Both the position numbers and the translations under genes were made by a program. DNA of 46,702 nt from Ectothiorhodospiraceae bacterium WFHF3C12 (GTDB lineage Bacteria > Pseudomonadota > Gammaproteobacteria > Nitrococcales > Nitrococcaceae). Every line of letters starts with the position of its first letter. Position 1 is the stretch's first letter. The notes under the pieces are model-generated. The model had not been told where the DNA came from. It worked only from the letters and a program-made list of their open reading frames with translations, and searched no databases. The stretch covers positions 1-46,702 of the forward strand of contig JACDUA010000033.1 of NCBI GenBank assembly GCA_013519935.1. The letters run 5' to 3'. Shown piece by piece: positions 1-46,702 of this stretch.

Positions 1-10
1 GTGGGAGATT

Positions 11-973
11 CTATGTTTCCGCGCAAGCGTTGTGAGCGAGTTTGGGTGCGTAGTTGGTTTGGTATTTCATCAGGCTGAAGGCGATCCGTGCGAGCTTGCG
101 GCCGAGAGCGACGAAGGCCTGGATGGGGCTCATTCCTCGGGCGAGATAGCGCTGGTAGACGGGCTGCCAGGTGGCCGATCGGGATGCGGTCATGGCGGCG
201 AGGTAGAGTAAGCGCCGCAGCTCGGGATCGCCTTGTTTGGTGAGCTTGCGCTTGCCCTTGGAACGGCCTGAGTCGCGCACCCGCACGTCCATGCCGATGA
301 AGGCGATGAAGGCATCGGCGCTGACGAACGCGCCGCGGTTGTAGCTCATGGTCAGCGCCGCGGCGGTGATCTCGCCGATGCCCTCAACGGCCTGGCAGCG
401 GCGGGCGTCGGCGAGCCAGCCGTGTTCGGTCAGTGCCTGACGCAGGCGTTTCTGGATCAGGGCATCGAGGCGGTTGAGTTGGCGCAGCACCGCTTGGGCA
501 GAGCTCTTGAGCTCGGGCAGCTCCTTGAGGCTCTGTGAGAGCGTGGTCTTGACCTGCACCAATCGGGCACGACGGCGCAGTAGTTGCCGCAGGCGGGTGT
601 AGCCCTTCCCCGGCGGGCTCCAGGGGCGCAGCTGGTCGTGCTCGCGCTGGAGATAACGCGCTAGCAGCCGGGCATCCGAGGTATCGGTCTTCGCCCGCCC
701 ACCGACCCCCTCGCGGTAGCGGCTGAGCCGATAGCCGTCGATAACATAGACCCGGTGGCCGAGGCGGTACGCCTCCTCGACCAAGGCCAGGTGGTAGGTG
801 TTGGTGGCCTCCACGGCGACCCAGGCCGGGCCGGCGAGAGCCTTGAGGTAGCGCCGGATCGCCCTGCGCTCATTGGCCAAAGTGATGAGCCGGGACTGAC
901 CCTGCTCACTGATCACCAACTCCGCCTTGGCGACGTCCACGCCAACGATAAAAGACTCCACCTGCATTGCCAT
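11..973 (-). CDS. IS110-family DEDD transposase
   Basis: 320 residues, full length for the family. The N-terminal RuvC-like DEDD domain starts with GVDVAK; candidate acidic residues are D13, E55 (VAVEA), D97 and D100 (KTDTSDARLL). The C-terminal transposase_20 domain contains GIGEITAAAL and the conserved FIGMDVRVRDSGRSKGKRK stretch, followed by the serine-bearing MTASRSATW. IS110 enzymes recombine element ends with a target under the guidance of a structured bridge RNA. The reading frame is intact, so the element may be active. The start ATG follows AGGGGGC with reasonable spacing; a second ATG lies two codons further on. Confidence 0.93.
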   Translation of the reverse strand: MAMQVESFIVGVDVAKAELVISEQGQSRLITLANERRAIRRYLKALAGPAWVAVEATNTYHLALVEEAYRLGHRVYVIDGYRLSRYREGVGGRAKTDTSDARLLARYLQREHDQLRPWSPPGKGYTRLRQLLRRRARLVQVKTTLSQSLKELPELKSSAQAVLRQLNRLDALIQKRLRQALTEHGWLADARRCQAVEGIGEITAAALTMSYNRGAFVSADAFIAFIGMDVRVRDSGRSKGKRKLTKQGDPELRRLLYLAAMTASRSATWQPVYQRYLARGMSPIQAFVALGRKLARIAFSLMKYQTNYAPKLAHNACAET

Positions 974-1106
974 CGCTGTGCCCCCTGGCTACTGTGAAGG
1001 TTGCTTGTCGGGGGCTCACCGAGGCGCTGGCTTGCCATCAATCGTCGGTCGTGCGGCTACACGCCGATAGATTCCTTATGGGCGCTAAGGTGAGGGCGGG
1101 ACGATT
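974..1106 (-). ncRNA. candidate bridge RNA region of the IS110 element
   Basis: Non-coding stretch between the transposase start and the right-hand 8-mer. It is placed where IS110-group elements encode the bridge RNA. I did not fold it and cannot point to the donor and target loops, so this is a positional inference only. Confidence 0.3.
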
Positions 1107-1282
1107 TCTCCCACTGTCTGTGCCTTCGGCCAGATGCGGCGTCAGTCCCTCCACCCCCGGCAAGTCCTTTCTGACCCACCGGGGATCAACATACAAGCGA
1201 TGTCCTCGCCACGGTGGGGTTTCGCTCTATGCGCAGCCTCTCCCGCACGCAGCAAGGCACTTTGCCGCGCCGGCCGCGCTTT

Positions 1283-1339
1283 GCAGGAGCGGCCCCTGGC
1301 CGCGAACAAGTCCTGAGGCGGCCACGACCCGCTGCTACA
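1283..1339. repeat. REP-like palindromic repeat
   Basis: Imperfect inverted repeat beginning GCAGGAGCGG and ending near CCGCTGCTAC, with an inner CCTGGCCGCGAA. The same inner words recur at 4349-4366, which marks it as one of a dispersed family in this window. It lies downstream of the MocR gene. Confidence 0.5.
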
Positions 1340-2810
1340 GAGATTCCCCCACCAAGCGCCCCAGCGTCTCGATGGCTTTTTGCTGCGGTGTGGAAAGCGG
1401 TGCGCCGGTGCTGATGCGCAGGCAGTTGCGGTAGCGCTCGTCGGCGGAGAAGGCGCGGCCCGGGAAAATGAGGATGTTCGCCTCGGACGCGCGCCGGAAG
1501 AAGCCGGTGTAGTCGCCACCGGCTGGCAGGCGGATCCAAAGCGCGCACCCGCCGTCGGGGCTAACGATCTCCGTGCCCGTTGGAAAGTGCCGGCGGACGG
1601 TCTCGATGTAGTCGGCGGTCTGGTCACGCAGGCCGCGGCGCAGATCGAGCACGTGCAGGTCGTAGAGGCCGTTCTCCAGGAACTGGCCCACGGTGAGCTG
1701 CGAGGCCGACGCGGCGCAGATGGTGCTGAGCTGCTTCAGTTCCTGTACGCGCTTCTGAAACCGTCCCGGGATGCACCAGCCCAGCCGCAGGCCCGGCGAT
1801 AGCGTCTTGGAGAATGAGTTGCAGTAGAGCACCAGTCCGCGCTCGTCGTAGGCCTTGGCCGGCGTCGGCCGGCCACTGTCCGTGGCGGGCTCATAGACGG
1901 TATCCCCCCAGACGTCGTTCTCGATCAGCGGCACGCTGTATCGTGCCGACAGCCGCACGATCTCGCGCTTGGCGGCCTCAGGCATGACGAAGCCCAGCGG
2001 ATTCTGGGCATTGGCCGAGAACAGGCAGGCGGTCACGCGCCCGCTGCGGAAGCTTTTCTCCAGGCTGTCGAGGCGGATGCCGGTGCGTTCGTCGGTGGGA
2101 ATCTCGATGACACGGCGGCCGTGGGCCTCGAGCATCAATAGCGATCCGTAATAGGTCGGGGATTCCACGGCAATGGCGTCGCCGGGGCGGCTCACCGCCC
2201 GGATTGCCAGGGTCAATGCCTCCATGGTGCCGTTGGTGACGACGATGTCGTTGACCCCGGCCGGCACGTCGTAGGTCAGGGTCCGCTGCGCGAGCTGCTG
2301 CAGCAGCGGCGCGAAGCCGACGATATGGGTATAGCCCCAGGCCCGGTCCGGGTTCTCCTGCACCACGTCCGCCATGGTCCGCTGGAGGCGGCGCACGGGC
2401 ATCAGTCGCCGGCTGGGCAGTGCCACGCCCAGGTTAACCCGGCGTCCGTCGCTGCGCATGTTCATGTAGTGATAGATCTCCTCGCTCAGGGAGACCTCCA
2501 CCGGCAGCAGGGGGAAGCGCGGGGCGTTCTGGTCGGCGGACTTGCCCAGCGAGGCGGCGCGGACGTAGAAGCCGGATTGCGGCCGGGCGCGAACGTAGCC
2601 CTCCGCCTCCAGGTGGCGGTAGCTCTGGATCACCGTGTTCACGCTGCAGCCGAAATACCGGCTCATCTTGCGCACCGACGGCAGCCGTTCACCCACGCGC
2701 AGGGTGCCGCTACGGATCTGGCTGAGGACCTGCTCGCTGATGTGCTGGTAGAGGAATCGCCGCTGGGTGCGGGAGCCGTTGCCGGCTGCGCCGGGGGCGT
2801 TCGCGCTCAT
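1335..2810 (-). CDS. MocR-type transcriptional regulator (GntR HTH + aminotransferase fold)
   Basis: 491 residues. An N-terminal winged helix of the GntR type spans about 20-85 (ERLPSVRKMSRYFGCSVNTV and the LEAEGYVRARPQSG wing). It is followed by a fold-type I aminotransferase domain; K335 in NSFSKTLSPG is the expected PLP-binding lysine, with N-rich NAQNPLGF near 268 and ENDVWGD near 297. Proteins of this class use PLP or an amino-acid aldimine as the signal and usually regulate a nearby or divergent gene. No obvious target faces it here; upstream is a 680-bp repeat-filled gap. The start chosen lacks a strong ribosome binding site. TTGGGTATATC upstream could hold a -10 element. Confidence 0.9.
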   Translation of the reverse strand: MSANAPGAAGNGSRTQRRFLYQHISEQVLSQIRSGTLRVGERLPSVRKMSRYFGCSVNTVIQSYRHLEAEGYVRARPQSGFYVRAASLGKSADQNAPRFPLLPVEVSLSEEIYHYMNMRSDGRRVNLGVALPSRRLMPVRRLQRTMADVVQENPDRAWGYTHIVGFAPLLQQLAQRTLTYDVPAGVNDIVVTNGTMEALTLAIRAVSRPGDAIAVESPTYYGSLLMLEAHGRRVIEIPTDERTGIRLDSLEKSFRSGRVTACLFSANAQNPLGFVMPEAAKREIVRLSARYSVPLIENDVWGDTVYEPATDSGRPTPAKAYDERGLVLYCNSFSKTLSPGLRLGWCIPGRFQKRVQELKQLSTICAASASQLTVGQFLENGLYDLHVLDLRRGLRDQTADYIETVRRHFPTGTEIVSPDGGCALWIRLPAGGDYTGFFRRASEANILIFPGRAFSADERYRNCLRISTGAPLSTPQQKAIETLGRLVGESL

Positions 2811-2900
2811 GGATCGTGCTGCTCTGCCGGAACGTGAGTCGCCATGATATACCCAAGCCCGGCTCTAGCGTGCCGACGTGCGGGAAATGCAATCCAATAT

Positions 2901-3460
2901 AGCCACAGATGAACACCGATAGACACGGATTTCTCTCGGTGCTTCTGGCCCCGGCAAACCGTGTAGCAGCGGCTCATGGCCCCGATTCCCGTCGGACCCA
3001 TCGCTACGAAGTCGTCGCTCCCACAACCCAAACCAGCACCGGGATATTGGAAACCTTTGTGGGAGCTCCATCCTCGGGGCGATTCCTTGGAAATGGTTCG
3101 CGGCGATGGGCCGCTCCTACGTCATGTAGCGTTGGCGTGGGGCGGCGATCTGGCCGCGACAGCGGCTGCAAGGCCGGCAAGCGCGGCCACATGCTCGGCC
3201 TTACACCAGATGGACTCACGCTTCGCTGATGGGAGGCGGAAGGATTTCCCCCTCTCCCTGGCCCCTCTCCCACGAGGGGAGAGGGGAAATTTCGGCGTGC
3301 TGATTCGCCGTAATAACAGCCCCTCAAACTGTAGAAGCGCCGCAAGTAAGGATGCCCAAGGCAACCGAAGCCGGGGCGGTTCACCTCGCTGCGTTCCTAC
3401 AAGTGAGGGAAGTCGTTAGCCACCCAAATAATCTGTGTTCATCCGTGTCCATCTGTGGCT
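2901..3460. repeat. composite intergenic repeat, copy 1
   Basis: This fills most of the 680-bp gap between the MocR and SDR genes. Modules in order: AGCCACAGATGAACAC at 2901-2916; a REP-like palindrome at 3057-3120 (GTGGGAGC ... GCTCCTAC); a CCCCTCTCC / GGGGAGAGGGG hairpin at 3262-3286; a second REP-like palindrome at 3331-3400; and the first module inverted at 3430-3460. The same modules in the same order make up 4288-4583. I see no gene in 2811-3490. Confidence 0.7.
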
Positions 3461-3490
3461 AAAAACGGATTCTGACTTCCCACCCACGCG

Positions 3491-4264
3491 CTAGATAATC
3501 GACGCACCGCCGTCCACGGCCACGTACTGACCCGTCACGTGCCGGGAGGCGTCGGTGGCGAAATAGGCCACCAGGCCCTTGAGGTCCTCCTCGCCGCCCA
3601 GGCGCTGCAGGGGCGTGCTGGCGATGATCTGCTTGCTGAAGTTGTCCACCAGGGTCTGGGCCATCTTCGACGGGAAGACGCCCGGGCAGATGGCATTGAC
3701 CGTGATGTTGTACTTGCCCCACTCGGCGCCCAGGGCCCGGGTGAAGTTCACCACCGCCCCCTTGCTGGTGTTGTAGGCGATGGTGTTGACGCCCAGCGGG
3801 TTGCCCAGCAACCCGGCCACCGAGGCCGTGTTGACGATCTTGCCGTAGTTGTTGGGGATCATGCAGCGCCGGCCGACTTCCTGGGTGAGCAGCCACAGGC
3901 CGTTAACGTTGACGTTCATGACCTTGTCCCAGCCGTCCTTCGGGTGCTCCTCGGCGGCCGCGCCCCAGCTGGTGCCGGCATTGTTCACCAGGATGTCGAT
4001 GTTGCCGTAGTGCTGCACCACCGTGTCCACCAGTCCCGGGATGCCGTCGAAGTCACCGATGTCGGCCTGAACCGGCAGCACCTCGATGCCCTGACCGCGC
4101 AGGTGCTCTGCGGCCTGTTCCAGCTCGTCGGGCTTGCGCGCGGTGATGGCCAGCTTCGCGCCCAGTTCGCCGAGTGCTTCGCCCATCTGCAGGCCCAGCC
4201 CGCGGGAGCCGCCGGTGATCAGCGCCACCCGGCCGTTGAGATCCATCAGGTTCTTGAGACTCAT
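3491..4264 (-). CDS. SDR-family NAD(P)-dependent oxidoreductase
   Basis: 257 residues, the normal length of a classical short-chain dehydrogenase. TGGSRGLG (17-24) binds the cofactor, NNAG is at 94-97, and the catalytic set is S148, Y164 and K168 (YNTSK). The C-terminal ending HVTGQYVAVDGG is typical of 3-oxoacyl-reductase-like and gluconate-5-dehydrogenase-like members. The R after the glycine motif suggests NADP(H). Substrate cannot be read from sequence; the neighbouring acyl-CoA genes suggest a 3-hydroxyacyl or alcohol substrate. The gene is enclosed on both sides by copies of a composite repeat, so it is probably transcribed on its own. GGAGAAGATC precedes the start. Confidence 0.92.
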   Translation of the reverse strand: MSLKNLMDLNGRVALITGGSRGLGLQMGEALGELGAKLAITARKPDELEQAAEHLRGQGIEVLPVQADIGDFDGIPGLVDTVVQHYGNIDILVNNAGTSWGAAAEEHPKDGWDKVMNVNVNGLWLLTQEVGRRCMIPNNYGKIVNTASVAGLLGNPLGVNTIAYNTSKGAVVNFTRALGAEWGKYNITVNAICPGVFPSKMAQTLVDNFSKQIIASTPLQRLGGEEDLKGLVAYFATDASRHVTGQYVAVDGGASII

Positions 4265-4287
4265 GATCTTCTCCTAAAAATCGTTCC

Positions 4288-4583
4288 AGCCACAGATGAA
4301 CACGGATGAACACCGATGTTGTCCAGTGATGCGGCCCCCCAGCCTGCGTAGGGGCGACCCCTGGCCGCGAATTGGTACCAAATTGGCCTCGGCTTTCCCG
4401 CTATCCCCTAACTCCTCTCCCGCCAGGGGAGAGGGGAAGCTGAGGTACCGATGCAACCTGTTGGAGCGCCGAAAGAGGAGATTTCCGTGGTAACCGAGGC
4501 CATCGGGCCTCGCGGCGCTCCTATAGGGGAAGGGTGCTGCCAACCACCCAAAAATCCGTGTCCATCCGTGTTCATCTGTGGCT
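4288..4583. repeat. composite intergenic repeat, copy 2
   Basis: Shorter copy of the element at 2901-3460, in the same orientation. It has AGCCACAGATGAACAC at 4288-4303, a half REP at 4346-4374, the CTCCTCTCC / GGGGAGAGGGG hairpin at 4412-4436, a full REP-like palindrome at 4460-4526 (GGAGCGCC ... GGCGCTCC) and the inverted terminal module at 4551-4583. It fills the gap between the two SDR genes; no gene is seen there. Confidence 0.7.
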
Positions 4584-4600
4584 AACAAAGGGTTTTGACG

Positions 4601-5452
4601 TTAGCGCCCAGCAGTCGGATCGAACGCCGTCTTCTCGTCCTGTACCGCCTCGGCCCGGGCCAGGATCAGCTGCTTGATCTTCTGGTGGGGGAAGATATAG
4701 AACTGGTTCGCCTCCACGGCCTTTATGGTGATCTCGGCCACTTCCTCGGCGGATAGCTTGCCCTTGGTGACGGCCTGGCGGAGCTGCTCCTCGCGCTTGC
4801 GGCGGGCCTCGCTGTCGGGGGCGGTCTCGGCGTGTTCGGCCGGGCGGTTGCGCTCGGACTCGATGATGGGTGTCGGGAAGAAGGCCGGGGAGAGGCAGCT
4901 CACGCCCACGTTGCCGCCGACGTCCTTGATGTCGTTGGCCAGGGTCTCGGACATGGCCACCACGGAACATTTGCTGACGTTGTAGATACCGCTGCCGGCC
5001 ATGTTCATCCAGCCAGCGGCGGAGGCCGTGTTGACGATGTGGCCCTCGCCCTGTTCCAGCATGATCGGCGCGAACACCTTGATACCCCAGGCAACGCCGT
5101 AGAGGTTAACGCCCAGCACCCAGTTCCAGTCGCCGACGGTGTTCTCCCAGATGGGCGCGTTGATGCCCACGCCGGCATTGTTGAACAGCAGGTGCGCACC
5201 GCCGAAGCGCTCTTTGGCGAGGTTCGCCAGGGCCTCTACATCCTCCAGCCTGGAGACGTCCACCTTCATTGTCGCGGTCCCGGTACCGGGGGCGGCCTTT
5301 TCCACCTCCGTCACGGTTTCCTGCATGCCGGACTCGTCCACGTCCGCCAGTACCAGCTTCATGCCGCGCCGGGCGCAGCCCAGGGCCAGCTCCCGGCCCA
5401 GGCCGCTGCCGCCGCCGGTGATGACGGCGACCTTGTCTTCGAGTTCTTTCAT
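4601..5452 (-). CDS. SDR-family oxidoreductase
   Basis: 283 residues from the ATG at 5452, which has AGGAGG about 8 nt upstream; this was preferred over an in-frame start 40 codons earlier. TGGGSGLG (12-19) forms the Rossmann loop, acidic DVDE (37-40) after the second strand suggests NAD(H) preference, NNAG is at 91-94, and S144, Y157 and K161 form the catalytic set. The tail EITIKAVEANQFYIFPHQKIK resembles SDRs that act in steroid, cyclohexanol or lipid degradation. It lies about 165 bp downstream of the MaoC gene on the same strand, so both may serve the same acyl-CoA route. Confidence 0.9.
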   Translation of the reverse strand: MKELEDKVAVITGGGSGLGRELALGCARRGMKLVLADVDESGMQETVTEVEKAAPGTGTATMKVDVSRLEDVEALANLAKERFGGAHLLFNNAGVGINAPIWENTVGDWNWVLGVNLYGVAWGIKVFAPIMLEQGEGHIVNTASAAGWMNMAGSGIYNVSKCSVVAMSETLANDIKDVGGNVGVSCLSPAFFPTPIIESERNRPAEHAETAPDSEARRKREEQLRQAVTKGKLSAEEVAEITIKAVEANQFYIFPHQKIKQLILARAEAVQDEKTAFDPTAGR

Positions 5453-5528
5453 GGGGTGTTCCTCCTCGTCGTATTCATTTGTGCAGGTACCGTCGGCGCG
5501 AGTGAAACCGCGGTTTTGCCCGGGGCCC

Positions 5529-5606
5529 GTAGGAGCCCAGCTTCGCCGGGCGAACAGCGCGGCCCGCGCCATCTGTCGGCGTCGGCTACGCCGATGCCGA
5601 CCTACG
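5529..5606. repeat. REP-like repeats between MaoC and SDR genes
   Basis: GTAGGAGCCCAGCTTCGCCGGGC (a half REP) is followed by an inverted repeat with the words GTCGGC, GCCGAT and GCCGACCTAC around 5575-5606. Both are in the style of dispersed intergenic palindromes seen elsewhere in the window. Confidence 0.45.
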
Positions 5607-5617
5607 AAATCTACCGG

Positions 5618-6079
5618 TCAACGCCCGTCCGCCGGCTGCAGCATGGCCAGGGATTCGGCGATGCAGGCGGGCTTGTCCGCGCCTTCCAGCTCCATGGTGG
5701 ACTCCCAGGTTACCCGGAAGCCCTTGTCGGTCCGTTCCCATTCCTTGAGCTTCACGTGCAGCCGTACGCGGCTGCCGGCGGGCACGGGGTTCACGAAGCG
5801 CACCCGGTTCAGGCCGTAGTTCAGGCTCATGGCCACGCCCGGCAGCTGGATGATCTTGGGCATGATGCCGGCGATCAGCGACAGGGTCAGAAAGCCGTGG
5901 GCGATGGTGGACTTCTGGGGCAGCTCCCGGGCGGCGCGTTCCTCGTCCACATGGATCCACTGGTGGTCGTCGGTCGCGTCGGCGAAGGCATTGATCCGCG
6001 CCTGATCGACCAGCACCCAGTCGGAGGTGCCCACCTCCTTGCCCTCGTTCTCCCGCAGCGCCTGTTCAAGCTCGCTCAT
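5618..6079 (-). CDS. MaoC-family dehydratase / (R)-enoyl-CoA hydratase-like protein
   Basis: 153 residues from the ATG at 6079, preceded by GAGGAGGCAGG. It has a single hot-dog fold. The hydratase signature is modified: DATDDHQWIHVDEERA gives D38 and H43 as the likely catalytic pair, where most members have GDxNPxH, and the substrate helix GFLTLSLIAG follows. Such proteins hydrate enoyl-CoA to (R)-3-hydroxyacyl-CoA, linking beta-oxidation to polyhydroxyalkanoate synthesis or to non-canonical oxidation. A phasin gene is present at 27.8 kb, so a PHA link is possible but not shown. A strong hairpin separates it from the thiolase operon upstream. Confidence 0.88.
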   Translation of the reverse strand: MSELEQALRENEGKEVGTSDWVLVDQARINAFADATDDHQWIHVDEERAARELPQKSTIAHGFLTLSLIAGIMPKIIQLPGVAMSLNYGLNRVRFVNPVPAGSRVRLHVKLKEWERTDKGFRVTWESTMELEGADKPACIAESLAMLQPADGR

Positions 6080-6172
6080 CCTGCCTCCTCGAGTATGTTG
6101 TGGTTGCGTGGCGCAACCATTATAGGGATGCCCGCCCACCTCAGCGATGTACGGAAAGGTCGTTTGCAAACA

Positions 6173-6201
6173 GAAAGGGCCCGCAGCGCGGGCCCTTTTT
6201 C
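6173..6201 (-). terminator. bidirectional hairpin terminator after the thiolase gene
   Basis: AAAGGGCCCGC, a 3-nt loop and GCGGGCCCTTT form an 11-bp perfect stem followed by T residues. It lies 25 nt past the thiolase stop and closes the fadB-type/thiolase operon. T-rich flanks on both sides allow it to work in either direction. Confidence 0.85.
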
Positions 6202-6225
6202 AATCACCGTACCGGCGGGACCGCC

Positions 6226-7404
6226 TTAAACGACCTCGAACAGGCCGGCGGCACCCATGCCGGTGCCCACGCACATGGTCACCACCACGTACTTCACACC
6301 CTGGCGCTTGCCCTCGATCAGGGCGTGGCCCACCAGGCGGGAGCCGGTCAGGCCGTAGGGGTGGCCCACGGCGATGGCGCCGCCGTTGACGTTGAGCTTG
6401 TCATCCGGGATGCCCAGCTTGTCGCGGCAGTAGATGACCTGCACGGCGAAGGCCTCGTTGAGCTCCCACAGGCCGATGTCGTCGACGGACAACCCGGTAC
6501 GCTCCAGCAGCTTCGGCACGGCGTAGACGGGGCCGATGCCCATCTCGTCGGGCTCGCAGCCGGCCACGGCGAAGCCGCGGAACAGGCCCAGGGGCTGGAT
6601 GTTGCGCTGCTCGGCGAGCTTGGCGTCCATCACCACGCAGGCGCTGCCGCCGTCGGAGAACTGGCTGGCGTTACCCGCGGTGATCACGCCGCCGGGCAGG
6701 GCGGAGCGGATGCCGGAGACACCCTCGATGTTGGTGTCCGGGCGGATGCCCTCGTCCTGGGAGACCGTCACCTCCCTGGTGGAGATGGCGCCGGTGGCCT
6801 TGTCGGCCGCCGCCATGGTGGTGGTCAGCGGCACGATCTCGTCGTCGAACTTGCCGGCCTCGCGGGCGGCGGCGGCACGCTGCTGACTGCGCACGCCGTA
6901 CTCGTCCTGCTTCTCCTTGGGGATGCTGTAGCGCTCGGCGACGCACTCGGCCGTCTGCAGCATGCTCCAGTACAGGGCGGGCTTGTTCTCCTTCAGCCAC
7001 TCCTCCTGCATGTACTGGGTGTTGACCCCGGCCTGGACGAGGGAGATGGACTCCACGCCGCCGGCCACCATGACGCCGACGTTGTCGGTGTTGATGTGCT
7101 GGGCCGCCATGGCGATGGTCTGCAGCCCGGAGGAGCAGAAGCGATTGACGGTGGCGCCGGCCACGCTCACCGGCAGGCCGGCGCGGACGGCGGCCATGCG
7201 GGCCACGTCGTTGCCGGCAGCGCCCTCGGGCAGGGCGCAGCCCATGAGTACGTCCTCGATCTCGCCGGGCTCGACGCCGGCGCGCTGCACCGCGTGCTCG
7301 ATGACATGGGCGCCGAGCACCGCCGGGTGGGTCATGTTGAAGCCGCCGCGCCAGGACTTCGCCAGAGGCGTACGGGCAGTGGAAACAATGGCTACGTCTT
7401 TCAT
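6226..7404 (-). CDS. acetyl-CoA C-acyltransferase (thiolase, FadA-like)
   Basis: 392 residues. The start at 7404 is set by CAGGAGAG just upstream. C90 in NRFCSSGLQ is the acyl-accepting cysteine. H348 in AVGHPYG and C378 in [10 protein letters not shown] complete the thiolase active site. The enzyme cleaves 3-ketoacyl-CoA with CoA, the last step of the beta-oxidation cycle; biosynthetic acetoacetyl-CoA thiolase is the alternative. It starts 48 nt after the stop of the hydratase/dehydrogenase fusion, in the usual fadBA order, and the two form an operon ended by the hairpin at 6173-6201. Confidence 0.95.
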
Positions 7405-7452
7405 GGATCTCTCCTGGTCGAAAGAGCGGCATCCGCCGCTCCGTCGCAACAA

Positions 7453-9540
7453 TTAGTTAAACGTCTTGCCTTCGTCGGCCAGCTTCGCCAGCAGCGGCGC
7501 GGGCTGCCAGAACTCCGAATCCGTGTGTGGATTCTCGGCGAACACGCGCATGTCGCGGGCGACGTTCAGCAAGCCCATGCTGTCGGCATAGAGCATCGGG
7601 CCGCCCCGGTAGATCGGGAAGCCGTAGCCGGTGAGGTAGACCATGTCGATGTCGGAGGCGCGCTGGGCGATGCCTTCCTCCAGGATGCGGGCGCCCTCGT
7701 TGATCAGGGCGTAGACGCAGCGCTTGACGATCTCCTCGGAGCTGATCTTGCGCGGCGTGATGCCCATCTCCTTGCGGCAATCGTCGATGATCTTGTCCAC
7801 CTCGGGATCGTGCTTCGGCTCGCGGCCGCCGTCGTACTTGTAGAAGCCGGCACCCGTCTTCTGGCCGTAGCGGCCCAGCTCGCAGAGGCGGTCGGCGATC
7901 ACCAGCCGCTTCATGTCCGGGTGCTCTTCGTACAGGCGCTTGCGGATGGCCCAGCCGATGTCGCCGCCGGCGAGGTCAGCCATGCGCAGCGGACCCATGG
8001 CGAAGCCGAACTTCTCGATGGCCTTGTCGATCTGCTGCGGGGATGCGCCTTCCTCCAGCATGATCAGCGCTTCGAACTGGTACTTGTTGATCATGCGGTT
8101 GCCGATGAAGCCGTCGCAGACACCGGAGACCACGGCCGTCTTCTTGATCTTCTTGGCGATCTGCATGACGGTCGCCAGCACGTCCTTGGCGGTCTCGTCG
8201 CCGCGCACCACCTCCAGCAGCTTCATGATGTTGGCCGGGCTGAAGAAGTGCATGCCCACCACGTCGCCGGGGCGCTTGGTGAACGAGGCGATCTTGTTGA
8301 GATCCAGGGTGGAGGTGTTGCTGGCCAGGATGGCGCCCTGCTTGACGGTGCTATCCAGGGTCTCGAACACTTTCTGCTTGACGCCCATCTCCTCGAACAC
8401 GGCCTCGATGACAAGATCCATGTCGGCCAGGTCGTCGTAGGACAGGGTCGGGTTGAGCAGCTCCATGCGCTGCTTGGCCTTGTCCTCGCTCATGCGGCCC
8501 TTGGCCACCTGGCGCTCGAAGGTCTTGCGGATGTTCTCCACGCCGCGGTCCAGGTTCTCCTGCTGCATCTCCAGGATGGTCACCGGGATGCCCGCGTTGA
8601 GGAAGTTGATGGTGATGCCGGTGCCCATGGTGCCGGCGCCGATCACGCCCACCTTGTTGATCTCGCGGGTGGGGGTATCCTTCGGCACGTCGGCGATCTT
8701 GCTCGCCGCGCGCTCGGCGAAGAAGGCGTGACGCAGGGCCACCGACTCGTCGGTATTGAGCAGATAGGTAATGGCGTCGCGCTCGACCTTCAGGCCCTCG
8801 TCGAACTTCTTCGTGGCGGCGGCCTCGACGGCCTCCACGCATTTCATCGGGGCCGGGTAGTTCTTGGACATGGAGCCCACGGCGTTGCGGGCGTACAGGA
8901 AGAACGCTTCCGCGCGGGGATGGCCGCAGGGCATGTCGCGCACCCGGCGCACCGGCTTGTTCTCGTCGACGGCCTTCTCGGCGTAGGCGAGGGCGCCTTC
9001 CAGCAGGTCGCCGTCCACGTATTCGTCGAACAGCGGGGAGCCCTTGAACTGATCCGAGGGCACCGTGGCGCCGGAGACGATCATGTTCAGGGCCTGCTCC
9101 ACGCCGATGAGCCGCGGCAGGCGCTGGGTGCCGCCGGCGCCCGGCAGGATGCCCAGCTTCACCTCCGGCAGGGCCACCTGGGTGCCCGGCTTGACCACGC
9201 GGTAATGGCAGGCCATGGCCAGCTCCAGACCGCCGCCCATGACGATGCCGCCGATGGCCGCGATGACCGGCTTGTCCGTGGTGTCCAGGAAGTGGAGCAC
9301 GGTGTTCAGGTTGGGTTCGGCCATGGCCTTGGGCGTGCCGAACTCGCTGATGTCCGCGCCGCCGGAGAAGGCCTTCTCCGAGCCGATGATGACCACCGCC
9401 TTGACGTTGTCGTCGGCCTCGGCCTTGCGGATGCCGTCCAGGATGCCGCGCCGCAGCTCGTATCCGAGACCGTTGACGGGCGGGTTGTCCATGCTGATCA
9501 CGGCAACCCGGCCGTTAATGTCGTAACTGGTGCTGCTCAT
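7453..9540 (-). CDS. enoyl-CoA hydratase/3-hydroxyacyl-CoA dehydrogenase fusion (FadB/FadJ type)
   Basis: 695 residues. An N-terminal crotonase domain (about 1-190) has the oxyanion motif [11 protein letters not shown] (58-68) and two catalytic glutamates, E106 in MGGGLELA and E126 in PEVKLG. The dehydrogenase part starts with a Rossmann motif at 298-306 (GVIGAGTMG), then SNTSTL and GMHFFSPA with the catalytic histidine, and two C-terminal helical domains. It performs hydration and NAD+-dependent oxidation in beta-oxidation. It is closer to the 690-residue peroxisomal-type fusion than to the 715-730-residue E. coli FadB. It is first in an operon with the thiolase and divergent from a TetR regulator. 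Confidence 0.95.
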
Positions 9541-9726
9541 AGCTGTTCCTCGGTATCTTCAATGAGACATGGGTTCTGCAACCGGGGTTGGGCGGGCTCG
9601 GGGACTGACCGGCCGGCGCGCTGCCACGGGGAGGGTCGGGCGCAGAGCGTCACCCTCGAAGCACGGCGGACCGGTTTGACCTGCTCGGCTCAGAGCCGCC
9701 CGGGCTCCTCCAGGAAACGCTCCTCC

Positions 9727-9732
9727 TATAAT
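9727..9732 (+). promoter_or_regulatory. TATAAT box in the fadB-tetR divergent region
   Basis: A perfect TATAAT hexamer lies in the 314-bp gap between the divergent genes. The matching -35 site is poor in the plus direction (GCTCCT at 17-bp spacing). The rest of 9541-9800 shows no recognisable gene. Confidence 0.3.
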
Positions 9733-9818
9733 GGGGATGCCAGCATAGCCGAATACCCCCAGCCCCTGAAACGTGAACCGGTGTCGGTCTTCCTAGTGTC
9801 CGATTGGACTTGGGACCA

Positions 9819-9855
9819 TACACTGGTGCATTGTGGCGAGCCGTACACTAGTGCA
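9819..9855. promoter_or_regulatory. two-copy dyad operator, probable TetR binding site
   Basis: TACACTGGTGCA at 9819-9830 and TACACTAGTGCA at 9844-9855 differ by one base and start 25 bp apart. Each is built on a CACTAGTG-type palindrome. The first sits in the spacer and -10 region of a possible promoter (TTGGAC 9804-9809, 17 bp, TGCATT 9827-9832); the second touches the ATG of the TetR gene. This layout suits autorepression and control of the divergent beta-oxidation operon. Confidence 0.6.
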
Positions 9856-10496
9856 TGTCCCTGACACCGTCAACTGGACCCGCCGTGAGCAAGCAAAGCA
9901 AAGACGCCCAGGCCAACAAAATCAAGGGCAAAGGCAACCTCAGCCGGGACGCCTGGCTGGACGCCGCCGCCGGCGCCATTGCCGAAGGCGGCTTCGGCAA
10001 CGTGCGCATCCTGGTGCTGGCGCAGAAACTCGGCGTTACCCGTGGCAGCTTCTACTGGCATTTCCAGGACCACGCCGAGTTCATCGGCGCGTTCCTCACT
10101 CGCTGGCGCGACCGCCGCATCCACGAGCTACAGTACTGGCGCCCGGCGGAAACCGACGACGCCCGCACGGCGCTGATGAACATGGTGAATTTCCTGCTCA
10201 GCGAACCCGCCCGCAATCTGCGCCGCCTGCGCGTGGAGCTGGCCGTGCGCGACTACGCCCGCCGCGACGACTACGCCGCCGAAATGGTGGACGAAGTCGA
10301 CCGCGCCCGCCTGGCCCAGGCCAAGGACTTCATAGCCCGCATCGAGCCCGACGACGAAGCCGCGCGGGATATGGCGCTTCTGCTATACGTAAGCACCGTG
10401 GGGAGTCAGGTAGTATTGACGGGCCCGGTGGGGGACGATGAGACGATTGAGCGGGTGGAGCGGTTGATTACGCGGGTCATGGCGGGGCGGGGATGA
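9855..10496 (+). CDS. TetR/AcrR-family transcriptional regulator
   Basis: 213 residues. The HTH is at about 31-80 (GFGNVRILVLAQKLGVTRGSFYWHF, the usual T-x-G-x-F/L-Y-W/Y-H-F recognition helix). A helical ligand-binding domain follows. It is transcribed away from the beta-oxidation operon, and two matching dyads lie between, so it is probably an acyl-CoA- or fatty-acid-responsive repressor of that operon. The ATG overlaps the second dyad and lacks a clear ribosome binding site. A GTG at 9885 is an alternative start that would skip the unusual first ten residues. Confidence 0.9.
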   Translation: MSLTPSTGPAVSKQSKDAQANKIKGKGNLSRDAWLDAAAGAIAEGGFGNVRILVLAQKLGVTRGSFYWHFQDHAEFIGAFLTRWRDRRIHELQYWRPAETDDARTALMNMVNFLLSEPARNLRRLRVELAVRDYARRDDYAAEMVDEVDRARLAQAKDFIARIEPDDEAARDMALLLYVSTVGSQVVLTGPVGDDETIERVERLITRVMAGRG

Positions 10497-10591
10497 GCCA
10501 TATGTGGGATCTAATCCGGACATTGTGGTCTGTCCCAGTTTCTCGTGTCCCAGTTTCTCCGCTAGGCGGCCCGTCGCTTGACGGACATCGA

Positions 10592-10945
10592 CTACGCCAC
10601 GCGGGGAGAGATCTCTCGCTCTATCTCGCTGGCGACGGTATGGCGCGCTTGCCGAAGATCGTAGTCGGCCTGGAGACGGATCCAGAACTCGGGCGTTGTT
10701 CCGAAGTAACGTGCCAGACGCAGCGCAGTATCCGCCGTCAGGCCGCGCTGGCCGTTGATGAGGGCGGTGATCCGGTTAGGCGGCACGTGAAGCGCACGTG
10801 CTAGCGCGGCGGCGGAGAGACCCAGGGGTTCCATGAAGTCCTCATACAGGATCTCCCCTGGCAGGATGGGGCTGTCGCGCTCTTCGTCCGCCGGGGCTAC
10901 ATCGTCGAAGCGCGTCTCATGTAGCTTGTTGCGGTCAATAGTCAT
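10592..10945 (-). CDS. higA: HigA-family antitoxin
   Basis: 117 residues. An XRE-type HTH occupies about 30-85 and has the HigA signature PILPGEILYEDFMEPLGLS, ALARALHVPPNRITALINGQRGLTADTALRLARYFG and TPEFWIRLQ. It neutralises the HigB nuclease by forming a complex, and the complex represses its own operon. It is the second gene, 12 nt after the toxin stop, in the inverted toxin-first order typical of higBA. GGAG lies upstream of the start. The N-terminal 25 residues are longer than in many HigA proteins. Confidence 0.93.
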   Translation of the reverse strand: MTIDRNKLHETRFDDVAPADEERDSPILPGEILYEDFMEPLGLSAAALARALHVPPNRITALINGQRGLTADTALRLARYFGTTPEFWIRLQADYDLRQARHTVASEIEREISPRVA

Positions 10946-10957
10946 AACTCATCTCCA

Positions 10958-11239
10958 TCAGTGGTAGTCGCAAAACTCGACGTCCCACGCATCGCCCGCT
11001 TCGAAGCGGAAGCAGATTCTCCACTGGCCATCCACACGAATGCTCCACTGGCCGGCCCGGTCGCCGGATAGCTTTTCCAGACGGTTGCCGGGCGGGACGG
11101 TCAGTTCCTCGACGCTTTCCACGGCGTCGAGTTGCAGCAGCTTACGACGGGCCTTGCGCCGCAGCGGCTTCGCCACCGACCGTACCGGCCTATCGTCGAA
11201 CAAGGCGGCCGTGGTCTTGTCCGCGAACGTCTTGATCAT
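10958..11239 (-). CDS. higB: HigB/RelE-family toxin (ribosome-dependent mRNA interferase)
   Basis: 93 residues, the standard RelE/HigB size. The family words MIKTFADKTTAALF, FDDRPVRSV, RKLLQLDAVESVEELTVPPGNRLEKLSGDRAGQWSIRV and QWRICFRF are present with the conserved basic and aromatic residues of the fold intact, so an active mRNA interferase is expected. The ATG sits only a few bases from a likely -10 element, so the transcript may be leaderless or nearly so. Confidence 0.92.
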   Translation of the reverse strand: MIKTFADKTTAALFDDRPVRSVAKPLRRKARRKLLQLDAVESVEELTVPPGNRLEKLSGDRAGQWSIRVDGQWRICFRFEAGDAWDVEFCDYH

Positions 11240-11245
11240 TGACCT

Positions 11246-11274
11246 ATATTAGTATGCGTTACGTATTACGTAAA
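11246..11274 (-). promoter_or_regulatory. higBA promoter with overlapping HigA operator
   Basis: On the minus strand TTTACG (11274-11269), 17 bp and TAATAT (11251-11246) form a sigma70-like promoter. The dyad TTACGTA-T-TACGTAA at 11259-11273 has perfect 7-bp arms and covers the -35 box and spacer, as expected for an autorepressing antitoxin. Confidence 0.65.
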
Positions 11275-11334
11275 GATTGTGTTTGGTATTGAGAATGCGC
11301 GTGGGAGGGTCCATGGGGCGCCCGCTGGGCACCC

Positions 11335-11351
11335 GGGTCGGACCTGCGCAA
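11335..11351 (+). repeat. REP-like terminal repeat upstream of the RAYT gene
   Basis: GGGTCGGACCTGCGCAA. Its reverse complement recurs with two changes at 12249-12265 beyond the RAYT gene. Confidence 0.6.
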
Positions 11352-11447
11352 CTAGCTGAATAAAAATAGGAAAACGGCAGATGTACACTGTACAGATGCC
11401 TTGGAGGGCCAATTTCTGCCGCTAGACCACGTTCTAAGGAGGGAACG

Positions 11448-12230
11448 ATGCCAAGGGCTAATCGCGTGTTTCTGCCTGGGCATGTCTGGCACATCACGCA
11501 TCGATGTCACCGCCAGCAGTTTCTGTTGAAGTTCGCGCGGGACCGGCGGCGCTGGCGCTATTGGCTGTTCGAAGCCAGAAAGCGCTTCGGCCTGTGTGTG
11601 CTGGATTACATCGCAACCTCGAACCATGTCCACCTATTGGTGAAGGACCGTGGTGAGGGTGAGATCAGGCGCAGCATGCAGCTTATCGCCGGCCGCACGG
11701 GGCAGGACTACAACCGTCGTAAAGGGCGGCGTGGTGCGTACTGGGAAGATCGCTACCACGCAACCGCTGTCGATTCCGGGCGTTACCTTGTGCAGTGTCT
11801 GGTCTATATCGACCTGAATATGGTGCGGGCCGGGGTTGTCGGGCACCCGGGCGAATGGGAGATATCCGGGTATCGGGAGATTCAGGTCCCACCGCAGCGA
11901 TACCGGATTATCGATATGCAAGCCCTGGGCGAGCTGCTTGAACTACCCGGGACCAATGCCCTAAGGGACTATCATCGTGGGTGCGTTGAGGAGGCGTTGC
12001 TATCCGAGCGATTGCGGCGAGACGGACGCTGGTCGGAAAGTCTTGCCGTCGGAAGCGCGGAGTTCGTCAACGGCTACCGTGAAGGCCTGGGCGTCAGGGC
12101 GCGCCATCGAGAGACGGTTGAGCTGCCAGATGGCTACGCCCTGCGGGAACCGGCGTATGCTTACGACCGTAGTTCTGGCCCCGAAATGGCGGCTCTAAGG
12201 CATGACAACGGCGCGGATTGGGTCGATTAG
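11448..12230 (+). CDS. REP-associated tyrosine transposase (RAYT, Y1 family)
   Basis: 260 residues. The IS200-like Y1 transposase core carries the HUH motif H60-V-H62 in YIATSNHVHLLV. Further family motifs are RAYT-type RRKGRRGAYWEDRYHATAV (91-107) and YLVQCLVYIDLNMVRAGVV (113-131); Y113 or Y120 is the probable nucleophile. RAYTs are single-copy domesticated transposases linked to the spread of REP palindromes. AAGGAGGGAACG precedes the ATG, an almost perfect ribosome binding site. The gene is bracketed by inverted GGGTCGRACCTRCGCAA repeats. The C-terminal 100 residues are unlike the core, and pieces of that DNA recur at 17.3 and 19.7 kb. Confidence 0.93.
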   Translation: MPRANRVFLPGHVWHITHRCHRQQFLLKFARDRRRWRYWLFEARKRFGLCVLDYIATSNHVHLLVKDRGEGEIRRSMQLIAGRTGQDYNRRKGRRGAYWEDRYHATAVDSGRYLVQCLVYIDLNMVRAGVVGHPGEWEISGYREIQVPPQRYRIIDMQALGELLELPGTNALRDYHRGCVEEALLSERLRRDGRWSESLAVGSAEFVNGYREGLGVRARHRETVELPDGYALREPAYAYDRSSGPEMAALRHDNGADWVD

Positions 12231-12248
12231 CCGCTACTTTACAAGGCC

Positions 12249-12265
12249 TTGCGTAGGTTCGACCC
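12249..12265 (-). repeat. REP-like terminal repeat downstream of the RAYT gene
   Basis: TTGCGTAGGTTCGACCC on the plus strand; reverse complement GGGTCGAACCTACGCAA, 15 of 17 bases equal to 11335-11351. Together the two define an inverted-repeat-bounded RAYT unit of about 930 bp. Confidence 0.6.
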
Positions 12266-12373
12266 GTGCCGACGTCTATCGTTTCCTACACCACAGGCGC
12301 AGCGTGCATACTCGAAGGGTCCAAGGCGCTGTGGCTGGCAGCCGATACACCACGGACTGGATAGGGACAGCAT

Positions 12374-13846
12374 ATGCCGGGAACGGGTCACGGCAGGGCG
12401 CGTGAGCTGCGTTATTGCCGCTCCGCGGAAGAAGCGGTCAGGCGGGTCACGGCTATCTACGACGAGGCGGTGGCGCGCATCCGTAAACGTCACCAACGAT
12501 TCGTAGCCGGCGATCGCGCCGGTGAGCCGGCGCTCGATGCCTGCTACCCGTATGTCGGGGTCGAGGTGGAGCGGGAGCAGCTGGTGACCGTTTCGCGACC
12601 GGCCTATGGCTCATTCCGGAACCCCGGCGTGCATGGCACCACCGTTACCCGCCCGGACATCTTCGCGGACTACTATCGCGAGCAGTTCGAGCTGCTCATT
12701 GAGAACCACGGCGTGCCTATCGTGGTCGGCGTGAGCGACGAGCCCATCCCGCTGCCTTTCGTGGTGGAGGAGGCCACGGCGGATCTGGAGCCGGAGCAGG
12801 TCCGGGCCATGGAGTCGGTCTTCCACCTGCCCAATCTGGGCCGGATCGACGACGCCATAGCCAACGGCACCCATCGCACGCCGCCGGGTCACCCGTTGCC
12901 CCTGTCGCTGTTTCCGGCGCAGCGGGTCGACCTGGCCCTGCAGCGCCTGCACCATTACACGGCCACCGACCCGCGGCACTTCCAGGGGTTCGTGCTGTTC
13001 ACGAACTACCAGCGCTACGTGGATGACTTCATCGCCTACGGCCGCGAGCAGATGGCCCATGGCAGCGAATACACCGCATTCGTCGAGCCGGGCGACGTGA
13101 TGACCCGGACCGCGCGCGAGGGCGGTAGCCCGGCGACAGGGGAAACACCCTCACAGCAGCCGCCGATGCCGGCCTATCACCTGGTCCGGGACGACGGCCT
13201 GGGAGTCACGCTGGTAAACATCGGGATCGGCCCGTCCAACGCCAAGACCGTCACGGATCACCTGGCCGTGATGAGGCCTCACTGCTGGCTGATGGTGGGG
13301 CACTGCGGCGGCCTGCGCCGGTCGCAGCAGCTCGGCGACTACGTGCTGGCCCACGCGTACATCCGCGAGGACCACGTCCTCGACCAGGACCTGCCGCTGT
13401 GGGTCCCGGTCCCGCCCATCGCGGAGATCCAGGTGGCACTGCAGGAGGCTGTGGCCGGGGTCACCGCGCTGCAGGGGGCGGAGCTGAAGGCCCGGATGCG
13501 TACCGGTACCGTGGCGAGCACGGACAACCGCAACTGGGAGCTTCGCTATGAGGAACTCTACGAACGCTTCAGCCAGTCGCGGGCCATAGCGGTGGACATG
13601 GAGAGCGCGACCATCGCCGCCAACGGCTTCCGCCTGCGTGTGCCCTATGGCACGCTGCTCTGCGTCTCCGACAAGCCGATGCACGGCGAGCTTAAGTTGC
13701 GCAGCATGGCCAACTCCTTCTACCGCACGCGCATCAACCAGCACCTGTCCATCGGCCTGGAGACCATCCGCATCCTCAAGGCGTCTGGCATCGACGCGCT
13801 GCACTCACGCAAGCTTCGCAGCTTCGACGAGCCGGCGTTCAGGTAG
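12374..13846 (+). CDS. amn: AMP nucleosidase
   Basis: 490 residues, the usual length of Amn. The protein splits AMP into adenine and ribose 5-phosphate and so controls adenylate pools in the cytosol. The N-terminal AMN domain (about 15-190) includes YPYVGVEVE, SRPAYGSFRNPGVHGTTVTRPDIF and PIPLPFVVEE. The C-terminal nucleoside-phosphorylase-like domain (about 270-470) has NIGIGPSNAKTVTDHLAV, MVGHCGGLR, YIREDHVLD, TGTVASTDNRNWEL and VDMESATIAANGFR, the last holding the substrate-binding Met-Glu pair. The ATG follows AGGGACAGCAT. Confidence 0.96.
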   Translation: MPGTGHGRARELRYCRSAEEAVRRVTAIYDEAVARIRKRHQRFVAGDRAGEPALDACYPYVGVEVEREQLVTVSRPAYGSFRNPGVHGTTVTRPDIFADYYREQFELLIENHGVPIVVGVSDEPIPLPFVVEEATADLEPEQVRAMESVFHLPNLGRIDDAIANGTHRTPPGHPLPLSLFPAQRVDLALQRLHHYTATDPRHFQGFVLFTNYQRYVDDFIAYGREQMAHGSEYTAFVEPGDVMTRTAREGGSPATGETPSQQPPMPAYHLVRDDGLGVTLVNIGIGPSNAKTVTDHLAVMRPHCWLMVGHCGGLRRSQQLGDYVLAHAYIREDHVLDQDLPLWVPVPPIAEIQVALQEAVAGVTALQGAELKARMRTGTVASTDNRNWELRYEELYERFSQSRAIAVDMESATIAANGFRLRVPYGTLLCVSDKPMHGELKLRSMANSFYRTRINQHLSIGLETIRILKASGIDALHSRKLRSFDEPAFR

Positions 13847-13881
13847 GGCGGTCATGTCCGAAACAGCAGCGGAGGTCGTCA

Positions 13882-14319
13882 GTGAGCAAGGTGACAGCAC
13901 GATGGTCCGAGGTTCGTGAGGCGTACGACTTCGTGAGCGCCGCTTCTCTGGGAGAAGTGGAGGCGTATCTCAGCCTGGAAACCGGGAAGGTTCACTTGCA
14001 GCTGGAGCCGGGCGCTGTCGATGACATGGAGCCTTTGCCCGATGACATCGACGACGCGGACAAGTACGTGGCCATCCCGGATAAGTACCATCTCGACCTT
14101 GGAAAGGACCTGGTATTCCGGTTTGTATCCGACTATGTGCCGGAGGACGTCGGGACGGTTAGGGGCATGTTCTCGCGCAAGGGCGCGTATCGCCGTTTCA
14201 AGGACTTTCTGGAGGATCGAGGGCTGCTGGATCAGTGGTATGCGTACGAAGAGGCCGCAATCGAGAGGGCGCTTCGCGAATGGTGCGAGTATCAGGGTGT
14301 CGCACTATCCGATGAGTAG
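13882..14319 (+). CDS. UPF0158-family protein
   Basis: 145 residues from a GTG with GGAGG 7 nt upstream. It matches the small acidic UPF0158 proteins: an N-terminal LGEVEAYLSLETGKVHL strand region, the central PDDIDDADKYVAIPDKYHLDLGKDLVFRFV and the C-terminal GAYRRFKDFLEDRGLLDQWYAYEEAAIERALREWCEYQGV. No enzymatic function is known for the family. It begins 35 nt after amn and may be co-transcribed with it. Confidence 0.85.
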   Translation: MSKVTARWSEVREAYDFVSAASLGEVEAYLSLETGKVHLQLEPGAVDDMEPLPDDIDDADKYVAIPDKYHLDLGKDLVFRFVSDYVPEDVGTVRGMFSRKGAYRRFKDFLEDRGLLDQWYAYEEAAIERALREWCEYQGVALSDE

Positions 14320-14402
14320 CCGCCTGCGCCGGTGACCTCTCAAGCCATGACCTGGCATGGACGGTGCCGGGTGCCGTCCGTAGCGGCCACCAGTCGAGCG
14401 CC

Positions 14403-14783
14403 TCAACACGTGGAATGAAACAGCCCACCGACAGCCTCGCCCCGCCGGGCCAGCTCGTTGTACAGGCGCGCGGCCTCGTTGGTCTCCGCGGCGTGGACGG
14501 CTATGCCGCGCGCCTTTAGGAGCTCCAGCGTTTCGGACTTTGTGTGCAGCGCCTTCAACATCCCCTGGCTCAGCACGATGGCCGTCACGCCGTGTCCGAT
14601 CAGCTCCTCCACGTCTGCAGGCTGAATGCCGGGAACGTGGCGGGTGCCGGTTTCGTTCCAGTTCCATTCGCGGCCGCCGCCGGGCCAGAGCTTGAAGTCC
14701 TTTCCCGGACCAAGCGACTCGACCGTCATCCGGCCCCAGGACAGCTCGCAGATCAGCGGTGAGGGTTGGGTACTGTATTCCAT
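14403..14783 (-). CDS. Mth938-like domain protein (DUF498)
   Basis: 126 residues from the ATG at 14783. The single Mth938-like domain has ELSWGRMTVE, the glycine-rich KDFKLWPGGGREWNWNETGTRHVPGI and VEELIGHGVTAIVLSQGMLKALH, followed by LLKARGIAVHAAETNEAARLYNELARRGEAVGGLFHSTC. Human relatives are AAMDC and NDUFAF3. The bacterial proteins have no settled role. It converges with the UPF0158 gene. Confidence 0.85.
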   Translation of the reverse strand: MEYSTQPSPLICELSWGRMTVESLGPGKDFKLWPGGGREWNWNETGTRHVPGIQPADVEELIGHGVTAIVLSQGMLKALHTKSETLELLKARGIAVHAAETNEAARLYNELARRGEAVGGLFHSTC

Positions 14784-15174
14784 GGGCGCCACCCCTACTG
14801 TCAATCTGGCTACGGAACGCCGGCACGCCAAGGGTCAGTCCCCTGTTATCCCGGTCCGCCAGCCATGAACAGTCCGACTCACAACGCCTCCCGGGAGTAT
14901 GGTGACGTCGAATTACGAAGTCGGGCTCCGACATTCGCGTGGTACTCGCAGGCCCGCTTGCCCCCTCAGGAGGGCACGTGCGGTGCTCGTCCAGAAGGCC
15001 TCGTCAGACGCCTCCGCCAGCATCCCGGTCTTTGATGTCCGGTCGCCGGCTCCTTCAATCAAGACGGCGGACGCCGGTTCACCCCGGTAGAGTTGACGCG
15101 GCCTGGCGTGGCCCGTGAACCGCTTCCGGTGGCGCGCCGCAGCCGGCCTTTTCGCGAAAGGGCGGCTGGCCGGA
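14784..15174. other. 391-bp gap without a recognisable gene
   Basis: Between the Mth938-like gene and choX, both on the minus strand. CCGGCC at about 15144 pairs with GGCCGG at about 15170 around an inner CTTTTCGCGAAAG stem, which may terminate choX transcripts. Nothing else is recognised. Confidence 0.4.
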
Positions 15175-16143
15175 TTATAGGCCCAGCGCTTTCACGATCA
15201 CGTCCCTGGCGTTGCGTTCGCCGTCGGCGGTCTTGATCGGACCCGTCTGGTAGGTGCCGCCCTCGGCGAACCATCGGTCTATCAGCTGAGGATTCTCCTG
15301 GATAAGCTGACGGCCTGCTTCGGCGTAGTCCATGCCCTCGTTGATGATGTATTGGCCCATCAGGCTCTGCTCATCAACCGTGAAGCGATAGTTCTCAAGG
15401 AACTGGCCGATGTTCGGGCACTGCCAGGCAAAGCCGGTGCGGGTCAGGGTGTACACGGTCGCGCCGCCCTTGTCGGGCCCCCAGTATTCCTCGCCGCCCG
15501 CCAGGTATTCCATGGGTATGTTGAGGTTCATGGGGTGCGGCGCCCAGCCGAGATACGCAATCCAGCGTTGCTTGGGGACACGTCGTTGCACTTCGGCTAG
15601 CATGGCAGCCTCGCTGGAGGCAACGAGCTCCCAATCACCGAGACCGTAGGCATTGTCGTCAATCATCCGCTGGATGATGTCGTTGCCGTCATTGCCGGCC
15701 TCGATGCCATATATCTTGCCCTCGAACCTGTCCTTGTGTTCCTTGAGGTCCTCGAAGTGCGTCACGCCCGCCTCATACACGTAGCGCGGTACGGCAACGG
15801 TGTACTTCGCGTTCTCCAGATTCTTGCTGACGATGTCCATTTTGCCCTCGGTCATGTACTTCCGGATCATGCTGCGCTGGGTGGGCAGCCACAGTCCGAG
15901 GAAAGTATCGCGCTGGTTGCTCGCCAGCGATGAGAACATGATCGGGACAGAGGCCGTGATCACCTCCGTTTCGTAGCCGAGCTGCCCGAGCATCCAGGCG
16001 GCGGTTTCCGTCTTCGCCGACACGCCCGTCCAGTTGACCTGACCGAATCGGACTTCTTCACAGTTGGCGTCGGCGGCGTGGGCCGTGCTAGCGAATACCA
16101 TCGAGAGAAAAACAGTCAGCACTGCGGGCAGTCGCTTTCTCAT
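15175..16143 (-). CDS. choX: choline/betaine-type ABC transporter substrate-binding protein (ChoX-like)
   Basis: 322 residues from the ATG at 16143 (GGAGGTTCCGTG upstream). A Sec signal peptide ends near AHA-ADA (about residue 23). The mature part is an OpuAC-type type II binding protein with ChoX hallmarks: VNWTGVSAKTETAAWMLGQLGY, FLGLWLPT, NLENAKYTVAVPRYVYEAG, KIYGIEAGNDGN, YLGWAPHPMN and GGATVYTLTRTGF. The aromatic residues W, W, Y and W that box a quaternary amine are kept. The aspartate after the first W-T in ChoX is a glycine here (W-T-G). No permease or ATPase gene is adjacent, so it must work with transport partners encoded elsewhere. Confidence 0.88.
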   Translation of the reverse strand: MRKRLPAVLTVFLSMVFASTAHAADANCEEVRFGQVNWTGVSAKTETAAWMLGQLGYETEVITASVPIMFSSLASNQRDTFLGLWLPTQRSMIRKYMTEGKMDIVSKNLENAKYTVAVPRYVYEAGVTHFEDLKEHKDRFEGKIYGIEAGNDGNDIIQRMIDDNAYGLGDWELVASSEAAMLAEVQRRVPKQRWIAYLGWAPHPMNLNIPMEYLAGGEEYWGPDKGGATVYTLTRTGFAWQCPNIGQFLENYRFTVDEQSLMGQYIINEGMDYAEAGRQLIQENPQLIDRWFAEGGTYQTGPIKTADGERNARDVIVKALGL

Positions 16144-16266
16144 CACGGAACCTCCGGGTTCGCGCTGGGAAGGAGTGTGGCTGAACACGGCCACGGGGCA
16201 CTCGCCGCGGTGATCGTTACTTGCCACGAGGTTCCTGATTCTGCGCGTGTTCTTGAGCCAACCGTG

Positions 16267-16280
16267 TTGACGGAAGTCAA
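16267..16280. promoter_or_regulatory. TTGAC-N4-GTCAA dyad between choX and an SDR gene
   Basis: TTGACGGAAGTCAA lies in the 260-bp divergent gap, about 124 bp from the choX start and the same distance from the SDR start. It could be a regulator site; the arms are short. Confidence 0.3.
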
Positions 16281-16403
16281 GGTACTGTTCTGAGGCACTT
16301 GCGCCGGGGGAGAACTAGGCGAAGTATCCCGGGGCGAGCCGCGCCGCTTACCAACAGACGTGGCGTCCGTTATTCAACCGTTGGACACCTTGCGAGGCAC
16401 GGC

Positions 16404-17240
16404 ATGAACTATCGGTATCTTGAAGGTCGGGCGGCCATGGTTACCGGCGGAGCGTCGGGAATGGGCCGTGCCATGGCGCTGGCATTTGCCGCTGCCGGCG
16501 CGGATGTCGCCATTGGTTCTCTGCTTGTAAACAGCGGCGCGGCCACCACCGAAGGAGAGCTCGTGCATCGCCCCGACATGGAGGCGTTGGAGGCCGCCCG
16601 CGCGGCCATCGAAGGCCAGGGTGTGAGGGCGGTGGCCATGGAACTGGACGTGTCTGATCCGGCGTCGATAAAACGCTTCCACGAGGCGGCGAGCGCTGCC
16701 TTCGGTAAGGTGGACATCCTCGCCAATGCCGCCGGTATCACGGTCGAGCACGGGGTGATCGGTCACCCCGAAGAGCTCTGGTTGAAGGTGTTCGACGTTA
16801 ATATCCACGGGGTATTCCGGATGACCCGCGAGGTATTGCCGGGAATGGTGGAACGTCGCTGGGGGCGGATCATCAATATCGCATCGACGGCGGCTTCAGT
16901 CGGTGCTGCGACGTCGGCGGCCTACTGCGCGTCAAAGGCGGCCGTTACCGGCCTGACGCGGGCGGTGGCCCAGGAGGGGGCCGGCTCGTTCGTCACCTGC
17001 AACAGCATCAGCCCCGGATGGGTGGAGACGGATTTCGGGCGCGGATGGCTTGGAAATATTGCCGAGAAGCAATTGGGCAAAGCGGGTGCCGCGTATATCG
17101 AGGAGCAGAAGGCAGCAAACCCCCAAAAGCGGATGATTCAGCCCGAGGAGGTTGGTGCGCTGGCGGCGTTTCTATGCCGGGACGAGGCGCTCGGTATCAC
17201 AGGTCAGGATCTCACCGTCTCGGCGGGCGCGTTGTGGTGA
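16404..17240 (+). CDS. SDR-family oxidoreductase with an extended beta2 loop
   Basis: 278 residues from the ATG at 16404. The cofactor motif TGGASGMG is at 14-21, NAAG at 108-111, and the catalytic residues are S161, Y174 and K178 (YCASK). The C-terminus GITGQDLTVSAGALW is of the usual type. The stretch after the second strand (about 38-62, GSLLVNSGAATTEGELVHRPD) is longer than usual and reaches into the region that selects NAD or NADP. The gene is divergent from choX, which hints at a role in osmolyte or alcohol metabolism, but nothing more can be said of the substrate. Confidence 0.9.
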   Translation: MNYRYLEGRAAMVTGGASGMGRAMALAFAAAGADVAIGSLLVNSGAATTEGELVHRPDMEALEAARAAIEGQGVRAVAMELDVSDPASIKRFHEAASAAFGKVDILANAAGITVEHGVIGHPEELWLKVFDVNIHGVFRMTREVLPGMVERRWGRIINIASTAASVGAATSAAYCASKAAVTGLTRAVAQEGAGSFVTCNSISPGWVETDFGRGWLGNIAEKQLGKAGAAYIEEQKAANPQKRMIQPEEVGALAAFLCRDEALGITGQDLTVSAGALW

Positions 17241-17278
17241 TCTCGGCCGCTGAACAACCGCTACTTCGCCACCACGGC

Positions 17279-17376
17279 GGTTCTCCACCCTGAAATGGTG
17301 GCTCCAAGGCATGACAACGGCAGATAAGTAATGGGTTAGCCTTTATCTTACGGCGTCTTGCGCGGGTCCGACGCCC
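17279..17376 (+). repeat. relic of the RAYT unit's 3' end
   Basis: Matches 12170-12265: GAAATGGTGGCTCCAAGG and CATGACAACGGC correspond to the last codons of the RAYT gene, followed by TTAGCC and a TTGCGCGGGTCCGAC terminal repeat. It is degenerate and non-coding. It fills part of the gap between the SDR and alpha/beta hydrolase genes. Confidence 0.65.
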
Positions 17377-17508
17377 ACACGGTGTACCGGTCCGACCCCG
17401 CAGGGTGAAAGGGCCGGGGCGTGCTTCCCGGATCGACCGCCCGCGTCATGCCCGGTGGCGCTGCTAGACTGAGATGCAGCGCGCTGCCGTGCGCACGTGA
17501 GGGTGGTC

Positions 17509-18306
17509 ATGCCGAAAATTTCAGTTAACGGGGCTGAGTTATATTACGAGCTCCACGGGAGTGGAGAGGATGTCGTTGTTCTGAACAACGGCATCATCGC
17601 CAGTACCGCAACGTGGTTTAATCAGTTGCCGGCGTTGTCTCCTGAATTTCAGGTGCTCTTGTACGACATGCGCGGGCAGGGGCAGTCGCAGAAGTGGCGG
17701 GCAGGCGACCCGGATTTCACCTGGGATACGCACGCCGACGACCTGGCGGCGCTCATGGATGCACTTGAGATCGAAGCCGCGCATATCGGTGGGATTTCCT
17801 ATGGCGGCGAACTCACGATGGTGTTCGCGCACAAGTACCCCGACCGTTGCAGGAAACTGGTCATTGCAGACAGCGTAAGCCAGGTTGAACCCCAGTTACA
17901 GGCTATAGCGGACAGCTGGGCACGCGTAGCGGCGCTGGGCGACCATGAATTGTTCTACCGGGTGACCTGGTACTGGAACTTCAGCGAGGCGTTCTTCAAC
18001 AAGCAATACGAGTTTCTCCTGAGTCGCATAGACGCGGCCCAGGCACTTGATCTGCCCTCTGTGGTACGGCTGTGCCGTTGTTTTCTGTCACTGGACATCA
18101 CGCGGGAGCTTGAGTCGATAGGACAACCGGCCTGCGTGATTGTCGGGGAACGGGATATGCTCAAGCCCGTGCATTATTCCGAAACCATTGCCGAACGGAT
18201 TCCGGATGCCGAGCTCCATATCCTGCCGGGCGCGGGCCACGCATCTTTCTGGGAAGCAAGCGATGAGTTCAACCGCGTGACCTTGGATTTCCTGCGCGAG
18301 GGCTGA
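17509..18306 (+). CDS. alpha/beta-fold hydrolase
   Basis: 265 residues from the ATG at 17509, preceded by GAGGGTGG. The family elements in order are an oxyanion region NNGIIAST, DMRGQGQS, the nucleophile elbow GISYGG (serine near residue 98), the acid in VGERDML and the histidine in PGAGHASFWE. It resembles 3-oxoadipate enol-lactonase-like and haloperoxidase-like hydrolases. The substrate is unknown. It stands alone between a RAYT relic and a 382-bp gap. Confidence 0.88.
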   Translation: MPKISVNGAELYYELHGSGEDVVVLNNGIIASTATWFNQLPALSPEFQVLLYDMRGQGQSQKWRAGDPDFTWDTHADDLAALMDALEIEAAHIGGISYGGELTMVFAHKYPDRCRKLVIADSVSQVEPQLQAIADSWARVAALGDHELFYRVTWYWNFSEAFFNKQYEFLLSRIDAAQALDLPSVVRLCRCFLSLDITRELESIGQPACVIVGERDMLKPVHYSETIAERIPDAELHILPGAGHASFWEASDEFNRVTLDFLREG

Positions 18307-18688
18307 GTGGTATGGACTTTCGCGATTGCTCGGGGATGCGGTACATGGTGCCCGGTCCTGGAGTTTGCTCCGAGCCCTCGCCGGTTCAAGCAGACCACGT
18401 CCTGCGATCAAGTATCAGCGAGAAGCCGGAGTCAGGCCCCATTTGACAAATGCCTGAGGAGCGCAGCGCTCCTGTCCCCCAGGCCACTCACGCGGTCTTG
18501 AAGCGCCCCAGCCGCCACCCTCGCCAGGCCGGGAGATTGCGGTCGGTTCCAGCAATCCAGGATGAGGTTCCTGTCGGGCTTGGCGCTGGTCGTGGATTTT
18601 CGGACGGGAGCATCCTTCGCAGCTTGTGGGTAAGGGGACCCATCACGCACCATGGCAGTGACTTCTCCCCTCTTGGAGTATCCCCCCA
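18307..18688. other. 382-bp gap without a recognised gene
   Basis: Contains GTCAGGCCCCATTTGACAAA at 18431-18450 followed by a GGAGCGC-A-GCGCTCC hairpin at about 18457-18471, both in the style of dispersed intergenic repeats. The remainder shows no recognisable gene on either strand. GGAG at about 18675 is the ribosome binding site of the next gene. Confidence 0.4.
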
Positions 18689-19654
18689 ATGCGCGTTTTC
18701 TCCAATCCGGTTGGTGCCGGCACTTTGTGGTTCGACAATCTCGCGACCGCCGACGGAACCCCCGTCGCCTATGATCCCCAGGCGAGGGAATTCCTGCCGA
18801 TGCCGCCGTTCTGCGCCAACCGGGAGAGAATCGGGTGTAACTGGATCGCGCCCAAAGAGGGTGCGTTCTGCCGATCCTGTGCGATGACAGCGTTGGCGCC
18901 TGACACTTCGATCCCTGATGCCATTCCCAACTGGGCGCAGACCGAGGCCGCGAAGCGGTGGGTGCTGGATAATCTGGGACGCTGGCACTGGTTTCGACCC
19001 GAGGACCCGGGGGCGCGGCCCGTGTTTCACCTGCTGGCTGAAGGTCCGACCCCCGTTCCGATGGGGCACGCCGAAGGGGTGGTTACCATAAGTGTGGCCG
19101 AGGTGGACCCCGTACTGGCTACCACGCGCCGTGAGGCCCTGGAAGAGCCTTATCGCACCATGACGGGCCACATGCGCCACGAGATCGCCCACATGCTCTG
19201 GTGGCGGCTGAGCCTGCGCGCCGATTTCCTCGACGCATTCCGCGCCGTCTTCGGTGACGAGCGGATTGATTACCCGGGTGCACTTCAATACCACTACGTA
19301 AACGGCCCGCCGGCGAATTGGAAGCAGCATTACCTGACCAGCTACGCTTCGGCGCACCCTCACGAGGATTGGGCGGAGACGGCGGCGCACCTGCTGCACC
19401 TGACGGATATCGCCGACAGCTTCGTGGCCACCGGGCTGTCATCCCCGCAAATTCCACACACCGCCTGGGACCCCTACACGGAGCCTGATGCGCAGCGGCT
19501 GATCTACATTTCGGCTGCGCTCACCGTGGGCGTTAACCACGTCAATCGCTCCATGGGGCTATCGGACATCTATCCGTTCGTGCTGTCGGACCACGCCCGT
19601 CACAAGCTGGCATTTGTGCACAACTGGTTGCGGAGGGGGGCACAGGGCCTCTGA
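18689..19654 (+). CDS. putative zinc-binding metallopeptidase (zinc-ribbon + HExxH)
   Basis: 321 residues. The metalloprotease motif HEIAH is at 164-168 in MTGHMRHEIAHMLWW. Other family stretches are MGHAEGVVTISVAEVD, FGDERIDYPGALQYHYVNGPP and SAYASAHPHEDWAETAAHLLH near 218-236, which supplies the likely third ligand. Four cysteines C42, C50, C61 and C64 form one zinc site. Relatives also begin with CPxCG and CxxCG pairs; here those positions read NPVGAG and ATADGT, so that knuckle is lost. The protein has no signal peptide and is probably cytosolic. Its substrate is unknown. Confidence 0.85.
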   Translation: MRVFSNPVGAGTLWFDNLATADGTPVAYDPQAREFLPMPPFCANRERIGCNWIAPKEGAFCRSCAMTALAPDTSIPDAIPNWAQTEAAKRWVLDNLGRWHWFRPEDPGARPVFHLLAEGPTPVPMGHAEGVVTISVAEVDPVLATTRREALEEPYRTMTGHMRHEIAHMLWWRLSLRADFLDAFRAVFGDERIDYPGALQYHYVNGPPANWKQHYLTSYASAHPHEDWAETAAHLLHLTDIADSFVATGLSSPQIPHTAWDPYTEPDAQRLIYISAALTVGVNHVNRSMGLSDIYPFVLSDHARHKLAFVHNWLRRGAQGL

Positions 19655-19681
19655 AGGCGGTGGGCACATGGTTCGGCAGCA

Positions 19682-19792
19682 GGTCTTGCCGTCGGAAGCG
19701 TGGAGTGCGTCAACGGCTACCGTGAACGCCTGCGCGGTAGGGCGGGCCATCGAGAGATGGTGCAACCGCCACAGGGATACGCTTTGCGCAGG
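19682..19792 (+). pseudogene. fragment of a RAYT gene (C-terminal coding part)
   Basis: Clearly similar to 12039-12148 inside the intact RAYT gene: GTCTTGCCGTCGGAAGCG, CGTCAACGGCTACCGTGAA and GCCATCGAGAGA are shared nearly base for base, with scattered changes and small gaps. It has no start or complete frame and is squeezed into the 152-bp gap between two convergent genes. Confidence 0.75.
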
Positions 19793-19806
19793 ATGCCAGG
19801 CCGATC

Positions 19807-21141
19807 TCAGATCCTGACACTCCTGTTTCGAAGCAACTGATACCACAGGGCCAGCATGAAGAGCTTTAGGTTTGACCACATGCGCGGCTCGTTCGGTTGA
19901 TTGACCTTCGAAAAATGCCTCAGCACGTCCCAGTACGCGACAACGTTGGGTATCACCCGGTCCGGGACCTCGCACCTGCCAAGGATGTGCGAGACGACGC
20001 TCTTGGCCTCGACGGCGGCGAAGAACGGGGTCGCCGAGGTGCTGTCGAGCAGGCTCATGCCGAGGAAGAACAGGTTAGGATAGTCCCGGGAGCGGACGAG
20101 GGATCCGAGCCTGTAGCGCAGCTCTTGGACCGTGTCGACCTCAGCAAACTCCGGCAGTCCCAGATACTCCAGGCTCATGCGGTAGCCGGTGGCCCAGAGC
20201 AGTGTGTCTGTGGCGAATCGATCGCCGTTGGTGAGCACGACCTCGTTACCCTCCAGCGACCGGACCTGGCCCTGGTGTCGGGAAATCGCATGTAGGTTCC
20301 GGATCATCACTCGCCGACCGGGGATCAGCTGGTGCTTCCTGATGTCGAATGGTTCGTCCGGCTCGAGCTCTTCCAGACCGTGCCACCGGTAGAGCCTTCG
20401 GAGCATCCAGCGCAGGAACCCGTTTACCGCGTCGCTGGAGTTCAGGACGGTCTGCATAATGGCCAGCTGACGGAGGTTCGGCCAGGCGCGCTGCTTCTTC
20501 GCGCCGGTGGGGAGGAACCACAGGACCCGACGGCACACCCAGTGAATCTCGTCGGCGCCTTGTTCAAGCGCGAGATCGAGGAGATCCCAGCTCGAGGACC
20601 CACCGCCGACGACAGTTACCCGTTGACCCCGCAGATCCTCCGGGCGGCGAAGCTGGGAAGAGTGCAGTTCCACGATGTCGGACCGTACACGCCGGACGTT
20701 CGGAACGCGGGGCTCGTTCTGGGCACCGGAAGCGACCGCGAGGTGGCGGCAGCGGAACGTTCCCCGAGTCGTCTCCACGTTCCAGTAATCGCCCATCCAG
20801 GCGACGGAGGTCACCTCGTGCCGGAGCCTGATATGAGGTGCCAGCTCGTATTTCTCGACCCATTCGCGCACGTGCTGGTGGATCGCCGGCTGCGTTACAC
20901 CGCGGAGGGGGACGGCGTTGACCGCAAAGTCCTGTCGCCGGTTCTGGATGTCCTGCCACGACGGGAGCCACGCCCACAGCCCGCCCACGTCGTCCTGCTT
21001 GTCGAGGAGGAGGCAGTCCAGGCCCTGCTCGCGCGCGTAGGCCAGGAAGATGACCCCACAGTATCCTGCCCCGATGACGATCGTGTCGTAGGGCCTTCCC
21101 GGTGCCTCGCGTCCTTCAGTGACCTGTTCTCGCACGATCAT
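19807..21141 (-). CDS. flavin-containing monooxygenase / NAD(P)-binding oxidoreductase
   Basis: 444 residues from the ATG at 21141, which has GAGG six bases upstream. An ATG nine codons earlier (21168) is the alternative. Two Rossmann motifs are present: VIGAGYCG near the N-terminus for FAD and VVGGGSSSWD near the middle for NADPH. LWATGYRMSLEYLGLPEF is the ATG-containing motif of class B flavoprotein monooxygenases. The family oxygenates ketones, amines or sulfides, including Baeyer-Villiger reactions. The last 40 residues are hydrophobic and basic (LFMLALWYQLLRNRSVRI) and may touch the membrane. No clear operon partner. Confidence 0.87.
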   Translation of the reverse strand: MIVREQVTEGREAPGRPYDTIVIGAGYCGVIFLAYAREQGLDCLLLDKQDDVGGLWAWLPSWQDIQNRRQDFAVNAVPLRGVTQPAIHQHVREWVEKYELAPHIRLRHEVTSVAWMGDYWNVETTRGTFRCRHLAVASGAQNEPRVPNVRRVRSDIVELHSSQLRRPEDLRGQRVTVVGGGSSSWDLLDLALEQGADEIHWVCRRVLWFLPTGAKKQRAWPNLRQLAIMQTVLNSSDAVNGFLRWMLRRLYRWHGLEELEPDEPFDIRKHQLIPGRRVMIRNLHAISRHQGQVRSLEGNEVVLTNGDRFATDTLLWATGYRMSLEYLGLPEFAEVDTVQELRYRLGSLVRSRDYPNLFFLGMSLLDSTSATPFFAAVEAKSVVSHILGRCEVPDRVIPNVVAYWDVLRHFSKVNQPNEPRMWSNLKLFMLALWYQLLRNRSVRI

Positions 21142-21452
21142 ATAGCGCCTCAGCGGCGTGTCGTGCATCTTTAACGCGTAGCACGCGGATTGCTGCGGCG
21201 CAACCGAAGAGAGGGGGCCATTCGAAGGCCCGGCCAGAGCCGCAATGTTTTGCCGGGCCGCGACGTCAAACGACGCAATATCAAGGTCGTGGCCGAGTCG
21301 AGCGCGGTAGCCCTGCACCGGCTGGTAGCTCTGGAGCCGTCCGTATCCGGCTGCGCCAGATCGGGCGTGCTGCCAGACCCGGGGTCGCCGTCCCTCGCGG
21401 CCCGGAGCCAACTACCGGCAGGTTGTCAGGATTCAACTGGGATTGCGCAGCG
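21142..21452. other. 311-bp gap without a recognised gene
   Basis: Between murB and the flavin monooxygenase, same strand. It probably holds the monooxygenase promoter. No hairpin or repeat stood out. Confidence 0.35.
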
Positions 21453-22502
21453 TTACAGTACCACGGGCTCCGGCTCCAGGCCAACGCCAAAGCTCTCCCG
21501 CACCGCATTCCGGATACGCTCGGCCAGTGACATGAGCTCGGCGCCGGTGGCGTTGCCATGGTTGACCAGCACCAGGGCGTGTTTGTCCGACACACCGGCG
21601 TCGCCTTCGCGATAGCCTTTGAAACCGCATTGCTGGATCAGCCAGGCGGCGGAGAGCTTGCAGCTGCCGTCTTCCAGGTGAAAGACGGGCAGCTGCGGAT
21701 GGGAAGCCTGTAGCGATCTGGCCTGAGTCGCGGGCACAACGGGGTTCTTGAAGAAGCTGCCGGCGTTGCCTATATCCGCCGGGTTGGGCAGCTTGCGCAG
21801 CCGCAGGCGTTCCACGGCGCTTGCGGCGTCCGTCGCGGTGGGGCTGGTAACGCCCATGGCGGCGAGCTCTTCGCGCACGCCGGCGTAATCCAGGCAAAGC
21901 GGTCGGGACCGCGGCAGGCGGAAGAGCACGCTGGTGATGACGAACCGGCCGCGCTGTTGCTTGAAAAGCGAGTCCCGGTAGGCGAAGGCGCATTCTTCCC
22001 GCTGGAGCGTGACGAAGCGGGCCGCATCGTGGTCCCAGGCGTCCACGGACTCGATGAAGGTTTCCACCTCGACGCCGTAGGCGCCGATGTTCTGGAACGG
22101 GGCCGCACCCACCGAGCCGGGAATGAGTACGAGATTCTCCAGGCCGACGTAGCCCGCGCCGAGCGACCAGCGGACGAACCCGTCCCAGTTCTCGCCGGCG
22201 CTGACCCGGACGCGGTCCACTTCTTCCGCCGACTCCACGACGTCGATTCCCCGGTTGGCCAGGGCCACGACCAGCCCGTCGAAATCCCGCGTGAACAGGA
22301 CATTGCTGCCGCCGCCGAGGACCAGTCGCGGCAGGTCGCGGAATTCAGGCCGCGCCAGCAGCTCGGGCAATGCCTGCGGCCGCGTCAGCTCCGCCAGCCA
22401 TGCGGCGACGGCGGGCACATCGAACGTGGTGCGGCTCGCGAGCGGCGCGCGGCGGATCAGCTGGTAGCCGTCGTTGGCTGGATCTTGGGAACGGTCGAGC
22501 AT
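21453..22502 (-). CDS. murB: UDP-N-acetylenolpyruvoylglucosamine reductase
   Basis: 349 residues from the ATG at 22502, the E. coli-type (type I) length. The FAD-binding half has LVLGGGSNVLF and LIPGSVGAAPFQNIGAYGVEV. The catalytic serine lies in NAGSFFKNPVV and the C-terminal glutamate in the GLEPEPVVL end. FKGYREGDAGVSDKHALVLVNHGNATG is the standard domain 3. It reduces UDP-GlcNAc-enolpyruvate to UDP-MurNAc with NADPH in peptidoglycan precursor synthesis. It is not next to other mur genes, which is common in gammaproteobacteria. Confidence 0.96.
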   Translation of the reverse strand: MLDRSQDPANDGYQLIRRAPLASRTTFDVPAVAAWLAELTRPQALPELLARPEFRDLPRLVLGGGSNVLFTRDFDGLVVALANRGIDVVESAEEVDRVRVSAGENWDGFVRWSLGAGYVGLENLVLIPGSVGAAPFQNIGAYGVEVETFIESVDAWDHDAARFVTLQREECAFAYRDSLFKQQRGRFVITSVLFRLPRSRPLCLDYAGVREELAAMGVTSPTATDAASAVERLRLRKLPNPADIGNAGSFFKNPVVPATQARSLQASHPQLPVFHLEDGSCKLSAAWLIQQCGFKGYREGDAGVSDKHALVLVNHGNATGAELMSLAERIRNAVRESFGVGLEPEPVVL

Positions 22503-22830
22503 ATCCCGCTTCCGGTGGTTTGCGGACCGCCGATCCGGCCCAGAACGCGATGATGCCACGGATGTCGCCTATTGCCATTCGCCGCGTTTGATGCGCGAGC
22601 GGTCATGGAGGACGAGTGCCCGCGCGCCAGTGAACGCGGCGGTCTGCGCCGTTGCCAGGGAAGGGCGCCCCCAATCGATTTCCGGGGACGCCGTCCCAAA
22701 TAAACCAAGCAACCATTTGCTCAATGCCGACGTCCCGGCTAGCATTCCGGGCAATTGGCCTGCCGGATGTGCCGCCCGATTGCGGCCGGGCGGGAAGGAC
22801 AACGAAAACTCCACGTTCAAGAGCACTCGT
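22503..22830. other. 328-bp divergent intergenic region
   Basis: Separates murB (minus) from the alpha/beta hydrolase (plus) and must hold both promoters. I saw no repeat, dyad or small gene that I would support. Confidence 0.35.
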
Positions 22831-23730
22831 ATGCAACATTCCAGTCACCTGAGCCTGCACGGTGCCGATGGCATTCGACTCATCGGGGACCGGTTCGGCC
22901 CCGAAGATGGTCCCCCGGTGCTGCTCGCCCACGGGGGTGGTCAGACGCGGCACGCCTGGCGTCGCAGCGGTATCCACCTGGGCAATGCCGGTTACTGCGC
23001 GCTCTCCGTCGACCTGCGGGGCCATGGCGAAAGCGCCTGGGCGCCGTCCGGCGATTACCGGGTGGATCGTTTCGCCGAGGACCTGCTCAGTGTGGCCGAC
23101 GGCTTCGATCAGGCCCCGGTGCTGGTGGGTGCGTCGCTGGGGGGTATTTCCGGACTGCTGGCGCAGGGGGAGCTGGCGCCGCGGGACGGGCACCGCGGGT
23201 TCGCCGGTCTGATCCTCGTGGATATCGCACCCCGGATGAGCCAGTCGGGTGTGGAGCGGGTGCTGGGCTTCATGAAGGAGAATGTGGACTCCGGTTTCGC
23301 CAGCCTGGAAGAGGCCGCGGACGCCATCGCCCGCTATCTGCCCCACCGACGGCGACCGACGTCCCTCAGCGGACTGGCCAAGAACCTGCGCCACGGCGAC
23401 GACGGGCGCTATTACTGGCACTGGGATCCGCGCTTCGTTACCGGGCCCAATCGCTCGGGGGCCAGCCGGAACCCGGAGCGGCTCGAGGCCGCCGCTGCCT
23501 GCATAAGTATTCCCACCCTGCTGGTGCGCGGTGCGAACAGCGAGCTGGTGGACGGGGAGTCCGCGCGGCAGTTCGCTGCCCTGGTGCCGCACGCCGAGTT
23601 CCAGGACATTGCCGAAGCGGGCCACATGGTGGCGGGAGACCGCAATGACGCCTTCGGCGAGGCCATTCTGGACTTCCTGGCGCGACGGTTCTCCCTCGAC
23701 ACAACGCAGCGATCGGAAACCGGCGGTTAG
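22831..23730 (+). CDS. alpha/beta-fold hydrolase
   Basis: 299 residues from the ATG at 22831; a longer in-frame extension upstream overlaps the murB promoter and was rejected. LLAHGGGQTRHAW holds the oxyanion HG motif, DLRGHGES follows, VGASLGG carries the nucleophile serine, the acid is near RGANSELVDGES and the histidine is in AEAGHMVAGD. The acid loop lacks the usual aspartate right after the strand (ANSE), so E or D a few residues on must serve. It is similar to peroxidase-like and epoxide-hydrolase-like enzymes; substrate unknown. Confidence 0.88.
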   Translation: MQHSSHLSLHGADGIRLIGDRFGPEDGPPVLLAHGGGQTRHAWRRSGIHLGNAGYCALSVDLRGHGESAWAPSGDYRVDRFAEDLLSVADGFDQAPVLVGASLGGISGLLAQGELAPRDGHRGFAGLILVDIAPRMSQSGVERVLGFMKENVDSGFASLEEAADAIARYLPHRRRPTSLSGLAKNLRHGDDGRYYWHWDPRFVTGPNRSGASRNPERLEAAAACISIPTLLVRGANSELVDGESARQFAALVPHAEFQDIAEAGHMVAGDRNDAFGEAILDFLARRFSLDTTQRSETGG

Positions 23731-23782
23731 TGGCACGTTCGCCGCGCTCCAACACGGCGGCGGGGACCACGGTCCGCGGACC

Positions 23783-23828
23783 GGAACCGTCTGACCGCCC
23801 CGATTGACCGGGGCGGTCAGACGGTTCC
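23783..23828. terminator. 20-bp perfect hairpin between convergent genes
   Basis: GGAACCGTCTGACCGCCCCG, a 6-nt loop and its exact reverse complement. It lies between the hydrolase stop (23730) and the globin stop (23839) and could end transcription from both sides, although no T-run follows either arm. Confidence 0.6.
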
Positions 23829-23838
23829 TGCCCGCTCC

Positions 23839-24213
23839 TCAAACGCCGACGATCTCTTCCTTGAGCGAATAGGCGATGGCGAGCACATCCCGGCGGCTTT
23901 CCTCGTCGACGCCGTGGGCGTCCAGCGACTTCAGGATGTCGTCCAGCACCGCCACGTACTCGCTGTCGCTGATGTTCATGCCCCGATGGATCTCGAGCAT
24001 GCTGCGGCCCTGGTACTGCTCAGGTCCGCCGCTGCCTTCGCCGAGGAAGTCGCGCAGATGCCGCTTGGCCTGGGCCATGCGATCCGGGTCCTCCTTTAGC
24101 GCCTGGTAGCGTGTACTGATGCTGGGGTTGGCCAGATGCGCATCGACGATGCGGTCGACCAGCGACGAGATGCCCGTGGCGGATCCGAGCCGTTCGTAGA
24201 GGTCTGCGCTCAT
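23839..24213 (-). CDS. group 1 truncated hemoglobin
   Basis: 124 residues from the ATG at 24213 with GGAGGCAAC upstream. It has the 2-on-2 globin pattern: N-terminal LYERLGSATGISSLVDRIV, the GGP turn followed by YQGRSM, and the proximal heme histidine H76 in LEIHRGMNI. Such proteins bind O2 or NO, often for NO detoxification or oxygen delivery to oxidases. It lies alone behind a strong hairpin. A 475-bp upstream gap leaves room for regulation. Confidence 0.92.
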   Translation of the reverse strand: MSADLYERLGSATGISSLVDRIVDAHLANPSISTRYQALKEDPDRMAQAKRHLRDFLGEGSGGPEQYQGRSMLEIHRGMNISDSEYVAVLDDILKSLDAHGVDEESRRDVLAIAYSLKEEIVGV

Positions 24214-24688
24214 ATGTTGCCTCCTGTCAGTCTGGCTTTCCTGCGTTGTCCTGCACCGTGGCGCGATAGCGATTCGTCGCCCGAGGACGGGATCAAGTCT
24301 AGAGCGGAGCCGCCACGCCGGTCGTGAAAAACCCATGAGGATGTCGTGAGGATTTCGGGGCAAGGCGGCGCGTGCGCCGTGGGTGCACCGAACGCCGCCG
24401 CATCCGGACGCAGTGAGCCGACAGCCGAAACTGCGTGTCGAGCCGTCCAGGGCGCCGGATGTATGGCACGTCTATGATTTCGGCATGAAGGCCAGCCAGT
24501 GTGTCAGGCGTGATGGGGCATGTGTCAGCGCATTGCTCGGCATGATGCGATGAAGGGCGTTGCCGCGGATGATCGGCTGGAAACACCTCCAGGCATTGCC
24601 ACGGCTGTTTCGGGGCAACGGCGCTCCGCCCGTCGCCTCGCGATTCCCGATCGGCGTGCGCCGTAGCCACGGTTATCGCGGAACGAGC
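24214..24688. other. 475-bp divergent gap
   Basis: Between the globin gene and the DUF2459 lipoprotein gene. A start for the latter may lie as far upstream as 24560, which would place part of this stretch in its coding region, but the signal peptide position argues against that. No repeat or other gene recognised. Confidence 0.35.
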
Positions 24689-25465
24689 GTGGACGCCCCT
24701 TCGGTCCGGCGCTGTAGAGCCGTTCCTGCCGGAGCGATTCTGCTCGCACTGTGGGTCGTCGCGACGCTGACCGGCTGCGCGGGCACGCCACCGGCGGTGG
24801 TGCCCGACAGCCCCTTCCAGGGCAACGGCCGGCACGGGGTGTACGTGGTCAGCCACGGCTGGCACACCGGGTTCGTCGTCCCGTCGGCGCCGTTGCGCCG
24901 GCTTGTCCCCGGCCTGGACAGCGAGCTGGGCGACGCAACCCACGCGGAGCTGGGCTGGGGTGATGCCGTGTTCTACCGCGCAAGGGAGATCCGTTCCGGC
25001 CTGGCCTTGCGGGCGGTGTTCACGGCGTCGGAATCGGTGGTCCATGTCGCGCCCGTTCCGTCGGACGCCTACCCCTTCATCAGCACCGAAGGCGTCGCGC
25101 GTCTGTGCCTGAGCGGCGATCAGCTGTCTTCCCTGCTGCGTTACATCGCCGGGAGCTTCCAGCGCTCGGAGGACGGGGCAATCGCGCCGGTGCCGGGCGG
25201 CGCGCCGGGGCGAAGCCGATTCTACCGGGGCGCCGGCCATTACTCGTTGACGAACACCTGCAACACCTGGACGGCCAAGGGCCTGCGCAGCGCCGGGCTG
25301 GACCTGTCCCCGGCGCTCAAGCTGACAGCGGGCAGCGTAATGGGCTACCTGAGACAGCAGGCTGGGGTGGATTGGTCCGACCCGCTCCGTTGGCCGGCCG
25401 TGCTGGGGGATACCGTGCGCGGCTGCGGTGTTCCGACTGAGCGCGCTCTTCCGGGCTTGAGGTGA
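24689..25465 (+). CDS. DUF2459 (TIGR02117) lipoprotein
   Basis: 258 residues from a GTG at 24689. This start places a basic n-region (RRCR), a hydrophobic stretch AGAILLALWVVATL and a lipobox LTGC (C30) at the N-terminus, as a lipoprotein needs; an ATG at 24560 would put 43 extra residues in front. The mature protein matches DUF2459: GVYVVSHGWHTGFVV, WGDAVFYRA, HVAPVPSDAYPF, AGHYSLTNTCNTWTAKGLRSAGLD and LTAGSVMGYLRQQ. The conserved H, C and N residues suggest a papain-like NlpC/P60-related fold, but activity is unproven. It probably sits on the periplasmic face. Confidence 0.82.
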   Translation: MDAPSVRRCRAVPAGAILLALWVVATLTGCAGTPPAVVPDSPFQGNGRHGVYVVSHGWHTGFVVPSAPLRRLVPGLDSELGDATHAELGWGDAVFYRAREIRSGLALRAVFTASESVVHVAPVPSDAYPFISTEGVARLCLSGDQLSSLLRYIAGSFQRSEDGAIAPVPGGAPGRSRFYRGAGHYSLTNTCNTWTAKGLRSAGLDLSPALKLTAGSVMGYLRQQAGVDWSDPLRWPAVLGDTVRGCGVPTERALPGLR

Positions 25466-25606
25466 GAGCGGTTGCGGTTGGATCGGTTCTGATCGAAGCG
25501 GCGATTGCGCGGGTCTCGCAGCCCGTGGTTGGCGCGCCCCGTTGCTCCGGATCGCCGCGGCGGGGTTACGACGCTGTCACTCCGCCGCCAACCGCCGTCT
25601 GCCATT

Positions 25607-26647
25607 TCAACCTGGTCGCCAACGCGAGGGCGCTACGCCGACGGTCCGCTTGAAGGCCCGGCTGAAGGCCGCCTCGGACTCGTAGCCGACGGCCCTCGCC
25701 ACTGCGTGCACTTTGCACGGGCCGTCCGCCAACTGCCGGGCGGCGAGCTGCATCCGCCAGCGGGTAAGGTAGGCCATGGGGGGCTCGCCCACCAGAACCG
25801 AGAAGCGCTCGGCCAGGACGGTTCGGGAGGTCCCTGCCTCACGGGCCAGCCGATCCAGCGTCCAGGCCGCCGCCGGAGACCCATGCAGCAGTCGCAGCGC
25901 GCAGCCCACCAGAGGGTCGCGCAGACTGGCGAGCCAACCCTTGGCGTCAGCGGGTGCCGTGGCCAGGTACCGCCGCAGCACCTCGACGAACATCATCTCC
26001 GCGAGGCGCAGAAGTACGCAGCGTCCGCCCCCCTGATCCGAGTGGGACTCCCGGACCGCGAAATCCACCAGGCCCCCTAGCGGGTCGTGCTCCGAGGCGG
26101 CTGACGCGGGGATCCGCACCAGCCGGGGCAGTGCCGCGAGCACGGGGTTGAAGGGCCGTCCGTCGCAGCCGAGAAAACCGCATACGAGGCTGTTGCTCCC
26201 GGGCCCCGGACCACCGTCGACCACCCGTGCCGGCAGCTCGCCGGCCGCCATCATTCGGAAGAACGCCAAAGCGGAGGGATCCTCCTTCCCCGGCGGCGGC
26301 ACGGGATCATTCGACATCACGTAGGGGTCGCCATGAGGCACCAGCAGAATATCGCCCGTGTCGAGCCGCATCGGCTCAGCACCGGCCACTGCCCCCCAGC
26401 AGGGGCCGCGGGTCACGATGTGGTAGGAAACGATTCGCCCGGCACCGGGCAGGATCAGCGGCCCGAAGCGCGCGCCCGAGGGCACCGCCGTGGTGAACGG
26501 CCACGACGGTTCCCAGAAAAAGAAGACGGCGGCGCGCAGGCGGACCGTCTCCAGCGCGTCGGACAGCGGATCCGCGGAAAACTGGTCAGTGATCGCGGCG
26601 GACGATCGGACAACAGGTACGAACTCAGAGTCATGGTTGGCACTCAT
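25607..26647 (-). CDS. AraC-family transcriptional regulator with N-terminal cupin
   Basis: 346 residues from the ATG at 26647 (AGGGG upstream). The N-terminal cupin-type sensing domain spans about 20-210 (SYHIVTRGPCWGAV, LDTGDILLVPHGDPYVMS). The C-terminal double HTH spans about 245-345 (WTLDRLAREAGTSRTVLAERFSVLVGEPPMAYLTRWRMQLAARQL and VARAVGYESEAAFSRAFKRTVGVAPSRWR). It is divergent from the methyltransferase gene with a 106-bp shared promoter region, so it probably controls that gene and itself. Confidence 0.92.
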   Translation of the reverse strand: MSANHDSEFVPVVRSSAAITDQFSADPLSDALETVRLRAAVFFFWEPSWPFTTAVPSGARFGPLILPGAGRIVSYHIVTRGPCWGAVAGAEPMRLDTGDILLVPHGDPYVMSNDPVPPPGKEDPSALAFFRMMAAGELPARVVDGGPGPGSNSLVCGFLGCDGRPFNPVLAALPRLVRIPASAASEHDPLGGLVDFAVRESHSDQGGGRCVLLRLAEMMFVEVLRRYLATAPADAKGWLASLRDPLVGCALRLLHGSPAAAWTLDRLAREAGTSRTVLAERFSVLVGEPPMAYLTRWRMQLAARQLADGPCKVHAVARAVGYESEAAFSRAFKRTVGVAPSRWRPG

Positions 26648-26753
26648 GCACGCCCCTAAGCTACCAGGACGAGAGGGGAACCGCCGTTTCCGCGCGGCAA
26701 TGGTACGCCGAGGATTATAGGACGATCTGCAAAACACCACAGGAGGGAAGGAC

Positions 26754-27554
26754 ATGGCCACCCAGAGTATTGCACCGCAATCCATGACACCCGCCGAGAT
26801 TTACGAGAGCCGCTTCGTGCCTGCGTTGTTTGGGCAGTGGGCGGAGGTCCTTGCCGAAACGGCCGGGATCAAGCCTGGCGACGAAGTGTTGGATGTGGCC
26901 TGCGGCACCGGTGTTGCCGCCCGTGCGGCGTCAAAGCGTGCCGCCGATGGCCGGGTCTGCGGGGCAGACCCCAACCCGGACATGCTGGCGGTCGCACGAG
27001 CGAACGCACCGGATATCGTCTGGCATGAGACGTCCGCCGAGGCGCTGCCGTTCCCGGACGCCAGCTTTGATGTCGTGGTCAGCCAGTTCGGCCTGATGTT
27101 CTTTGACGACCAGATCGCGGGTCTGCGGCAGATGCTTCGAGTACTGCGGCCCGGCGGCCGGATGGTGGTGGCGGTCTGCGGCGCCCTGGACCACTCCCCC
27201 GGTTATGCCGTTCTGGTTGAAATGCTTCACAGGCTATTCGGGCACGCCGTTGCCGAAGCCTTCAGGGCCCCTTTCTCCCTCGGGGACACCGACCAACTCA
27301 GACAACTGTGCCGCGATGCGGGCCTACCGGCATGGGATGTGGAACGCCAGTGGGGCCGTGTCCGCTTCGGCTCGATCAATGACCTGGTCTCGACGGAGCG
27401 TGCCTGCGCCTGGACTCTGGGTGGTCTGCTGAACGAGGAGCAGTTCAACCGTCTGGACCGGGAAGCGGCCCTGTCCCTGAAGCCATTCCTGAGTTCCGAC
27501 GGTCGAGTCGACTTCGACATGCCGGCACTCATTGTGACCGCGGTAAAGGGCTAG
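26754..27554 (+). CDS. class I SAM-dependent methyltransferase
   Basis: 266 residues; AGGAGGGAAGGAC precedes the ATG. Motif I is VLDVACGTGVAAR (about 45-57), the acidic end of strand 2 is GADPNPDML, motif II/post I is SAEALPFPDASFDVVVSQFGLMFF and motif III is VLRPGGRMVVAV. It resembles UbiE/COQ5-like and sterol-type small-molecule methyltransferases. Divergent from an AraC regulator. Substrate unknown. Confidence 0.9.
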   Translation: MATQSIAPQSMTPAEIYESRFVPALFGQWAEVLAETAGIKPGDEVLDVACGTGVAARAASKRAADGRVCGADPNPDMLAVARANAPDIVWHETSAEALPFPDASFDVVVSQFGLMFFDDQIAGLRQMLRVLRPGGRMVVAVCGALDHSPGYAVLVEMLHRLFGHAVAEAFRAPFSLGDTDQLRQLCRDAGLPAWDVERQWGRVRFGSINDLVSTERACAWTLGGLLNEEQFNRLDREAALSLKPFLSSDGRVDFDMPALIVTAVKG

Positions 27555-27791
27555 GGCAGGCGCCATCCCCGGTACCAAGGGATTCGTGTCTTGTCTGGCC
27601 GCGTCAGGGGAAGGGATAAAGGTACGGGTACTCCGGCGGGGGCTATGTGGAGGCCGAGTGTGTGGTTGAGTGGGATGTTGTGTTGCCGGGACCGCCGGTG
27701 CAATCCGAATTCCAGCACGGCAGTGACCCGCGTCACCGCGGGCCGCGCCGCAATCTCCGGCCGGATATTGCACCCCGCTTGGGATGGACAT

Positions 27792-27822
27792 AAAAAAAAC
27801 CGCCACCCCGAAGGGTGGCGGT
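27792..27822 (-). terminator. rho-independent terminator of the phasin gene
   Basis: On the minus strand ACCGCCACCC, a short loop and GGGTGGCGGT form a 10-bp stem followed by eight T residues. It begins 25 nt after the phasin stop. The rest of 27555-27791 holds no recognised gene. Confidence 0.93.
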
Positions 27823-27847
27823 CGCTGTTCGGACGTTGCCGAAGGCT

Positions 27848-28243
27848 TTACTTGGCCTGGGCGGCCTTGGCGGTGCTCTTGGCGCTTTCCTGGGTAGCCT
27901 TGGAGACGTTCGCGACGTTCTCCTCGGCGGCCTTCTGTGTCTTCTGCGCGAAGGCCTGGTTCAGGGACACCACCTTCTCGGCGTCGCCCTTCATGCGCTC
28001 GCCCAGCTCCTGGACGACCTTCTGCTGGTTGGCGATGTAGGCGTTGAGATCGGAGGGATCCTTGACGTCCAGGGCGGCGCGAGCCTGCTTTACGCTGGCA
28101 TCGGCGTAGGCCTTGGCCGCGCCGAACTGCAGGTTCACCAGCTGCTCGAAGTGGTCCACCACCGAATCGACAAAGTTGCGTGCGGGGGCGGCAAAGGTGC
28201 TGTCGAACTGCTTCTGAATCTGGGAGACGGTTTCGTTGCTCAT
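27848..28243 (-). CDS. phaP: phasin-family protein
   Basis: 131 residues, low complexity and helical, rich in Ala, Lys and Gln, with the phasin_2 pattern: FDSTFAAPARNFVDSVVDHFEQLVNLQFGAAKAYADASVKQARAALDVKDPSDLNAYIANQQKVVQELGERM. The Ala/Lys tail AKSTAKAAQAK is typical. Phasins coat polyhydroxyalkanoate granules. The gene is a single unit with its own promoter and a strong terminator, as expected for an abundant protein. No PHA synthase is in the window. Confidence 0.92.
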   Translation of the reverse strand: MSNETVSQIQKQFDSTFAAPARNFVDSVVDHFEQLVNLQFGAAKAYADASVKQARAALDVKDPSDLNAYIANQQKVVQELGERMKGDAEKVVSLNQAFAQKTQKAAEENVANVSKATQESAKSTAKAAQAK

Positions 28244-28299
28244 CTGACTAACCTCTAGGTTCTGGATTCCGCAGAGGCCTTTTGCCTCTGATAACCAAT

Positions 28300-28328
28300 A
28301 CGATAGCAGGGACTATGGTGCAGTGCAA
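28300..28328 (-). promoter_or_regulatory. phasin promoter with TGCA dyad
   Basis: Minus strand TTGCAC (28328-28323), exactly 17 bp and TATCGT (28305-28300). The dyad TGCA-G-TGCA (28319-28327) overlaps the -35 box. TGC-rich dyads are the type of site bound by PhaR repressors of phasin genes. A CAGAGGC / GCCTCTG stem follows in the leader. Confidence 0.6.
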
Positions 28329-29117
28329 CATTAATCGTTCCCGCCTCCCCCGGCGCCGGTTCCCCCTGTGTCCCCGACTTGGCTCCCGCGGTTTCGGTCG
28401 CGGTCGGGAAGGATTCTGTTGCCTGGACAAGCGGCGCGCCTACAGGACGGGCGGCCGCCGCTCCCGGCATGTCAGTGGCTGCAGGTCGTAGCGCCTGGCC
28501 GTCGGTCTTGGCTCTCCACTATCTCCCAGAGCACCAGTGCGACCGCGCACAGGCCCGCAACGAGCCTCGCCACGCAAAGCCGTTGGCGCGGGATGAATCG
28601 AGCGAGCGCGTGGTGGTCTGCAGCCCCTTCAGCGCCCGGATACGACCTTCGTGGTCTGCCGAAGTGGATTCCAGCGAGTTGATGCAAGGATGGTTGTTAC
28701 CGGCTTTGGTCTCCGCGGCGTCGTGGGTATCGTCTCTACCCTGCCGGACCAGTCGCTTGAGTTTCCCTGTCTGGTTGCCATACTTCTTGACAGCGCCGAT
28801 TGAATATGGCTAGGCCGCCCGGGCCGTTGTCCGGGAAGGAAGGTGGCACCCATGCGTGTTCGGCTGCGGTTCAACAATCGCAGGACCAGACCCGCCGAGA
28901 CCGGACGGGACGGGGCCGCTCGGTGCGCATCGTGGGACTGCCGGCATGCATTGGCCGCTTTCGGGCCGGTGGCCGTCCTCGCGCCAATAGCTGCGGTTCC
29001 CCGATTCAGGCACATCCGTTTTCGGCAGCCGATGTCTGCGCGGCGTCGCAATAGCCTGCCGATCCTCCCGATTCTCCCGATCAATCAAGAAGACATGGCT
29101 GAGGCCGGGAGTGCGTT
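28329..29117. other. roughly 790-bp gap upstream of the oxidase operon
   Basis: No gene that I can support. One minus-strand frame stays open for about 95 codons (about 28514-28805) without an ATG, and its translation is not recognised. Near the end, three 9-bp units CGATCCTCC, CGATTCTCC and CGATCAATC stand in tandem at 29060-29086, just before the coxB ribosome binding site. The oxidase promoter must lie here. Confidence 0.4.
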
Positions 29118-30521
29118 ATGGCCATCGTGGTCGTACTGCTAGCGCTGCTTATTGGGTCGATACTGTTCTATTTTCTCAGTCCGTGGCACCTCACGCCGCT
29201 GGCGTCCAACTGGGGCAGCATCGACGGGACGATCCAGATCACCTGGATAGTGACCGGGCTGGTATTCGCTGCCGTCAATCTGTTCCTTGTGTACGCGATT
29301 ATCCGTTACCGGTACCGCCGCGACCGGCGCGCGAGCTATCAGCCGGAAGACAAGAAATTGGAGTACTGGCTGACGGGGCTGACAGCGGTGGGTATCTCCG
29401 CGCTGCTTGCACCCGGGCTGTTCGTCTGGGGCCGGTTCGTGAACGTGCCAGCGGATGCGCACATCGTCGAGGCCGTGGGGCAACAGTGGAACTGGCGGTT
29501 CCGGTTCCCCGGCGAGGATGGCGCGTTCGGCCGTGTCAGCACGGCGCTGGTCAGCGCCGACAACCCCTTCGGCATGGACCCGGACGATCCGCTGGGCCGG
29601 GACGACGTGCTGGTCGACGCCCCCAAGGTCGTTCTGCCGGTGGACCAGCCGGTGCGCGTCATGCTGCGCTCGCAGGACGTCATTCACAATTTCCAGGTGG
29701 CCCAGTTCCGGGCAAAGATGGACCTGGTGCCGGGGCAGGTCTCCTATTTCTGGTTCACCCCCACGCGGAAAGGGGATTTCGAGATCCTCTGCGCGGAGTT
29801 GTGCGGCGTCGGCCACTTCGCCATGCGCGGCAAGGTCGAGGTGGCCGAGCCCGACCGGTTTGAAGACTGGCTGTCTGAGAAGCCCACCTACCGGGATGTT
29901 CGGTCGCGCGATGGCGGTGATCCGGCCGCCGGGGAAGCACGCTACGCGCCGTGTGCGGGCTGCCACGGGCCGAAGGGGCAGGGCATGCGGGAAACAGGTG
30001 CGCCGAAGCTCGCCGGCCAGTCGCCCTGGTACCTGATCCGTCAGCTCCAGCACTTCAAATCGGGCCTGCGCGGGACCCACGAAGCGGACACAAGGGGTCA
30101 GCAGATGCGGCCCTTCGCCAGAACACTGCCGGACTACGAGGCCATGGCGGACGTGGTCGCGTACATAGGCACCTTCCCGGATAAAGCGCCGGCCCGGACG
30201 CTGTCCGGCGACAGTGACCGGGGCGAGCGTCTCTACGATACCTGCGCGGCCTGTCACGGCGCGCAGGGGCAGGGTGATCACCAGAGCAACGCGCCGCGCC
30301 TGGCGGGCCTCAGCGACTGGTACCTGAAGCGTCAGCTGGAGAAGTTCCAGGCGGGCATTCGCGGCGGACATCCCGACGACATGTACGGGTGGCAGATGGT
30401 CGAGATGGCGAAGGTCCTCGTCGACGAGTCCGGGATCCGCGACGTGGTCTCCCATATCACTACCCTGCCGCGGAAGCAGACCACGGTAGCGGATGCGTCC
30501 GATGCCGGGAGGAGCGAGTGA
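29118..30521 (+). CDS. coxB: cytochrome c oxidase subunit II fused to two cytochrome c domains
   Basis: 467 residues. The N-terminus has hydrophobic segments at about 2-22, 40-62 and 86-104. The CuA domain follows: H190 in SQDVIHN, then C225, E227, C229, H233 and M236 in CAELCGVGHFAM, the complete ligand set. Two C-terminal heme c domains come next, with CAGCH (279-283) and CAACH (376-380) and likely axial Met in QQM330 and in WQMVEM (427/430). The two domains share PxLAGxSxWYLxRQLxxF and arose by duplication; they resemble cytochrome c4/c553. This makes a caa3-like oxidase that carries its own diheme electron entry. First gene of the operon; GGGAG precedes the ATG. Confidence 0.96.
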   Translation: MAIVVVLLALLIGSILFYFLSPWHLTPLASNWGSIDGTIQITWIVTGLVFAAVNLFLVYAIIRYRYRRDRRASYQPEDKKLEYWLTGLTAVGISALLAPGLFVWGRFVNVPADAHIVEAVGQQWNWRFRFPGEDGAFGRVSTALVSADNPFGMDPDDPLGRDDVLVDAPKVVLPVDQPVRVMLRSQDVIHNFQVAQFRAKMDLVPGQVSYFWFTPTRKGDFEILCAELCGVGHFAMRGKVEVAEPDRFEDWLSEKPTYRDVRSRDGGDPAAGEARYAPCAGCHGPKGQGMRETGAPKLAGQSPWYLIRQLQHFKSGLRGTHEADTRGQQMRPFARTLPDYEAMADVVAYIGTFPDKAPARTLSGDSDRGERLYDTCAACHGAQGQGDHQSNAPRLAGLSDWYLKRQLEKFQAGIRGGHPDDMYGWQMVEMAKVLVDESGIRDVVSHITTLPRKQTTVADASDAGRSE

Positions 30522-32302
30522 TGGCGAATAGCGGCTACGATGCGGTATCCCACGCGCCGCCGGCGGAAGTCGGGGAGATGGAGCTCGTCCATCCCAAGAC
30601 CTTCGTCGGCAAATACATCTGGAGCCAGGACGCCAAGGTCATCGCCGTCCAGTACGGCATCACGGCCACCGCCATCGGGCTGGTGGCGCTGGTCCTCTCA
30701 CTGCTGATGCGGTTGCAGCTGGGCTTTCCGAACACGTTCTCCATCATCGATCCCGCGAGCTATCTCCAGTACGTGAGCATGCACGGCATGATCATGGTGG
30801 TGTACCTGCTCACGGCCCTGCTGCTGGGCGCGTTCGGGAATTACCTGATACCGCTCATGTGCGGCGCGCGGGACATGGTCTTCCCGTACGTGAACATGCT
30901 CAGCTACTGGGTTTACCTGCTGGCGGTGCTGGTTCTGGCCAGCGGCTTCTTCGTGCCGGGCGGGCCCACGGGCGCGGGCTGGACGCTGTATCCGCCCCAG
31001 GCGGTAAGCCCGGGCACGCCAGGCATCAACTGGGGCATCATCACCATGCTGGTGTCGCTGGTGATCTTCATCATCGGCTTCACCATGGGCGGGCTGAATT
31101 ACGTGGTCACCGTGTTGCAGGCGCGAACCCGCGGGATGACGCTGATGCGCCTGCCGCTGACCGTCTGGGGTATCTTCATGGCCACGGTGCTGGCGCTGCT
31201 GGCATTTCCGGCGCTGCTCGTCGCCTGCCTGATGATGCTGATGGACCGGCTGCTGGGCACGAGCTTTTTCATGCCGGCGATGGCGGCGGCGCAGGGCCAT
31301 GATGGGGGCAGTCCGCTGCTGTTCCAGCACCTGTTCTGGTTCTTCGGCCATCCCGAGGTCTACATCGTGGCGCTGCCGGCCTTCGGCATCGTCTCGGACC
31401 TGGTGGCTACCCACGCCCGGCGGCATATCTTCGGTTACCGGATGATGGTGTGGGCGATTATCGCCATCGGCGGCCTGAGCTTCGTGGTCTGGGCCCACCA
31501 CATGTACGTCAGCGGCATGAATCCCTCGTTCGGTTTCCTGTTCGCCACGACCACGCTGATCATTGCGGTGCCGACCGCGCTGAAGGTCTACAACTGGGTG
31601 CTCACGCTCTGGCGGGGCAACATCCGGCTCAACGTACCCATGCTGTTTGCCATCGGCTTCCTTTTCACTTTCGTCAACGGCGGGCTGAGCGGGCTGTTCC
31701 TCGGCAACGTGACCGTGGACGTGCCGCTATCCGACACCTACTTCGTGGTGGGCCACTTCCACATGGTGATGGCCGTGGCGCCGATCCTGGTCATCTTCGG
31801 CGCCATCTACCACTGGTACCCGAAGATAACCGGCCGAATGCTGGACAACCGCCTGGGCCATTTCCATTTCTGGGTCACCTTCATCGGCACCTACGCCATC
31901 TATTACCCGATGCACTACCTCGGGCTGGAGGGCGTGCCGCGGCGCTACTACGCCTACGGCGACACCGCCTTTATCTCGGACTCCGTGCAGGCGGCCAATG
32001 TCGGCATCACCATAGCCGCCTTCGTGGTGGCCGCCGCCCAGGCCGCTTTCATCTTCAACCTCGCCTGGAGCTATTTCCATGGCCGGGAGGCCGGCCCGAA
32101 CCCGTGGGAGGCAACCACCCTGGAGTGGCAGACGCCGCACACGCCGCCGCGGCATGGGAACTGGGGCGACGAGCTGCCGGTGGTCTACCGCTGGCCCTAT
32201 GACTACGGCGTGCCGGGTGCCGAGGCGGATTTCATTCCGCAGAACGTGCCGCCGGCACCCGCGGAGTCGTCGGCTGGCGGCACTGGCGGAGGACGCACAT
32301 GA
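30521..32302 (+). CDS. coxA: cytochrome c oxidase subunit I
   Basis: 593 residues; the ATG overlaps the coxB stop by one base. It is a 12-TM heme-copper oxidase core. H88 (SMHGM) and H414 bind the low-spin heme. H277, H326 and H327 bind CuB, with Y281 available for the His-Tyr crosslink in GHPEVY. H412 (GHFHMVM) binds the high-spin heme. E279 after HP, D118 in CGARDMVFP and K355 in ALKVYNW point to an A-type enzyme with D and K proton routes. The C-terminal tail is hydrophilic and proline-rich. Pumping cytochrome c oxidase is expected. Confidence 0.97.
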   Translation: MANSGYDAVSHAPPAEVGEMELVHPKTFVGKYIWSQDAKVIAVQYGITATAIGLVALVLSLLMRLQLGFPNTFSIIDPASYLQYVSMHGMIMVVYLLTALLLGAFGNYLIPLMCGARDMVFPYVNMLSYWVYLLAVLVLASGFFVPGGPTGAGWTLYPPQAVSPGTPGINWGIITMLVSLVIFIIGFTMGGLNYVVTVLQARTRGMTLMRLPLTVWGIFMATVLALLAFPALLVACLMMLMDRLLGTSFFMPAMAAAQGHDGGSPLLFQHLFWFFGHPEVYIVALPAFGIVSDLVATHARRHIFGYRMMVWAIIAIGGLSFVVWAHHMYVSGMNPSFGFLFATTTLIIAVPTALKVYNWVLTLWRGNIRLNVPMLFAIGFLFTFVNGGLSGLFLGNVTVDVPLSDTYFVVGHFHMVMAVAPILVIFGAIYHWYPKITGRMLDNRLGHFHFWVTFIGTYAIYYPMHYLGLEGVPRRYYAYGDTAFISDSVQAANVGITIAAFVVAAAQAAFIFNLAWSYFHGREAGPNPWEATTLEWQTPHTPPRHGNWGDELPVVYRWPYDYGVPGAEADFIPQNVPPAPAESSAGGTGGGRT

Positions 32303-32967
32303 CGGTCACGCTGGTATTCCTCGCCGTTCTGATGGCGGCTTTCGCCGGCTGGCTGATCAGCCAGTCCGTCAACGTCAAGCCGTGGGTCGCGGCCTCACCC
32401 GAAGCCGTCCGCGCCCATCACTGGCCCGCCGGCCTGACCGCGCCGCGCATCGCCCTGGTGGTATTCCTGGCGGTGGTGACCTCCCTGTTCGCGCTCGGCG
32501 TGAGTGCCTACCTCAGCCGCATGGAGTACGGGGTGGACTGGGAACCGGTGCCGGAGCCCGGCCTGCTCTGGCTCAACACCGGCGTGCTGGTGTTGGCGAG
32601 CGTTGCCCTCCAGACCGCCTGGAAGGCGGCGCGGCAGGGCAACGGCGTGCGCCTGATGCGCTGGCTGGCGGCGGGGGGGCTGCTAACCGTCGCGTTCATT
32701 GCCGGGCAGCTTATCGTCTGGCGCGGGCTGGCGGATGCGGGCTATTACGTCGCCTCGAATCCGGCCAATGCCTTCTTCTACCTGCTGACGGGGCTTCACG
32801 CGCTGCACCTGCTCGGCGGGTTGATCGCCTGGACGCGTCCGCTGGTGCGGCTGTCGCGGGGCGGCGCGCCAGGGGAGGTACTGGGAGCGGTGGAGCTGTG
32901 CGCCGTGTACTGGCATTACCTGCTTGCCATCTGGGCGGCGCTGTTCGCCATTCTGCTGTATAGCTAG
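32299..32967 (+). CDS. cytochrome c oxidase subunit III-like protein (first copy)
   Basis: 222 residues; ATGA overlap with the coxA stop, so translation is coupled. Hydrophobic segments near 2-22, 47-70, 88-105, 123-142, 153-180 and 197-220. The second half, YYVASNPANAFFYLLTGLHALHLLGGLIAWTRPLV and VELCAVYWHYLLAIWAALFAILLYS, is clearly the subunit III pattern with the final His-containing helix. The first half is diverged and lacks the usual N-terminal WPxxxSE/SD helix. It differs from the following coxC, so the operon has two subunit III-type genes. Confidence 0.85.
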   Translation: MTVTLVFLAVLMAAFAGWLISQSVNVKPWVAASPEAVRAHHWPAGLTAPRIALVVFLAVVTSLFALGVSAYLSRMEYGVDWEPVPEPGLLWLNTGVLVLASVALQTAWKAARQGNGVRLMRWLAAGGLLTVAFIAGQLIVWRGLADAGYYVASNPANAFFYLLTGLHALHLLGGLIAWTRPLVRLSRGGAPGEVLGAVELCAVYWHYLLAIWAALFAILLYS

Positions 32968-32981
32968 CGGGAGGATGAGCC

Positions 32982-33692
32982 GTGGCCAATAACGTTTCCG
33001 CCGAAGACGCCCTGGGGCCCGGCCTTCGCGGCCTGGTCGACGACTGGTCGTCCGATCAGCGGGCGTTCAAGGACGTGCCCTGGAGCAAGGCGATGATGTG
33101 GATCTTCCTGCTCAGCGACACGTTCATCTTCGCCTGTTTCCTGATCGGGTACATGACGGTGCGCATGGGCACCACCGAACCGTGGCCGGACACCAGCTCG
33201 GTGTTCGCGCTGCACGTGGGTCAGGCGAACATTCCGTTGCTGCTCATCGCCATCATGACGTTCATCCTCATCAGCAGCAGCGGCACCATGGCACTGGCGG
33301 TGAAGTACGGCTACGAGCGTCACCGGCAGGCCACGGCCACGTTGCTGATCGTGACAGCGGTACTCGGCGCCACCTTCGTCGGCATGCAGGCGTTCGAGTG
33401 GACCAAGCTCATCCAGGAGGGCGTACGCCCCTGGGGCAATCCCTGGGGGGCGCCCCAGTTCGGTGCGTCCTTCTTTCTGATCACCGGCTTTCACGGCACG
33501 CACGTGAGCTTCGGCGTGCTGTTCCTGATCATCATGGCCGTGAAGGTCCTGCGCGGCAGCCTGGACGATCAGCGCCCCGGTTTCCTGACCGGCAGGCGCG
33601 GGCGCTATGAAATGGTGGAGACCATGGGGCTGTATTGGCACTTCGTCGATCTGGTCTGGGTCTTCATTTTCGCGTTCTTCTACCTGTGGTAG
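32982..33692 (+). CDS. coxC: cytochrome c oxidase subunit III (second copy)
   Basis: 236 residues from a GTG with GGGAGGATG upstream. Five to six hydrophobic segments. Family motifs: AMMWIFLLSDTFIFACFLIGYM, FILISSSGTMALAVK, FGASFFLITGFHGTHVSFGVLFLIIM and VETMGLYWHFVDLVWVFIFAFFYLW. The last two contain the histidine and glutamate positions conserved in subunit III. It stabilises the subunit I active site. It lies 14 nt after the first subunit III-like gene. Confidence 0.94.
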   Translation: MANNVSAEDALGPGLRGLVDDWSSDQRAFKDVPWSKAMMWIFLLSDTFIFACFLIGYMTVRMGTTEPWPDTSSVFALHVGQANIPLLLIAIMTFILISSSGTMALAVKYGYERHRQATATLLIVTAVLGATFVGMQAFEWTKLIQEGVRPWGNPWGAPQFGASFFLITGFHGTHVSFGVLFLIIMAVKVLRGSLDDQRPGFLTGRRGRYEMVETMGLYWHFVDLVWVFIFAFFYLW

Positions 33693-33705
33693 GCGGGAAT
33701 GAGCG

Positions 33706-34026
33706 ATGGAACATGCCGAGCAACAACAGCAGCATCCGATAGGCACTTACCTCTGGGTCTGGGGCCTGTTATTCGTCCTTAGCGTGTTGTCCTACATGGT
33801 GGACTACTCCGGGCTGGAGGGTTTCATCAAATGGTTCTTCATTGTCCTGTTCATGTGGCTGAAGGCGGGCCTGATCGTCGCGTTCTTCATGCACATGGCC
33901 TGGGAGCGACTGGCGATCATATCCGCGGTGCTGGTGCCTCCGGCGGTGCTCGCCGTGCTGGTCGGCCTGATGGCGGTGGAGGCCAACCACACCCTGCTGA
34001 CGCGGCTCACCTTCTTTATTGAATAG
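33706..34026 (+). CDS. cytochrome c oxidase subunit IV-like (prokaryotic COX4/CtaF)
   Basis: 106 residues with three hydrophobic helices (about 14-32, 38-62 and 70-90). The stretch FIKWFFIVLFMWLKAGLIVAFFMHMAWER is the COX4_pro signature with its conserved K and H. Last gene of the operon, 13 nt after coxC. A Gln run (QQQQ) near the N-terminus is unremarkable. Confidence 0.88.
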   Translation: MEHAEQQQQHPIGTYLWVWGLLFVLSVLSYMVDYSGLEGFIKWFFIVLFMWLKAGLIVAFFMHMAWERLAIISAVLVPPAVLAVLVGLMAVEANHTLLTRLTFFIE

Positions 34027-34036
34027 CCGTCTGGCC

Positions 34037-34067
34037 GGGGAGCCGCCCGTGCCCGGGGCGGCTCCCC
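34037..34067. terminator. bidirectional hairpin after the oxidase operon
   Basis: GGGGAGCCGCCC and GGGCGGCTCCCC form a 12-bp stem 11 nt beyond the subunit IV stop, between convergent genes. Only a weak T-run follows. Confidence 0.75.
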
Positions 34068-34101
34068 GCTTTGGTCGTGCGCCCGGGGGACGGCGCCCGG
34101 A

Positions 34102-34671
34102 TCAGGGAAAGACCTCGACGAAGAACCGCCGCACGGAGTGCTGCAGGTGCACGATCCAGTGGGGTGAGCCACGGTCCGAACCGGCGGGTTCTATGGAGTT
34201 GTGGTAGGGCGTGATCTGGTCGAGCACGTACTCCTGTCCCGGGTCCAGGTCCACGAAGAACACGTGGCGGCCCTCCTTGAGGACCTTCTCGAAATTGCGG
34301 AAATGAACGTTCGGCTCTTCCATGCCGCGCAGCCCGCCTTCCCAGGTGAAGAACCCGAGCATGATGATCGAGAGGAAGATGAACGGGGTCCAGCCCGCCG
34401 CCGTGTCGGTCCAGCCGAACAGGTACGAGAGCGCCAGAACGATGATGGCGGCAAACACACCAACGGCCGCACCGATCAGTGTCGAGTGAACGACGTCCCG
34501 CCTCATCAGCGAGACGACCGCATTGAGGTGCTGGTGGCCTTCCAGGCCGGTGTCGTCGAGGGTCAGAACGTGGATCTGTGGGGTGACGATACCCGCCTGC
34601 TCCAGGTCCTCCTCCAGGCGCTCAAGATCGTCCAGATCATCACTAATGAAGAAACGGCGTTTCATGCTCAT
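34102..34671 (-). CDS. unknown two-TM protein next to the oxidase operon
   Basis: 189 residues from the ATG at 34671 with GGGAGG upstream. The N-terminal cytosolic part RRFFISDDLDDLERLEEDLEQAGIVTPQIHVLTLD looks like an alpha/beta sensor half. Two hydrophobic segments follow at about 63-86 and 95-112, then a conserved-looking hydrophilic tail with HFRNFEKVLKEGRHVFFVDLDPGQE. The general layout (short soluble head, glycine-rich TM hairpin, a second head) is that of small membrane stress proteins. It faces the oxidase operon and follows ctaB on the same strand. I do not recognise the family. Confidence 0.8.
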   Translation of the reverse strand: MSMKRRFFISDDLDDLERLEEDLEQAGIVTPQIHVLTLDDTGLEGHQHLNAVVSLMRRDVVHSTLIGAAVGVFAAIIVLALSYLFGWTDTAAGWTPFIFLSIIMLGFFTWEGGLRGMEEPNVHFRNFEKVLKEGRHVFFVDLDPGQEYVLDQITPYHNSIEPAGSDRGSPHWIVHLQHSVRRFFVEVFP

Positions 34672-34868
34672 GACTCACCTCCCGGTCAGCCGTGCGTTGC
34701 CATCGGGCCGGGTCAGCAGGCTCGCTCCGGACGCTCGTGGCTCCGGGCGCTGTCCCGGACAGTCGAGCACGTCCGCACCACTGCGGCTGCGCCCATCGTC
34801 GGCAGGTCTGGCGATTGCGCGTCGCCATCTGCCGCCGCTTCCCTGCGGATTCGCATGACGCCCGCTGG

Positions 34869-35774
34869 CTACCACAACTGCAAACCGGTGTGGTGGTCAA
34901 CCAGCAGCGCCGTGAATAGCAGGCCGAGGTAGATAATCGAGTACCGGAATGCCTTGATCGGCGCCTTGTCCCGGCCCATCACGACCGCGGCAGCGTGGTG
35001 CAGATAGACCGCCCCCAACAACGTCGCCGCGATCAGATAGACGTCCCCGCTCATGCCCAGGGCATAGGGCCAGATGCTGACGGCCACCAGGGCGATGGTG
35101 TAGGCAAGCACGTTCAGCCGGGTGAACCGCTCGCCGTGCGTGATGGGCAACATGGGGACGCCGGCCTGGGCGTAGTCCTCGATTCGATCCAGGGCCAGGG
35201 CCCAGAAGTGTGCCGGCGTCCACACGAATATGATCAGTACCAGGACCAGCGGTTCGACCGCGATGGCGCCGGTGACGGCGGTCCAGCCGAACAGCGGCGG
35301 TGCTGCGCCGAACAGGCCGCCGATGACGATGTTCTGCGGCGTGCGGTACTTCAGGAACAGCGTGTAGACCAGCCCGTAGCCGATCCAGGAAACCAGGTTC
35401 AGCGCCGCGGTCAGCGGGTTGACCAGATAGGTGAGCACCACCATACCAGCCACGCCCAGGAGTGCGGAGAACGCCATGGCCTGACCCAGCGGGATGCGTC
35501 CCTGGGCCATTGGGCGCCGACGGGTACGGCGCATGCGCTGGTCGATGTGGACATCCGCGACGTGGTTTACGACGGCCGCGGAGCCGGCCACCAGCGCGAT
35601 CCCGGTCATTGCGAACACCAGGGTGTCCAGGCCGGGTACGGTCTCTACCGCCAGGAACATGCCCACTAGAGCGGTGAGCAGCATGAGCAGCACGACGCGA
35701 GGCTTGCACAGCGTCAGAAAGTCCCGCCAGGACGGTGCGGCGACCGGAATCGCAACGTCTCTCACGCCATTCAT
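34869..35774 (-). CDS. ctaB: protoheme IX farnesyltransferase (heme O synthase)
   Basis: 301 residues from the ATG at 35774; a TTG one codon earlier is possible. UbiA-type prenyltransferase with eight to nine helices. The first Asp-rich site reads NHVADVHIDQRMRRTRRRPM, with H in place of the usual D in the second position. The second region is RIEDYAQAGVPMLP. It adds farnesyl to heme B, giving heme O for the oxidase next door. No CtaA, CtaG or SURF1 genes are present here, so assembly factors must be elsewhere. Confidence 0.95.
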   Translation of the reverse strand: MNGVRDVAIPVAAPSWRDFLTLCKPRVVLLMLLTALVGMFLAVETVPGLDTLVFAMTGIALVAGSAAVVNHVADVHIDQRMRRTRRRPMAQGRIPLGQAMAFSALLGVAGMVVLTYLVNPLTAALNLVSWIGYGLVYTLFLKYRTPQNIVIGGLFGAAPPLFGWTAVTGAIAVEPLVLVLIIFVWTPAHFWALALDRIEDYAQAGVPMLPITHGERFTRLNVLAYTIALVAVSIWPYALGMSGDVYLIAATLLGAVYLHHAAAVVMGRDKAPIKAFRYSIIYLGLLFTALLVDHHTGLQLW

Positions 35775-35949
35775 CAAGTGCCTCGCTGGTTGCGAGCCCT
35801 TTTGTTGAGTTTAGTCGCAATTGCGCGTGCGTCGAGCGTCGCGCCCAGCGCCTCCCGGCGCACTTTGATGGGGCCGGTGCTGCAATTGCGCCGGTGTCGG
35901 GATCATACCCGGCGAAACGCCAGAGGGATGCCGGTTGGCCTGGCGGGTG

Positions 35950-36552
35950 TCAGTAACCGGCGTTGGCCGTGTGGCAGCAGATGCGGCCGTCCTCGTCGAA
36001 GCGGACATCGCAGTTGGCGATCAGCCGTTCGCGCAGTTGCCTGCGGGCACGGAACAGCCGGGATTTCGCCGCATTCAGGGTTATGCCGCTTGCCTTGGCG
36101 TAGTCGCTCTGGCGGATGCCGTCGAGATCACAGGCCTGGATGACGTCGCGCTCGCGTTCCTGCATCAGGCGCAGGTTGCGGGCCAGGCAATGACTCAGGG
36201 CATCGACTGGGTGGTCGTCCGGCTCCGGAGAAGGCAGATCTTCCGGCAGCGATAGACCGGGCTTCTCACGGCGTTGTCTGTCCACCAGGGCATTGCGCGC
36301 GACCCGGAACAGCCAGGCTCTCGGGTTGTCCAGCTCGCAGAAGCCCTCGCCGGCCCGTAGTGCCTTCAGGAATACGTCCTGCAGCAGATCCTCCGCGGCA
36401 TCCCGGTGCCGCGTCCGGCTTACGAGGAATCCCAGCAGCTCGTCCTCGTAGGCGCGCCAGGCGCCGAGAACGCAGTCGAAGGCCGCCGTGTCATCCGGTT
36501 CTTGACCGGCCTCAACCGCGTCGGCGCGATTTTCGCGCAACCTTTCAGCCAT
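35950..36552 (-). CDS. ECF-type RNA polymerase sigma factor with cysteine-rich tail (SigZ-like)
   Basis: 200 residues. Region 2 lies at about 28-95 (AYEDELLGFLVSRTRHRDAAEDLLQDVFLKAL, DNPRAWLFRVARNALVDRQRR) and region 4 at about 118-178 (LMQERERDVIQACDLDGIRQSDYAKASGITLNAAKSRLFRARRQLRERL). A short tail carries C181, C192, C193 and H194 (CDVRFDEDGRICCHTANAGY). No anti-sigma gene is adjacent, so the tail may sense redox or metal directly. It is divergent from a permease plus CxxC thioredoxin pair. The start at 36552 has GGAGAGAAG upstream at a slightly long distance. Confidence 0.9.
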   Translation of the reverse strand: MAERLRENRADAVEAGQEPDDTAAFDCVLGAWRAYEDELLGFLVSRTRHRDAAEDLLQDVFLKALRAGEGFCELDNPRAWLFRVARNALVDRQRREKPGLSLPEDLPSPEPDDHPVDALSHCLARNLRLMQERERDVIQACDLDGIRQSDYAKASGITLNAAKSRLFRARRQLRERLIANCDVRFDEDGRICCHTANAGY

Positions 36553-36574
36553 CGCTGCGTCTTCTCTCCAGAGG

Positions 36575-36605
36575 ACCTCCCGGGGGAGGTGTATCGAAAC
36601 CGATA
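36575..36605. promoter_or_regulatory. dyads in the sigma/permease divergent promoter
   Basis: ACCTCCC-GG-GGGAGGT (36575-36590) has perfect 7-bp arms, and TATCG-AAAC-CGATA (36592-36605) has 5-bp arms. They lie in the 69-bp gap between the two divergent genes and are candidate operators or promoter parts. Confidence 0.4.
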
Positions 36606-36621
36606 GGGCGCGAGGTAACGA

Positions 36622-37623
36622 ATGTTTGAGATATTCACCCGATTGGCCGACTGGCTGGCCTATGGAGTGCTGGGGCTCCAGGCTTCGAGCCGGTTCGGGG
36701 CCGCGGTGCATTTCTTCATCGAGGATACCACCAAGATATTCGCCCTGCTGGTGGTCATGATCTACCTGATCGCGCTGGCCCGCGCGTCGCTGGACCTGGA
36801 GCGAACGCGGAACTTCCTGCAGGGGCGCCATCGGCTGGCGGGCTATTTTCTGGGCTCGGGTTTCGGCGCAGTGACGCCGTTCTGTTCCTGTTCCAGCATT
36901 CCGCTGTTCCTCGGGTTTACGAGTGCCGGCATCCCAGTGGGGATCACCATGGCCTTCCTGCTGACTTCGCCGGTGATCAACGAGGTGGCGGTGGTGATGC
37001 TCTGGGGGCTGTTGGGCTGGAAGTTCACGGTGGCCTACGTGGCCGTGGGCGTCGGTGTGGGCGTGCTCGGCGGTCTGCTGCTCGATGCGATGCGCGCCGA
37101 GCGCTGGCTGCAGCCGTTCGCCGCCAAGGCCTACGAGGCGGCAACGGTGGCCGATGGGGGGGTTGAGGTGTCCGTGCGCAAGCCGCTGACGCCCCGTGAG
37201 CGCCACCGGTTCGCGGTGGACGAGTTGAAGGAGATCGTCGGGCGGATCTGGAAATGGGTGTTCATCGGAGTGGCCCTGGGCGCGGGCCTGCACGGCTTTG
37301 TGCCGGAGGGCTGGTTTGCCGCGAACCTGGGGGCCGGGCAATGGTGGACGGTCCCGGCGGCGGTGGTCGCGGGGCTGCCGCTGTACTCCAACGCGACCGG
37401 CGTCATCCCGGTCCTGGAAAGCCTGCTCGGCAAGGGATTGCCCTTGGGCACCACTCTGGCGTTCTGCCTGAGCACGGTCGCGGCAAGCTTCCCGGAGTTC
37501 GTCCTGCTCAAGCAGGTCATGCAGTGGCGCCTGCTGGCTGCGTTGTTCGTCATTCTGCTGGTGAACTTCATGCTGGTGGGGTGGATATTCAACGGCATAG
37601 CGCCCTGGTTGGCCATCGGCTGA
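36622..37623 (+). CDS. permease of the DUF318/ArsP-like family
   Basis: 333 residues with about eight hydrophobic segments. The signature TPFCSCSSIPLF has C88 and C90. SAGIPVGITMAFLLTSPVINE and AGLPLYSNATGVIPVLESLLGKGLPLGTTLAFCLSTVAASFPEFVLLKQVM form the second conserved half. ArsP-type members export trivalent organoarsenicals, and others are linked to unknown metals or sulfur species. GAGGT precedes the ATG. It is followed by a small thioredoxin in the same operon, which favours a thiol-reactive substrate. Confidence 0.9.
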   Translation: MFEIFTRLADWLAYGVLGLQASSRFGAAVHFFIEDTTKIFALLVVMIYLIALARASLDLERTRNFLQGRHRLAGYFLGSGFGAVTPFCSCSSIPLFLGFTSAGIPVGITMAFLLTSPVINEVAVVMLWGLLGWKFTVAYVAVGVGVGVLGGLLLDAMRAERWLQPFAAKAYEAATVADGGVEVSVRKPLTPRERHRFAVDELKEIVGRIWKWVFIGVALGAGLHGFVPEGWFAANLGAGQWWTVPAAVVAGLPLYSNATGVIPVLESLLGKGLPLGTTLAFCLSTVAASFPEFVLLKQVMQWRLLAALFVILLVNFMLVGWIFNGIAPWLAIG

Positions 37624-37671
37624 GCCGGGTTCGCGAATAGCCCATCGAGAATCTTGTGAGAGGTAGCCAAG

Positions 37672-37911
37672 ATGAAGGTTGAAGTTTTGGGAAGCGGATG
37701 CAAAAAGTGCGTTGCCACCGCGGAGCGCATCACCGAAGTGGGGCAGGCGCTCAACGCCGAAGTAACCGTGGAAAAGGTCACCGACGCGGAGAAAATCATG
37801 CGCTATCAGGTAATGTCCACGCCCGGGGTGGCCATCGACGGCAAGCTTGTCCACAGCGGCTCCGTCCCTAGCCGTGAGGATATCGAGGGGTGGCTGAAGG
37901 GCGCGGCCTGA
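37672..37911 (+). CDS. small thioredoxin-like CxxC protein
   Basis: 79 residues, a minimal thioredoxin fold: KVEVLGSGCKKCVAT with C10 and C13, and the cis-proline in MSTPGVAIDGKLVHSGSVPS. It matches the redox-active disulfide protein 2 group. It is commonly found beside DUF318 permeases, as here, 48 nt downstream. It probably reduces or delivers the permease substrate. Confidence 0.93.
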   Translation: MKVEVLGSGCKKCVATAERITEVGQALNAEVTVEKVTDAEKIMRYQVMSTPGVAIDGKLVHSGSVPSREDIEGWLKGAA

Positions 37912-38074
37912 CTCGGCTCAACGCCTCCTGACCGCTTCTCCTTCGGGTGAAGCGTTCCCGTGGTGCCATGCCGGCCGCGTGCGGCCGGCGGACCAACTAT
38001 GCTGGATGAATGCCGGGATCCCTGCTTGGGCAGATCGCGGCGGCAACGGCTTGCTGCAGGAGGCGGCGCACCGG

Positions 38075-38449
38075 ATGGGTCCGACGTCCGCTAAAGCCCG
38101 CGCGGCGGATGGGGTCGCGCTAGCGGCCCTGGCGGGCGGGATTGCGTTCAGCGTCGCCATGGACGACTGGGGCTGGTTCGCCCGTAGCGGCTCCGCGGTT
38201 GTCGCCATTGGCATCCTGCTCACCTCCAGTCAGATCCGCGAGCACATGAAGCGGCTGCGGTCGCTGCGCGGCCAGCTCATGGCCCAGAGCCAGCGGGACT
38301 GGGCGTCGGACGAGGACAAGCGGACGCTGCTGCGCGCGGCCAGCGTTCAGGAGAGCATCTGGGAAGGCGAGGGCCACGGGCTGTACATGCTGATCGCCGG
38401 GACGCTGATCTGGGGGTTCGGCGACCTGCTGGGACTGGCGTTCGGCTGA
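38075..38449 (+). CDS. unknown small membrane protein
   Basis: 124 residues from the ATG at 38075, which has AGGAGG 11 nt upstream; a longer frame back to 37979 is possible. Hydrophobic segments near 12-28, 33-50 and 100-118 (LYMLIAGTLIWGFGDLLGLAF), with a charged middle (EHMKRLRSLRGQLMAQSQRDWASDEDKRTLLRAASVQESI). Not recognised. It may be read through from the thioredoxin gene. Confidence 0.7.
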   Translation: MGPTSAKARAADGVALAALAGGIAFSVAMDDWGWFARSGSAVVAIGILLTSSQIREHMKRLRSLRGQLMAQSQRDWASDEDKRTLLRAASVQESIWEGEGHGLYMLIAGTLIWGFGDLLGLAFG

Positions 38450-38567
38450 AGCCTGGGGTTTACGGCGGGCGGCTGGAAACGAACGAGTCGCCCCGGCCAG
38501 ATGGGTTGGTGGGCTTGCGCCCACCCTGCGGGATTGCGGGAGAGGTTCACCGGCGGAGCGAAGCCTG

Positions 38568-38768
38568 TCAGCTCTTCCCTTCTTCTTCGTCCGGGTGCAG
38601 CAGATCGAAGAGCTCGCGGCGTTTGCGGTCGTATTGCTCAAAGGCTTGCATTGCCTCGTGGTAAGCGAACCTGTTCGTCGGGTCTTCCGCCCATTTGCGT
38701 TCCCGGCGCACATACTCCGCCCAGAGATCCGCCAGATGGGGATGAAGGTCCGGATGCTGTTCCGCCAT
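38568..38768 (-). CDS. unknown 66-aa protein
   Basis: A small charged helical protein (HPHLADLWAEYVRRERKWAEDPTNRFAYHEAMQAFEQYDRKRRELFDLLHPDEEEGK). The ATG at 38768 has AAGAAGGAG upstream, a good ribosome binding site. No TM or cysteine. It is last in the co-oriented sigma/DUF4331 cluster. Function unknown. Confidence 0.7.
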   Translation of the reverse strand: MAEQHPDLHPHLADLWAEYVRRERKWAEDPTNRFAYHEAMQAFEQYDRKRRELFDLLHPDEEEGKS

Positions 38769-38901
38769 GGTGGTCTCCTTCTTCCTTCGGTGATGGGATC
38801 GTTCCTGGTACGACCGGCTCGTCCCTGCGGAAGGGCAATGAGCCCGGTCGCCAACTTTCAACGGCAGCCGTCAGGCTGCGGGATGCCGCAACGGTGCATG
38901 G

Positions 38902-39762
38902 CTAGTCCGTCGCCCGCCGCAGCCGGTACTTCACGACCCGGTCGTTGCCCGAGTCCGAGAGCCAGACGATGTCCCCACGCACCTCGACGCCCTCGGGCGT
39001 CCGGAACCGGCCGAGGCCCTTACCCGGCGCTCGCTCCCCCAGTACGAGCAGCAACTTCCCGTCCGGTCCGATGATCTTGATCTGGTGGTTGTTCTTGTCC
39101 GCCGCGATCAGCGTCCCGTCCGGCAGCACGTCCTGATAGCGCACACCGTCGAAGTCGTACGGCGGGCCCTTCAACTCACGCTTGATCTCCAGCTCCTGCG
39201 AAAGTAGCAGCATCCGGTCGTTGCCGGCGTCCGCCAGCCAGTTATCGCCGTTGGGGGCTCGCTCCAGGTCGTGGGGTGCGGCAAGCCCGGTCAGCTCGGC
39301 AACGACCTTGCCATCCTCGTATGCCACCACGTTCCCGGACCAGGCGCCGGCCACGTAGACGCGGCCGTTGGGATGCGCGAGCACGCCCTCCGGCCCGCGA
39401 ATGCGCTCGCCCAGCTCGCCGACCAGGGTGGCTTCCAGCCCGTCCAGGGTGTAGATGGTCACGCGGCCGTTGTGGGTGTCGGCCACGTAGACGCGGCCAG
39501 TGGCATCGAAATCCACGTCATGGGTGCCGGACTGGTGGTCGGCGCCGAAGCTGCCGCGTTCCTCCAGGGTCTCCGGGTCGAGGATCAGTACCCGGTCATT
39601 ACCGACGTCGGAGACGAGCAAGTGCCGGCCGTCCGGGGAGAGCTTGAGGTCGTGGGGGTTGTCCATGGACCCGGTGCTCGCGGCGATAAACTCGGCGCTC
39701 AGGCTTTGCGCCGCCAGCGTCGGGGCGGCAAGTACGAGACCCAGGGCAAGCCACGTTCTCAT
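38902..39762 (-). CDS. secreted NHL-repeat beta-propeller protein
   Basis: 286 residues. The signal peptide MRTWLALGLVLAAPTLAAQS is likely cleaved near residue 18-20. The rest is made of NHL-type blades: NPHDLKLSPDGRHLLVSDVGNDRVLI, GTHDVDFDATGRVYVADTHNGRVTIY, GPEGVLAHPNGRVYVAGAWSGNVVAY, APHDLERAPNGDNWLADAGNDRMLLL and TPEGVEVRGDIVWLSDSGNDRVVKY. About six blades are seen. Exported propellers of this kind bind ligands or partners; no catalytic motif is visible. Confidence 0.85.
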   Translation of the reverse strand: MRTWLALGLVLAAPTLAAQSLSAEFIAASTGSMDNPHDLKLSPDGRHLLVSDVGNDRVLILDPETLEERGSFGADHQSGTHDVDFDATGRVYVADTHNGRVTIYTLDGLEATLVGELGERIRGPEGVLAHPNGRVYVAGAWSGNVVAYEDGKVVAELTGLAAPHDLERAPNGDNWLADAGNDRMLLLSQELEIKRELKGPPYDFDGVRYQDVLPDGTLIAADKNNHQIKIIGPDGKLLLVLGERAPGKGLGRFRTPEGVEVRGDIVWLSDSGNDRVVKYRLRRATD

Positions 39763-39906
39763 CGACGCTTCTCCGCTCGAGTCAACCTATTGCAAAGGAT
39801 AGCCGCCGTGGCGGACTTGCGTAGGGTGAGCGCAAGCACATCGACCGGCCGCATCCATGGGGTCCGCGTGGGCTTGGACCCCCTGCGGGTCGGCGGTTAC
39901 CGGCAG

Positions 39907-40128
39907 TTACGCGCGCCGCCGGGAGGGTGGTCCGGACCTCACGGGGTCGTGCGTCCGACGCACATCGGTAATGGCCGGTTCATGGTCGCCGTAGAACCGG
40001 CGGTACTGCGCCATTGCCCGTTCGGCCAGCTCGTACTGGCCGGACTGCGCCAGCTCTCTGATGTACCCGCGCCACTGGGCGGGCGGCATGATCGGCAGGG
40101 CGCGCGTGTCGACGATGTTGATGGCCAT
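39907..40128 (-). CDS. unknown 73-aa protein under a putative ECF promoter
   Basis: MAINIVDTRALPIMPPAQWRGYI-type N-terminus, a helical RELAQSGQYELAERAMAQYRRFYGDH middle and a basic Arg/Pro tail. The ATG at 40128 follows AAGGGAG. The 62-bp gap before it holds the same bipartite motif as the DUF4331 leader, starting at the stop codon of the anti-sigma gene. Function unknown. Confidence 0.72.
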   Translation of the reverse strand: MAINIVDTRALPIMPPAQWRGYIRELAQSGQYELAERAMAQYRRFYGDHEPAITDVRRTHDPVRSGPPSRRRA

Positions 40129-40161
40129 GGCTCCGTACTCCCTTCTCACTGGGTTGGTACG

Positions 40162-40194
40162 GGGAATACGTCGGCCATGGCCATCTGGATTCAG
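40162..40194 (-). promoter_or_regulatory. putative ECF-sigma promoter upstream of the 73-aa gene
   Basis: Minus strand: CTGAATCCAG (40194-40185), 11 bp and CGACGTATTCCC (40173-40162). It is identical apart from two bases, with the same spacing, to 43304-43336. The -10-like part lies about 38 nt from the ATG. The first bases overlap the anti-sigma stop codon. Confidence 0.65.
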
Positions 40195-40880
40195 CCGCTG
40201 CGCGGCGTAACGAAACGCGCCTGGTAGACCACCGACCCCGTGGGCTGACCGGTCGGGGAGCCGCCGGGCGGTTCCACGGAGACGGCCAGGGCGGCGCCGC
40301 CCGCCCGGGCCGCATCCACGGGCAGGGCGACGCTGCGGCTGCCCTGCTCGGGAAGAAGACCCAGAGAACGCGGCTTCTCGCCCGACGCGGGGGGCATGAG
40401 CCACAGCTCCAGGGCCTTGCCCTCGGGCGCCGCCACCGTGCCGACGGCGCTTATGTTCAGCTCGCCGGTCTCCGGGTCGGCCGTAACCGTCCACAGCGGC
40501 GTGGTGGCGTCTTCGGCAATGATGGCGACGTAGCTCTCGGGCGGGGCGGTGGGTACCGAGACGACCAGGAAGACGGCGAGGACGGCAGCGGCTGCCGTGG
40601 CCGTCGCGGTCGCCGCCGGCCATCCGAGCCAGTCCATGAGCCCGCGGCGCTCAGGCTGGATGCGCGCACGGATGCGGCGCCAGACACGCCGTGGAGGTTG
40701 GCGCTCGGGCAGGCCCGCTGCGACGGCGTTGAGCTGACGCTCCCAGCCGTGGACGGCCTCGCACAGGGTCGGGAACTCCAGCATCAGCCGCTCGAAGCGC
40801 CGCCGGGCGCGGCCGTGCAGTGTGCCCACCACATATTCCGCGGCCAGCCGGTCCTGCAGCTCCAGGTCGCGGTATCTCAT
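40191..40880 (-). CDS. anti-sigma factor of the RskA type
   Basis: 229 residues. The ATG at 40880 overlaps the sigma stop (ATGA), so the pair is translationally coupled. The N-terminal anti-sigma domain (RLAAEYVVGTLHGRARRRFERLMLEFPTLCEAVHGWERQLNAVA), one TM helix at about 86-109 and a periplasmic RskA domain ending in SVVYQARFVTP (LELWLMPPASGEKPRSLGLL is typical) are present. It holds the sigma factor at the membrane until a signal, perhaps proteolysis, frees it. The N-terminus lacks the zinc-type HxxxCxxC. Confidence 0.92.
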   Translation of the reverse strand: MRYRDLELQDRLAAEYVVGTLHGRARRRFERLMLEFPTLCEAVHGWERQLNAVAAGLPERQPPRRVWRRIRARIQPERRGLMDWLGWPAATATATAAAAVLAVFLVVSVPTAPPESYVAIIAEDATTPLWTVTADPETGELNISAVGTVAAPEGKALELWLMPPASGEKPRSLGLLPEQGSRSVALPVDAARAGGAALAVSVEPPGGSPTGQPTGSVVYQARFVTPRSG

Positions 40881-41446
40881 CCCTGCAGGCATTGTTTCAG
40901 GCCCTCCAGTCCGCGGCGGATCCAGCTCTTGACGGTGCCCAGTGGGCGTTTCAGTCGGCTGCTGAGCTCGTGGTGGGTGAGTCCCTGGAAGAAGGCCAGG
41001 GTGATGGTCTGACGCTGGGTATCGCTGAGCTCGTCCAGGCAGCGCTGGAGCGCGGCGGCGTCGTCCTGGGCGAGGAACTGTTCCATGGGCCCGGCGTCGT
41101 CATCGGTTATCCGGCCCATGTCCTCGTCGGATAAAGGGGCTTCCGGCCGCCGGCCCCGGGCGCGGCGTACGTCGATGGCCAGGTACCGGGCGATGCTCAC
41201 CAGCCAGGTGAGCACGTTGCCCCGGGACGCGTTGTAGTCGCCGGCCTTGTGCCAGACCTTCACGTAGGCTTCCTGCAGCGCTTCCTCGGCCCACTCGCGG
41301 CGGACGAGCATGCGCAGGCATACCGCGAACAGGGTGGGGGAGGTCAGCTCGTACAATCGGGCGAACGCCTGCTGGTCGCCGCGTGCGGTCAGGTGCAGCA
41401 GGCGGACCAGCTCCTCGTTGCGCTCCTGGACGCGTTCCGGGTCCAT
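40877..41446 (-). CDS. ECF-type sigma factor (SigK-like)
   Basis: 189 residues from the ATG at 41446 (GGAGAAAGCC upstream); an ATG four codons earlier is possible. Region 2: FARLYELTSPTLFAVCLRMLVRREWAEEALQEAYVKVWHKA and WLVSIARYLAIDVRR. Region 4: CLDELSDTQRQTITLAFFQGLTHHELSSRLKRPLGTVKSWIRRGLEGLKQCL. It is paired with an RskA-type anti-sigma. Two nearby leaders share a motif suitable for this sigma factor; its own 118-bp leader does not have it, so it may rely on readthrough past the hairpin at 41530-41557. Confidence 0.94.
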   Translation of the reverse strand: MDPERVQERNEELVRLLHLTARGDQQAFARLYELTSPTLFAVCLRMLVRREWAEEALQEAYVKVWHKAGDYNASRGNVLTWLVSIARYLAIDVRRARGRRPEAPLSDEDMGRITDDDAGPMEQFLAQDDAAALQRCLDELSDTQRQTITLAFFQGLTHHELSSRLKRPLGTVKSWIRRGLEGLKQCLQG

Positions 41447-41529
41447 GGCTTTCTCCATCGGGTCTCAGCCGGGGCGCCCGTGATCCCGCGGCGCCCGGCG
41501 CCACGGTATCACGCCTGAATTCGAGTTGA

Positions 41530-41557
41530 GCACGGCGGCGCGGATGCGCCGCCGTGC
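41530..41557 (-). terminator. hairpin between the small lipoprotein and the sigma gene
   Basis: GCACGGCGGCGC-GGAT-GCGCCGCCGTGC, a perfect 12-bp stem just past the lipoprotein stop. No T-run follows on the minus strand, so it may stabilise the upstream mRNA or only attenuate readthrough into the sigma gene. Confidence 0.55.
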
Positions 41558-41564
41558 CTTCGGC

Positions 41565-41795
41565 CTACTGCAGTACATCGTCGTAGGCGTTGGGGTTGTC
41601 GCGGTCCGTGAACCGCAGGTCCCGGTCGTTGACCGCGACCGGCTCGCCGTCGACATCCCCGCCCAGCACCGACTTGATGAACAGTGTGAAGTCGGTGCCG
41701 GTTTCGGCGCTGCCGCCGTCGTTGTCGCCACCGCAACCCGCCACGGCCGCGGCGAGCAGTGCAGCGGCGAAGAGCTTGAGGTTCCGCTGTGTCAT
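41565..41795 (-). CDS. small unknown lipoprotein
   Basis: 76 residues. The signal LKLFAAALLAAAVAGC has a lipobox VAGC with the lipid cysteine at C21, followed by an acidic Gly/Asp-rich linker (GGDNDGGSAETG). The mature stretch FTLFIKSVLGGDVDGEPVAVNDRDLRFTDRDNPNAYDDVL is short and acidic. It starts 10 nt after the DUF4331 stop, so the two are co-translated and probably work together at the envelope. Family not recognised. Confidence 0.85.
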   Translation of the reverse strand: MTQRNLKLFAAALLAAAVAGCGGDNDGGSAETGTDFTLFIKSVLGGDVDGEPVAVNDRDLRFTDRDNPNAYDDVLQ

Positions 41796-41805
41796 GTCGG
41801 CCTCC

Positions 41806-43260
41806 TTACGGGTTCGGGCTGCCGGGCAGCGGGGTGTTCAGGTACGGGAACGCGGTGGCGAAGTCCGTGGCGTCGACGATGGCGCCGTCGGTGAAAGGGG
41901 CGTCCCTGTTGGGGGCGTCCGGCAGCAGGGCGCCCATGGCCACGCGCAGGCTGATGTCGACCACGTCGTCACCCGGCCGGCGGCCGTTGGGGAAGCCGGC
42001 GTTGTCGCCGGCCAGGGCGCCGAGACTGTTCTGCGAGGCGGCGGCCACCGGACTGACCGAGGTGTTGAGCCGCAGCATCTCGGCCGGGGTGACGTCCGCC
42101 GGCTGGTTGACGCCGTCCAGGCCGGTGAGAAACGCCGACACCAGGTCCTGGCGCGGGAACGTGTTGGGCGCCTCGGCCCCGGCGCTGGCGAAGAGGATCT
42201 CCAGCAGCTCCGGCAGGGTGGGGTTGGTGACGTACCGGGCGAACTGAGCGTCGTCCATGGGCTCGCTGGCGTTGAAGCGGTCCTTGTCCTTGCGGCCGAT
42301 GACCACCTCGTTGACCAGGGGCATGCCCAGCCGTGAGACCTGGGTCCAGGCGCCGCCGTTGACCGCGGCATCGCGTCCGCCGTTGGCGGCGTCCGGAGCG
42401 GGGTTGAGCACCCGGGCCTGGGGCAGGCTGGCGGTGGTCCACACGCCGATGACCGGCTCGCCGGAGGCGGTAAGGCACTCGACCGGCGCCTCGATGGCGA
42501 GGGAAGTTACGTTGGTGTCGGCGATGACGTTGCTCTCGCCGTCGCGCGGGCCCAGGGGATCGGTGTTCACCAGGTCGAAGACTTCGCCCAGATTCACGGC
42601 GAAGCTCTCCTGGCGCTGGCCGACGAACAGCCGTCCGGCGCCGCTGCAACCCGGAATGTTGACCGGGTAAACGTGGTTGCCGGCATAGGCCGCGTAGTCG
42701 CTGATGGACTTCTGGCCGATGTTGTCCACCGGGCGGATGAACGTATCGTCTCCGGTGTCCATGTTGAGCACGGCGTCAGTGGTGCCGGTGCGGCGGTCCC
42801 CGCGCACGACGTCCAGGGTGTAGGTCTGCCGTGCGGTGACGTTACCGACATCCCAGCTATTGGGACCGATCCCGCCGATATTCTTGAGCGGCACGGACAC
42901 CATCTCGCCGCCGGCGTCCACCTGCAGGTCGTTGGTGACCGTCTCGAAGTCGAACTGGAAGGTAAGGTCCTCGACGGCGTCGCCGTCGTTGTCGACGTGG
43001 ATCTCGTATACCGCGTCGTCCTCCAGCGGGTAGTAGTTCGGTCCGCCGTACGGGCCCTGCAGGGGCTGGTAGTTGGCGATGAGGGTGACGTAACCGCTGC
43101 GCCCGCTCTCGTAGCTGCGGAAGGCGTACAGGTCGGTGGCGTCCACCTTGGGCAGGGTTGAGATGAACGGCGCCTCGCGGTGACTGGCGCTCTGGGCACT
43201 GCCCGCGCCGAGCGCGAGCGCGAGTGCGGTTGCTGTGGTGACTAGCCTTGATGATTCCAT
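41806..43260 (-). CDS. secreted DUF4331-family protein
   Basis: 484 residues from the ATG at 43260 (GGAGGATTCGTC upstream). The signal peptide ends near GSAQSA. The mature start SHREAPFISTLPKVDATDLYAFRSYESG is the family hallmark. Later regions are YPLEDDAVYEIHVDNDGDAVEDLTFQF, an Asp-rich (DNDGD) calcium-like loop, and the C-terminal PLVNEVVIGRKDKDRFNASEPMDDAQF and GRRPGDDVVDISLRV. Function of DUF4331 is unknown. It heads the operon with the small lipoprotein and has the ECF-type motif in its leader. Confidence 0.92.
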   Translation of the reverse strand: MESSRLVTTATALALALGAGSAQSASHREAPFISTLPKVDATDLYAFRSYESGRSGYVTLIANYQPLQGPYGGPNYYPLEDDAVYEIHVDNDGDAVEDLTFQFDFETVTNDLQVDAGGEMVSVPLKNIGGIGPNSWDVGNVTARQTYTLDVVRGDRRTGTTDAVLNMDTGDDTFIRPVDNIGQKSISDYAAYAGNHVYPVNIPGCSGAGRLFVGQRQESFAVNLGEVFDLVNTDPLGPRDGESNVIADTNVTSLAIEAPVECLTASGEPVIGVWTTASLPQARVLNPAPDAANGGRDAAVNGGAWTQVSRLGMPLVNEVVIGRKDKDRFNASEPMDDAQFARYVTNPTLPELLEILFASAGAEAPNTFPRQDLVSAFLTGLDGVNQPADVTPAEMLRLNTSVSPVAAASQNSLGALAGDNAGFPNGRRPGDDVVDISLRVAMGALLPDAPNRDAPFTDGAIVDATDFATAFPYLNTPLPGSPNP

Positions 43261-43303
43261 GACGAATCCTCCGGTTTGTTCCGCGAACGGCGGTGATGCG
43301 GTA

Positions 43304-43336
43304 GGGGATACGTCGTCCGGCACGTTCTGGATGCAG
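43304..43336 (-). promoter_or_regulatory. putative ECF-sigma promoter of the DUF4331 operon
   Basis: Minus strand: CTGCATCCAG (43336-43327), 11 bp and CGACGTATCCCC (43315-43304), about 45 nt before the DUF4331 ATG. Shared with 40162-40194. ATCC as a -35 and CGTAT-like -10 are in the style of group IV sigma promoters. Confidence 0.65.
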
Positions 43337-43430
43337 TCGTGAACGATCCGCTGTTGCGATTGGGCTGGAGGCGGGTTCGCGAGGGCCCGACCGGGCCGCT
43401 CATCCGGCCCGGCTGGGGTCTGGCCCGGGG

Positions 43431-44378
43431 TCATTCCGTGAAGGTCACGGGCTCCCGCGGGCTCCGGTCAACCGAGAAGGAGAAGAGGTCCGGCCGCGCG
43501 TAATGGCCGCAGACGTCGAGTGATCGACGCGCGGCTTTCGCGGCGTCGTTGTCGATCTCCGCATACAGGATGCCTTTCTCGCGATACAGGGGGCCCGCCG
43601 CTATGGCTCCCATGGGCTTGACGACGACGGCATTGCCGTCGTTTATCCACTCATCGGGTTCAAAGAGCGCATCCCGCTGGGGGAAATTGTCCGGCAGGTC
43701 ATTGCCCTGCAGCGCCGTGGCCGTGCCGATGACCCAGCAGCCAGCTTCCTTGGCGATATGCCGCATGGTCGCCAGCCAGCTCTCGCTGGCGTCCCAGGTG
43801 GGGGCCACGAAGACGTCGATGTCCTGAGCGTAGAGGGCGTAGCGGGCGAGCGGCATGTACGCCTCCCAGCATATGAGGGCGCCGAGACGGCCGGCTGGCG
43901 TATCGACCACGCGCAGTCCGGACGCGTCACCCATGCCCCACACCATGCGCTCGGGATTGGTCGGCATCATCTTGCGGTGGCGGTTGAGGAGCGCGCCGTC
44001 GGGACCGATGACCACGACGGTGTTGTACAGTGTCGAGCCGCTGAACCGGCTGTCCAGCTCGTTGATGCCCAGCACGATCGTTATGCCGCGCTCCGATGCG
44101 GCATCCTGCACCGGCTGCAGATGCCCCGCGGAGAGGTCTACCGCGCTATTTCGCAGGCGTGTGTGTATTTCCCCGGATAGCGCCATGTCGCCCCCGGGGC
44201 GAAGCCGCCAGATCCACGTGGGATAACCGCCCACGTACGCCTCGGGAAAGACGATGAGAGAAGCGCCCCGGTCAGCGGCCTCTTCGATGCGGGTGAGGAC
44301 GATATCGAGGGTTCCCGGCCGGTCGAGCAATACCGGCGGTACCTGCACGACTGCAACCTGGGTAGCCATGACATCCAT
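43431..44378 (-). CDS. nitrilase-superfamily hydrolase
   Basis: 315 residues from the first ATG; an ATG three codons later is equally likely. The catalytic set is complete: E46 in FPEAYVGGYP, K136 in HRKMMPTNPERMVWG and C170 in CWEAYMPLARYALY. These motifs (YVGGYPxW, HRKxxPTxxER, CWExYMPLxR) are those of true branch-1 nitrilases (aliphatic nitrilase or cyanide hydratase side) that turn nitriles into acids and ammonia. Cytosolic. It stands alone, 170 bp upstream of the DUF4331 operon in the same direction. Confidence 0.92.
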   Translation of the reverse strand: MDVMATQVAVVQVPPVLLDRPGTLDIVLTRIEEAADRGASLIVFPEAYVGGYPTWIWRLRPGGDMALSGEIHTRLRNSAVDLSAGHLQPVQDAASERGITIVLGINELDSRFSGSTLYNTVVVIGPDGALLNRHRKMMPTNPERMVWGMGDASGLRVVDTPAGRLGALICWEAYMPLARYALYAQDIDVFVAPTWDASESWLATMRHIAKEAGCWVIGTATALQGNDLPDNFPQRDALFEPDEWINDGNAVVVKPMGAIAAGPLYREKGILYAEIDNDAAKAARRSLDVCGHYARPDLFSFSVDRSPREPVTFTE

Positions 44379-44624
44379 CCCGCACCTTGAGTGAGCCTGG
44401 CTTGACTCTACGCCCTTTCCCGCGGAGGCATCGGTTTATTCACTCATGGGGAGTTACCGGCTGGCGGTGACAGCGGGGCCGACCGGTACAGGCGGGAGGG
44501 TTGAGCCCGGGCTCGCGGACGGGGTGGTCGCACGGCGCGGCACCGGTTCCGGCTCCTTTCTGACGCCACGGGAAGACGCCCGACGGTGCCGGGATGATGG
44601 CCGGCCGCCAGTCGAGGGCCAGCC

Positions 44625-45245
44625 TCAGACCCTGGCGATCACGTACGCCCCGGCACCAGCCAGAACGCCGCCTGCCGCCGTTCGGGCATGGCGGTTCCCC
44701 GCCGTCCCGCGCAGTTGCCCCATGGCCTGACGCGCCCCGACCGCGTAGGCGGCCTTTACGCCCCCCACGGTCACCATCGTCACGGCAATGATGACGAGCA
44801 CGTCCATCGCGGCAAGGGCGGCAACGTTGAAGAGGCTCGGGAAGAGGCTCGCGTAAAAGAGGATCGCCTTCACGTCGCCCAGCGTGAGCATAAGGCCCGA
44901 GGCGGTGCTGGCCAGCAGGCTGGCTTTGCCGGCCTGGGTGGTGGCGGGCTCGGCTGGTGTTGCACGGGGACGCAGCAGGCCTATCCCCATCCAGATCAGG
45001 TAGGCCCCCGCGGCGTATTTGATCACCGCGAAGAGGCCGCCGAGGGTCTCCGCGAGCATGCCCATGCCGAACAGGGCCAGGGCGACGAACACGAGATCGC
45101 CCAGCACGATGCCGGCGGCGACGGCGAGCCCGTTGGGCACGCCGTGGGTGGCCGAACGCACGACCACCAACGCGACGCTGGTGCTGGGCATCGCGGCGAG
45201 CGCGATCATGACGAGAAAGAAGGCGACCGTGCTGGAGAGGTCCAT
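44625..45245 (-). CDS. LysE/RhtB-family exporter
   Basis: 206 residues with about six hydrophobic segments. The N-terminal FFLVMIALAAMPSTSVALVVVRSATHGVPNGLAVAAGIVLGDLVFVALALFG is the LysE signature, in which MPSTS replaces the common PGPN/PGP motif. KYAAGAYLIWMGIGLLR and GLMLTLGDVKAILFYASLFPS follow. It exports amino acids or similar small solutes. The substrate is unknown. Confidence 0.9.
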   Translation of the reverse strand: MDLSSTVAFFLVMIALAAMPSTSVALVVVRSATHGVPNGLAVAAGIVLGDLVFVALALFGMGMLAETLGGLFAVIKYAAGAYLIWMGIGLLRPRATPAEPATTQAGKASLLASTASGLMLTLGDVKAILFYASLFPSLFNVAALAAMDVLVIIAVTMVTVGGVKAAYAVGARQAMGQLRGTAGNRHARTAAGGVLAGAGAYVIARV

Positions 45246-45359
45246 CGGCCCATACTAGGCCGGACGGCCGCGCACCGCCATCGCGAGGACGCGCGAGTCC
45301 CGGGAGAGGAAGCATGGGCATCCCGCTGTGGCGGGGACTCCAAGAGCTCGGGCCGGTGG

Positions 45360-45845
45360 CTAGCGCACCTCGTCCATGACCGGCGGACACCACAGGTCGT
45401 GGGCCATGTGCAGGGGACCGGTGCCGGTCTTGGTGCCTGCCGGATCCGCATGCCACTGGCGATAGCCGAGGTTGCGGAAGAAGGCCTGGACCTCGTGCCG
45501 CTCGGGCTGGACTTCGACGCGCACGATGCCGACGCCGGCGACGAGCATGGACTGTTCCAGCCATTCGACCAGCGTGCGCCCGATACCCATCTTGCGGCGC
45601 CCCGGCCGCACCGCCAGCAGGTCCAGATGCGCCTGGTCGAAGCCGACGCGGATGAGCCCGAATCCGGCCATGGCGTTACCGACGCAGGCCACGGGCGCGA
45701 TGGTGTCCTTCCGGTGGATGGCGGCCCTCACCCGCTGCTCGGTCCATTCCCAGTCCGGGCCGCGTTCAACGAGATCCCGCGCCATGGTGGCGATCTTCGT
45801 TGCGTCCCGGGGCACGGCCAGCCTGACTGTTACATCCTGGTTCAT
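45360..45845 (-). CDS. GNAT-family N-acetyltransferase
   Basis: 161 residues. The acetyl-CoA loop is seen as LDLLAVRPGRRKMGIGRTLVEWLEQ (motif A, R/Q-x-x-G-x-G/A modified to RRKMGIG), followed by VEVQPERHEVQAFFRNLGYRQW. Substrate unknown. It lies 114 bp from the LysE gene on the same strand. Confidence 0.9.
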   Translation of the reverse strand: MNQDVTVRLAVPRDATKIATMARDLVERGPDWEWTEQRVRAAIHRKDTIAPVACVGNAMAGFGLIRVGFDQAHLDLLAVRPGRRKMGIGRTLVEWLEQSMLVAGVGIVRVEVQPERHEVQAFFRNLGYRQWHADPAGTKTGTGPLHMAHDLWCPPVMDEVR

Positions 45846-46095
45846 ACCCTGAACAATAGCCCGGGCGACGCAGGCGTCAACGTGGGAGACGCCTGGCTGG
45901 TTGCAGCCGTGGGGAGGGGGGACAGCGAAGCGTATTCCACCGTCAACGGGAGAGGGCCAGTACGATCATGAGGCGTCGTGGACCGGCAAGAGCCTGGCTT
46001 GCGGTCAGCACCGTCTCTCCCGCGGGGATGGGGCGACAGTGGCCCGGAACCGACCCGTCACCGGGCAGGCCCCGCGACTCGGCGTTCGCCGCGGG

Positions 46096-46702
46096 TCAGC
46101 GCCTTCCTGCTAGCGCCACCACCGGGCAGACCACCAGCAGCATTGCCACCATGACGGGGCCGAACGGCTGGTTCAGGGCCATGGCGGTCACGAACGCGGC
46201 CAGATAGCAGGCGATGCCGATGAGCGCGGCCAGGGTCAGCGCCCACCGCCAGCCCGGTGCGACGCGGAAAGCCGCCCACGCGGGGAGAAACACCAGCGCG
46301 AATGCCGCCATCAGGCCGATGGTGGCGGTGCCCAGCGCCATGCCCACGGCGACCGCCAGATCGAATCCGAAGTGCCAGCGCCACGCCGGTAGCCTGTTGG
46401 CGGTCTCGTCCTCGGGCGTGAACCGCGCCCGGATCAGGCGGCGGGATAGCCAGGGCAGGGCCCCGGCAAGGATCAATGCGAAGCCCGCCGCCGCTACCAG
46501 GTGACGCGGCCTCGAGAAATAGAGCTGGCCGTCGGCCAGCGCGTGGGCCATGGCCTCCCCGAGGGCCGTGTTGGCCGCCACCAGCAGGGTCGCGCCCCAG
46601 CCGAGCAGGATCATCATGCCGTAGGCGTCGTTGCCCCGGGCACCGGCCGCGCTCTTGAGGGTGGCCGCCAGAATGGCGGCAATGCCGCCGCCGACCAGGC
46701 CG
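46096..46702 (-). CDS. metal ABC transporter permease (ABC-3/ZnuB-like), 5' end outside the window
   Basis: The frame runs from the stop at 46096 to the window edge, about 202 residues. The edge part reads GLVGGGIAAILAATLKSAAGARGNDAYGMMILLGWG, so the ATG at 46617 is internal and not the start. Multiple hydrophobic helices, with GEAMAHALADGQLYFSR and WHFGFDLAVAVGMALGTATIGLMAAFALVFLPAWAAF, the latter matching the ABC-3 region that contacts the ATPase. Family members import zinc, manganese or iron. Partner ATPase and binding-protein genes would lie beyond the edge. Confidence 0.85.
   Translation of the reverse strand, partial: GLVGGGIAAILAATLKSAAGARGNDAYGMMILLGWGATLLVAANTALGEAMAHALADGQLYFSRPRHLVAAAGFALILAGALPWLSRRLIRARFTPEDETANRLPAWRWHFGFDLAVAVGMALGTATIGLMAAFALVFLPAWAAFRVAPGWRWALTLAALIGIACYLAAFVTAMALNQPFGPVMVAMLLVVCPVVALAGRR

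Follow-up and report, generated by a model that had tools for sequence, protein, structure and literature searches.

Conserved ECF-type promoter motif before DUF4331 genes and its probable link to a neighbouring sigma/anti-sigma pair

Among the described ECF systems closest to the locus reported here is the SigK-RskA pair of Mycobacterium tuberculosis, whose targets MPT70 and MPT83 are fasciclin proteins and whose promoter has a different -10 element from the one described below. A SigK-RskA pair has also been studied in Yersinia (PMC7509140). RpoE-ChrR systems (R. sphaeroides type, Shewanella RpoE2 and P. syringae PSPTO_1043) have a cupin-domain ChrR anti-sigma factor and use promoters of the form TGATCC-N16-CGTA, some of them with mapped starts according to two papers (PMC5507510, PMC4336711), the second of which includes a periplasmic peroxidase among the targets of Shewanella RpoE2. 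In Caulobacter, sigma-F and its anti-sigma factor NrsF form a small ECF regulon that controls DUF2282 and DUF692 operons from the motif GTAACC-N16-CGAA; there is no DUF4331 gene among the rows listed of the sigma-F target table (PMC3511200).

The locus compared here lies in the window, by which we mean the whole 46,702-nt stretch of DNA analysed (Ectothiorhodospiraceae bacterium WFHF3C12, GCA_013519935.1, contig JACDUA010000033.1, positions 1-46,702, forward strand). A first-pass annotation had described two near-identical bipartite motifs on the minus strand, flanking an ECF sigma/anti-sigma pair, and had read them as targets of that sigma factor. Both are present as it wrote them, with 20 of 22 fixed bases in agreement and N11 in each; the spacers, described as unrelated, agree at 4 of 11 places when read from the sequence. 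Site 1, the predicted ECF-type promoter of the DUF4331 operon, occupies 43304-43336 on the minus strand (exact match CTGCATCCAG-N11-CGACGTATCCCC), where a -35 block TGCATCC (43329-43335) is separated by N16 from a -10 block CGTAT (43308-43312) that lies 47 nt from the DUF4331 ATG. Site 2, the predicted ECF-type promoter of a 73-aa gene, is found at 40162-40194 on the same strand (exact match CTGAATCCAG-N11-CGACGTATTCCC), with -35 TGAATCC (40187-40193), N16 and -10 CGTAT (40166-40170), the latter 37 nt from the ATG. The genes for the sigma factor (40877-41458) and the anti-sigma factor (40191-40892), both on the minus strand and overlapping by 16 nt, are indeed flanked by the two sites, and the TGA at 40191-40193 within the -35 block of site 2 doubles as the anti-sigma stop codon.

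The two-site observation holds, well beyond what chance would produce. The combined site pattern is found twice in the window and in none of 100 dinucleotide-preserving shuffles, whilst the slightly shorter TGNATCCAG-N11-CGACGTATNCC has 2 matches in the 4.6-Mb genome, namely sites 1 and 2, and 0 for its backward control. The many random genomic matches that would have counted against the first-pass annotation were not seen: a loose motif gave 9 matches and its backward control 3. Of the 9, 4 share TG[C/A]ATCCAG-N14-CGTAT, and 2 of these 4 are inside the cluster. PWM scores were 22.4 for site 1 and 22.0 for site 2; the highest score elsewhere in the window, beyond the cluster, was 11.1. A chance match is ruled out by the shuffles, the genome counts and the ortholog leaders. 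A megablast search of plasmids returned no close copy of the cluster.

De novo EM on 95 DUF4331 leaders (that of the window and 94 others), started from random leader stretches, returned the ECF-type conserved core TG[C/A]ATCC-N16-CGTAT with an occupancy of 0.77. In this motif, whose model ends at CGTAT, little information comes from the outer C, from AG following ATCC (where the first place is A or G only) or from GA preceding CGTAT; A at position 3 of the -35 block, as in site 2, is the second common variant among leaders. In the 80 named loci, NGNATCC-Nx-CGTA matches 36 times with x=16, and the remaining values of x between 10 and 23 together give 3 matches. At a PWM score of at least 12 the motif is found in 72 of 98 DUF4331 leaders (window included) compared with 8 of the 920 leaders that precede other ORFs of these loci, counts that are partly circular because these leaders also served to train the PWM. 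Eight column-permuted PWMs found 0 or 1 sites in the DUF4331 leaders, the true PWM 71. Of the 26 leaders without a site at this threshold, 6 adjoin an RskA-type pair by ORF clustering. In the rest of the 98 loci, beyond the DUF4331 and divergent leaders, 65 sites were found with the true PWM, within the range of the permuted PWMs (20 to 94 in total), and these extra sites are therefore, as a set, at background. The conservation before DUF4331 orthologs, together with extra sites elsewhere in the genome, supports and widens the earlier regulon reading. Amongst the literature matches listed for the motif strings there was no regulon paper, and the ECF-reclassification and SigK-regulon tables, which lie outside that search, could already pair this sigma group with DUF4331. 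One TGCATCC match with many mentions of sigma factors proved to be a crystallography oligo.

The 193-aa sigma factor is SigK/RpoE(ChrR)-like. Both Sigma70_r2 and Sigma70_r4_2 (PF04542 and PF08281) are above cut-off, as is TIGR02937 sigma70-ECF (91.8 bits, cut-off 42.9). A profile of 15 of its relatives searched against the PDB gave SigK 4nqw as the best solved match and RpoE 2q1z as the second. However, the curated SigK model NF007228 of NCBIfam is not passed (153.5 bits, cut-off 226), and two other sigma models score slightly above it for this protein, also under their own cut-offs. In the 233-aa anti-sigma factor, PF10099 RskA_C is the sole match (E 7.1e-22, 78.5 bits, cut-off 29.4), which bears out its assignment to the RskA type; the system thus shares this domain with SigK-RskA, with which it also has secreted targets in common, and differs from RpoE-ChrR with its cupin-domain ChrR. 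In its promoter the resemblance is to RpoE-ChrR: the N16 spacing and the -10 CGTA are equal and ATCC stands in the same place, whereas the -35 TGATCC corresponds to TGCATCC and TGAATCC here. The motif may be regarded as a sister promoter code to that of RpoE-ChrR, with a -35 block one base longer. Both the motif and the anti-sigma factor of Caulobacter sigma-F are unlike those of the window (PMC3511200).

We link the motif to this sigma factor because the two co-occur, because sites are in excess near sigma plus anti-sigma genes, and because the motif precedes sigma genes themselves. At E<=1e-30, 24 of 274 Gammaproteobacteria have a DUF4331 relative, this genome included, and a related sigma gene is present in 23 of these 24 and in 28 of the 250 others (Fisher 2.4e-18, a test that is blind to shared ancestry and counts this genome). 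Among 31 chosen named DUF4331 genomes, 30 have a sigma relative; the only one without it, that of L088, is also without a site (best score 0). The strict motif has 30 matches in these 31 genomes against 2 for the backward control. A strict pattern still occurs in 38 of 222 genomes having neither DUF4331 nor the related sigma factor. Neighbourhoods were recounted by tblastn because ORF clustering loses some sigma genes: where both sigma and anti-sigma genes are present, 44 of 50 DUF4331 leaders carry a site; the figure is 4 of 8 for loci that have the sigma gene alone and 23 of 39 where neither is found, the window being counted in addition. Lastly, among 49 leaders of the related sigma gene, 16 carry the motif themselves (PWM of at least 12). 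On these sequence comparisons, it is highly probable that the two sites are promoters of the adjacent ECF sigma factor, controlling the DUF4331/lipoprotein and 73-aa genes.

It is improbable that the sites, still as ECF promoters, are read mainly by another sigma factor, for instance of the RpoE-ChrR type, the adjacent pair regulating something else or cross-talking. The motif is one -35 base away from that of RpoE-ChrR, TGATCC itself occurs in leader L073, and a protein of a cluster whose one checked member is a ChrR-cupin protein is encoded at 8 loci. Moreover, the 23 sites in the 39 of 98 loci without such a sigma gene in the examined stretch indicate that the sigma factor is not always local. 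The TGATC[C/T] form without the TG[C/A]ATC form is found in 1 leader of a set of 100, in which two duplicate two others. Against another reader speak the 23 of 24 co-occurrences, the sites in the sigma factor's own leader and the genome's complement, in which the next-best sigma matches reach 2.4e-10 or worse compared to 2.6e-128 for the sigma factor itself.

A pair of blocks at fixed spacing would also be compatible with operators of a DNA-binding repressor or activator in place of promoters, a reading that we consider very improbable. The blocks, read from the sequence, are not repeats of each other, direct or inverted; a spacing of 16 and CGTA are features of RpoE-ChrR-type promoters in the reports cited above; and the -10 blocks are 37 and 47 nt upstream of start codons. 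Furthermore, no sigma-70-like promoter was found in the cluster (0 found, 0.5 expected). That the likeness of the sites reflects a recent duplication or a functionless repeat element is scarcely credible, for although they agree even in outer bases that are unconserved in other genomes, their spacers are unrelated, and their common core is found upstream of orthologs across genera that range from Marinobacter to Duganella.

The promoter reading assigns to the sigma factor a DUF4331 protein of 484 aa (41806-43260, minus strand) with an N-terminal signal-peptide-like stretch. Its identity is upheld by PF14224 at full length (E 2.5e-145, model positions 2-421 of 421), a secreted family present in many genera. 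Cleavage is presumed after AQS, giving a mature start ASHREAP; NH2-[S/A]-S-His is an amino-terminal Cu/Ni-binding pattern. A full-text search of open-licence literature found DUF4331 named in no paper. Of two structure models the first was poor (pLDDT 53.1) and the second good (88.8); no Foldseek match in the PDB was obtained at E<=0.001, and a profile search of PDB sequences gave no relative at E<=1. The best VIA-align hit (Z 5.9, rmsd 3.1, 115 residues aligned) belongs to a set of weak resemblances, mostly to antibody domains, on which nothing is built here. Downstream lies a small lipoprotein of 76 aa (41565-41795, minus strand) with a lipobox-like AVAGC and coding-like codon usage; it has no Pfam match, but tblastn detects homologs of it in 20 of the 80 named DUF4331 loci and in 3 of 20 further ones. 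The 73-aa protein (39907-40128, minus strand), the predicted second target in the cluster, has no Pfam match either; the order's 53 other genomes gave no homolog with an E below 0.005, and tblastn against 100 DUF4331 loci gave none at 1e-3. Its codon usage is coding-like: 17 of 895 wrong-frame segments attain its score, and 22 of 179 true-coding segments score no higher. Since this gene is an orphan, its membership of the regulon depends solely on the site in this genome.

The sites, their conservation and the co-occurrence are properties of the sequences; the mechanism that they suggest is as follows. While the cell is at rest, the sigma factor would be held by the membrane anti-sigma factor of the RskA type, until an envelope signal frees it. 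RNA polymerase carrying the sigma factor would then initiate at TG[C/A]ATCC-N16-CGTAT, site 1 driving DUF4331 and the small lipoprotein and site 2 the 73-aa gene. A simple scan found no minus-strand terminator between the lipoprotein and sigma genes (2 overall, both on the plus strand; 2.5 expected), and therefore the site 1 transcript probably continues into the sigma and anti-sigma genes, which would provide positive feedback. DUF4331 thus probably belongs to a small envelope-stress response, possibly to oxidative or metal (copper) stress of the envelope.

Two further strong sites occur elsewhere in the genome, on contigs C81 and C136, one of them before an AhpC/TSA peroxiredoxin gene, and may add this gene and an unassigned target. 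In relatives, single instances of the motif precede sigma, fasciclin, DUF2282, catalase-like, DUF3455 and TonB-receptor genes. Fasciclin-type genes are downstream of the motif in two relatives. DUF2282 genes are so in two other genomes, in one of which an MbnB_TglH_ChrH gene is next; DUF2282 genes are likewise targets in Caulobacter sigma-F/NrsF and bufferin (Gig) operons (PMC3511200). The genome's own fasciclin gene and two HupE/UreJ genes have no site scoring at least 11 in the stretches scanned. The promoter would tie DUF4331 to a sigma/anti-sigma switch and, through single instances, to genes that hint at function (peroxiredoxin, catalase-like, DUF2282 bufferin-type, fasciclin), and the inducing signal could therefore be searched for with a simple reporter.

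A bolder and rather doubtful hypothesis is that DUF4331, with its mature N-terminus NH2-[S/A]-S-His, could act as the core effector in a widespread regulon for copper/oxidative stress of the envelope. It would be made on demand together with bufferin-type copper peptides, peroxiredoxin or catalase-like enzymes, depending on the species. If true, a family of unknown function would thereby acquire both a function and an inducing signal.

Some motif matches were discarded by eye as coding, namely the Marinobacter matches L228, L229 and L239 inside a pyridine-nucleotide oxidoreductase-like gene and match L220 in a long frame without a fitting start; L256, L257, L260, L268 and L269 have no clear target gene. 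Many relatives have, after DUF4331, genes for a TPR protein and for a metal permease-like protein of the HupE/UreJ type.

The first-pass annotation had described two sites with a shared bipartite motif, and both lie where it placed them on the minus strand, at 43304-43336 (site 1) and 40162-40194 (site 2). This observation is confirmed, as the joint pattern of the two sites has 2 matches in the window and none in 100 shuffles. Site 1 precedes a minus-strand series encoding the DUF4331 protein (41806-43260), a 76-aa lipoprotein (41565-41795), the ECF sigma factor (40877-41458) and the RskA-type anti-sigma factor (40191-40892), the last overlapping the sigma gene by 16 nt. Site 2 precedes a 73-aa gene (39907-40128, minus), and the anti-sigma stop codon falls within its -35. 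The DUF4331 start codon is 47 nt downstream of the site 1 -10 and that of the 73-aa gene 37 nt downstream of the site 2 -10; a GGAG-type ribosome site accompanies each gene. Simple scans of the cluster found neither a minus-strand terminator nor a sigma-70 promoter, and therefore transcription from site 1 likely reads through into the sigma and anti-sigma genes. By codon-usage score the 73-aa frame resembles coding sequence: it is equalled by 17 of 895 wrong-frame segments and itself equals or outscores 22 of 179 true-coding segments. Its product has no match in Pfam and none better than E 0.005 in the order's 53 other genomes, and a tblastn search of 100 DUF4331 loci gave none either. The same strand upstream of site 1 carries a carbon-nitrogen hydrolase gene (43431-44378) whose best NCBIfam match, the Nit6803 nitrilase, falls below the model's cut-off.

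Across the 4.6-Mb genome, sites 1 and 2 are the only matches to a near-full-length pattern. A looser core (spacer 15-17) gave 3 matches and the loosest core 9, against 3 for a backward control in which the pattern was reversed. TG[C/A]ATCCAG-N14-CGTAT is common to four of these nine: the two in the cluster and one on each of contigs C81 (position 6338) and C136 (position 76663).

The motif is conserved before orthologous DUF4331 genes. Relatives of DUF4331 (E<=1e-30) occur in 24 of 274 Gammaproteobacteria, the window's genome counted. Moreover, the best 80 of at least 591 named loci from a profile scan of species genomes range from Marinobacter, Saccharospirillum and Litorivivens to Massilia, Duganella, Janthinobacterium and Undibacterium. 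Within these 80 leaders, NGNATCC-Nx-CGTA was found 36 times at x=16 and 3 times at all other spacings from 10 to 23 combined. Expectation maximisation on 95 leaders (the window's included), seeded from random stretches of random leaders, returned TG[C/A]ATCC-N16-CGTAT with an occupancy of 0.77; its third place is C (0.61) or A (0.37), the two variants of the window's sites. With the resulting matrix these sites score 22.4 and 22.0, and the next best in the 46.7 kb scores 11.1. At a score of at least 12, a site is present in 72 of 98 DUF4331 leaders, a partly circular count given that the matrix was trained on the same leaders, in 16 of 49 sigma leaders and in 8 of 920 leaders belonging to other ORFs (>=150 aa, called mechanically) in the same loci, which measures the rarity of the site elsewhere. 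The de novo motif, the spacer count and the sigma co-occurrence test below are free of this circularity. Eight column-permuted matrices gave 0 or 1 DUF4331-leader sites each. The true matrix gave 71 in the 98 loci, together with 26 in divergent leaders and 65 further sites; most of the latter are probably chance, because 65 lies within the permuted range of 20 to 94 total sites.

With locus neighbours assigned by tblastn, a site is present in 44 of 50 DUF4331 leaders whose locus has both sigma and anti-sigma, in 4 of 8 that have just the sigma and in 23 of 39 that have neither; the window, tallied apart, has the site. Against this conservation, 26 of the 98 leaders lack a site, 6 of which adjoin an RskA-type pair by ORF clustering.

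Of the 24 DUF4331-bearing genomes, 23 encode a sigma factor that matches the window's at E<=1e-25, versus 28 of 250 among the remaining Gammaproteobacteria (Fisher 2.4e-18, with kinship ignored and the window's genome among the 23). Likewise, 30 of 31 chosen named DUF4331 genomes have a relative of it, and in the exception, Litorivivens, the DUF4331 leader carries no site (best score 0). ECF sigmas usually autoregulate, and where the sigma gene is divergent in relatives a motif copy is often directed at it, clearly so in L115, L104, L106 and L136 (L numbers denote individual loci or motif matches). Sites lie 226 nt (L084) and 94 nt (L259) upstream of the sigma start codon. The strict pattern TG[C/A]ATCC[A/G]-N15-CGTAT[A/C] has 30 matches in 19 of the 31 genomes, versus 2 for the backward control; by reading, 12 precede DUF4331 and 2 the sigma gene. 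In a random sample of the class a similar pattern gave 73 matches versus 18 backward, with at least one in 13 of 24 DUF4331 genomes, 10 of 28 with the sigma only and 38 of 222 with neither. Therefore most lone matches outside these loci cannot be trusted unless in leader position. In Marinobacter (L228, L229, L239) a strict match lies inside an apparent conserved pyridine-nucleotide oxidoreductase coding sequence and is probably not a promoter.

An ECF sigma factor with a small regulon is a well-known kind of system. The new element looks to be its content, centred on DUF4331, since a full-text search of an open-licence paper collection found DUF4331 nowhere named. A profile of 15 sigma relatives best matched, among solved structures, M. 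tuberculosis SigK (8.6e-49), followed by R. sphaeroides RpoE (4e-38). By sequence the window's sigma is SigK-like rather than filed as SigK, as it falls below the curated SigK cut-off and two other curated models score slightly higher, both below their own cut-offs. RpoE-ChrR-type promoters are given as TGATCC-N16-CGTA in passages of PMC5507510 and PMC4336711; compared with these, the DUF4331 motif is identical in spacing and -10, whereas its -35 is one base longer. In L073, roughly 60 nt upstream of the DUF4331 start, the RpoE-ChrR form TGATCC-N16-CGTAT stands in place of TG[C/A]ATCC. A family with a ChrR cupin (checked in member L071) lies near DUF4331 in eight loci (L071, L072, L079, L086, L106, L109, L115 and L162; L071 and L115 are identical), suggesting that a single sigma lineage may have exchanged one type of anti-sigma for another. 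According to a passage of PMC7074977, RpoE/ChrR of R. capsulatus is similar to SigK/RskA, which places the two lineages close together.

The earlier reading of both sites as targets of the sigma factor is thus supported, and the putative regulon widens. The C81 site precedes the gene for an AhpC/TSA peroxiredoxin of 263 aa (PF00578, E 4.3e-20); the ATG of this gene is 62 nt downstream of the -10. A fourth strong copy, TGCATCCAG...CGTAT at C136:76663-76690 (L211, L243), has no clear target; the start of a 98-aa secreted-looking protein is about 280 nt from that of the site. Among the matches listed in other genomes, with single or few instances each, sites precede the sigma gene itself (L084, L223, L224, L259) and genes for fasciclin-type (L119 by eye; L141/L227 by Pfam), TonB-receptor-like (Duganella and others; L234 by Pfam), catalase-like (L241; 26.9 bits, cut-off 25), FAD amine oxidase-like (L232), DUF2282 (L242, L267), DUF3455 (L219, L221), cytochrome c (L217), FecR-domain (L226), cytochrome P460 (L261), rhodanese (L263) and DUF3034 (L258) proteins. 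The L242 DUF2282 gene is followed by an MbnB_TglH_ChrH enzyme (L246), the bufferin-operon arrangement. Some of these candidates may be chance; jointly they hint at oxidative or metal stress of the envelope, against which counts that the fasciclin and HupE/UreJ genes of the window's genome have no site. Bufferins are reported, in a passage of PMC12452194, to enhance growth under copper stress. According to passages of PMC3511200, the DUF2282/DUF692 operons of Caulobacter are under the control of sigma-F in metal stress, and agents that generate reactive oxygen do not induce this sigma factor; the motif given there differs from that of the DUF4331 cluster.

Ser26 and His27 are invariant in 68 aligned DUF4331 proteins, and an AxA-like signal-peptidase pattern directly precedes [S/A]SH in 64, the remaining 4 being assigned by eye. 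If cleavage occurs at this predicted pattern, the mature N-terminus would be [S/A]-S-His, which at a free amino terminus is a Cu(II)- and Ni(II)-binding pattern. The structure model is good (pLDDT 88.8) and has no clear neighbour in the PDB. A metal role is a lead, not a result. Among 101 loci (two duplicates included), a family with TPR repeats lies 3' of DUF4331 in 62, including L068, and a HupE_UreJ_2 family in 69, each identified from a checked member, with median offsets relative to the start of DUF4331 of +1.7 kb and +2.9 kb; the HupE_UreJ_2 member read has an H-X5-DH stretch. Neither family lies beside the window's DUF4331, where the lipoprotein and sigma genes come next, and two HupE_UreJ_2 genes occur elsewhere in the genome. 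Lastly, the end (~35950-36600, minus) of a 634-aa open frame at 35950-37854 reads by eye like another ECF sigma factor, near a permease-like gene (36622-37623) and a thioredoxin-like gene (37672-37911), also read by eye.
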